Of a stretch of 42,530 nucleotides of DNA, positions 1 to 42,530 are shown piece by piece; position 1 is the first letter of the stretch; each line of letters begins with the position of its first letter. This stretch comes from Deltaproteobacteria bacterium. GTDB lineage: Bacteria; Myxococcota_A; Polyangia; JAAYKL01. The translations under genes and the position numbers were made by a program. The notes under the pieces are model-generated. The model had not been told where the DNA came from. It saw only the letters and a program-made list of their open reading frames with translations, and ran no database searches. The stretch is taken from contig JAKQNG010000247.1 in assembly GCA_029565915.1 (NCBI GenBank), positions 1 to 42,530 of the forward strand, written 5' to 3'.

Positions 1-139
1 TCTATCTCGGCTGCGCGTTGCTATGCGACGGCTTCGAGATGACAGCGGAACAACATCGACAAAGCTTGGCCAATTTGAGGAAGGTAACGGAGGTCAACGA
101 TGGATAGATTCGTGGGGATCCATGAAGGTCAGACCCCAA

Positions 140-3100
140 TCACTCGACCGTTGTCCCGGGGGCTTCAAGCTGCTCGAGCTGCTGCCGGGCGGCGTCCAGG
201 CCGGGGTGGAGGCGCAGGGCCAGGGCAAAGGCTTCCTTTGCCTGTGCCGTCTTTCCGGCGGCCCGCCAGGCGAGCCCCAGGTTGAAGGCCGCCTCGGGAT
301 AATGGGGTTCGATGTCGAGGGCCCGCAGGTGCTGCGCCGCCGCTTCGTCGTACATGCCCGCGCGGCCGAACAGGAGGCCCAGATTGTTGTGGGCTTCCGC
401 GTCCCGGTCGTCGATGGCCAGGGCCGCCGCGTAGGCCCCCGCCGCTTCCTTCCATCGCTCCAGCTTTTCAAGGGCCACGCCCATGTTGTAATGGGAATCC
501 GCCCGGTAGGGATTGATCAGCAGGGCCTTCTCGTGCATCCGCACGGCCTGTTCCTGGTCGCCCCGGTCCCCCGCGATGAGCCCCAGCAGGTCCCAGGCTT
601 CCTCGTGCCGGGGCGCCAGGGCAGTGAGGGCCTGCATGCGGGCCTCCGCTTTGTCGAGGCGGCCCGTCAACCGCCAGGCATCCGCCAGGGCCACCCGGGC
701 GCCCCACAGGTCTTCGTCGAGGTCCACCGCCCGCGCCAGCTGCAGGGCCGCACCGCCCGCATCCCCCTGTCGCTTGAGGATCACGCCGAAATTGTAGCGG
801 GCCAGGGCCGAATCCGGCTGGTCTGCCACCGCGTCCGCCAGCAGGTTGTGAGCTTCTTCGATATCACCCCGATCCGCCAGGGCCAGGGCCAGGTTGATGC
901 GCAGCTCCGCCATGTCGCCGCCCAGCTCCAGGGCGCGTCGATAGAGGGGCACAGCTTCGTCAAAATACCCCAGGTTGCCCAGCATGCTGGCGGTTTCGAA
1001 CAGCCGCTGCGGGTCGTCGTCATACAGGGTTGCCAGCTTCCGGTAGTACTCCTTCGCAAGGCTGAACTGTGCCACCGAGAGCCGCAGCTTCTTTCCACCG
1101 GGCCGCACGGCCGCCGCCTGATCGAGAAGGCCCGCCATCAGAAATCCGTTGGATTCCATCGCGAAGGAGACGGCCTGCGCCAGCTCTTCCTCCGCGTCCC
1201 CGGTCCGGTACAGGAGGGGCATCGGAGACATCCGCAGGGGAATCAGCGATGCGGCATCCATCCGCCGGCCTTTTGAATACGGCGTGATGTACGACACAAA
1301 GGGCCGATCGTCCGTCTGCACGGGCGCGTCCTTTGCAAAGCGGCGCACCGCGTCCGCATCCGCCACAAACCCGTCGAGGATTTCCATTGGATCGTCCATG
1401 CCGTACCGGGCGAGATCCGCGGCGATGAGGGGTTCCTTCAGGCGTCTGGAGAGTTCGCGGTAGTCGATCTGCAGAGGGTCGTGGGTGCCCACCAGCTTGG
1501 CGTAGGCCGCCTTTCCGTAGGTTTCGAAACCCACCGACAGCCACAGGGTCATGTGGGGAAACACCTGTTCAAAGGTGCGCAGGATGGATGCGAACTCCGT
1601 TTCGGACAGGCCGTGAAGAGGCAGCCACTGGACCGCGATGCCGTCCTTCGCGAGCCGCGACTTGACCAGCCGGTAAAAGCCGCTGGTGTAAAGGATCCAC
1701 GAGTCAACGGCCTTGGGGTGGGTGGAGTCGATCATCATCACGTCGTATTTTTTTTCGCTGCGCAGAAGAAACTGGCGACCATCCTCCACGTGCAGGTGCA
1801 CCCGGTCGTCCGCCAGCACGTCGTTGTTTTCGCGGCGGAAATGGGGCGCGGCGCCGAACACGGTTTCGGAGAGATCGACGATGTCGATGGACGTGAAGGG
1901 ATGCGCGATGGCCGCCCCGGCGGAAACCCCGGCGCCGAAACAGATCAGCAGGCCCGTGCGGGGATGGGGGTGGAGGAGAGGGCCGAGGTGGCCGAGCAGC
2001 TTGAAACTCTGGATGTGCACAAGCCTTGTGGTCACCTCGTTCACCGCGTTCATGAACAGCTGGCGTTCCTTGTTGATGCGGTTCTCGGTGACGGACACGG
2101 TGCCCGTGCGGCCTTCTTCGTAATGGATGATCCGCTGATGGGCAGGGCCCACCGCTTCGCGCAGCAGGGCAAGGGGCAGTCCGCCGGGCAGCAGCAGGGC
2201 AAAGGCAAGAACGAAGGCCATGCCCGGGACGGCCGGAATAAGCGTCCACCGCGTGCGCGGCACCGCGGTGGCCACCAGCAGAAGGGAACCGGCGCCGGCG
2301 GCGACGATGGACAGGGCGATGAGGGAGCGCTCGATGCCGATGAGCGGAATGAACACCGTGCTGGTCAGAACGGCGCCCGCGGCGGCAGCCATGCCGTTGG
2401 ACAGCAGGACCGCACCGGTGCGGCGACCGGACTGCGACGCGTCCGGGCAGGCGGCGGCGCAGGCCGCAGGAAGCGACAGGCCGGCAAAGAAGGCCGGGGC
2501 GAAGACGAGCAGGGGCGCAAAGGAGAGCTCCCGGACAAATTCCTTCCACAGGGAGGTGGACCAGACGGCGGCGCCGGCAATGTGGAAGGGGTCGCGGCCC
2601 GCGGTGAGGATCAGCTCCGCGGCGGTGACATACGAGGTGAGCAGCGTGATGCCGAGGGCGCAGAGAGCAGCGCCGGCCACCCGCAGGGGTGTGCGGTTCC
2701 GCAGCAGGGAATGGGCGAATCCGCCAAGGCCGAGGCCGGCGAGGACCACCACCAGCAGTATGGCAAAGGCGTAGGTGTCGTGGCCGAAGATGAACGTCAG
2801 CAGGCGGGCCCACAGGATTTCTCCGCCCAGCATGGCAAAACCGCCGACGGCCGCGGCAATGAGGGGCCACTTCACCGGACCGTTCGTCCCCGGCGAAGGA
2901 GATGCCGGTTCCGCAGGGCACGTATCGCCGGACAGGCGCAGGGCCATCAGGCCGAGACCGGCGGCCAGCAGGGATGCGCCGGCGGCCGTCCACGACGTGG
3001 CGCGCAGCCCCAGAAAGGGAATGGCCAGGAATCCGCACAGGGCGGCCCCCATGGCACCGCCCAGGGTGTTGGCCCCGTACAGGAGACCCACCCGGGCGCG

Positions 3101-3562
3101 CACCTGCGCCGCGGCGCCCGCGAGCCCCCGCACCAGCACCGGCACCGTCGCGCCCATGAACAGGGCAGGGACGGCCACGATGCAGAATGCCGCCGCGAAG
3201 CGCGCCACCGCCCGCAGCAAAGGGATGTCCAGGGCGCCGGTCAGGGCACCGGCCCGTTCGAGGGAGGGCATGAGGAACGGCACCGCGATGGCATAGAGTG
3301 CCAGCAGAGCCTCCGCCGCCACGTAGATCCGCAGGGGTGATGGCATGCCGTCGGCCAGGCGTCCCACCGCGCGCGCGCCCGCCGCCATGCCCACCATGAA
3401 GGCACACAGCACGAGCATGGTGGCGTCCGCGGAATTGCCGAAAACGAGGACCAGCATGCGGGACCAGACCACCTCGTAGGAAAGGGCGGCGGCGCCGGAC
3501 AGCAGGGTGGCCGCGCAGGCGACGAGGAGGGGAATGAACGGTCGGACAGAACGATGGGTCAC
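140..3562 (-). CDS. Polytopic membrane protein fused to spermidine-synthase-like (SpeE/SAM-fold) domain with C-terminal TPR repeats
   Basis: 1140-aa ORF; N-terminal multi-TM region (SYEVVWSRMLVLVFGNS..), SpeE-like segment (YDVMMIDSTHPKAVDSWILYTSGFYRLVKSRLAKDGIAVQWLPLHG), then TPR-like repeats (AEAHNNLGLLFGRAGMYDEAAAQHLRALDIEPHYPEAAFNLG). Confidence 0.85.
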   Translation of the reverse strand: MTHRSVRPFIPLLVACAATLLSGAAALSYEVVWSRMLVLVFGNSADATMLVLCAFMVGMAAGARAVGRLADGMPSPLRIYVAAEALLALYAIAVPFLMPSLERAGALTGALDIPLLRAVARFAAAFCIVAVPALFMGATVPVLVRGLAGAAAQVRARVGLLYGANTLGGAMGAALCGFLAIPFLGLRATSWTAAGASLLAAGLGLMALRLSGDTCPAEPASPSPGTNGPVKWPLIAAAVGGFAMLGGEILWARLLTFIFGHDTYAFAILLVVVLAGLGLGGFAHSLLRNRTPLRVAGAALCALGITLLTSYVTAAELILTAGRDPFHIAGAAVWSTSLWKEFVRELSFAPLLVFAPAFFAGLSLPAACAAACPDASQSGRRTGAVLLSNGMAAAAGAVLTSTVFIPLIGIERSLIALSIVAAGAGSLLLVATAVPRTRWTLIPAVPGMAFVLAFALLLPGGLPLALLREAVGPAHQRIIHYEEGRTGTVSVTENRINKERQLFMNAVNEVTTRLVHIQSFKLLGHLGPLLHPHPRTGLLICFGAGVSAGAAIAHPFTSIDIVDLSETVFGAAPHFRRENNDVLADDRVHLHVEDGRQFLLRSEKKYDVMMIDSTHPKAVDSWILYTSGFYRLVKSRLAKDGIAVQWLPLHGLSETEFASILRTFEQVFPHMTLWLSVGFETYGKAAYAKLVGTHDPLQIDYRELSRRLKEPLIAADLARYGMDDPMEILDGFVADADAVRRFAKDAPVQTDDRPFVSYITPYSKGRRMDAASLIPLRMSPMPLLYRTGDAEEELAQAVSFAMESNGFLMAGLLDQAAAVRPGGKKLRLSVAQFSLAKEYYRKLATLYDDDPQRLFETASMLGNLGYFDEAVPLYRRALELGGDMAELRINLALALADRGDIEEAHNLLADAVADQPDSALARYNFGVILKRQGDAGGAALQLARAVDLDEDLWGARVALADAWRLTGRLDKAEARMQALTALAPRHEEAWDLLGLIAGDRGDQEQAVRMHEKALLINPYRADSHYNMGVALEKLERWKEAAGAYAAALAIDDRDAEAHNNLGLLFGRAGMYDEAAAQHLRALDIEPHYPEAAFNLGLAWRAAGKTAQAKEAFALALRLHPGLDAARQQLEQLEAPGTTVE

Positions 3563-5349
3563 GGGATTTTCTTTCGTCGAAACAGATAAAACTGTTTGTT
3601 GTCAGAGGTGCGGTATTGTCGAGCCAATTCGTATTTTTCGGTCACGAGCCGCCGGAGCTGAGGGACACCGGCCACGCCGAACCCCCGGTTGCCGCTCATC
3701 CGCAAAAAGATCAACCCGGTCTGCGCGGCATCGATGGATGCGACCATCGCGGCGGCGTCCCGGTTGCCGCTGGCGTACCGCTGGGCGTTGGTGTCCACTT
3801 CGTTGCCGGCAATGGTCCGACCGGTTTTCAGGGCCAGCAGGGGCACCGTCCCGGAGTCGCCGAACATCAGATCGTCCGGGCGCGACAGGGAACGGATATC
3901 CGCGGCCGCCGCGTCAGCGATGTCGAGGATGCGGCTCTCGTGCCACAGCAGAAATGTCAGCGTACCCGTCCGCTCGCCCACCCGGCGCACATCCCGCCAG
4001 CACAGGGCGCGCACGGCGTCGTTGACAAACCCGGGCAGAGGAGACGGAAGAAAGGTGTATGTCGTTTCGTTGTCGTCGCCTTTGGCCACTTCATCGTCGA
4101 AGTAGTTCAGTTTCTGTTCCAGCAGGGGTGCGGCCCACACGGCGATGGCAAATGCGCAGGCCACGAGGACCGCGGCGATGCGGCGCAAACGGGAGATGCG
4201 GCGCAACAGGAGGTCGCGGATCGCCTGCTCGAAGAAGCCGCCGACGGCACCGGCGCACACCGCGGCAAAAGCGATGGCGGGCACGTAGTAGTACATCCAC
4301 ACGCGGTCCATCCGCAGCAGGATGACAGCGAAGAACAGGGCGGTACAAAGGGCCAGCAGGGCCAGCCCCGTGCCGGAGGCGGCCATGGCGTGGCGCAGGC
4401 GGAGGCGGATGGAGGCGATGGCGCGGTGGACGGACACGGCGTGCAGAAACTGCCCCGCGGCGATCAGGGCGCCGAGGGCACCGAGGGACAGGGGCACGGC
4501 GTTGTGGAACAGGACGGACCAGTGCATGTGGGACAGCTCGTCCACATCCATGGGCGTCTTCATGGCGTGATAGGCGATGAGGTTGTCCATGGCAGAAGAA
4601 AAGCCGCAGAGGATTCCCGTGAGCAGCGCCGCAGACAACCCCGCGACGGCACCGGCGATGCACAGGCGCAGCCCTCGACGACGGTCCCCGATGAACGCGG
4701 CCAGCACGATGGCGATGACGCCGGGAATGGCGTACAGGCGGGTGAAGACCGCCAGCGTACACAGCACCGCGGTGGTCTTTACGGCGTCCTTCCGCAGGGC
4801 CAGCATGGCCCCGAACAGGAGCGCCACGGTCATGTTCACGCCGGTGAAGTGGGTGGAGGCGCGCAGCACATCGTAGGAAAACAGGAAGGTCAGCATGGCG
4901 AGCAGCGCCGCCGTCACCCCCATTTCGCGCCGCACCAGCGCGGCGAGGAGCACCCCGGCGAGCAGGGTCCAGCCCGCGGGAACGAGGCGGGCCAGCAGGG
5001 TGCTGTAATCGAAGATCTGCAATGCCAGTGCGCCGAAAACGAGCTGCAGGGGCGGATGGGCGAAGTCGAATCCGCTGTAGGGCGGAACCCCGCGGGAGAG
5101 GAGCCGGCTCTGATAGTAGTAGATGTATTCGTCGCCCGTGTAGTCATGCAGGGCAAACGATTTGATGATCAGAAATGCCAGCGCGATGAGCGCGACGCCG
5201 GCGCCCCACACGGGAGTATATCCCTGCGACGGATGAACGGCCGGCACCGGAAGGGCTGCATCCGGACGCGCCTTCGGGCGCTCCGGACGGACGGGATTTC
5301 CTTTTTTTTTTCGGCGGCCCATGGGTCGGCGCAGTATACGCCGCACCAT
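3559..5349 (-). CDS. GT39/PMT-like integral membrane glycosyltransferase family protein
   Basis: 596-aa polytopic ORF with DYTGDEYIYYYQSRLLSRGVPPYSGFDFAHPPLQLVFGAL, typical of the first loop of dolichyl-P-mannose-type glycosyltransferases; 4-bp ATGA overlap with the next gene; start could instead be Met at 5322. Confidence 0.75.
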   Translation of the reverse strand: MVRRILRRPMGRRKKKGNPVRPERPKARPDAALPVPAVHPSQGYTPVWGAGVALIALAFLIIKSFALHDYTGDEYIYYYQSRLLSRGVPPYSGFDFAHPPLQLVFGALALQIFDYSTLLARLVPAGWTLLAGVLLAALVRREMGVTAALLAMLTFLFSYDVLRASTHFTGVNMTVALLFGAMLALRKDAVKTTAVLCTLAVFTRLYAIPGVIAIVLAAFIGDRRRGLRLCIAGAVAGLSAALLTGILCGFSSAMDNLIAYHAMKTPMDVDELSHMHWSVLFHNAVPLSLGALGALIAAGQFLHAVSVHRAIASIRLRLRHAMAASGTGLALLALCTALFFAVILLRMDRVWMYYYVPAIAFAAVCAGAVGGFFEQAIRDLLLRRISRLRRIAAVLVACAFAIAVWAAPLLEQKLNYFDDEVAKGDDNETTYTFLPSPLPGFVNDAVRALCWRDVRRVGERTGTLTFLLWHESRILDIADAAAADIRSLSRPDDLMFGDSGTVPLLALKTGRTIAGNEVDTNAQRYASGNRDAAAMVASIDAAQTGLIFLRMSGNRGFGVAGVPQLRRLVTEKYELARQYRTSDNKQFYLFRRKKIP

Positions 5350-5467
5350 GAAAAAGGGTCAAATCGAGAACGCGACCCGGACAGCCGGGCAATCGGGTCG
5401 AAAATTTTTAAAACCGGACAGCCTGTACTATGAATGTCGTTAACTGGTTTCGACCAAGGAGACACTG

Positions 5468-6163
5468 ATGAAAATATTCGCAAGACTGCTAATCGCCGCG
5501 GCGCTGCTCACCGCTGTCGCCTGTGATTCGGAAGATGGCGGCACGTACGATCTCACCGTGGCGTGGAACATTTCCGGCCTGCCCGTGTGCCGCGCATACC
5601 TGCCGGAAGGCGAATTCGCACAGGACGACGTGGTGTTTGATTCGGTGGAGATCAACATCTACGAGGACGAAACGGCGGAGACGGCCATTCAGCCGCCGGT
5701 CAGCGTGCCCTGCGAAACCTTCAGTTACACCATTGCGCGCCTCGACCGGGGTTCCTACTACGTGACGGTGGACGCGCTCACCGACTGGGACGGCGACGAG
5801 CTGGCCTTTTTTACGGGCGCAACGACCGTGGCGGTGTCCGGGGACGATGCGACGGCGGACGTCAACCTCGCGGTGGGCAAAGGAGACGTCCGGGTCATCT
5901 GGCGCTTTGCGAGCGGCCTCATCTGCGGGGCGGACCAGGCCGGTGAAGTCACCAACATCGTGGTCACCATGGGCGACATGGAAATGGCAGCCGCCTGCGG
6001 GGATGGTCAGGTTATCTTTGCATCCGTTCCCCCCGGAAGCGACTATATCATTTCGGGAACCGCCCTCTCGAAGGACGGCGAGGTCCTGTTGAACGCGACC
6101 CTTGCGGAGGCGCCGCTGATCGTCCTTCCCGGCGGTTCCTACGAAACCGAGCTGGTGTTCTGA
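5468..6163 (+). CDS. Predicted lipoprotein of unknown function
   Basis: Signal peptide plus lipobox (LLTAVAC), secreted beta-rich sequence; RBS-like aaggag upstream. Confidence 0.8.
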   Translation: MKIFARLLIAAALLTAVACDSEDGGTYDLTVAWNISGLPVCRAYLPEGEFAQDDVVFDSVEINIYEDETAETAIQPPVSVPCETFSYTIARLDRGSYYVTVDALTDWDGDELAFFTGATTVAVSGDDATADVNLAVGKGDVRVIWRFASGLICGADQAGEVTNIVVTMGDMEMAAACGDGQVIFASVPPGSDYIISGTALSKDGEVLLNATLAEAPLIVLPGGSYETELVF

Positions 6164-6165
6164 AC

Positions 6166-6816
6166 ATGCCGCAGGCGGACTTCAGGCTGGCGGTGCTCCT
6201 GTCCGGATCGGGCACCACAATGGTAAACCTGCAGAAACACATCGACGCGGGCCTCGTTCCGGCGCGCATTGCGATGGTAGTGTCCAGCCGCGGCGACGTT
6301 GCCGGTGTGGCGCGGGCAAAGGAGCTGGGCCTGCCGGTGGAGGTCCTCCAGCGCAAACCCTTTACCCGGAACGGCGTTTTTGACGCGGATGCCTACGCCA
6401 TCGCCCTGCGGGATCTGCTGGCACCTTTGCAACCCGACCTGGTCATCATGGCGGGATTCATGACCCGGCTCGCGGCGCCGTTTCTCAACGCCTTCCGCAC
6501 CCTCAACGTCCATCCGGCGCTGCTGCCCTCCTTTGGCGGACCCGGATTCTTCGGCCACCACGTCCATGAGGCCGTGCTGCAGTCCGGCGTGAAGCTGAGC
6601 GGCGCGACGGTGCACTTTGCTGACAGCGAATACGACCGGGGTCCCATCGTCTGCCAGGAGGCGGTTCCCGTCCTCGATGACGACACACCGGATTCCCTGG
6701 CCGCACGGGTGCAGGAAGCGGAACGGCGAATCTATCCGAAGGCGGTGGCCCTGGTGGCAAAAGGACTCGTCACCGTGGAAGGCAACCGCACGCGGATCGC
6801 CGCGGAGCGCCCATGA
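6166..6816 (+). CDS. purN: Phosphoribosylglycinamide formyltransferase
   Basis: FRLAVLLSGSGTTMVNLQKHIDAG, LVIMAGFMTRL, LNVHPALLPSFGG and SGATVHFADSEYDRGPIV are PurN motifs. Confidence 0.93.
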   Translation: MPQADFRLAVLLSGSGTTMVNLQKHIDAGLVPARIAMVVSSRGDVAGVARAKELGLPVEVLQRKPFTRNGVFDADAYAIALRDLLAPLQPDLVIMAGFMTRLAAPFLNAFRTLNVHPALLPSFGGPGFFGHHVHEAVLQSGVKLSGATVHFADSEYDRGPIVCQEAVPVLDDDTPDSLAARVQEAERRIYPKAVALVAKGLVTVEGNRTRIAAERP

Positions 6817-7307
6817 ATTTCCGGATTGCTGTCGTTGTCATCGGCGCCGCGCTGGCCGTTCTCGCCGCCTGCGACCGGACGCCGTCGCGCACCCCCGAAG
6901 GAGTGGCCATTGAGCTGTTGAAGCTCCACGGGCTGCAGGGAAAGCTGCCCGGCGATCGCAGTACCGCCCAGAAGAATGCACCGGTGGATCGCCGCGCGCT
7001 CCGTTCGCTGTTTTCGGACCTCAACCGGTATGACGCATTTACGGGAGACCTGTTTGTCGGCGTCGTCGTGGGGGCCCTCGCCCATCACCAGACCTCCTGG
7101 AAGGAGCGGCGGTCCCGGAACCGCGCCACCCTGACGGCCGGCAACGCGGTTATTGTATTTCTGCAGATGGACGGTGAATGGAAAATCAGCCTCGCGCAGA
7201 CCATTCCCGAGCCCATGAAAGCTCGCGCCGCGCAGGAGAAGGCCCGGTATGACGCCGCGCGCGCCACCGCCCGATCGGCCGCACCGCCGCCCTCGTTTTC
7301 GGATTGA
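6813..7307 (+). CDS. Predicted lipoprotein of unknown function
   Basis: Signal peptide/lipobox (LAVLAAC); 4-bp overlap with purN. Confidence 0.7.
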   Translation: MNFRIAVVVIGAALAVLAACDRTPSRTPEGVAIELLKLHGLQGKLPGDRSTAQKNAPVDRRALRSLFSDLNRYDAFTGDLFVGVVVGALAHHQTSWKERRSRNRATLTAGNAVIVFLQMDGEWKISLAQTIPEPMKARAAQEKARYDAARATARSAAPPPSFSD

Positions 7308-7355
7308 TGAAACGCCGGAAGTCCCATACAGTCCCGTGAACATTCCGAGCGCCCC

Positions 7356-8573
7356 ATGAACGATAGACCTCAGATGGCAGAACCCCGCGCAACTTACCGC
7401 CTGCTCGCGATCATCCTCCTGCTGTCCCTCGTCGGCGCCGGACTGGCAGCGGAGCTGACGCGCATCCACTACAACACCCACACGAATCCCGAGTTCCATT
7501 CCATCTGCGCGATTTCCGAGGGCCTCAACTGCGAGGCGGTGGCCCTGTCCGCCTACTCGGTGCTGCTGGGGATTCCCGTGAGCATGTGGGGCCTCATCGG
7601 GTATTTCGCCATCCTGGTGGTGGGTGGCACGGCCATGGCGCGGCGCCGCAACGGGCAATGGGATTTGATCTTTCCCGTGGCCATCCTGTGCGCCATCGCG
7701 TTCATTTCCTCCGCCGTGCTGGCGGTGATTTCCTTTGCGCGCATCGATTCCCTGTGCCTGTTCTGCATGGGCACCTATGCGGTGAATGCGGCGCTCCTCG
7801 CGGTGGCCGTTCCGATGGTGCGGCGCACGGGCCGCGGCGCGATGCTGCTGGTCGACAACCTCCGGGCGCTCCTTGCCCGTCCCTTCTCCACCGCCGGACT
7901 GGCCCTCGCCTGTGCCCTGCCCATCCCTGCCGCCCGCTTCCTGGTGACGCCGTACTGGCAACTGACCGGCTGGGACGACATTTCGATTCTGGCCCACGGC
8001 ACCGGCGACAACGGGGTTCACTGGATGGGCGCCCGCCATCCGGCGGTCACGATCATGGAGTTCACCGACTACGAATGTCCCTACTGTCGCACAGCCCACC
8101 GGGCATTGCGCGCCCTGCTGGCCAAACACAAAGACCGGGTCCGCATCGTCCATCGCCATTTTCCCCTGGATGACGCCTGTAACCCGCGCATCAACAGGAA
8201 GTTCCATGAGAGGGCCTGCGAATTCTCGCTGGCCGTGGAGTGCGCCGCACAACAGGATCGGTTCTGGGAAATGAACGACGCCATCTTTTCGGCCCAGGAC
8301 CGGGTAAAGGCCCGGGATGTGGACCTGATGAAGTTCGCCCTGCAGCTGGGCCTGGACCGGAGCGACTTCGCGGAATGCCTGGAGCGCCGACTGACCTCGA
8401 AGGAAATTCAACGGGACATCCATGCGGCCAATGCCGCCGGCGTGCGCGCGACCCCTTCGTTTGACGTCCATGGACAACTGTTCACCGGTCGCCTGACCGA
8501 GGAACAGCTTGCGACGTTTCTGAAACCGGACAGCGGGAAGCCGTCCCGCCCCGCCGGAACTCCCCGCGACTGA
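7356..8573 (+). CDS. Vitamin K epoxide reductase (VKOR) domain fused to DsbA-like thioredoxin domain
   Basis: N-terminal VKOR (CAISEGLNCEAVALSAYSVLLGIPVSMWGLIGY.., SLCLFCMGTYAVN), C-terminal DsbA-like CPYC (MEFTDYECPYCRTAHRALRALL). Confidence 0.9.
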   Translation: MNDRPQMAEPRATYRLLAIILLLSLVGAGLAAELTRIHYNTHTNPEFHSICAISEGLNCEAVALSAYSVLLGIPVSMWGLIGYFAILVVGGTAMARRRNGQWDLIFPVAILCAIAFISSAVLAVISFARIDSLCLFCMGTYAVNAALLAVAVPMVRRTGRGAMLLVDNLRALLARPFSTAGLALACALPIPAARFLVTPYWQLTGWDDISILAHGTGDNGVHWMGARHPAVTIMEFTDYECPYCRTAHRALRALLAKHKDRVRIVHRHFPLDDACNPRINRKFHERACEFSLAVECAAQQDRFWEMNDAIFSAQDRVKARDVDLMKFALQLGLDRSDFAECLERRLTSKEIQRDIHAANAAGVRATPSFDVHGQLFTGRLTEEQLATFLKPDSGKPSRPAGTPRD

Positions 8574-9735
8574 CCAGCCACCAGGCCGCCAGATAAAAGC
8601 CGGCGGCCACGAGGAAGGGCACCCCCGTGAGCCATGGGTGGGACCCGTCCCGGATGCCCCGGGCGAACAGGTTCGTGTATACGAGAGGTCCCGCGATGGC
8701 GGTGAGGCTGGCGATGGACGCCAGGCTGCCCTGCAGCGCCCCCTGTGCATCCCCGGGCACCGTGCGGGACATGCGCGACTGCAGCACCGGGACCACCACC
8801 GCTGAAAACGCCGATACCGCCAGAATGGCATACAGATGCCAGCCCCGGGTGGCGAAGGCAATGGCCGCGCTGGTGGCCGAAGCGAGGAGCATCCCCGTCC
8901 GGAGCGTCCGTCCTTCCCCGAACCGGTTGACCAGTATGCGCGGCAGCACCCCCTGCCCCACTGCCGTGGCCAGTCCCATGAAGGCAAAGGAGGCGCCGAT
9001 GTCGAACGGCGTCCAGGCAAAGCGTTGTCCGGTGAAGAGCGCCCACATGCTGGAGGTGGCGCGTCCGGCGAGAAGGAGCAGCAGGTAGCACCAGAACAAC
9101 CGCGTGAGCGGCGATGGCAAAAACAGCGGACGCAGCGCAACGATGGGTGTCCAGCGGACGAGGGCCAGTGGCCGGCGGGAGGCGGCACCGGCGGATTCGG
9201 GCAACAGCACCAGCGCGGTCGCGAAGTTCAGCAGGTTCAGTCCCGCTGCCAGAAGAAACGGCAACGGGAGTCCGACCTCCGCCAGCGCGCCGCCAACGCC
9301 CGGTCCGGCCACGATGCCGACACCCAGGGCGGCTGCCACCAGGCCGAAGTTGCCCGGCCGGCTCCCTTCGTCGGAGATATCCGCCATGTACGCGAAGGCC
9401 GTGGCCGTACCGGCGCTGGTCAGGCCTGAGACGACGCGCCCGACGAACAGCAGCAGGAGGGACGGGGCAAAGGCCATCAGCAGGTAGTCGATGGCGGCGC
9501 CGGCCAGGGATGCGAGCAGGATCGGACGACGGCCGAAGCGGTCGGACAGGTTTCCGAGGGCGGGAGCGGCAACAAACTGGACGACCGCGTGGATGGCGAT
9601 GAAGCAGCCGAAGTAACGCGAGACAAACAACGGGTCGGCGTCGAAGCGGCGCAGGACGTCCGGCAGCACCGGAATGAGCAGGCCATAGCCGAGGGCATCG
9701 AAGAAGATCGTGCAGAGGATGAGCCGACGGGGCAT
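8482..9735 (-). CDS. MFS transporter, TetA-like drug efflux family
   Basis: MPRRLILCTIFFDALGYGLLIPVLPDVLRRF..., GNLSDRFGRRPILLASLAGAAIDYLLMAFAP; start refined from the 449-aa ORF to Met at 9735; convergent overlap with VKOR-DsbA gene. Confidence 0.88.
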   Translation of the reverse strand: MPRRLILCTIFFDALGYGLLIPVLPDVLRRFDADPLFVSRYFGCFIAIHAVVQFVAAPALGNLSDRFGRRPILLASLAGAAIDYLLMAFAPSLLLLFVGRVVSGLTSAGTATAFAYMADISDEGSRPGNFGLVAAALGVGIVAGPGVGGALAEVGLPLPFLLAAGLNLLNFATALVLLPESAGAASRRPLALVRWTPIVALRPLFLPSPLTRLFWCYLLLLLAGRATSSMWALFTGQRFAWTPFDIGASFAFMGLATAVGQGVLPRILVNRFGEGRTLRTGMLLASATSAAIAFATRGWHLYAILAVSAFSAVVVPVLQSRMSRTVPGDAQGALQGSLASIASLTAIAGPLVYTNLFARGIRDGSHPWLTGVPFLVAAGFYLAAWWLVSRGEFRRGGTASRCPVSETSQAVPRSGDR

Positions 9736-9746
9736 CGCCGACGGGC

Positions 9747-10661
9747 TCACGCAAAGGGTCGGAGCGCGTCGAGCATGCCGGGGACGTGAGCGGCCCACTC
9801 GTCTACCTCGGGCAACAGCGCCAGAACCCACACGACCCCCTGCAGCAGGCGCACCCGGTTGAATGCCTCCAGGGTTTTGGCGGACGGCGCCCCGGGATAG
9901 GCCGACAACATGCGGTTGTCGGGATCATTGGGGTTGGCGAGGTCCCAGGCGACGGGGCCGAGGCACGTGTCCTCGAAGTCGTTCCACAGATAGCCACGGG
10001 CCGACGCAATCAGGTTGTAGACGTGGGCGTCCCCGTGGAGAGGTTGCACGGGCAGAGTCCCGTCGACCACGGCGGGCAGCAGGCGGTCCGCCACCCGGTG
10101 CAGCATGGCGACATCGCCGGCCGGAATCACCTCCGGCATCCCTTCAAGGCGAGTCAGTCCGCGCGAAATGTCGTTGAGGGGTGGCGCGAGGAGCGGCAGC
10201 GCGCCCGGATATTCCCGCAGGGCCGCGTGGAGCTCCGCGAGCATCTTTCCGGCCACGTCGACGGATGGCGGCGCATCGGATACGGACGCCACATGGGACC
10301 AGAAGCTGATTGCGAAGCCGTCCTCCCGGTGAGGGCCCGCTGGCAGGAGATCGCTCGGCGGTACGACGGGAGCCCCGCGGCCGTGCAGGAACCGGGTCAC
10401 GTCGAGCTCCCGGGCCAGCCAGTCGTCGATGGGGTGCCGCAGCAGCGCGGTGAAGGTGCTGACACGGGCCACCAGCGGGGCCGGACGAAGATGGACGCGG
10501 ATCGCATAGCGCTCGGCGAGGACCACCGGTTCCGCCACCCGGATCCCATGGCGGTCCGCCACCCGGGTCGCGGCGGCGACCGCTCGGGCGGACACGGCAG
10601 CGCGGTCCGCGTCGGTGAGAGGCGAGGGTCTGTCGTAACAGGGCATTGATGCGGACGTCAT
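9747..10661 (-). CDS. Aminoglycoside/choline phosphotransferase (APH) family protein
   Basis: LHGDAHVYNLIASARGYLWNDFEDTCLGPVAWDLAN matches the APH catalytic and metal-binding motifs. Confidence 0.85.
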   Translation of the reverse strand: MTSASMPCYDRPSPLTDADRAAVSARAVAAATRVADRHGIRVAEPVVLAERYAIRVHLRPAPLVARVSTFTALLRHPIDDWLARELDVTRFLHGRGAPVVPPSDLLPAGPHREDGFAISFWSHVASVSDAPPSVDVAGKMLAELHAALREYPGALPLLAPPLNDISRGLTRLEGMPEVIPAGDVAMLHRVADRLLPAVVDGTLPVQPLHGDAHVYNLIASARGYLWNDFEDTCLGPVAWDLANPNDPDNRMLSAYPGAPSAKTLEAFNRVRLLQGVVWVLALLPEVDEWAAHVPGMLDALRPFA

Positions 10662-10673
10662 TTACGCGACTCC

Positions 10674-11270
10674 TTATTGACGTTTGCCGGCGGCATCCGC
10701 CGGGAGATCGAAGGCCTCGCCGGGAAACAGCAGCTGCAGCGCGGTGCGCAGGCGGGCCGCCACGAAATGCGACAGCTCTCCGTCGCGCTCCACCGCCCAT
10801 TGCATGGAAGCGCCCTGCATCACCGCCTGAAGGTGCCGCGCCACTTCCAGCCGGTCGGGCACCTGCGGGGGAAGGCGCCCGGCAATGGCCTCCCGGATCA
10901 GTTGCAACCCGCGTCCGGCCAGTTCGGCCAGGTGGGGATCGGACATTTCCTCGACCACCGTGAGGAGGTACTCGTTGATGCGCTCGCTTTTCAGCACCGA
11001 GACCAGCACCCGGAGAAAACGCCACAGCTCCTGAGGACCGGCACCGCCCGGCAGGGCCGCCAGCTCGGCGGGCAACCGATCCGTGTTCCGCTCCATCAAC
11101 CGGCGGAACAGGCCGGCCCGGTTTTCAAAGCGCTGAATCAGGGTGGACCGCGCCAGGCCCACCTCGGCGGCGACGTCGGCGAGGGTGAACTGCACGGGGC
11201 CCCGGCGCAGGATCACCCGTCGGGTCGCGTCCAGGATGGCATCGTCACTGAGGAGTCTGGGGCGTGGCAT
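10674..11270 (-). CDS. TetR family transcriptional regulator
   Basis: N-terminal HTH: ILDATRRVILRRGPVQFTLADVAAEVGLARSTLIQRFENRAGLFRRLM. Confidence 0.93.
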   Translation of the reverse strand: MPRPRLLSDDAILDATRRVILRRGPVQFTLADVAAEVGLARSTLIQRFENRAGLFRRLMERNTDRLPAELAALPGGAGPQELWRFLRVLVSVLKSERINEYLLTVVEEMSDPHLAELAGRGLQLIREAIAGRLPPQVPDRLEVARHLQAVMQGASMQWAVERDGELSHFVAARLRTALQLLFPGEAFDLPADAAGKRQ

Positions 11271-11277
11271 GGTTCAT

Positions 11278-11301
11278 TTATAAACGACGCGTCGGTTATA
11301 A
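11278..11301. promoter_or_regulatory. Candidate TetR operator (24-bp near-perfect palindrome)
   Basis: TTATAAaCGACGCGTCGgTTATAA: all half-site positions complementary except one pair; lies 7 bp upstream of the tetR start codon. Confidence 0.65.
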
Positions 11302-11500
11302 ACAATCAAAATAATGTGTCACCGGTCTGACAATAAACCCGATTCCCGGATTCCTGAATGATTTCGAATTCCCCGACTGGGCTGCGCTACCGAAAACACG
11401 ATACCGAAATGGCGATACCGAAATCGGATTCGTTTCGTGACAAGGCCGGTTTCCACACCTATACTTCCCGCAACATTGCGTCCGAACCCGAGGAACGCCC

Positions 11501-11632
11501 ATGAAACAAATCATCTACGTGCTTCTTGCCGCCATTGCCGTGTCACTGCTCGCCCTCTCCTGCGCGACGTCCAGACAGGATTCCATCCTTCGCCAGCTCG
11601 ATGCGGTATCCGGCGCCACCCGGAAAAAATAA
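11501..11632 (+). CDS. Small 43-aa lipoprotein
   Basis: MKQIIYVLLAAIAVSLLALSCATSRQDSILRQLDAVSGATRKK*; clear lipobox (LALSC); stop directly abuts ATG of the next gene. Below the size limit of the ORF track. Confidence 0.6.
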   Translation: MKQIIYVLLAAIAVSLLALSCATSRQDSILRQLDAVSGATRKK

Positions 11633-12457
11633 ATGCACTGCTTCATCGCTGTCGTCCTTTCTGCACTTGCCGCCCTGTCCGCCGGTTGCGCAGGGGATGG
11701 TTGTGCCGACGGCGCCTGTCTTCCGGACACGGACGTGGACTTCGGCATGAGCCGCCTGCTGGCCATCGAACCGGAGAGCGGCGAGATGCGCTGGGGAGTC
11801 GATTTCCAGGGCGAACACCTCCGCGTCCTCGGCCTCGCGGACAACGACCACCAGGTGGTGCTGGACGTATCGGACGCCTGCTGGGCCGAAGACCGGGCAT
11901 TCGCGTTCGACGTTGCCACGGGCGCAGAGGTGTCCATGCACAGCGATGTGCAGACACCCGCTGGAGCGTCCTGCGACGAATTCACCACAACCGAACTCCC
12001 CTCCCTTGTCTGGTCGGACGGCATCTGCGCGGGTGAATCTTTCACCGCACCGGGCACCCTTGTGGGCATCGATACGGCGGACGGAACCGAAATCTGGCGC
12101 AACGAGTTCGCCATGGACGCCTTTGTGGGCGCGGGCGATGTGCTGCTGGTGCTGACCAGCATGGCAGACGGGGCCCAGCATCGGATATCGCGCATTGCAC
12201 CGGCCACCGGCACGGTGCTGTGGATGCACCAGCAGGACGACCCCGTGCGGATGATCGGCGCGGACGACCTGTTTGTATTCGGCGTCGACAGCGCGCCGTT
12301 TGCCCTGTCCCGCAACACGGGGGATGTGGTCTGGCGGGCGGCGCAGGAAGGGTGGAGCTTCCTGGGACCGGAACTGGCGGATGGCGTTCTGCTGGACGAT
12401 ACCCTGTATGTCTGGCGCATCGAATTTCCAGCCTCTCCCTGCAGCGACACGCAATGA
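11633..12457 (+). CDS. Lipoprotein with PQQ-like beta-propeller repeats
   Basis: Lipobox (LSAGC); repeated blade-like sequences (LAIEPESGEMRWGVDFQGE, VGIDTADGTEIWRNEFAMDAFVGAGDVLLVL, PATGTVLWMHQ, SRNTGDVVWRA). Confidence 0.78.
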   Translation: MHCFIAVVLSALAALSAGCAGDGCADGACLPDTDVDFGMSRLLAIEPESGEMRWGVDFQGEHLRVLGLADNDHQVVLDVSDACWAEDRAFAFDVATGAEVSMHSDVQTPAGASCDEFTTTELPSLVWSDGICAGESFTAPGTLVGIDTADGTEIWRNEFAMDAFVGAGDVLLVLTSMADGAQHRISRIAPATGTVLWMHQQDDPVRMIGADDLFVFGVDSAPFALSRNTGDVVWRAAQEGWSFLGPELADGVLLDDTLYVWRIEFPASPCSDTQ

Positions 12458-12542
12458 CCTCCTCCAGCCGCCGGTTCCCGTGGCGTTTTCATCCGGCCGG
12501 GCACTCGACATCCGGTCCGCAAGAGATTACAACGTCGCGGCC

Positions 12543-13571
12543 ATGAACTGGATCATCGTCATATTCTGTCTGGGTGTGCTCATCGCACTGCACGAGGGCG
12601 GACACTACCTGCTGGCCCGGATGGTCGGCATGAAGGTGCTGCGCTACTCCATCGGCTTTTTCAAGCCCGTGTTCTCCCACACCTCCGCCCGCACGGGCAT
12701 CTCCTACCAGATCGGCTCCGTGCCCCTCGGCGGTTTCGTCGAGGTGAAGGGAATGAATCCCTTTGAAGAAGGGGCACTGGAAGACCCGGATTCCTACCAG
12801 ATGAAACCCGTGTGGCAGCGGGCCCTGGTCATCGTGGCGGGCCCTCTGGCAAACCTGCTCCTCGCCTGGTTCATTCTGTTTGCGGTGGTGGCCTTTGCGG
12901 GCCTGCCCACGGAGGTAAACGAGGCGGGCATCGGACAAGTGGAAAAGGGCGGACCGGCGGACCGGGCCGGTCTGCGGAAGGGCGATCGGGTGGTGTCCCT
13001 GAACGGCACGCCCCTGCGGACCTTTGACGCGCTGGCTGCCCTGCTGCACGAAAATCCGGACCGCCGGGTGCAGCTGCTCATTTCGAGGGACGGCCGCCGC
13101 CTGCCTGTGGAAGTCACACCGCAGAACGTGGACGGCATCGGCCTCATCGGCATCTATCCCCCCACGGAGCTGGTGTCCCTGCCACCGCTGCAGGCAGCCG
13201 TGTTTGCCACTGACCGCTGCATCGGCGTGCTGGGCGACACCCTCTCTGCCCTCGGCGGCATGATCGCCGGCACCCAGAAGGACGTGAAACCCGTGGGACC
13301 TCCGGGCATCGTGAAGATGGGCAAGACGCACCTCGACAGCGGGCCCATCGACTTCCTTGCGTTCATGGCCTACATCAGCCTGATGCTGTTCCTGTTCAAC
13401 CTGCTGCCGATTCCCGCCCTGGACGGCGGACGCACCGTGTTCCTGCTGTACGAAGTCGTTTCCGGCCGCCGGGTGAACCGCAAGGTGGATGCGGTCGTCA
13501 ACTATGTTTTCTTTTTCCTCCTGATGGGACTCATCGCAGTCATTTCCATCAAGGAGCTCGTTTTCGGGTGA
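12543..13571 (+). CDS. rseP: Site-2 protease, RseP family (M50 metalloprotease with PDZ)
   Basis: HEGGHYLLARMVGMKVLRYSIGF (HExxH), PDZ segment, LLPIPALDGGRTVFLLYEVVSGRRV (second metal ligand motif); start refined to MNWIIVIF. Confidence 0.92.
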   Translation: MNWIIVIFCLGVLIALHEGGHYLLARMVGMKVLRYSIGFFKPVFSHTSARTGISYQIGSVPLGGFVEVKGMNPFEEGALEDPDSYQMKPVWQRALVIVAGPLANLLLAWFILFAVVAFAGLPTEVNEAGIGQVEKGGPADRAGLRKGDRVVSLNGTPLRTFDALAALLHENPDRRVQLLISRDGRRLPVEVTPQNVDGIGLIGIYPPTELVSLPPLQAAVFATDRCIGVLGDTLSALGGMIAGTQKDVKPVGPPGIVKMGKTHLDSGPIDFLAFMAYISLMLFLFNLLPIPALDGGRTVFLLYEVVSGRRVNRKVDAVVNYVFFFLLMGLIAVISIKELVFG

Positions 13572-13575
13572 CACC

Positions 13576-15258
<1,683 letters not shown>

Positions 15259-15360
15259 GTTCGTTCCACCCTTCTGCCGCTTCCCATTTTCGCTTGAATG
15301 CGCGCCGGATATCGTCCTAAACTGCGCACGGTTTTTTCAACTTTCAAAGGAAGTGCAACC

Positions 15361-16593
15361 ATGGCCAAACTGTTCATCGAAGACCTGCAACTCAAGGGCA
15401 AACGCGTCATCTGCCGCGTGGATTTCAATGTTCCCATCAAGGACGGCCGCGTGGACAACGACAAGCGCATCCGCGAGTCCCTGCGCACCATCCGCTACAT
15501 CCTCGACCACGGCGCATCGCTCATCCTCATGAGCCATCTCGGGCGGCCCGACGGCAATGTGAACATGAAATATACGATGAAGCCCGCTGCGGATCGCTTG
15601 TCCGAGCTGCTGGGTAAACCCGTGCAGTTCGTCAACGACTGCGTGGGTCCTGAGGTGGAGGCCGCCGCCGCGGCGCTGAAGCCCGGCGAGGTGCTGGTCC
15701 TCGAAAACCTGCGCTTCCACATCGAAGAAGAGGGCAAGGGCGTCAACGCGGCCGGCGAAAAAGTCAAGGCCGACAAGGACAGGGTCGCTGCCTTCCGCGC
15801 CGGTCTGACAAAGCTCGCGGACCTGTATGTCAACGACGCCTTCGGCACGGCCCACCGCGCCCACAGCTCCATGGTGGGCGTGGACCTGCCCCGGGCCTGC
15901 GGTTATCTGCTGAAAAAGGAAATCGACTTCCTGGGCGACGCCCTCGCCAAACCCGTCCAGCCCTTCGTGGCGGTCATCGGCGGCGCAAAAATTTCGGGCA
16001 AGATCGACGTCATTGAAGCGCTGTTGCCCAAGGTGGACAAGCTGATCATCGGCGGCGGCATGGCATTCACGTTCTACCGGGCAGAGGGAAAGGAAATCGG
16101 AAAGTCCCTGTGCGAGGACGACAAGGTGGAGCTGGCGAAGGCCCTGCTGGCAAAGGGCGCGGGCAAAATCGTGCTGCCGGTGGACTGCGGCGTTGTGCAG
16201 GAGTGCGACTTTTCGGCGCGCACCTGTTCGCCCATCCGCTATGTGAGCGACAGCGCGATTCCTGCGGACATGATGTCCATCGACATCGGACCGGAATCCG
16301 TCGCCCTGTTTTCCGGCATCGTCAAGAATGCAAAAACCGTGGTGTGGAACGGCCCCATGGGCGTATTTGAAATCGCGGCTTCGGCCGTGGGCACATTTTC
16401 CGTGGCAAAGGCCCTCGCAGAAGCCACGGCGGCCGGCGCGGTCACCATCATCGGCGGCGGCGACAGCGTATCTGCCATCGAAAAGGCAGGTCTGTCCGAC
16501 AAGGTGTCCCACGTGTCCACCGGCGGCGGCGCATCCCTCGAATACCTGGAGGGCAAGGAATTGCCCGGCGTGGTCGCCCTGTCCGACAAGTAA
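15361..16593 (+). CDS. pgk: Phosphoglycerate kinase
   Basis: GKRVICRVDFNVPIKDGRVDNDKRI, LMSHLGRPDG, WNGPMGVFE, GGGDSVSAIEKAGLSDKVSHVSTGGGASLEYLEGK; start refined to Met at 15361. Confidence 0.97.
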   Translation: MAKLFIEDLQLKGKRVICRVDFNVPIKDGRVDNDKRIRESLRTIRYILDHGASLILMSHLGRPDGNVNMKYTMKPAADRLSELLGKPVQFVNDCVGPEVEAAAAALKPGEVLVLENLRFHIEEEGKGVNAAGEKVKADKDRVAAFRAGLTKLADLYVNDAFGTAHRAHSSMVGVDLPRACGYLLKKEIDFLGDALAKPVQPFVAVIGGAKISGKIDVIEALLPKVDKLIIGGGMAFTFYRAEGKEIGKSLCEDDKVELAKALLAKGAGKIVLPVDCGVVQECDFSARTCSPIRYVSDSAIPADMMSIDIGPESVALFSGIVKNAKTVVWNGPMGVFEIAASAVGTFSVAKALAEATAAGAVTIIGGGDSVSAIEKAGLSDKVSHVSTGGGASLEYLEGKELPGVVALSDK

Positions 16594-16640
16594 TCTCCAC
16601 TGAACCGCCGGACAGCTTTCCACGGCAACCTTTTCTGGTT

Positions 16641-16729
16641 CCTGTAAAAAGAATTGTGTTACATTAAAAGGCAGGTAACAGACGGCTGTAAACGCCGGAA
16701 ACCTGCTGCCTCTTATGTCGGATTACAGG
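16641..16729 (+). other. Candidate structured 5' leader of the GH9 gene (nested inverted repeats reaching the Shine-Dalgarno)
   Basis: Outer CCTGTAA(16641-16647)/TTACAGG(16723-16729), inner GCAGGT(16671-16676)/ACCTGC(16701-16706), apical CGGC/GCCG; right arm of the outer stem overlaps AGGAG before ATG 16737. Confidence 0.3.
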
Positions 16730-16736
16730 AGCTTTC

Positions 16737-19136
16737 ATGACATTCTTAACCAGATGGACCAATTGGATCATCCTCGTCAGCGCCGTGTTCTCTGCCCTTG
16801 CCTGTTCGACAGATCCGGCCACCTCCGTGGCCGGTTCCGACGGCGACACGGACAGTGAACCCGTGGGCGACGGGGGCCAGGACAATTACAGTTACGAAAG
16901 CGGGGACGGTTCTTTCAACGAAGACGGGGTCTGGGAGCAGAATCAGGAATTCTGCTATCCACCCGACTTTCCGGCGGACAAGAGCTGCGAAGGCGAAGAA
17001 GGCCTCTTTGCGAAGGCCCTGCAGATGGCCCTGTGGTTCTTCAACGTCAACAAGTCCGGCGATGGCGTCTATTGCACCGACGTCCAGTGGCGCGGCAACG
17101 CCCATGCCAGCGATGCGCACATTCTGCTGGAGGCCGGCAATCCCAACGGCGTGGATATGTCCGCGAGTTACATCGAGCAGTACCGGACAGCGTTTGATCC
17201 GGACGGCAACGGCGAAGTGGACCTGTCGGGGGGCTACTACGACGCAGGCGATTTCATCAAATTCGCCCTCACGCAGGGGTACATGGCCTCCACCATCGCC
17301 TGGTCCATGTTTCTCTTTCCGGACGCATTTTCCCGCACGGCGCTGGAAGGCGAGGCCTTCGACCAGATTCGATGGGCGGCCGACTATTTCATGAAGTGCA
17401 CCTTCGTCGAGGATACCTCGCTTCCCGCCGGGGAGTGGAACGTGGTGGGCTATGCGCATCAGGTGGGAGACACCACGGACCACACCTGCGGCTGGATGCC
17501 TCCCGAGCTGCGCACGCCGGAGCTCTGCCCCCGCATGGGCTACTTCGCCACCCACGAGAATCCCGCCGCCGATGTAACGGCCAACAACGCCGCGGCCCTG
17601 GCCATCATTTCGCTGCTGACACAGGAAGAAGACCCGGCCTATTCGGAAAAATGCCGCAACTACGCGGTGGGACTCTACCGCTTTGCTGCGCAGTATCCCA
17701 CGTCCCTGGCCACGGCCGCCGGCGGGCTGTATGTGTCCGAGTACGCCTGGGACGATCTCGCGTGGGCCGCCGCCTGGCTGTACAAGGCCACCGGCGAAGA
17801 TGCCTATCTCGACGAGGCGGTGGACTGGATTCACCAGATTCCCGGTTTCCTCAGCAAGGACACAGTGGCCACCATGATCCAGTGGAATTCCTTCACGGAG
17901 GACAATCCCGGCTGGACGGAAAGCTGGACCCACGTGTGGAATTCCCTCCGGTCGGGGGTCTTCGTGCAGATGGCGGCGTTTACCCGCGAGGCAAACCATC
18001 CCTACCACTCCATGATGCAGATGATCGCCCGGGCGGACACCCTGGCCTGGGTGGATGGCCCTCATTCTCCCCAGGGCTTTGCCCACAAGGTGGACGTGAC
18101 CTGGGGGTCGGGACGCTACAACAGCGCCGGTCAGCTGGTGGCCCTCGCCTATGCAAAGAATTTTCCCACGGACCCGGACGCGGAGCGGATCATCGCCTGG
18201 GCAGCCACCCAGTCGCTCTATCTGCTCGGCGATAACGAGGTCAACGGCGATCCGGAGGGCAAATCGTTCATGATGGGCTTTACAGACATTTCTCCCAACA
18301 CCCCCACGGAACCCCATCACGCGGCGGGTCACGCGTCCATCTACGGCGAACCGGACAATCCACAGGAAAACCGCCACATCATCTGGGGCGCGCTGGTCAA
18401 CGGGCCCGCTCCGGACGACACGCACACGGATGAGCGGGGCGATTTCGGCGAAAACGAAGTGACCATCGACTACAACGCGGCCTGGGTGGGGGCCCTGGCG
18501 GGTAACACCTATTTCCAGAGCCGGGCATCGGGAAACTGGTGTCCGGATCCGGATTTTCCGCCCATCGAGCCGCCCATTGACGAATTCTACACCATGGCGA
18601 AAATCAACACGGCGGGCGCATGCCGCTCCCAGGTTGAAATCACCATGATGAACGAATCGATTCACCCACCCCGTTACAACGAATTCCTGACGGCCCGCTA
18701 CTACATCGACGTGACGGAGCTGGAGGCGGCCGGCGTCAGTCCCGCCACCATGACCGCCACCATCGCTTACGACAACGGCGCAGCGGAATTCGCAGAGCCC
18801 ACGCGCATTGAGGGACCGTTCCCCTGTGAGGACCAGGAATCCGAAGAGGCAAAAGACACCTGGTACTTTGTGCTGTCCTATGAAGGCTATGACTTCTGGG
18901 GACGGCAGGTGCGGCTGACGGGCCCCCGGACGACTCTGGTGGATTTCGGCGTACCGGACAGCGGCGACTGCGTGTGGGATCCGTCCGCGGACTGGAGCTA
19001 CGATGCGCTGACCACCGGAGATGCCCAGAAGACACCACACATCACCGCCTACGGTGAAAACGGAAAACTGCTGTGGGGCGAAGAGCCGCCCTGCCATCCC
19101 ATCCAGCACGTCATCGTGCCGGTGGTCATCGAATAG
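16737..19136 (+). CDS. Glycoside hydrolase family 9 (endoglucanase-like) lipoprotein
   Basis: Lipobox (FSALAC), acidic linker, GGYYDAGDFIKFALTQGYMASTIAWSMF (GH9 YDAGD catalytic motif), TIDYNAAWVGALAG near the C-terminal catalytic Glu region. Confidence 0.88.
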   Translation: MTFLTRWTNWIILVSAVFSALACSTDPATSVAGSDGDTDSEPVGDGGQDNYSYESGDGSFNEDGVWEQNQEFCYPPDFPADKSCEGEEGLFAKALQMALWFFNVNKSGDGVYCTDVQWRGNAHASDAHILLEAGNPNGVDMSASYIEQYRTAFDPDGNGEVDLSGGYYDAGDFIKFALTQGYMASTIAWSMFLFPDAFSRTALEGEAFDQIRWAADYFMKCTFVEDTSLPAGEWNVVGYAHQVGDTTDHTCGWMPPELRTPELCPRMGYFATHENPAADVTANNAAALAIISLLTQEEDPAYSEKCRNYAVGLYRFAAQYPTSLATAAGGLYVSEYAWDDLAWAAAWLYKATGEDAYLDEAVDWIHQIPGFLSKDTVATMIQWNSFTEDNPGWTESWTHVWNSLRSGVFVQMAAFTREANHPYHSMMQMIARADTLAWVDGPHSPQGFAHKVDVTWGSGRYNSAGQLVALAYAKNFPTDPDAERIIAWAATQSLYLLGDNEVNGDPEGKSFMMGFTDISPNTPTEPHHAAGHASIYGEPDNPQENRHIIWGALVNGPAPDDTHTDERGDFGENEVTIDYNAAWVGALAGNTYFQSRASGNWCPDPDFPPIEPPIDEFYTMAKINTAGACRSQVEITMMNESIHPPRYNEFLTARYYIDVTELEAAGVSPATMTATIAYDNGAAEFAEPTRIEGPFPCEDQESEEAKDTWYFVLSYEGYDFWGRQVRLTGPRTTLVDFGVPDSGDCVWDPSADWSYDALTTGDAQKTPHITAYGENGKLLWGEEPPCHPIQHVIVPVVIE

Positions 19137-19139
19137 CGG

Positions 19140-20663
19140 GTGCGCATGAAGTTTCATCATCTGTACTTCTTTTTCTGCTGGATGCTTCCGATCGCTGCCT
19201 GTTCCGTTACGCCGTCCACCTTTGACGAAGACACGAACCGGCTGAACCGGGACACGGACCGGGACTCCGACGGCATTCCCGACACGGACCTGCCGCCGGA
19301 CACGGAGACGGACAGGGATTCGGATGGTATTCCCGACACGGACCTGCCGCCGGACACGGACAGCGATGCGGACAGCGACACCGACGGCGACACCGACAGC
19401 GACAGCGAAACGGATTCGGAGCCCCTCTGGACAGCGCCTTCACCAAGGCAGCAGAATCTCGCGCAGTTCGCCATCGACTGCGACGAAGGAGACCTGACCA
19501 GCGATTGCCCGGACGGCGTGCCCAGCCCCTGCGTGCCCGACGATCCGAAAATCCTGTGCACCCTGTCCATTGTGGATGACGAAGGCATATCCATCTACGA
19601 CGGCAGCGTTGCCATCGAGCGGCGGGGACGGTCATCCATTCGATACTACAAACCCAACTACTCGCTGGAGCTGCGCCTGGCAGACGGGGTGACGGACAAT
19701 CCGGTTCCCTGCATGGGCATGGGCAAGGAAGCCGACTGGGTGCTGGACGGTTCCTGGATGGACCGTTCGTTCATGCGCAACGACCTGGTGTTCGATATCT
19801 ATCGCAGCCTCCAGGGCCTCCACTGGGCGCCGGAAACCCGCTACGGCGAACTCACATTCAACGGTGCCCACCACGGCATCTACCGGTTGGTGGAGCGCAT
19901 CAAGCGGGACGATGATCGGGTGGCCATCGACACGGATGACGGCAGCGGCACGCATTTCATCATCAAGCAGGACGAAGAAGGAAACCTGTACGACAGCATC
20001 GGCCTCGAGACCAACACCTGGCAGCACGTGTATCCCAAAGAGGACGCCGTGACATCCGGCCAGCACAGCGCCATCCAGGACTGGCTGTCCGACTTCAGCA
20101 GTGCGCTCCACGGGGGCGATGCCTTCGACTATCTGGATCTGGAAACCACCGTGGACTATGTGCTGCTGCAGGAATTCGCAAAAAACGTGGACGGGTTCAT
20201 GCTGAGCATTCACCTCTTCAAGGATGGCGATGGCCCGGCGTTTCTGGTGCCCTGGGACATCGACCTCGCCTTCGGGCAGCCCATTTTCGTATTTGATGCC
20301 ACCTACGCCGACAACGAAGAACCGGAGGGCTGGGCCCGGGAAACGAGTTTCAACGAAAACCTGAAGGATGTCCCCGCGTTTGCAGAGAGGATGGTCACGC
20401 GGTGGGCCGAGCTGCGACAGGGCCCGCTCAGCGACGAGTGGGTGAACCAGCGCATCGACGACTATCAACGGGTGCTCACCGACGACGCGATTGCGGCCAA
20501 CTTCAATGCGTTTCCCATCGAGGATGTGGATTTCTCCGTCATCTGGAACGCCTACACGCTGTATGACGTGACCAGCTACGCCGACGAGGTGGCCCATTTC
20601 CGTCAGTGGATTGCCGATCGGCTGGTGTGGATGGATGCCAACATCGCGTCCTACGCCCAATGA
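19140..20663 (+). CDS. CotH kinase family lipoprotein with Asp-rich linker
   Basis: Lipobox (LPIAAC); RRGRSSIRYYKPNYSLELR, YGELTFNGAHHGIYRLVERIKRDDDRV, VDYVLLQEFAKNVDGFMLSIHLFKDGDGPAFLVPWDIDLAFGQP are CotH motifs; GTG 19140 or ATG 19146 start. Confidence 0.88.
   Translation: MRMKFHHLYFFFCWMLPIAACSVTPSTFDEDTNRLNRDTDRDSDGIPDTDLPPDTETDRDSDGIPDTDLPPDTDSDADSDTDGDTDSDSETDSEPLWTAPSPRQQNLAQFAIDCDEGDLTSDCPDGVPSPCVPDDPKILCTLSIVDDEGISIYDGSVAIERRGRSSIRYYKPNYSLELRLADGVTDNPVPCMGMGKEADWVLDGSWMDRSFMRNDLVFDIYRSLQGLHWAPETRYGELTFNGAHHGIYRLVERIKRDDDRVAIDTDDGSGTHFIIKQDEEGNLYDSIGLETNTWQHVYPKEDAVTSGQHSAIQDWLSDFSSALHGGDAFDYLDLETTVDYVLLQEFAKNVDGFMLSIHLFKDGDGPAFLVPWDIDLAFGQPIFVFDATYADNEEPEGWARETSFNENLKDVPAFAERMVTRWAELRQGPLSDEWVNQRIDDYQRVLTDDAIAANFNAFPIEDVDFSVIWNAYTLYDVTSYADEVAHFRQWIADRLVWMDANIASYAQ
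19257..19364 (+). repeat. Two tandem 54-bp units in the CotH linker, encoding DRDSDGIPDTDLPPDTxx
   Basis: gaccgggactccgacggcattcccgacacggacctgccgccggacacg... followed by gacagggattcggatggtattcccgacacggacctgccgccggacacg... Confidence 0.85.
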
Positions 20664-21607
20664 ACGATTCTGTTCTTCTTTTGCAGCAGGAAATGCTGGT
20701 GAACCGCGTGCGCAAGAACCTGCGGCGGTTCCGGTCGTGGCTGACCCGCGAAAAAGTGACCTGCTACCGTCTGTACAATGCGGACATTCCCGAAATTCCC
20801 CTGCTCATCGACTGGTATGAAGGCGCCCTGCACGGGGCCCGCCTCCATCCCGACACCGACGATCCGGCCGCGGATGAACGGGGAACGGCCCTGCTCAATT
20901 ATCTGGCGCGCGAGCTCGGCGTGGCGGACGGAGACCTGTTTTTCAAAACCCGTCAACGGGGCGTGGGCGGAGCCCTGTATCCGGCCACGGACGCGGGACA
21001 CCACCTGCGCGAAGTGCGGGAGGGCGGCCACGTCTTCCGGGTGAATCTGTCCGATTACGTGGACACCGGGCTGTTTCTCGACCATCGACGGACGCGCCGG
21101 CTGGTCGCGCAGGAAGCAAAGAACAAACGGTTTCTCAACCTGTTCGGCTACACAGGCGCATTTTCTGTCTATGCTGCAGGTGGTGGGGCCAGAACCACCA
21201 CGACGGTGGATCTCTCCAACACGTACCTGCACGTGGCGCAGACAAACATGGAGCGCAACGGCTTTACGGGATTCAACCACCATTTCGTGCGGCAGGATGT
21301 CCTGTCACTGCTCGACGAAGGGGGCATCAGGGAAAAATTCGATCTGGTGGTGTTCGATCCGCCCACGGTCTCAAAAAGCAGTGCCATGAAACGCAGCCTG
21401 GTCATCCAGCGGGATCACGCCGCAATGCTGAACGCGATTTTCGAATCGGTTGCCAAAGGCGGCGTGGTGTACTTCTCCACCAACTTCAGGGATTTTCGCC
21501 TGTCGCGGGACATCCGCGCCGGCCGCATCGAGGAAATCACCTCACGGACGGTGCCGCCGGATTTCGCGAACCGGCGTCCCCACCGTTGCTGGCGCATGGA
21601 AAAATAG
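20660..21607 (+). CDS. Class I SAM-dependent methyltransferase, similar to the RlmK half of RlmKL (23S rRNA)
   Basis: FLNLFGYTGAFSVYAAGGGARTTTTVDLSNTYL, FDLVVFDPPTVSKSSAMKRSLVIQRDHAAMLNAIF, VVYFSTNFRDFRLS; ATGA overlap with cotH-like gene. Confidence 0.87.
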   Translation: MNDSVLLLQQEMLVNRVRKNLRRFRSWLTREKVTCYRLYNADIPEIPLLIDWYEGALHGARLHPDTDDPAADERGTALLNYLARELGVADGDLFFKTRQRGVGGALYPATDAGHHLREVREGGHVFRVNLSDYVDTGLFLDHRRTRRLVAQEAKNKRFLNLFGYTGAFSVYAAGGGARTTTTVDLSNTYLHVAQTNMERNGFTGFNHHFVRQDVLSLLDEGGIREKFDLVVFDPPTVSKSSAMKRSLVIQRDHAAMLNAIFESVAKGGVVYFSTNFRDFRLSRDIRAGRIEEITSRTVPPDFANRRPHRCWRMEK

Positions 21608-24031
21608 GCTGCGGTCCACCTCCGCCTCCGGGTGGGCGACGAAGTACAGATATCCGGCAAACAGCTTTTCCGGAATGATCTGATAGAGAACAGGCAGAGG
21701 AAGTCCCTCACCGCGGAAGGCGTCCATCCCCGCGATGTAGTGCAACCGTGGACGGTCCAGAGTCTGAATGCCTGCGAAGGAAAACAGCGCCCGTATGGCG
21801 TCCCTGCTCCAGACCTGCCGTCGCAGAAGGGCGTCCATGGACGCGATGCCCACATCGGCCAGAGATCGGCGCAGATCGCCATTGCTGTCAAACAGGCGTT
21901 GCGCGGCGGCAAGGCGGTCCGCATCAATTGTTCTACTGGTGGCCATGAACAGCAGGTCGCCGCTCTCCCCGTAGAATACGTTGACGTCGGCGAAGGAGCG
22001 AACAAGGGTGTTGGCAATCATTCCCACAGCCTCCGGACTGGAGGTGTAGATGTGCGCCCATTGAAGAAAGACGCCGTCCTCTGACATGTGTTGCTGCGCA
22101 AGGGCGTAAAACTCGCGGGTATAGAGCATGTCCACGCCGGTGACCCATGGATTGCTGGGCTCGGAGATGATGATGTCCCACGTTCCTTTTCCCCGTCCGA
22201 TGACCCGGAATGCGTCGCCCCGGTGGATGTGCAGGCGCGGATCGTTCGCCACACGCCGGTTCGCGGATGCAAAGAGCGGCAGCGCTTCTTCGACCTCGAA
22301 GGATATCTCGGCCACATCAATGGACTGCACGTCGTCGTACAGGGTCATCTCGCCGGCCGTGACGCCGGTACCGAGTCCGATAATGGCAACCCTGTGCCTC
22401 CTTTCTGCAAACAGGCCGGGGAGGTGTGCCAGCAGGGTGAGTGTGCGGCGATCATGCCGGACATCCGAGTCAGCCTTGCCGTTGACAAAAATGCCCCGCT
22501 CCAGCTGGTTTCCCCTGGTGCCGACCACCGCTACGGAACCTTCGGGGCCGTCCCGGTGATAGAGGATTTCCCGGCCCTTCAGCAGATGCGCATGCAGCGT
22601 TGCCGGAGAATCGTGGCTGAAGGATATCGCTCGCTGGAAGCGGAACAGGCCGATGGCAAAGCGGTCCCGGGCAAACCCCGGTTGCAGGACAAGGAGCGTC
22701 AGTGCGGCAAAAAGGCCCGCAGCGGCAAGGTAACGGTACCGGCGTGACAGCAATCGGGCAGCGACAAGGGCGGTGAATGCCGCCAGAACAACGGCGGTCA
22801 GATAAACACGGGGGCTGTCGGCTGCGTGGTAGATGGCGATGCCGCCCAGCAGGCTTCCCAGGAGGCAGCCCAGGGTATTGACGGACAGCAGCACTCCCGA
22901 TTGTCGACCAACGGTGTTGAGGTTGCGTTTCAGCAGATGAAAGGCAATGGGCAGGGCGGCCCCTGACAGGAGCAGCGGCAGAGCGAGGACGCACGTCAGC
23001 GCAGCGAAGATCAGGGCGTGATGCAGGGCGAAGTCGGTGGTTCCCGAACCCGTGAGGATGCGGATTCGATGGGCCGCGGCAGGCCAGAGGTCAAGGGTGA
23101 AGTACAGTGCCGCAAGAGCGATGGCAAACAGCAGCTGGTTCCAGAAGAGGGTCGACGGGCCGATCCGCCCCAGGCGGCTGACGATGGCGCTGCCGGCGGC
23201 GATGGCAAACAGAAAGACCGACAGCACCAGTGAGAAGGAATAGGAGGAACTCCCCAGGGACAGGGCACCGATACGGAAAAGAACATTTTCAAGGGTCATC
23301 ACCGAAAAACCGCCCAGAAAACCTACGGCGTAGATGGGGAACGCCGGAAGAGGCGCGGCTGAAAGAGCCTGCTCGGGCGTGGATGCGTCAGCGGACCCGG
23401 CGGTCCCGGGTGCGGACGCGAGAATGGCAAAAAACAGGGCCGCCGTGAGATTCACAGCACTGGCGGACATGACCGTAAGGGGCAGTCCGAGAACGGGAAT
23501 GAGCACAAAACCCGTGATCAGGGCACCTCCGCAGGCGCCCGCCGTATTGACCGCGTAAAGTCTCGCATGGATCCGGGTCGCCGCGTTGACATCCACCGAC
23601 AGGCTCCTCGTGAGCAGGGGAATCGTGGCGCCCATGCAGACCGTTGGCACCAGCATGAGAAGCGCGGCACATCCCGTTCCTTCGATCAGCATCCACAGGG
23701 GTGGTGCGAAACTCCAGCCTGCTGTCCAGGCCCGGCAGCCGTCGAAGATCAGGGGAAACAGGGCGCACCACACACCGATAATCGCTTCGAGCAGCGCGTA
23801 CAGTTTCATGGGATTACCGGCACGGACACTGTGGCGGCCGATCAGCAGATATCCGAGGGAGAGTCCTCCGAGAAACACGCCGATGACGACGGCGGTGGCG
23901 GAGGTGTCGCTGCCCAGCAGGCGGGCCAGGTACTTCTGCCAGGTGATCTCATAGACCAGTCCCGTGAATCCGGTACCGAACACGAACAGGAAGATGGCGA
24001 ACCGGCGCAGGTGCGGTGGCACCCGCTTCAT
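21542..24031 (-). CDS. Polytopic membrane protein fused to spermidine-synthase-like domain (fused MFS/SpeE type)
   Basis: FVFGTGFTGLVYEITWQKYLARLLGSDTSATAVVIGVFLGGLSLGY N-terminus; VAIIGLGTGVTAGEMTLYDDVQSIDVAEIS.. and WDIIISEPSNPWVTGVDMLYTREFYALAQQHMSEDGVFLQW. Confidence 0.87.
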   Translation of the reverse strand: MKRVPPHLRRFAIFLFVFGTGFTGLVYEITWQKYLARLLGSDTSATAVVIGVFLGGLSLGYLLIGRHSVRAGNPMKLYALLEAIIGVWCALFPLIFDGCRAWTAGWSFAPPLWMLIEGTGCAALLMLVPTVCMGATIPLLTRSLSVDVNAATRIHARLYAVNTAGACGGALITGFVLIPVLGLPLTVMSASAVNLTAALFFAILASAPGTAGSADASTPEQALSAAPLPAFPIYAVGFLGGFSVMTLENVLFRIGALSLGSSSYSFSLVLSVFLFAIAAGSAIVSRLGRIGPSTLFWNQLLFAIALAALYFTLDLWPAAAHRIRILTGSGTTDFALHHALIFAALTCVLALPLLLSGAALPIAFHLLKRNLNTVGRQSGVLLSVNTLGCLLGSLLGGIAIYHAADSPRVYLTAVVLAAFTALVAARLLSRRYRYLAAAGLFAALTLLVLQPGFARDRFAIGLFRFQRAISFSHDSPATLHAHLLKGREILYHRDGPEGSVAVVGTRGNQLERGIFVNGKADSDVRHDRRTLTLLAHLPGLFAERRHRVAIIGLGTGVTAGEMTLYDDVQSIDVAEISFEVEEALPLFASANRRVANDPRLHIHRGDAFRVIGRGKGTWDIIISEPSNPWVTGVDMLYTREFYALAQQHMSEDGVFLQWAHIYTSSPEAVGMIANTLVRSFADVNVFYGESGDLLFMATSRTIDADRLAAAQRLFDSNGDLRRSLADVGIASMDALLRRQVWSRDAIRALFSFAGIQTLDRPRLHYIAGMDAFRGEGLPLPVLYQIIPEKLFAGYLYFVAHPEAEVDRSLFFHAPATVGTPVREIRRHRP

Positions 24032-24294
24032 GATGCGGGGTTTGCCACGGCAGCGATCAACTGTTCCCGTCCGGCCTTCGACAGGGTGTGGAGCCGGACA
24101 TGCAGCACAAAGGCGTCGCCCGATTTCTGCAGGGACGTCACCTTTCCGTGAACGGCCGCATCGCCGACCTGAAAACAGATCCTTGCCCCCGGTGGCCTGG
24201 GCGATGCCGTACGGACCGTGGCCATATCCCCTTCCACGGCCAGTAACCCGTCAATGGAAAGGGGCTGTTCGTGGGCATTGCGATCCATCGTCAC
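24028..24294 (-). CDS. Small PilZ-like domain protein
   Basis: 88 aa; beta-rich region with KVTSLQKSGDAFVLHVRLHTLSKAGREQLIAAV; 4-bp overlaps with both neighbours; family assignment tentative. Confidence 0.5.
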   Translation of the reverse strand: MTMDRNAHEQPLSIDGLLAVEGDMATVRTASPRPPGARICFQVGDAAVHGKVTSLQKSGDAFVLHVRLHTLSKAGREQLIAAVANPAS

Positions 24295-24761
24295 GACCTC
24301 TCGAGGATGCTCCGCATTTCGCGTCGCTCCTGATCCTCGCGGATTTCCCGCCGGTTGTCGTGGATCTTCCGACCCTTTGCGAGGGCCAGCGTCACCTTGA
24401 CCCGCCCGTCCTTGAAATGCAGGTCCAGGGGCACCAGCGTGTAACCCCGCTCGTTCACCTTCACGCGGAGCTTGTCGATTTCGGCCCGGTGCAGCAGCAA
24501 GCGGCGCGGGCGTTTGGCCTCGTGGTTGAAATGGTGGGCCTGGGGCCAGGGCGAAATATCGAGATGCATGAGAAAAACGTCGTTGTTTTCGATGACGGCG
24601 TAGGCATCCGACATGTTCACCCGCCGGTCCCGCACGGACTTGACTTCCGATCCCGCCAGGGCAATGCCGGCCTCCCAGGTTGCCTCAATATCGTAGTTGT
24701 GCCGGGCACGACGGTTTTCGCAGATGATGTCCGGATCGCGCTTCGATTTTTTTGCCGCCAT
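24291..24761 (-). CDS. smpB: SsrA-binding protein SmpB
   Basis: ENRRARHNYDIEATWEAGIALAGSEVKSVRDRRVNMSDAYAVIENNDVFLMHLDISPW..., LALAKGRKIHDNR. Confidence 0.96.
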   Translation of the reverse strand: MAAKKSKRDPDIICENRRARHNYDIEATWEAGIALAGSEVKSVRDRRVNMSDAYAVIENNDVFLMHLDISPWPQAHHFNHEAKRPRRLLLHRAEIDKLRVKVNERGYTLVPLDLHFKDGRVKVTLALAKGRKIHDNRREIREDQERREMRSILERS

Positions 24762-24857
24762 GGCGTGGATATAACGATTTTATGCAGCGCTGGCAATCTG
24801 CCGATATCGCCGCCGAAAACTGGATTTGTCCGCGACGGCGCGTCTACATATCCATCG

Positions 24858-26528
24858 ATGAACCGTATTCCCATTCTTATCGTTTCTGCGGCCCTGTCTT
24901 TCGTTTTGTCCTGCAACGGATCGCCCGCCGTGGAGCTCTATGCGGTGCACCGGGTGCTGCCCGACGTCATTGAGCCCGGAGACTCCCTGCGCATCGAAGG
25001 AGACGGCTTCGTTGAAGGGCCTGCGACAGTCCGGCTGAAGGGCGTTTTCAAATCCGCGGGACCCGGACAGGGTCGCTACCGGGAGGTGACCCTGTCGGGC
25101 AAGGCCCTGTCGGATTCCCGCATCGATGTGCCGGTGCCACCCGGGGTGATGGATCGCGTGACCCGGGAAGAAGTGGTGTTCCATGGGGTGGCGGAGGTGT
25201 CGTTTCCCGGCACCTTCGAAGGCGGTGTCGTATCGCTGGAAGCCCGCAGCGACATGCTGCGGTTGCAAATCCGCCCCGCCGGCGGCGGCGTCAGAACCCA
25301 CGCGTCGAGGGTGAAAGAATCGCGGAATCTGCTGGCAACCATGGGCGTCCAGATTGATCCGGACCGTTTCGAAGAAGGCATCGTCGCCGTGGCGGTAAAG
25401 CCCGGTACACCCGCTGCCGAAGCGGACATCCGCGCTGGTGACCGGTTGATCTCCGTGGATGGTTTTCCCCTCGTGTCGGCGGCGGAGCTGGCGGGCCTGG
25501 ACTCGGGAGCAGACCACATCTTTGAATTCATGTCTCCTTCGGGACAGACCGTGTTGCTGAAAGGTTCTTCCGGCGCGGGCACGATTTACGGGCGGGATGA
25601 ACTCCTCGCCGTGGTGCTCACGGCCACCGTGGTGGGCCTGTTTCTCTCACTGCTTCTGCCGGGCCTGCGGCGACGGCGGTGGACGGGCGGCGGTGTCACC
25701 CATCCCGTGCTCAGGATGGCGGGCATCGCCATGGCGGCTGCCCTGTCGCTGCTGACGCCGGCACTGGTCATCGCGTTTCAGCTCGAAGTGTCTGCGGCTC
25801 TCTTCCTGTTCGGAATGTACCTCGGGTGTTCGGTTGTTCTCCAGGTATACGGCGAAGGGCCCATGGCCAGCCGTCTGTCCAGCGGGCTCTCCGGCGCGGC
25901 CGTCCTCGGTGCTGTGATGCTGTCGGGCGCCGCTGCGGAGGGCGGCATCGGCGTGTGCAGCATCACTCTTTCCCAGGGAGCCACCGGCATGGGCCTTCAT
26001 GCCTTCGACAACCCGCTGACCACTCTCGCCCTTCTCCTGTCCGTGTCCTTCCTGTGGCCCTCCAGCTCTCTGCAGCGGGCCGATTCCCCGCTGACAACCC
26101 TTGTGTCGTGGATCATGGCAACCGTTGCCAGCATGATTGTCGTGTTCTTCGCTCTCGGCGGCTGGCTCGTGCCCGGTGTCGTCCATCCGGATCTGCCGGC
26201 AGGTTCCCTGTCCACCGTTGCGGCGGCGACCGTATTCGCCCTCAAAACGGGGGCGGTGCTGGCTGCGGCGAGATTCCTCTGCGGTGCAGAGCAGCAGGAT
26301 CGTCGCGACAGACAGAGGCGACCCGTTCCCCTGCGCTTCCTTCTGCTGCTGGTGCTGATGGCCGGCGGCATGCTGCTGGAGTGGGCAATGGTACCGTCGA
26401 GTCTGCGGTTTGCCGGACAGGTCTTCTCGGTCGGCATTTTCTTTGCACTGCCGGCCATGCTGCTCGGCGCCGCGCTGTCATTTCCGCGCAACCGGAAAGA
26501 AGTTTTAACCGGGGAACGTTCGATCTGA
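24858..26528 (+). CDS. Lipoprotein-signal protein with TIG-like and PDZ domains fused to a NuoH-like (complex I subunit 1-like) membrane domain
   Basis: Lipobox (LSFVLSC); PDZ (IVAVAVKPGTPAAEADIRAGDRLISVDGFPLVSAAELAGL); then 8 or so TMs with NuoH-like order of motifs (ALFLFGMYLGCSVVLQVYGEGPMASRLSSGLSGAAVLGAVML; MIVVFFALGGW; VFALKTGAVLAAARF). Start refined to ATG 24858. Confidence 0.6.
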   Translation: MNRIPILIVSAALSFVLSCNGSPAVELYAVHRVLPDVIEPGDSLRIEGDGFVEGPATVRLKGVFKSAGPGQGRYREVTLSGKALSDSRIDVPVPPGVMDRVTREEVVFHGVAEVSFPGTFEGGVVSLEARSDMLRLQIRPAGGGVRTHASRVKESRNLLATMGVQIDPDRFEEGIVAVAVKPGTPAAEADIRAGDRLISVDGFPLVSAAELAGLDSGADHIFEFMSPSGQTVLLKGSSGAGTIYGRDELLAVVLTATVVGLFLSLLLPGLRRRRWTGGGVTHPVLRMAGIAMAAALSLLTPALVIAFQLEVSAALFLFGMYLGCSVVLQVYGEGPMASRLSSGLSGAAVLGAVMLSGAAAEGGIGVCSITLSQGATGMGLHAFDNPLTTLALLLSVSFLWPSSSLQRADSPLTTLVSWIMATVASMIVVFFALGGWLVPGVVHPDLPAGSLSTVAAATVFALKTGAVLAAARFLCGAEQQDRRDRQRRPVPLRFLLLLVLMAGGMLLEWAMVPSSLRFAGQVFSVGIFFALPAMLLGAALSFPRNRKEVLTGERSI

Positions 26529-26541
26529 AAAAAGGAGAGGT

Positions 26542-28383
26542 CTACTTGCCGGTCATACGGGCGCGGACGCGGCCGATGAAGGCTTCGAGATCGCGGGCGC
26601 GATCGGCGTAGGTGGAAGTGCCGGCAAACCTGGCATACACGTCCTTGATGCGCTCTTCGAGCTTGGGGCTGCCCTTCGGCAGCAGCAGATCGAGCGCGCG
26701 GATGGAGGCGGAGAGGGCCACCTTGGACGGATTGTGCAGATTGGCCAGCAACGCCTCCACCACCGCATCCGTCTTGCCCTTGTCATCCCGGCCGAGGCGG
26801 TACAGGGTCAGAATGGCGCGCTCCACATTCTTGCTGGTGTGCTTGCCGACTTCCTTGACGTAGCAGTCCAGTTTGTCCGCGCACTCGGTTCCGAACTTGA
26901 TGCGCTCCTTGTAGCCCTCAATGCGCTTGATCATCACCTGACACTCGTTGCGGGCCTGCTTCTCTTCGTCCTCGGAGGCTTCGCCCTGGAAACGGTCCTT
27001 GATGATCTTGTCGCAATCGATTGCCTTGATGGCCTTGTCCATCGGCTTGTAGAATTCTTCACCGCACATGAGGGCCGCGTTGTAGAACAGCTTATCGCGC
27101 AGGGAGTCGTCGGCGCCGGCAATGGCTTTCTTCATGACGGCGCAGGCCTTGTCGGGAACGGCGAGCATGCCCATGGCGCGGAAGTATCCGACGGCCTCTT
27201 CAAGGGGCGTTTCCACCTTGTCGCCGTTGAATTTGATGCGATTGACCAGTTCGTCCATGATGTCGACCTGGCCGATTTCGGCCAGCGCCACGGCTGCCCA
27301 GTTCCTTCGCATCACCGCCCATTCCTCGGGGGTTTCAAACTGGACCTGCAGCTCCAGGCTCTGGGTCTTCCTGTCCAGGTCATCCGCTTCGAGGTGGTTG
27401 AATTCGGATTTCAGGAACTCCACAACGGCCGGAGACGGATAGCTCATCATGCCGAGGAAGGTGCTGGCCTGCTGAATGAACCACAGGGGGTTCTTCATCA
27501 ACGGATCTTCCTGCAGTTCCTGTGCATAGGCCTTATTGAACGCCTCGTCCTGACCTTTGGCGAAAGCGAGGATGCCCTTCACCACCGCATCCCGATCATG
27601 AATCTGCTGCAGCGCCGCAAACGCGATGGTGCCGAGGGCGATGGGCTGACGGACGCCCTTCTGGGCAATGCCGCGGATCAGCACCGGCACCGCTGCGGCA
27701 TCACCGATTTTACCGAGGGCCTTCATGGCCTTCATGTTGAGCCGGAGTTCCTGAATCGTGTCGGGCGCATCCGTAATCTCGATCAGCGCCTGCACCACAT
27801 CCTTCCTGAGCGAGGTGTCCGGATGCTCCACCACAATGATGGACGAGGCCGAAATGAACGACTGGACAATCTGGTTTTCATCATTCGTGAACGGTGCACC
27901 CTGACGTCCCGCGCGGGCGTTCTTGGCCATCTCCCAGCCCTTCAGGAGCTTGGGAAGGGCAGCTTCCACCTTCTGGCGCTGTACCGCATTGGCGGCCACG
28001 AGGAACATGGCCGCTTCCGTGGTTTTTTCCATGGTCAGGGCCTCCAGAAATACTGGAATCGCCCGGGGATCGTTCATCTGGGCCAGCAGTTCAATGATGA
28101 CCTTCCGATTGGCCGGATCCCGGTCGAAATCCATGAAAGCCTTGCTGAGTCCGGGCACGAGCACGTCGGTCACTTCCTTTACCGCCGGGTTCTGCAGGTC
28201 GTTCTTGTTTTCCTGCATGACCGTAGAAAAGATGTCACTGATGTTTTTCAGGGCCTGCTCCCGCCAGGGCCGGTCATAGAGCAAATCAATGTTGTCCTGC
28301 GGATCCTTTTCATCGCGGCATGCGGTGAGGAGAACAGACAGCGACAGCGCTGCCAGCAGTAAAAGAGTGGAGATGCGCTTCAT
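26542..28383 (-). CDS. HEAT-repeat-containing lipoprotein
   Basis: Lipobox (VLLTAC); repeated alpha-helical units such as PRAIPVFLEALTMEKTTEAAMFLVAANAV and MKALGKIGDAAAVPVLIRGIAQ. Confidence 0.8.
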   Translation of the reverse strand: MKRISTLLLLAALSLSVLLTACRDEKDPQDNIDLLYDRPWREQALKNISDIFSTVMQENKNDLQNPAVKEVTDVLVPGLSKAFMDFDRDPANRKVIIELLAQMNDPRAIPVFLEALTMEKTTEAAMFLVAANAVQRQKVEAALPKLLKGWEMAKNARAGRQGAPFTNDENQIVQSFISASSIIVVEHPDTSLRKDVVQALIEITDAPDTIQELRLNMKAMKALGKIGDAAAVPVLIRGIAQKGVRQPIALGTIAFAALQQIHDRDAVVKGILAFAKGQDEAFNKAYAQELQEDPLMKNPLWFIQQASTFLGMMSYPSPAVVEFLKSEFNHLEADDLDRKTQSLELQVQFETPEEWAVMRRNWAAVALAEIGQVDIMDELVNRIKFNGDKVETPLEEAVGYFRAMGMLAVPDKACAVMKKAIAGADDSLRDKLFYNAALMCGEEFYKPMDKAIKAIDCDKIIKDRFQGEASEDEEKQARNECQVMIKRIEGYKERIKFGTECADKLDCYVKEVGKHTSKNVERAILTLYRLGRDDKGKTDAVVEALLANLHNPSKVALSASIRALDLLLPKGSPKLEERIKDVYARFAGTSTYADRARDLEAFIGRVRARMTGK

Positions 28384-28627
28384 GAAAACACCTGCTTCTT
28401 TCTGCGCCGAACGCGCGGGTTGCTTGCGTCGTCGTGCTCGACTTTCATATTATTTACAATGAGTTGTCATCAATACGAGCGGTGAGTATAGAGGAGCGTT
28501 GCAGACGTGTCAAGGGAGGGTCCGGCTCCGTTGATGGCCGTCGATGCACTTCGATTTCTTTGCGAAATCGGGCTTTTATGATTATGTAGGGGAGTGGAAT
28601 GAACCACCGTTTTTCCGAGAGGAACCA

Positions 28628-28993
28628 GTGACACCAAAGGATCTTGCCCTGTACATCGCGGACGCCGCCCTCGATAAACACGCCCTGGCCCTGGAAATCA
28701 TCAACGTCGAAGGAAAAGTGTCCTATGCGGATTTCATCGTCATCTGTTCGGGCCGCTCGGCCCGGCAGGTGGATGCCATCATCGAAGGCGTGGAAAGTGC
28801 GCTGAAACAGAAGAAAATCCATCCGCTGGGCATCGAAGGTCGCCAGGCGGGACAGTGGGTGCTCCTGGACTGCGGCGATGTGATCTTCCATGCCTTTGAG
28901 GACAAGAAGCGCGGCTTCTACGACCTCGACGGGTTGTGGATGGACGCGGAACGGCTTCCCCTGCCCCCGTCGACAACTGCCCGCCGGTCGTGA
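28628..28993 (+). CDS. rsfS: Ribosome silencing factor RsfS
   Basis: LALYIADAALDKHALALEIINVEGKVSYADFIVICSGRSARQVDAIIEGVE...GQWVLLDCGDVIFHAFEDKKRGFYDLDGLW; probable GTG start 28628. Confidence 0.94.
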   Translation: MTPKDLALYIADAALDKHALALEIINVEGKVSYADFIVICSGRSARQVDAIIEGVESALKQKKIHPLGIEGRQAGQWVLLDCGDVIFHAFEDKKRGFYDLDGLWMDAERLPLPPSTTARRS

Positions 28994-29430
28994 AGTTCCG
29001 CATCTTCAGCGTCGGAAGGGAAAAGGCCGATCCGGCCGCACCGCTGGTCCGCGACTACCTTGCCCGCATCGAAAAGATGATGCCCGTCGACGACACGGTG
29101 CTGAAACCCGGCGCGGAAGATCGACTCATCGCCCGTCTGAGGGCCGAAAGAAGCAGCGGATATGTGGCCATTGCCCTGGATGAGCGGGGCAAAACCTTCA
29201 CCTCCGCCGGTTTTGCCTCACTCGTCGAATCGTGGATGACCGCCGGTCGGACGGGTGCCGCATTCTTCATCGGTGCAGCGGAGGGCCTCAGCCCGGGCTT
29301 CATAAAGGAGGCGGACATGACCCTGTCGCTGTCGTCCATGACCCTGCCCCACCGGCTGGCGCGCCTCCTGCTGGCCGAGCAGCTGTACCGGGCCCTGTGC
29401 ATCCTGCGCCACATCCCGTATCACAAATAG
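28990..29430 (+). CDS. rlmH: 23S rRNA (pseudouridine1915-N3)-methyltransferase RlmH
   Basis: VAIALDERGKTFTSAGFASLV, AAFFIGAAEGLSPGFIKEADMTLSLSSMTLPHRLARLLLAEQLYRALCILRHIPYHK; probable GTG start overlapping the rsfS stop. Confidence 0.95.
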   Translation: MKFRIFSVGREKADPAAPLVRDYLARIEKMMPVDDTVLKPGAEDRLIARLRAERSSGYVAIALDERGKTFTSAGFASLVESWMTAGRTGAAFFIGAAEGLSPGFIKEADMTLSLSSMTLPHRLARLLLAEQLYRALCILRHIPYHK

Positions 29431-29455
29431 GCCCCGGCCGGAGGGCGCGGTGGGT

Positions 29456-30364
29456 TCAGGGGTTGGCCGAATTCGCCCGGACGGCTTCCTGGTACTGTCG
29501 ATTTTTTTCTTCCCGCTCCCGCTGAAGGGCTTCCCGCTGGGCGGCGCCCGCCTCCTTCACCCGCTGCTCGCTGAGGAACTTTTCGAATTCGGCTTTGCGG
29601 GGGTCGTCCTTTTCCGGCCGGTTCCGCGACAGGATGTCGGCATTCAGCATGGCTGCCACCGTGTAGCTGCCGGCACCGCTGCCGGGAAACGTGAGGGCGC
29701 GGAGCACCTCGGACACGCAGAAGCGCATGGCGGGGGTATCAAATCCGGCGTTGGACAGAATCACGTCTTCCACCGCTCCGGTGGCACCGGCGACGGTCAG
29801 GCGCAGGCCGAAATTGTAGCTGCCGCTCTCCACGCACTTTTCGATTTCTTCCTGCACTGCCTCCACCGCCGCGCGCACGTCCGGCCAGGCGGGTCCGTCT
29901 CCACTGGAATAGATCGCTTCACCGACGGAATCCTCCAGCGAATAGGCACCCGGGCAGGTTTCGTCGAGGGACATGAACGGATCGAGACACAGCTCCCTGT
30001 CCATCTGGACGTCTTCTCTGCCGGCCAGGTCCAGCACACAGGTTTCCACCTTCTGCGACACGGTTGTCAGGCAGTCGACGGCCTTTTTTTCCACGCGGGT
30101 GCCACTGTCGGCGGCATGGGCTTTTGCACAGCGAATCGCCGGCGGCGGCGCCTCGTCCCGCTCGGCCATCATCTGTACCGCCAGAAATACCGCGGCCGCG
30201 GCAATCAGAATTCCGCCCACCACCGCATAACCCGATATCCGCCTGGTCTGTTTCTTGCGGCACAGCACGCAACCCCAGGTGGTTGCGGGATCGTATTTCA
30301 GGTTGTGGGTGGCGCAGGTGGCCAGTCGGGGCTTGTCCTTGTCTTCTTTGAAATCAACCGCCAT
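29456..30364 (-). CDS. Single-pass membrane protein with N-terminal zinc-ribbon-like motif and AgmX/PglI-type C-terminal region
   Basis: CATHNLKYDPATTWGCVLCRKK (Cx..CxxC), one TM (YAVVGGILIAAAAVFLAVQMM), C-terminal VEKCVESGSYNFGLRLTVAGATGAVEDVILSNAGFDTPAMRFCVSEVLRALTFPGSGAGSYTVAAML. Confidence 0.7.
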   Translation of the reverse strand: MAVDFKEDKDKPRLATCATHNLKYDPATTWGCVLCRKKQTRRISGYAVVGGILIAAAAVFLAVQMMAERDEAPPPAIRCAKAHAADSGTRVEKKAVDCLTTVSQKVETCVLDLAGREDVQMDRELCLDPFMSLDETCPGAYSLEDSVGEAIYSSGDGPAWPDVRAAVEAVQEEIEKCVESGSYNFGLRLTVAGATGAVEDVILSNAGFDTPAMRFCVSEVLRALTFPGSGAGSYTVAAMLNADILSRNRPEKDDPRKAEFEKFLSEQRVKEAGAAQREALQREREEKNRQYQEAVRANSANP

Positions 30365-30511
30365 GAATTCACCTCAGGTGGGGGAAGTATATCGCGAAAG
30401 GCAGTGGCCGCAACCCGTGACGGATTCCGACGACGGATTCCGGTCGTCGGTTCACGCGATCATCGCAGGGACTGGACTTCGGTGGACCTTCGTGATAGCC
30501 AACGACTGCGC

Positions 30512-30595
30512 GCCGGAGTGGCGGAACTGGTAGACGCGCTGGACTCAAAATCCAGTGGGCGCAAGCTTGTGAGGGTTCGAGTCCCTCCTCCGGTA
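30512..30595 (+). tRNA. tRNA-Leu (anticodon CAA at 30546-30548)
   Basis: Acceptor GCCGGAG/CTCCGGT, anticodon stem CTGGA-CTCAAAA-TCCAG, long class-II variable arm, T-arm GAGGGTTCGAGTCCCTC; 3' CCA not encoded. Confidence 0.95.
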
Positions 30596-30773
30596 CAAAG
30601 TAACTTCCAGATAGTGATGGCATTTCATCAGACGACCGGCACGAGGTCGCTGACGCAGATCCCTGCGTTCATCTCTTGAAGTTGTGAAACGGGATGTCTG
30701 GACCTTGACCAATGAGCGTGTGAAAATTCGCGAAAATATCGGTCATTTACAATACTTGCAACACGCACTCATC

Positions 30774-30797
30774 AATTGCGCACCCGGGTGCGCAATT
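30774..30797. repeat. Perfect 24-bp palindrome
   Basis: AATTGCGCACCCGGGTGCGCAATT; every position self-complementary. Confidence 0.9.
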
Positions 30798-30904
30798 CAG
30801 TCTTCCTCAATTGTCTGGAAATTCATGCGGGTGGGATGCACGGACAATAGCGCTGTCGATGCGATCCGTCAAGAAGCAGGGCGTAAAGGGAATCAATGCG
30901 GGCG

Positions 30905-31261
30905 TTACGGATAGAAGGAGAGGCGCCCTTCTCCGGCCAGGCGGTCTCGCCAGAGGGATTTGAGCGTTTTCAGGTCCTCCCGGTAGTCGGTCTTCGCCGC
31001 GTCGTTGCTGTATTCCAGACGATCAATCGTTTCAAAGGTAAACGCGTCGGCGCCCTGTTCCTTCCAGTCCTGCTGCAGGGCCCGGTTCGGATGCATGCCC
31101 ATGTCGAGCTGGAACCGGATGCGGTTGAACATGCTGGGAATGTCCGCGCTGGCTTCCAGAAAGCACCGGTTGCTCCGGATGTTCCGCACCGCGAACACCC
31201 CCATCGCCGGCTTCATCTGCCGGTACTGCTCCCTGAGATCTTTTTTCTGTGCGCTGTCCAT
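30905..31261 (-). CDS. GIY-YIG nuclease family protein
   Basis: MKPAMGVFAVRNIRSNRCFLEASADIPSMFNRIRFQLDMGMHPNRALQQDWKEQGADAFTFETIDRLE resembles the small GIY-YIG family; start refined to MDSAQKKDL. Confidence 0.72.
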   Translation of the reverse strand: MDSAQKKDLREQYRQMKPAMGVFAVRNIRSNRCFLEASADIPSMFNRIRFQLDMGMHPNRALQQDWKEQGADAFTFETIDRLEYSNDAAKTDYREDLKTLKSLWRDRLAGEGRLSFYP

Positions 31262-31463
31262 ATTTCTGTCCGCCCGGCGGTTGCAGAATCGCTGGTTCCA
31301 GTCAGCGATGTCGCGTTCATTATAGTTCAATCGGATGGTCGGGAAGTCATGAAAATGGCGGTGCCGGACACAGGGGCGGAATATGGGAAAATCATGGAAT
31401 CTATTTGACCGACGGAGCGGGAAATCCGGTGAACCGCGCCGCTGATCGCGATACACACTCTGC

Positions 31464-32156
31464 ATGACCATTCACATCCTGCAGCATGTTCCGTTCGAAG
31501 GTCCCGCGTTTCTGTCCGACCTTCTTGCGCCCCACCATCCCCTGGTGGTCCACCATCTGTACCGGGGCGATGCCCTGCCCGACCCGGTTGCCGTGCAGCG
31601 ACTCATCATCCTCGGCGGGCCCATGGGTGCGGACGACGAAGGGACAGTGCCTTTCCTCGGTGCCGAAAAGCAGTTCATCGCCAAGGTCATCGCGCGCGGC
31701 GCCACGGTGCTCGGTATCTGCCTCGGCGCCCAGCTCATCGCCCGGGTCATGGGCGCGGCGGTGACGAAGAACCCCCATCGGGAAATCGGCTGGTTTCCGG
31801 TGACGCGCCACCCCCGGCTGGACGAGACCTGCCTCGGGTCGGCACTGCCGCCTGTCTTTGAGGCCTTCCACTGGCACGGGGACACCTTCGCGATTCCGGA
31901 CGGTGCCGTGCCCCTCGGTGCCACGGAGGCCTGCGCGAACCAGGGCTTTGTTTTCGACAACCGGGTGGCGGCGTTTCAGTTTCACCTGGAGGCCACGGCG
32001 GATTCCGCGTCGCTGCTCCTTGCCCACTGCGGCGACGAACTGGACGGTTCGCCGTTCGTCCAGCCGGCCGGGGACATCCGCGGCAACCGGGCCCGCTTCG
32101 ACGGCACCCACCGCCTCATGGCCGCCGTCCTCGACGCCATGGAAATGCACCGCTGA
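31464..32156 (+). CDS. Class I glutamine amidotransferase-like protein
   Basis: LIILGGPMGADDE, VLGICLGAQLIARVMGAAV (nucleophile Cys elbow), FHWHGDTFAIP, FQFHLEAT. Confidence 0.92.
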   Translation: MTIHILQHVPFEGPAFLSDLLAPHHPLVVHHLYRGDALPDPVAVQRLIILGGPMGADDEGTVPFLGAEKQFIAKVIARGATVLGICLGAQLIARVMGAAVTKNPHREIGWFPVTRHPRLDETCLGSALPPVFEAFHWHGDTFAIPDGAVPLGATEACANQGFVFDNRVAAFQFHLEATADSASLLLAHCGDELDGSPFVQPAGDIRGNRARFDGTHRLMAAVLDAMEMHR

Positions 32157-32235
32157 GCCGGATGGCGTCTGAAATGTCTGCTCGATTCCGCCGGACAGGC
32201 GTACACTTCAGCGGCATGACGTAACGAAAGGACGA

Positions 32236-33345
32236 GTGATGAAACACCATTGGATTGTCATACTGGTGCTGCTGCTCTGGGGATGCGACGATAAGACTTC
32301 ATCCGGAGCCGACGCGGACACCGACACGGACAGCGACACCGACACGGACAGCGACACCGGTGATGATACCGACACCGGCGCGGAGCCCACGGAGCTGGTT
32401 CACTTTTTCGGCCGCTTCGATCGCCGCCAACCGGACAGTCCTGCCTGCGCATGGTCGAACTGCGGCTTCGGCGTCCGCTTCTCGGGCAGCGCGCTCGATG
32501 TCCAACTCTCGGGGGCTGGTGGCATTTCTTTCCAGGTGGTGCTCGATGGCGATGTGGTGGAGGAAATGCAAACCGCCGGATCAGAATGGAGCAGCGATGC
32601 GGAGGTGCGCACCTACCACGTGGTTTCGGGCGCCGCTTCCGGCACCCACGATGTGCAGCTTTATCGAAATCCGGAAGCGATGTTCGGCGCAGTGACATTC
32701 CACGGATTCATTGCACCGGATGGAGACCTCGTTGCATCCCCGTTCCCGTTCGCGCGAAGAATCGACATCATCGGTGACTCCATCTCCGCCGGGTATGGCA
32801 ACACCGGATGTCCATTCTCCGCCGCAACGGAAAAAGGGGCACTCGCGTATGGTCCCATTGCGGCGCGGGCGCTGGGCGCGATTGCCCATGTGGAAGCATG
32901 GTCCGGCAAGGGAATGGCGATGAACCTCGACGGTTCCACCAACGAACTGGTTCCCGACCTTTACAACTATGCCCTTCCCGATGACGACCAGACCGGCTGG
33001 GACTCCGGCGATTTCATTCCGGATGTGATTGTCATCAATCTGGGGACCAACGATTTTCTGGCCGGTGTGGACCGGAACAACTACATCATCGCCTACGAAG
33101 AGTTCATCGCGCGCCTGCGCATGGATGCTCCCGATGCCTGCATCCTTTGTGCCATCAATGGTTCCGGTGATGCATTCAGCGACGAAATCGATGAAGTGAT
33201 TGCCGACCTGGACGATGCCAACGTGGAAAAAATCAACCTGAATGGTCCCAACTGGAATGGATGCGACGGTCATCCCGATCTCGCTGCGCATCAGTCCATG
33301 GGCGATGCCCTGGCCGCACACCTGCGCACCAGACTCGGCTGGTAG
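32236..33345 (+). CDS. SGNH/GDSL hydrolase lipoprotein, carbohydrate esterase family 2-like
   Basis: Lipobox (LLLWGC), Asp/Thr/Ser linker, N-terminal jelly-roll-like domain, IDIIGDSISAGYGNTGC, VINLGTNDFL, CDGHPDLAAHQSMGDALAAHL. Confidence 0.86.
   Translation: MMKHHWIVILVLLLWGCDDKTSSGADADTDTDSDTDTDSDTGDDTDTGAEPTELVHFFGRFDRRQPDSPACAWSNCGFGVRFSGSALDVQLSGAGGISFQVVLDGDVVEEMQTAGSEWSSDAEVRTYHVVSGAASGTHDVQLYRNPEAMFGAVTFHGFIAPDGDLVASPFPFARRIDIIGDSISAGYGNTGCPFSAATEKGALAYGPIAARALGAIAHVEAWSGKGMAMNLDGSTNELVPDLYNYALPDDDQTGWDSGDFIPDVIVINLGTNDFLAGVDRNNYIIAYEEFIARLRMDAPDACILCAINGSGDAFSDEIDEVIADLDDANVEKINLNGPNWNGCDGHPDLAAHQSMGDALAAHLRTRLGW
32317..32352 (+). repeat. Tandem 18-bp repeat (gacaccgacacggacagc x2) in the CE2 linker
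   Basis: Exact duplication encoding DTDTDS DTDTDS. Confidence 0.85.
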
Positions 33346-33366
33346 CAACGTCAGAAGACCGCATGT

Positions 33367-34868
33367 TCAGTCGGGCCGGTATTCCCTGGCGCCGAGGGAT
33401 GGCGGGTCCATCCAGCAGGCACCCGTGAAATCACCGGACAGATATTCATATTCCCTGCCGGCCATCCAGGCGGGGCTGCTGCTGGAAATGGAAAAATGGT
33501 CGATGGAAAGCGTGTCGGCCGGCACGTCAAAGCCGGGGTCCAGGCCAATCAGCGGTTCGACCTCCGCCGCAGGCAGGTCGGTCTGGGCCGACGCATTCGG
33601 ACTGTCAACGGCATACCAGAGGTTGTTTTCCACCGCGAAGGTTTCGGGCAGGGTGTCCGGTCCGATGTTGACGTGGGTGGAAATCTGTTCCCGCGAAAAA
33701 AAAAGATGTTGTTTGCCACCAGGTTGTCTGCGCAGGCACTGAATGTGTAGTCGTCCGTGGACACCGTTTCCTGAAGAATGCGGAACACCCACTGCTGTGG
33801 CAGGTAGACCGTATTGTTGACCGCGGCGCAGGCCACGCAGCCCACAAACGCAAAGGCCGCGGCGCCGCCGATGATCACATTGGCAACCAACCGGATATCC
33901 CGCGCTTCCACGTTGGGTGCTGACGCGGACAGGGGCGGACGGAAGAATTCAAATCCCGTGGAACCGCCCATGTTGACCGCGCGCTCTCCGGCGGATGCCA
34001 TCCAGTTGCCCCGGATTTCGATGTTCGCGCTGCCGCCCTTGCACTGGATCGCGTTGGCGGACAGGTCGTGGAGGTGGTTTCCCGCCAGCAGGCCGTTGTG
34101 GCAGCCCACGTGATCGATGGCGCTGCCGCCGCCGCTGCCGCCGCAGAACGCCATTTCGCTGTCGAGAACAAAATAGTCGTTCACGCCGGACAGCTTGAGG
34201 CAGTCCTCGTTGCCGCCCGTGCCGATGTCGTGGATGAACAGGTTGCGCAGCACCACGTGGCGGGTGGCCTCCGGATTGGCCGTGTCGCCGCCGTCATCGC
34301 AGTTGAGCCCATTGCCGGAGGCGTTGCGGATTTCCAGATCGTGGATGATGACGTAGCGCACTTCGCTCAAGTGGAGCCCTTCGACATCGCCCTCGATGAC
34401 GGGTCGCTCATCCGCGGTGCCGCCAATCCAGATGGGCGCCTCCGCGGTGCCCGCAAGGCCCGAAAGATAAATGCCCCCCGCATACGTGCCGCCGTGAATC
34501 CGGATGGCCGTGCCGGGCCCGGCGTGGCTCGCCGCATGCTCCACCGTGGCAAAGGGCGCATCGGCGCTGCCGTTTCCGGTGGTGTCGTCGCCGTCCACGG
34601 CCACGTGAATCTCGGTCTGCGGAACGATTCCCGTTTCAAATGTGACGATGTCGCCGCACGCACCATCCCCGTCCGCATCCGTGTCGGTGTCTTCTGTGTC
34701 TTCTGTCTCTGTGTCTTCTGTGTCTGTCCCATCCGTCCCATCTGTCCCATCCGTCCCATTACTGTCGCTCCCGCTCTCGCTCCTGCTGTCCGTGTCGTCT
34801 CCGGATGTGGTCCTGTCACCGCATCCCATGAGCAGCGCTGTCAACAGAAACAGAAATGTGGTTTTCAT
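33367..34868 (-). pseudogene. Parallel beta-helix repeat lipoprotein, frameshifted at an A9/T9 homopolymer
   Basis: N-terminal lipobox (LLMGC), linker, beta-helix rungs (DGDDTTGNGSADAPFATVEHAASHAGPGTAIRIHGGTYAGGIYLSG...); the reading frame continues in a different frame (ENNLWYAVDSPNASAQTDLPAAEVEPLIGLDPGFDV...) after the homopolymer at 33696-33704. Confidence 0.7.
34726..34761 (-). repeat. 9-bp tandem repeats (about 4 copies of GTCCCATCY on + strand) encoding (TDG)n in the lipoprotein linker
   Basis: gtcccatcc gtcccatct gtcccatcc gtcccatta. Confidence 0.85.
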
Positions 34869-34962
34869 GGCGGTCCTCCTGTACCGCAGCGTCCTTCCGG
34901 CGCTGGCAGGGCCACAGTTTATCATGGAGTTGCCCCATTGCCTGTGCTAATCTCTGCGGGCC

Positions 34963-35457
34963 ATGGTGGACCGGTTCTACAGCGCAGACGACGAAGCAAC
35001 CCCGGGCACGATTGTGCTCGTGCGCTTTGCCACACCGCGGCAGGCGCGGGCCTGCCACATGACCCTCATCGCCCTGTTCGACCGCATTGAAACCCGGGTG
35101 GACGAGCTGTTCGAAGCGGGCGGCGGCGAGGCCACTCTGGCGGAGGTGGCCGCGGTCTACGAAGAATTCGGTTTCTCCAACGACAACGGCTGGGAACAGG
35201 AACACGAAATCAGCCTCTCGGGCAACGAGGTGGTGTGGCCCCTGTCCTACGGCGCCCGCCGCAGCGAGGTGGAGAACCTGCTCATGGCCATGGAACCCGC
35301 CTCCATTGAGTTTCACGACCCCTTCGAAGAGGTGGAGCCCTGGCGGCTGTTTCCCCTGCCCGAAACCCTGCCCCTGCCCGACGACACCGAAGGCGGCGAC
35401 TACCGGGCCTTCGACTCCGAATTTCCCGGTCAACCCCCCAAGCGGGTCATCCACTGA
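34963..35457 (+). CDS. Conserved-looking acidic protein of unknown function
   Basis: 164-aa ORF, codon-position GC pattern consistent with coding, 11 bp upstream of the FAM20-like gene on the same strand. Confidence 0.65.
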   Translation: MVDRFYSADDEATPGTIVLVRFATPRQARACHMTLIALFDRIETRVDELFEAGGGEATLAEVAAVYEEFGFSNDNGWEQEHEISLSGNEVVWPLSYGARRSEVENLLMAMEPASIEFHDPFEEVEPWRLFPLPETLPLPDDTEGGDYRAFDSEFPGQPPKRVIH

Positions 35458-35468
35458 CCTGTCTGTCC

Positions 35469-36449
35469 ATGCGCGGCCCGGCCTGTCTGCTGTCTGCCCT
35501 GCTGCTGTCCGCCGCCGGATGCAATGCCCCCCCCGACCCGAACGACGGTCCGCCCCGTTCCCCGACGACGCCGTCATCCCCCGCGCCATCCCCCGGAAGG
35601 GACGCCCCCCTGCCCTCCCTGCCCCCGCCCGTGCAGACCGCGGCGCCAACCGCTCCGGACCCGGTGGCGTCAATCGAGGCGACCCTGCGCACGGCAAAGG
35701 TGGTGCGGACCATGCCCCTGTCAAAGCGCAGCTGGACCCTGCAGGTCGTTTTCGAAAACGGCACCAAGGCCGTGTTCAAGCCCTTCCTCAAGGGCAACGC
35801 CACGGCGAAGTACGAAGTGGCCTACCACCGCATCGCCCGCCTCCTTCGGCTTTCGAATGTGCCTGTCGCCGTGCTGCGGGACTTTCCGCCGGGCCGGCTG
35901 ACCGCATCCCTCTCGTCCCGGCATCCGGACGTGGTTGCCGCCTATGCAGAGCAGGTGGACGCGGGCCCCGACGGCCGGGTGCGGGGTGCCCTCATCGCGT
36001 GGATGGACAACCTGGAACCCGTCTTCCCGGCGGGCGCGGGCACGGGTGTCCTGGCGGACCGGTTCGCCGGACCTCCGGACAGGGAACAGCTGGACCTCGT
36101 CCGCACGGTGATGGCCGACTACCTCCTGGGCAACTGGGACCGGTTCTCCGGCGGCAACCTCTTCCGGCAGAAGGACGGCGGCGGCCTGGTGCTCCTCGAC
36201 CACAACGGGTCGTTCGTCACCTTTTCAGAAAAACGGCAACAGAAGATGGACAGCTACCTGGGGCTCCTGCCCTGCGCTCCCGCCGACCTGGTGGCGCGCA
36301 TCCGCGATCTCACCGAAGACGACGTCCGCACCGCGTCGGCCGCGGACGGCACGCCGATTCTCGGACAGCGGGAAATCGACGCCCTCTTCACCCGCCGCGC
36401 CGAACTGCTGCGGCACTGCGACGTGCTGCCCCCTTGTCGCGTTTATTGA
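35469..36449 (+). CDS. Lipoprotein with FAM20C/Fjx1-like (PI3K/4K-fold-related) secreted kinase domain
   Basis: Lipobox (LLSAAGC), Pro-rich linker, then VVFENGTKAVFKPFLKGNATAKYEVAYHRIARLLRLSNVPVAVL (FKP Lys and helix Glu), MADYLLGNWDRFSGGNLF (catalytic Asp/DR), LVLLDHNGSF (metal-binding Asp). Confidence 0.68.
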   Translation: MRGPACLLSALLLSAAGCNAPPDPNDGPPRSPTTPSSPAPSPGRDAPLPSLPPPVQTAAPTAPDPVASIEATLRTAKVVRTMPLSKRSWTLQVVFENGTKAVFKPFLKGNATAKYEVAYHRIARLLRLSNVPVAVLRDFPPGRLTASLSSRHPDVVAAYAEQVDAGPDGRVRGALIAWMDNLEPVFPAGAGTGVLADRFAGPPDREQLDLVRTVMADYLLGNWDRFSGGNLFRQKDGGGLVLLDHNGSFVTFSEKRQQKMDSYLGLLPCAPADLVARIRDLTEDDVRTASAADGTPILGQREIDALFTRRAELLRHCDVLPPCRVY

Positions 36450-36480
36450 TTCCCGCCACCCGATGTGGAATAACCGGCCC

Positions 36481-37189
36481 ATGACCGACCCGTCCCATCC
36501 CGCCGACGACCGGGCGGCCCCGCCCCTCACCGTGGCGAGGCTCTATGTCCACGATTTCAAAAATCCCCTCTCGGCCATTTCCGCCAACCTGTCCTGGCTC
36601 GAAGCGGTCATCGACGACGGGGAGCTGCGGTCCGCGGTAACGGACTCGGCCCTGGCCGTGAAGCAGCTCCTGCACATGTACAACAACCTGCTGCAGCTGG
36701 CCCGCATCGAGGCCGGTGAGTCCTCCCCGGCGGAGGCCGTGTCCCTCGACGATTTCGTCCGGGGGGGCGGTGGCCGCCTGCCGCGCCCTGCAGCTCTCGT
36801 CCACGACGATCATTGAAACGGAAGGCTCCCTGCCGTCCGTGCACTGCCACTGGCCCGCGGACTACGCGGGGCTGGCCCTCGAAAACCTGCTCCTCGCCTG
36901 CGCGGCCAACACCCCCGGGGACGGACGGGTGACGGTTCGCGCGGCGGTGGACGGCGGCACGGCGGTCATCACCGTGCGGGACACGGGGGTGCCCATTGCG
37001 GACGAATTCGTTTCGTGCTGTTTTGACGCCGCCTTTCAGGGCATCGCCAAGTCCGAGAACCGGGCCCGGTATGCCCGGGCCATGGGCATGTATGCCGTGA
37101 AGGCCGCCTCCGCTGCCCTTGGCGGGTCCGTCGAAACCCGGCGCGACAATGACGCCCAGGTGTTCATTCTCCGCCTTCCCACGGGCTGA
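36481..37189 (+). pseudogene. Sensor histidine kinase, HisKA and HATPase_c portions split by a frameshift at a G7 tract
   Basis: HisKA-like VARLYVHDFKNPLSAISANLSWLEAVIDD in one frame; HATPase-like ALENLLLACAANTPGDGRVTVRAAVDGGTAVITVRDTGVPIADEF in the next; frames join at GGGGGGG 36761-36767. Confidence 0.7.
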
Positions 37190-37607
37190 GCACCACATCC
37201 ACCAGATGGGCGGCCCGCCGGCCGCAGCGCTCCACGGCCACCAGCACGTCGCTGCGCAAGATGCCCGCGGCCGCCAGCAGGTCAAGGGCCACGAGGAGGG
37301 TTTTTCCCGACGAAGCCCGGTCGTCCACCAGCAGCAACGGGGTCGGCAGATGGGCCGGCAGGGGCGACGGGCCGGGGGCGGGCAACGTGCAGCGGTACAG
37401 GATTTCCTTTGCCGCAAACAGAAACGGACGGGCCGCGCGGGGCGCCCGGTCCATGGTGCGCGAGTGGGGGTAACGGACATCAATGCCGATGACGGGAATC
37501 TGCAGCATCGCGCAAAGCCTTTCCGCAGGCCGACGTCCGCCGTTTTCAATGCACGCGATGCACGCGGGCGCGAACTGTTTTATTAATGGACACCACCTTT
37601 GACTCAT
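37164..37607 (-). CDS. Phosphoribosyltransferase domain protein
   Basis: FAPACIACIENGGRRPAERLCAMLQIPVIGIDVRYPHSR and PRPP-loop LLLVDDRASSGKTLLVALDLL; start refined to MSQRWCPL. Confidence 0.82.
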   Translation of the reverse strand: MSQRWCPLIKQFAPACIACIENGGRRPAERLCAMLQIPVIGIDVRYPHSRTMDRAPRAARPFLFAAKEILYRCTLPAPGPSPLPAHLPTPLLLVDDRASSGKTLLVALDLLAAAGILRSDVLVAVERCGRRAAHLVDVVLSPWEGGE

Positions 37608-37622
37608 GGGAAACTCGCCGCC

Positions 37623-39935
37623 ATGGGACTGAAACGCTGGCTGCTGGCGCTCATCATACTCATCGTTGTCCTTGGTTTCATCGGGTTTTTTTTCCTCCAG
37701 TCCGGCGCGGACCGGCAGATTTCCGAAGAATTCATTCCAAAAGTGCAGGAGCGCTACGGGGTGCACGTGACATGGGAGGACATGTCGGTCTCCCTCTCCT
37801 CCGTGTCCCTGCGGCGGGTCACCGTGTCGTCCCTGGCCGGGGGTCGGCCCTTTGCCCGCATCGAGCGCCTCGGGGTGAACGTCCGGGTGGGCCCCCTGCT
37901 GCTGGGAGACCTGGACATCTCGGGCATCCGGGTGGACGGCCTTTCGCTGCTGGCGGGCAACCGGTCAAAGGGCGCCTCCCTGATGGAGTGGCGGGACCTG
38001 CTGGACCGCCTGCGCCCCGGGGAGGGCACCCCTGTCGGGAAGGACGGCGACGTACCCGAAATCTACCTGACTTCCGGGGAGATGCGCGTTTCTGACCGGG
38101 GCATCGCCGCGGAGGCAAAGGGCCTCTTTGGCCGCATCGCACCCGGTCGCCGGGCCCACCTGCAGGCGGACCGTTGGCGGCTGGACGGGTCAGGGGTCAG
38201 CATCACCGCCGACAACCTGTCAATGGACTACGACGTTGTGGCCCGCCATCTGACCGCGGATGTGGACCGGCCCGACTTTGTGCTGCCCCTCCAGGTGGCG
38301 AAGCTGCAGGCCGCCATGGACGACGTCCGGGCCTGCCTGCAGGACCTGGGACTGGCCGGCGGGGACGATGACGCGACCGTCGCCGGGGAAGGGCCCCGTT
38401 ACCTGGACGCGGCGGTGACCATCGGCCGGGGCCGCGGCTTCCTGTCCACGGGACCTTCCCGGGGCCTGGAGCTGGCCGGCGTGACCGCGGAGCTCATCAC
38501 CAACGCGGAGCGGCTCATTTCCCTGCGGGCCAACGGGCGCGCCGTGGGAGGCAGGGGCGAGTTCGTCGTGCAGGGCACCCTTCCGCGGCAGGGCCAGCCG
38601 GAGCTGGTGCTGGACGTGCCGGACCTGCCCCTCGAAAACCTGGGACCCCTCCTCGCGCCCAACGGCGTGGACTGGTCAAAGGCCCGGGCGGGAGGCCAGC
38701 TCACCCTGAAGCGCAACCTCCGGGGCCTGCTCACCATCGAGGGCCGCACGGCCCTGTCGGGACTGGCCCTCAAGCACGACCGCATCGCTCCGGAGTCCCT
38801 CAAGGACCTCCAGTTCGCCCTGGACTACCGCCTCACCTTCAACGCCGGGGACCACCTGCTGCACGTGGACCAGCTCCAGGTGGCAAAGGACCTGGCCCGC
38901 CTCTCCTTCGAGGGCACCGTGCACACGGACCGGCTGGCCTTCGACCTGCGCGTCGCCCTGCCCCCCACCGCCTGCCGCCAGGTGCTGGGCGCCATCCCCG
39001 CTCCCCTGCGCCGCCCCCTCGAAGACGTCGCCCTGGAGGGCCGCATCGGCTTCGAGGTGCACCTCGCCCTGGACGCCGTCTCCCCGGACGACACGGTGCT
39101 GGACGGCGTGCTGGACAACCGCTGTCAAATCAGCAACTTCGGCGGCCTGCCCGCCCCCGACGACTTCCGCCGCCTGTTCGCCTGGATGGCCTACGACGAC
39201 AAGGGCAACCGCATCCGCATGCTGTCCGGCCCCGGCTCCGACCACTGGACCGCCATCGGCGCCATCTCCCCCTACCTCATCGCTGCGGTCCTCACCACCG
39301 AGGACGGCAAATTCGAGTCCCACCAGGGCCTCACCCTGCCCGAGCTGCGGACCGCCCTCTCCATGAACCTGCGCAAGGGCGCCATGGAGCACGGCGCCTC
39401 CACCATCACCATGCAGCTGGCCAAGAACCTGTTCCTCTCCAGGGACCGCACTCTGGCGCGCAAGCTCCAGGAGCTCTTCTTCACCTGGTACCTGGAATCC
39501 AACTTCACCAAGGACGAAATCCTCGAACTCTATTTCAACGTGGTGGAGTTCGGCCCGTCCATCTACGGCGTGGGCCCGGCGGCCCGCTACTACTTCGGCC
39601 GGGAGCCCTTTGAGCTGAACCTGGTGGAGTCCGTGTTCCTCGTCAAACTCCTCCCCTCCCCCGTGGCCCGGCACAACGCCCTCAAAAAGGAAGGCGGTGT
39701 GTCAAAGAAGAAGATGGCCTCCCTCCACCGGGTCATGCAGGTGATGTTCGAGCGCCACCGCATCTCCGACGCCGAATACCGGCTGGGTCTGGAGCAGGAG
39801 CTGGCGTTCTACAACGAGGGCGACCCCCTGCCCGAACCGCGCCTCGTCGCAAGGCGGGACGGGGTCGTGGACCTCTCGTTGCCTCCGGGCGCCACAGAAG
39901 ACACCTTCGCGGACGAATTCGACGACTGGGAATAG
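37623..39935 (+). CDS. AsmA-like/translocation-type N-terminal region fused to GT51 peptidoglycan glycosyltransferase
   Basis: TM anchor then long beta-rich region (AsmA-like VHVTWEDMSVSLSSVSLRRVTVSSLAGGRPFARIERLGVNVRVGPLLLGDLDISGIRVDGLSL); C-terminal AVLTTEDGKFESHQG, GASTITMQLAKNLFLSRDRTLARKLQELFFTWYLESNFTKDEILELYFNVVEFGPSIYGVGPAARYYF (GT51 motifs); no transpeptidase domain. Confidence 0.85.
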   Translation: MGLKRWLLALIILIVVLGFIGFFFLQSGADRQISEEFIPKVQERYGVHVTWEDMSVSLSSVSLRRVTVSSLAGGRPFARIERLGVNVRVGPLLLGDLDISGIRVDGLSLLAGNRSKGASLMEWRDLLDRLRPGEGTPVGKDGDVPEIYLTSGEMRVSDRGIAAEAKGLFGRIAPGRRAHLQADRWRLDGSGVSITADNLSMDYDVVARHLTADVDRPDFVLPLQVAKLQAAMDDVRACLQDLGLAGGDDDATVAGEGPRYLDAAVTIGRGRGFLSTGPSRGLELAGVTAELITNAERLISLRANGRAVGGRGEFVVQGTLPRQGQPELVLDVPDLPLENLGPLLAPNGVDWSKARAGGQLTLKRNLRGLLTIEGRTALSGLALKHDRIAPESLKDLQFALDYRLTFNAGDHLLHVDQLQVAKDLARLSFEGTVHTDRLAFDLRVALPPTACRQVLGAIPAPLRRPLEDVALEGRIGFEVHLALDAVSPDDTVLDGVLDNRCQISNFGGLPAPDDFRRLFAWMAYDDKGNRIRMLSGPGSDHWTAIGAISPYLIAAVLTTEDGKFESHQGLTLPELRTALSMNLRKGAMEHGASTITMQLAKNLFLSRDRTLARKLQELFFTWYLESNFTKDEILELYFNVVEFGPSIYGVGPAARYYFGREPFELNLVESVFLVKLLPSPVARHNALKKEGGVSKKKMASLHRVMQVMFERHRISDAEYRLGLEQELAFYNEGDPLPEPRLVARRDGVVDLSLPPGATEDTFADEFDDWE

Positions 39936-39944
39936 CAGAATCGG

Positions 39945-40778
39945 TCAGGCGGGACGGCGGCGCGCCACCAGGAAGGGGTGGTGGCGCACCATGCGCAGCA
40001 GGTCGGAGGGGCGGTCGAACACCAGGGGCCACACGACGGCGGCCTGGAGCCGGTGGTGTAAAAAGGCAATCCGCGTGTCCCCGCCGGAAGAGGGCAGGGC
40101 CATGAGGGCCCCCCGCACAGGGAGAGGGGGCGCAAGGGCATCCATGGCCGCCGACACGCCCACCCGGTTCACCCGGTGCGCCAGCAGGTAAAAAAAGAAC
40201 CACACGGCCCGGCGGCAGTGCCACTCATCGGCCCGTTCCACAATGGCCGGCAGGGACACATCCGGACCGGCGAGCACCCGCCGCAGGTCCTCCACGGCCC
40301 GCTGCAGGTTCATGAAGCGGTGGACCGCCGCGTGGAAGGCCACATGGCAGAACACGTCTTCGCCGCTCATGCGGCGGCAGCCCACCCCGTCAAAGGTGGA
40401 CGGCGTCGTCCGCGCCCACAGGGCCTCGTGGTCAATGGGAAACCGGTCTTCCGCAAAGAGCGCCCGGTGCACTTCAAAGAGGATGTGCCGGTCGCCATCC
40501 ACGGGCAGGTGAAAGCCCTTTTCCTTCTGGTGGTCTTCGTCAACGGGCGACGGCCGCGCCACAAAGCCCAGTTCTTCGAGCAGGCGGTGGCTCGTTTGCC
40601 AGTCCTTCTCCCGCACCAGAAAATCCACGTCCGCCAGGAGGCCCCGGTCCTCGTCCGGACCATACACGGACGTCAGCAGGTGGGCGCCCTTCAGGGGCAC
40701 CACGTCCACCCTCGCTGCCGCGGCCTTTTCGAGAAACCGCCGGAAGTGGTGAAAGAGGATGACGTACTGGGGCTTCAT
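39945..40778 (-). CDS. Nucleotidyltransferase family protein (NTP_transf_5-like)
   Basis: VDVVPLKGAHLLTSVYGPDEDRGLLADVDFLVREKDWQTSHRLLEELGF...DRHILFEVHRALF. Confidence 0.82.
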   Translation of the reverse strand: MKPQYVILFHHFRRFLEKAAAARVDVVPLKGAHLLTSVYGPDEDRGLLADVDFLVREKDWQTSHRLLEELGFVARPSPVDEDHQKEKGFHLPVDGDRHILFEVHRALFAEDRFPIDHEALWARTTPSTFDGVGCRRMSGEDVFCHVAFHAAVHRFMNLQRAVEDLRRVLAGPDVSLPAIVERADEWHCRRAVWFFFYLLAHRVNRVGVSAAMDALAPPLPVRGALMALPSSGGDTRIAFLHHRLQAAVVWPLVFDRPSDLLRMVRHHPFLVARRRPA

Positions 40779-41731
40779 GAAAGAGTGGCGGCCACGGCTT
40801 CCCGCAGGGAGAGGCGGGGCGCATAGCCGTAGTCGTGCTCAAAGAGGCGGGTGTGGATGACAAAGTCCGTGGACATCCGCGCAATGGCGTCGGCCACGGG
40901 GGTTTCCACCGGCAGCAGAGGGGAGAGGTAGCGGTCCAGCACCTGCAGGTGCCCGGCCAGGGAAAGGGGGACCGCCGGGGTCAGGGCGAACCGGCAGTGC
41001 TCCTTGACCAGCGCGGTAAAGTCGCACAGGGACACGTTGAAGTCGGACACGCCGTAGGTGGCGCCCCCTTTCCACCCTTTATCGATGAGCCGCTCCACCC
41101 GGTCCGCCAGATTTTCCGCGTGGAGCAGGCTGCGCCGGGCAGCGCCCCCGTCCAGCAGGGGAAAGAAGCCCCGCTGCAGGGCCGCGATGATCTTTGCACA
41201 GCCGCCCCGTTCATCGCCCTTTCCAAAAACCGTCACCGGCCGCAGGACGACCACGGGAAACGACCCGTCGTTGAAATCTTCCAGCAGCTTCTGCTCCGCT
41301 TCCAGGGCCATTTTTCCCAGGTTGTCGCCGGGCGCCGGGGAGGCGTCCTCGCTGCGGCCCTCGGGGGACGTGGTCAGGCCCCACACGCGTGCCGTGCTGA
41401 AGTGGATGAGCCCGCGGCAGCGGTTGTCCCTGGCCGCGTGGGCCACGTTGACGGCGCCGGCCACATTGACCGACCGGGTCCGCTCTTCCCGGGCAGCCGG
41501 GACAGGCCCTCTGGCGACGGCGGCCAGGTGGATGACCAGGTCCGGGGCCTCGGCGGCAAAGATGCGGTGGAGGTCCGACAGGTCCCGCACGTCGCAGGTG
41601 TAGGCGCGGTCCGCCTTTGTGGGCGCGTCGTCGGCGGAAACCCCCACCACGTGGTGTTTCTGCCGCCGGGTCAGGCGCTCGCACAGGGTGCGCCCGATGA
41701 ATCCCGTATGTCCGGTAATCAGAATTTTCAT
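40775..41731 (-). CDS. NAD-dependent epimerase/dehydratase (extended SDR)
   Basis: MKILITGHTGFIGRTLCERL (Rossmann GxxGxxG), DLVIHLAAVARGP; 4-bp overlap with the downstream gene. The canonical YxxxK is not obvious. Confidence 0.85.
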   Translation of the reverse strand: MKILITGHTGFIGRTLCERLTRRQKHHVVGVSADDAPTKADRAYTCDVRDLSDLHRIFAAEAPDLVIHLAAVARGPVPAAREERTRSVNVAGAVNVAHAARDNRCRGLIHFSTARVWGLTTSPEGRSEDASPAPGDNLGKMALEAEQKLLEDFNDGSFPVVVLRPVTVFGKGDERGGCAKIIAALQRGFFPLLDGGAARRSLLHAENLADRVERLIDKGWKGGATYGVSDFNVSLCDFTALVKEHCRFALTPAVPLSLAGHLQVLDRYLSPLLPVETPVADAIARMSTDFVIHTRLFEHDYGYAPRLSLREAVAATLS

Positions 41732-41752
41732 GATGTGCCTCTATCGTTGAAT

Positions 41753-41896
41753 CCCGCGCAGGATCTGCGCGGGCTGGGATTGCAATGCAATGCTCCCCCG
41801 TCCAGCTTCGCCCCCGGCAGGACACCCGCGCAGGATCTGCGCGGGCTGGGATTGCAATGCAGTGCTCCCCTGTCCAGCTTCGCCCCCGGCAGGATC
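41753..41896. repeat. Two tandem 72-bp REP-like units each carrying a CCCGCGCA-GGATC-TGCGCGGG hairpin
   Basis: Hairpins at 41753-41773 and 41825-41845; unit sequence cccgcgcaggatctgcgcgggctgggattgcaatgcaRtgctccccYgtccagcttcgcccccggcagga repeated with few changes. Confidence 0.9.
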
Positions 41897-41905
41897 TGCC
41901 GGGGG
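41883..41905. repeat. REP-like hairpin CCCCCGGCA-GGATC-TGCCGGGGG
   Basis: 9-bp perfect stem, same GGATC loop. Confidence 0.9.
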
Positions 41906-41972
41906 AGTTTAATAATGTGGGTCGTTTTCATGTACGCGTTCGATCTTATCATCAACTCACCGAAATGTACTA

Positions 41973-41993
41973 CCCCGGCGGATCCCGCCGGGG
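41973..41993. repeat. REP-like hairpin CCCCGGCGG-ATC-CCGCCGGGG
   Basis: 9-bp perfect stem around GGATCC. Confidence 0.85.
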
Positions 41994-42054
41994 ATCATGC
42001 TGCATGGTCTGTCTGCACCATCAGGGAACCCGATGCCCGAGGCTTCAACCCCAG

Positions 42055-42075
42055 CCCGCGCAGATCCTGCGCGGG
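42055..42075. repeat. REP-like hairpin in inverted orientation, CCCGCGCA-GATCC-TGCGCGGG
   Basis: Reverse complement of the 41753 hairpin, with the conserved GGGCTGGG flank also inverted. Confidence 0.9.
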
Positions 42076-42131
42076 GCATGCGGGTCGTGTTCATGGTCGT
42101 TTTCATGGTCGCGTTCGTCATCGACCCGTCG

Positions 42132-42518
42132 TCATTCCCCATCTCCGTGATGGTCCCATTGCGCCCGGATGTAGGCAGCCACGGATTCCAATCCGTCTTC
42201 GGACACACTGTACGCTCCATAGCCGGCCTGCCATTCAAATTCCGGATGTCCGGCCTCGCGGATGCGGTGGGACATGGCCGACTTGATGCGTCGCACCAGC
42301 TCCGCAACGGAAATATCGGGACGATACCGCACCAGCAGATGCAGATGATCCCGCGTGCCGCCCCATTCCATGAACGTGCAGTCCGTTTTCATGGCGGTCT
42401 GCGCCAGCGTGTTGTCAAGGATCTCCCGGATATGCGCGGGCAGCAGGTCCAGGCGCATCTTCGTGCTCCATACCAGGTGCACAAAGAGCTTCGAATGGGA
42501 ATGGGTTGTGGGTTTCAT
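42132..42518 (-). mobile_element. HUH/Y1 transposase, IS200/TnpA_REP (RAYT)-like
   Basis: 128 aa: LFVHLVWSTKMRLDLLP, GGTRDHLHLLVRYRPDISVAELVRRIKSAMSHRI (HUH = HLH), FEWQAGYGAYSVSEDGLESVAAYIRAQ (catalytic Tyr helix). Confidence 0.9.
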
Positions 42519-42530
42519 GAACGGACACCC

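What the first reader, a model, noticed from the sequence alone, without database searches (positions are those of the whole stretch)
24858..26528. Lipoprotein-PDZ domain fused to a stripped-down NuoH-like membrane domain, outside any complex I operon
After a lipobox, a TIG-like region and a clear PDZ domain, the protein continues into a polytopic region whose motif order mirrors NuoH/complex I subunit 1: a G-rich helix then R(L/S)xSG..GA in place of GALRSAAQ, MIVVFFALGGW in place of the NuoH NMxxxSALxxxLFLGGW helix, then VFALKTGAVLAAARFLCG in place of the LLKxxxxxxxFIWxRATLPRxR helix. The GPNRVGPxGxxQxxAD and ETNRAPFDLPEAESEL quinone-site segments appear missing or replaced (SSSLQRADSPLTT). 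Neighbours are smpB and a HEAT lipoprotein, not other Nuo/Mrp/Hyf subunits. A quinone-site-less NuoH scaffold carrying a periplasmic PDZ domain would be an unusual architecture. The NuoH relationship is my reading of motifs and needs profile searching.
Basis: partly seen in the sequence, partly recalled or inferred. Interest (0 to 1): 0.72.

Follow-up and report, generated by a model that had tools for sequence, protein, structure and literature searches.

The report
Orphaned complex I subunit with PDZ
This bacterial gene is a leftover of a respiratory-chain subunit (NuoH of complex I) that carries a two-domain adaptor outside the inner membrane; in this lineage the respiratory complex it came from is gone and its working parts have eroded, yet every relative examined keeps the protein, so it probably has a new job as a membrane-anchored adaptor.

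Summary
In detail: window 24858-26528 (+) encodes a 556-aa lipoprotein - TIG-like - PDZ - polytopic protein. The NuoH reading is right, although Pfam PF00146 does not hit this protein directly. Profile-profile comparison with canonical NuoH gives 95.7% (E 1e-8); the only PDB profile hits below E 0.01 are complex I subunit 1; Foldseek's top 37 hits for the membrane domain are complex I subunit 1. Decisive is a graded series of homologues: (1) lipobox-TIG-PDZ fused to an INTACT NuoH inside nuo operons; (2) the same protein, intact but unlinked, in genomes whose cognate nuoA-D cluster lacks nuoH; (3) partly eroded orphans (PF00146 down to 2.6e-29); (4) eroded orphans, including this one. All unlinked and orphan forms make one clade (support 100/100). 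The cognate NuoD is present in all four genomes with an intact unlinked copy and absent where the copy is eroded (two explained exceptions). The quinone and coupling residues are lost here; periplasmic-side Q, P, GGW and a TM7 lysine persist; dN/dS in relatives is 0.07-0.30; 14 of 14 family genomes keep the gene. It is a retired NuoH, most likely now a periplasmic TIG-PDZ adaptor on a NuoH-derived anchor; the client is unknown.

The parts
24858..26528 (+). CDS, 556 aa: lipoprotein - TIG-like - PDZ - NuoH-derived membrane protein; apparently a single-gene unit
   Evidence: homologues in all 14 family genomes
24858..24914 (+). signal peptide with lipobox Cys19
   Evidence: sequence; Cys conserved 26/26, and at this column in all orphan and f1 members
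24936..25277 (+). TIG/IPT-like beta domain (residues 27-140)
   Evidence: model strands; NFAT1 RHD-C match 8r3f; homologous to the TIG of operonic TIG-NuoH, hhalign E 7.7e-10
25332..25568 (+). PDZ domain (residues 159-237)
   Evidence: Pfam PDZ_6 6e-8, PDZ 2.6e-6, PDZ_2 2.8e-6; DegQ/DegP structures in Foldseek
25587..26525 (+). NuoH-derived membrane domain, 9 predicted TM helices (residues 244-556)
25974..26015 (+). retained periplasmic TM4-TM5 element Q373...P386 (NuoH 'DIVxxQ...W...P')
   Evidence: Q in 9/10 and P in 10/10 of f1
26055..26099 (+). remnant of the cytoplasmic NuoH quinone/E-loop (WPSSSLQRADSPLTT in place of AExNRxPFDLPEAESEL...EYSG)
   Evidence: these residues kept in 0-1 of 10 f1 members
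26157..26165 (+). retained GGW motif at the periplasmic end of TM6 (residues 434-436)
   Evidence: first G 9/10, W 10/10 of f1
26244..26246 (+). retained TM7 lysine K463
   Evidence: 9/10 of f1, all canonical NuoH sampled
24291..24761 (-). divergent neighbour smpB (context only)
   Evidence: NCBIfam PRK05422 1.5e-57
26542..28383 (-). convergent neighbour, HEAT-repeat lipoprotein (context only)
   Evidence: Pfam HEAT_2 8e-11

Best explanation
The gene is an orphaned, functionally retired NuoH. An ancestor was the NuoH of a complex I whose N-terminus had been extended by a periplasmic lipoprotein-TIG-PDZ module (shown by operonic homologues). nuoH became unlinked, the cognate nuo genes were lost, and the NuoH domain lost its quinone site, its E-channel glutamates and its interface to NuoB/NuoD, while the lipid anchor, TIG, PDZ and the periplasmic side of the membrane bundle were kept under purifying selection (shown by the series, the tree, the residue table and dN/dS). 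Most likely present role (inferred): an inner-membrane adaptor in which the NuoH-derived bundle and the lipid anchor hold a TIG-PDZ arm in the periplasm, where the PDZ binds the C-terminus or an exposed strand of a client protein, for example in envelope assembly or quality control. It should neither bind quinone as complex I does nor pump protons. My probabilities: NuoH descent 0.97; no complex I function 0.95; PDZ-client adaptor as the selected function 0.5.
For: Descent; TIG-PDZ arm homologous across stages (hhalign E 2.1e-25 to the unlinked-intact set, 7.7e-21 to the operonic set). Series: operonic TIG-PDZ-NuoH among nuo genes, unlinked intact, partly eroded, eroded. Tree: unlinked and orphan forms one clade, 100/100 (100). 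Cognate NuoD, 74-100% identity, in the four genomes with intact unlinked copies; absent from 24 eroded-orphan genomes and all 14 f1 genomes. Six of 13 f1 genomes checked have no NuoH or NuoD family member at all. Residues: sites of catalysis and coupling 0-1 of 10 in f1, periplasmic Q/P/GGW and TM7 K 9-10 of 10, lipobox 10/10. Selection: dN/dS 0.07-0.30 over the whole protein, membrane part 0.09-0.25. Positive-inside pattern (RRRR after TM1, DRRDRQRR after TM7) puts TIG-PDZ outside.
Against: No partner, client or phenotype is known; conserved gene neighbours (coaD, rsmD in f1; manC in f11/f22) give no functional hint. The PDZ match is weak in some members (L066 E 0.063), so peptide binding may not be universal. 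The membrane domain keeps specific residues (Q, P, GGW, K, RR), which a pure anchor would not need. TM-scores to NuoH are modest (about 0.25-0.45). Branching inside the orphan clade rests on long branches.
Confidence: 0.75

Rival explanations
1. It still works as an extra subunit or assembly factor of another redox or antiporter complex in the cell, such as the Hyf/Mrp-type cluster on contig 99 of the same genome.
For: The genome has one PF00146, one PF00346 and two PF00361 members on contig 99; the operonic ancestor sat in such a complex.
Against: Six family members (G001, G002, G005, G009, G010, G012) keep the orphan with no PF00146 or PF00346 gene found at all. Cytoplasmic loops that would meet NuoB/NuoD-like subunits are among the least conserved parts. 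hhalign finds no similarity to Hyf-type NuoH-likes.
Confidence: 0.08
2. The NuoH-derived bundle has its own new activity (ion leak, lipid or quinol binding, sensing) and the TIG-PDZ arm gates or reports it.
For: Specific residues persist in the bundle (Q373, P386, GGW 434-436, K463, R472, RR 482-483); membrane-part dN/dS is as low as that of the arm; NuoH contains the five-helix repeat of antiporter subunits (PMC8357420).
Against: All charged residues of the known NuoH proton and quinone path that were tested are gone; apart from D247 at the start of TM1, no conserved acidic residue lies in the TM helices (one search list).
Confidence: 0.3
3. The polytopic region is unrelated to NuoH and the motif resemblance is convergent.
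For: Direct hmmscan gives no PF00146 hit; TM-scores are modest.
Against: Graded intermediates with the same four-part architecture hit PF00146 at 1e-26 to 1e-29 and, when intact, 1e-112; profile-profile E 1e-8; PDB profile and fold searches return complex I subunit 1.
Confidence: 0.01
4. It is a decaying relic without function.
For: Progressive loss of NuoH motifs and long branches.
Against: Open reading frames of near-constant length in the family genomes and many class genomes; dN/dS 0.07-0.30; conserved lipobox, TIG, PDZ and GGW positions.
Confidence: 0.02

Closest known systems
NuoH / Nqo8 / NdhA, complex I subunit 1 (PF00146)
   Same: Membrane bundle, order of motifs, periplasmic DIVxxQ...P, FLGGWxxP, TM7 lysine; descent shown by intermediates
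   Different: GPNRVGP, RSAAQ..SYE, AExNRxPFDLPEAESEL, EYSG, AEY glutamate and RxDQ lost; a lipid-anchored TIG-PDZ arm at the N-terminus; not in a nuo operon
Operonic TIG-PDZ-NuoH of related genomes (L117, L134-L138, L140-L143), found here
   Same: Lipobox (aligned Cys in 8 of 10), TIG, PDZ and NuoH in the same order; N-terminal arm homologous (hhalign E 7.7e-21)
   Different: NuoH part intact and encoded among nuo genes, typically between nuoD and nuoI; the PDZ often carries an EF-hand-like insert
Periplasmic PDZ proteins of the HtrA/Deg, CtpA and site-2 protease classes
   Same: PDZ on the periplasmic side, membrane anchored in some
   Different: No peptidase domain of any kind detected
HyfC/EchB-type NuoH-like subunits
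   Same: PF00146 superfamily
   Different: No profile similarity found; they sit in hydrogenase/antiporter-type clusters

Membership tests
NuoH (complex I subunit 1, PF00146) | Direct match to PF00146 above the gathering score | tested here: not met
   No hit at E 10 for the window protein; met by relatives L075, L078, L071, L072
NuoH (complex I subunit 1, PF00146) | Profile-level homology to canonical NuoH | tested here: met
   hhalign 95.7%, E 1e-8 over 161 columns; PDB profile hits below E 0.01 are only complex I subunit 1
NuoH (complex I subunit 1, PF00146) | NuoH fold | tested here: met
   Foldseek ranks 1-37 are complex I subunit 1, probability 0.92-1.00, though TM only 0.25-0.45 and E above 1e-3
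NuoH (complex I subunit 1, PF00146) | Quinone-site and E-channel residues (GPNRVGP, SYE glutamate = E. coli Glu157, AExNRxPFD, PEAESEL, EYSG, AEY) | tested here: not met
   0-1 of 10 f1 members keep each
NuoH (complex I subunit 1, PF00146) | Encoded with, or in a genome having, cognate NuoB/C/D | tested here: not met
   No nuo gene in the window; no cognate NuoD in any f1 genome
PDZ-domain proteins | PDZ profile above cut-off | tested here: met
   PDZ_6, PDZ and PDZ_2 all above gathering score
PDZ-domain proteins | Binds C-terminal peptides | not testable with these tools
   needs a binding assay
TIG/IPT domain | Match to PF01833 | tested here: inconclusive
   Sub-threshold (E 0.037 in L003); structural match to NFAT1 RHD-C
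Bacterial lipoprotein | Signal peptide with invariant lipobox Cys | tested here: met
   Cys19 in 26/26 homologues; lipidation itself not testable
HtrA/Deg, CtpA or site-2 protease | Peptidase domain | tested here: not met
   Only the PDZ portions of such models match

The most novel reading that the evidence does not exclude
A core complex I subunit, once fitted with a periplasmic lipoprotein-TIG-PDZ arm, outlived the loss of its complex across a bacterial class and was turned into a free-standing envelope adaptor or sensor; the operonic forms imply a second kind of complex I that engages a periplasmic partner through a PDZ domain on NuoH.
Probability: 0.6. Interest if true: 0.85.

Novelty: new variant of a known kind. 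Interest (0 to 1): 0.72.

Why it matters
Complex I subunits are textbook obligate parts of a machine. Here one is kept after its machine is gone, and every step (operonic, unlinked but intact, partly eroded, fully eroded) is still visible in living genomes, so it is a clear case of a bioenergetic subunit being repurposed. It also uncovers a complex I variant whose NuoH carries a TIG-PDZ arm, usually with a lipobox, on the periplasmic face; no such arm was found in the papers searched. That raises a testable question about what this complex I docks to.

Tried and rejected
Direct hmmscan of the window protein against Pfam and NCBIfam for the membrane part: no NuoH hit; not taken as refutation because intermediates hit strongly. 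Full-length Foldseek was dominated by DegQ/DegP PDZ matches, so the membrane domain was folded and searched alone. Hyf/Ech-type NuoH as nearest kin: rejected. Conserved neighbours as a guide to function: coaD/rsmD and manC only, judged uninformative. The single-protein genome-contig scan found nothing; a narrower alignment gave three MAG records. PDZ-only hits in other genomes (HtrA-like L018, L021, L022; carboxypeptidase-like repeats L019; thioredoxin-like L020; RseP-like L026) were set aside after reading their translations. Errors that cost nothing of substance. Literature searches for NuoH with PDZ, or for complex I in myxobacteria, found no description of the fusion; most subscription papers are not covered.

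Full report
CHECK. Window 24858-26528 (+) is one ORF of 556 codons plus stop: signal peptide with Cys19, a TIG-like beta domain, a PDZ domain and a polytopic region. Pfam gives PDZ_6 6e-8, PDZ 2.6e-6 and PDZ_2 2.8e-6, all above cut-off, but no PF00146. Homologues occur in all 14 genomes of the same family (f1) sampled, in two of them split over contig ends, and 63 of 193 class genomes match the membrane-domain profile at E 0.001; that count includes true NuoH proteins. The lipobox Cys is invariant in 26 aligned homologues.

IS IT NuoH? For the f1 members alone (A5, 13 sequences), hhalign against canonical NuoH from related genomes gives 95.7% probability, E 1e-8, over 161 columns that span DIVxxQ...P, GGWxxP and the TM7 K...RW region, with the E-loop gapped. 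The same profile finds nothing in Hyf-type NuoH-likes. Against all PDB chains it finds three chloroplast NdhA sequences (7.6e-5, 0.0023, 0.0071) and nothing else below 0.01. The f11/f22 members (A6) find E. coli NuoH (7nyh, 1.5e-19), Thermus Nqo8 (4he8_H, 1.8e-12) and other complex I subunit 1 proteins only. The predicted membrane domain (pLDDT 82, pTM 0.82) returns complex I subunit 1 for Foldseek ranks 1-37 before the first unrelated protein, although E-values are only 0.005-0.06 and TM-scores 0.25-0.45. Same-architecture relatives L075 and L078 hit PF00146 at 2.6e-29 and 4.8e-26 together with PDZ.

THE SERIES. (1) L117 (G021) is nuoA-C-D-[lipobox-TIG-PDZ-NuoH]-I-J-K-L, all on one strand and adjacent, with every NuoH motif present. 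Nine further class genomes have a TIG(-PDZ)-NuoH with adjacent nuo genes (L134-L138, L140-L143), and L139, L144 and L151 have a TIG-only arm. Other classes of the phylum have signal peptide-TIG-NuoH (no PDZ, no lipobox) followed by nuoI (L111, L112, L113, L116), or no arm (L114, L115). (2) In G177 and G146 (f11) the TIG-PDZ-NuoH is intact (PF00146 about 1e-112) but unlinked (L145, L156), and the genome has a nuoA...C-D cluster that ends at nuoD without nuoH (L154, L155). G125 and G162 also have intact copies with no nuo gene beside them on the stretch read (L159, L160). (3) L121, L122, L128, L130, L157, L075 and L078 have partly eroded NuoH domains. (4) The rest of f11, and f22, f14, f5, f25 and f1, have eroded ones.

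TREE AND CO-LOSS. On the NuoH domain (66 rows, 303 columns, LG+C20 PMSF) all unlinked and orphan forms are one clade with support 100/100, the intact unlinked forms sit at its base, and f1 is one clade (100/99); a simpler model agrees. Branches are several-fold to tenfold longer once the domain erodes. Inner branching among orphans is unsure because of long branches. The N-terminal arms are homologous across stages: f1 versus unlinked-intact E 2.1e-25, f1 versus operonic TIG-PDZ E 7.7e-21, f1 versus TIG-only E 7.7e-10. Searching 46 genomes with the cognate NuoD: present at 74-100% identity in the four genomes with an intact unlinked NuoH, at 67-70% in two operonic genomes, and absent (best 26-53%, the standard or Hyf type) from 24 genomes with eroded orphans and from all 14 f1 genomes. 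G026 and G042 have a 60% NuoD, but in both a separate NuoH-like match lies just downstream on the same contig, so the orphan would not be needed there. Six of 13 f1 genomes checked have neither PF00146 nor PF00346; the window's own genome has only a Hyf/Mrp-like cluster on contig 99.

WHAT WAS LOST AND KEPT. In f1, GPNR, LAD...K, KED, RSAAQ, the SYE glutamate, AExNR, PFD, PEAE, SEL, EYSG, the AEW glutamate and RxD are each kept in 0-1 of 10, whereas canonical, operonic and unlinked-intact proteins keep them almost without exception. Q (DIVxxQ) is kept in 9/10, P in 10/10, GGW in 9-10/10 and the TM7 K in 9/10. The SYE glutamate corresponds to E. coli NuoH Glu157 (counted from the alignment), described as invariant and next to the quinone cavity, and NuoH forms that cavity with NuoB and NuoD (PMC8357420). 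By standard NuoH topology (established knowledge) the kept loop motifs are periplasmic and the lost ones mainly cytoplasmic or in the membrane; the positive-inside pattern of the window protein fits TIG-PDZ outside. Mean conservation in f1 is lowest in the cytoplasmic 5-6 loop (0.28), the C-tail (0.30) and the cytoplasmic 1-2 loop (0.34). Pairwise dN/dS in close relatives (orphan families only, seven pairs with finite dS) is 0.07-0.30 for the whole protein and 0.09-0.25 for the membrane part: both halves are under purifying selection.

MECHANISM. Shown: descent, loss of complex I residues, conservation of arm and periplasmic face, independence from complex I genes. Inferred: the TIG-PDZ arm binds a periplasmic client and the NuoH remnant holds it at the membrane. 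A rival in which the bundle has its own new activity remains open (0.3), because specific residues persist in it.

CONTEXT. The gene stands alone: smpB diverges upstream, a HEAT lipoprotein converges downstream; in six other f1 genomes coaD and rsmD lie next to it, in four f11/f22 genomes a mannose-1-phosphate guanylyltransferase-like gene (these three names are my reading of the translations). Three f1 relatives are 'Deltaproteobacteria bacterium' MAGs with CSMAG names, a label used in a cold-seep genome catalogue (PMC10491686, seen in the search listing only). I think the phylum is Myxococcota from genome sizes and that label, but did not test it. No paper on a PDZ-NuoH fusion was found.

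LIMITS. Genomes are mostly incomplete assemblies, so single absences are weak, but the pattern repeats over dozens of genomes. E-values of the structure search are modest. The client of the PDZ is unknown.

Noticed in passing
L117:3280-5376 (-); similar inserts by eye in L134, L135, L136, L137, L140: The PDZ of the operonic TIG-PDZ-NuoH contains an EF-hand-like insert (DLDGDGVLTRHE; Pfam EF-hand_6 E 0.0037 in L117, below cut-off), suggesting calcium may modulate a complex I-linked periplasmic arm.
   Followed up: partly
L155 (G146) 8349-11218 (-) and L156; L154 and L145 (G177): Split nuo operons: nuoA-B-C-D clusters ending without nuoH, with an intact TIG-PDZ-NuoH elsewhere in the genome.
   Followed up: partly
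L111, L112, L113, L116 (other classes of the phylum): Intact NuoH with a secreted TIG domain but no PDZ or lipobox, followed by nuoI: possibly an older stage of the fusion.
   Followed up: partly
L012 (G007, family f1): The most eroded f1 member: the two glycines of GGW and the periplasmic Q are also lost, so erosion may still be going on.
   Followed up: no
window 21542-24031 (-): 829-aa fused polytopic/spermidine-synthase protein (NCBIfam MFS_SpdSyn 3e-20, Pfam Spermine_synth 4e-14).
   Followed up: no
window 16737-20663 (+): Adjacent GH9 glycoside hydrolase (16737-19136) and CotH kinase (19140-20663) ORFs, an unusual pair.
   Followed up: no
window 20606-21607 (+): A 333-aa ORF covering only the C-terminal (RlmK) part of the RlmKL methyltransferase model (NCBIfam 2e-98, positions 393-701).
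   Followed up: no
family f1 genomes G001, G002, G005, G009, G010, G012: No NuoH or NuoD family member found at all, so much of this family seems to lack complex I.
   Followed up: partly
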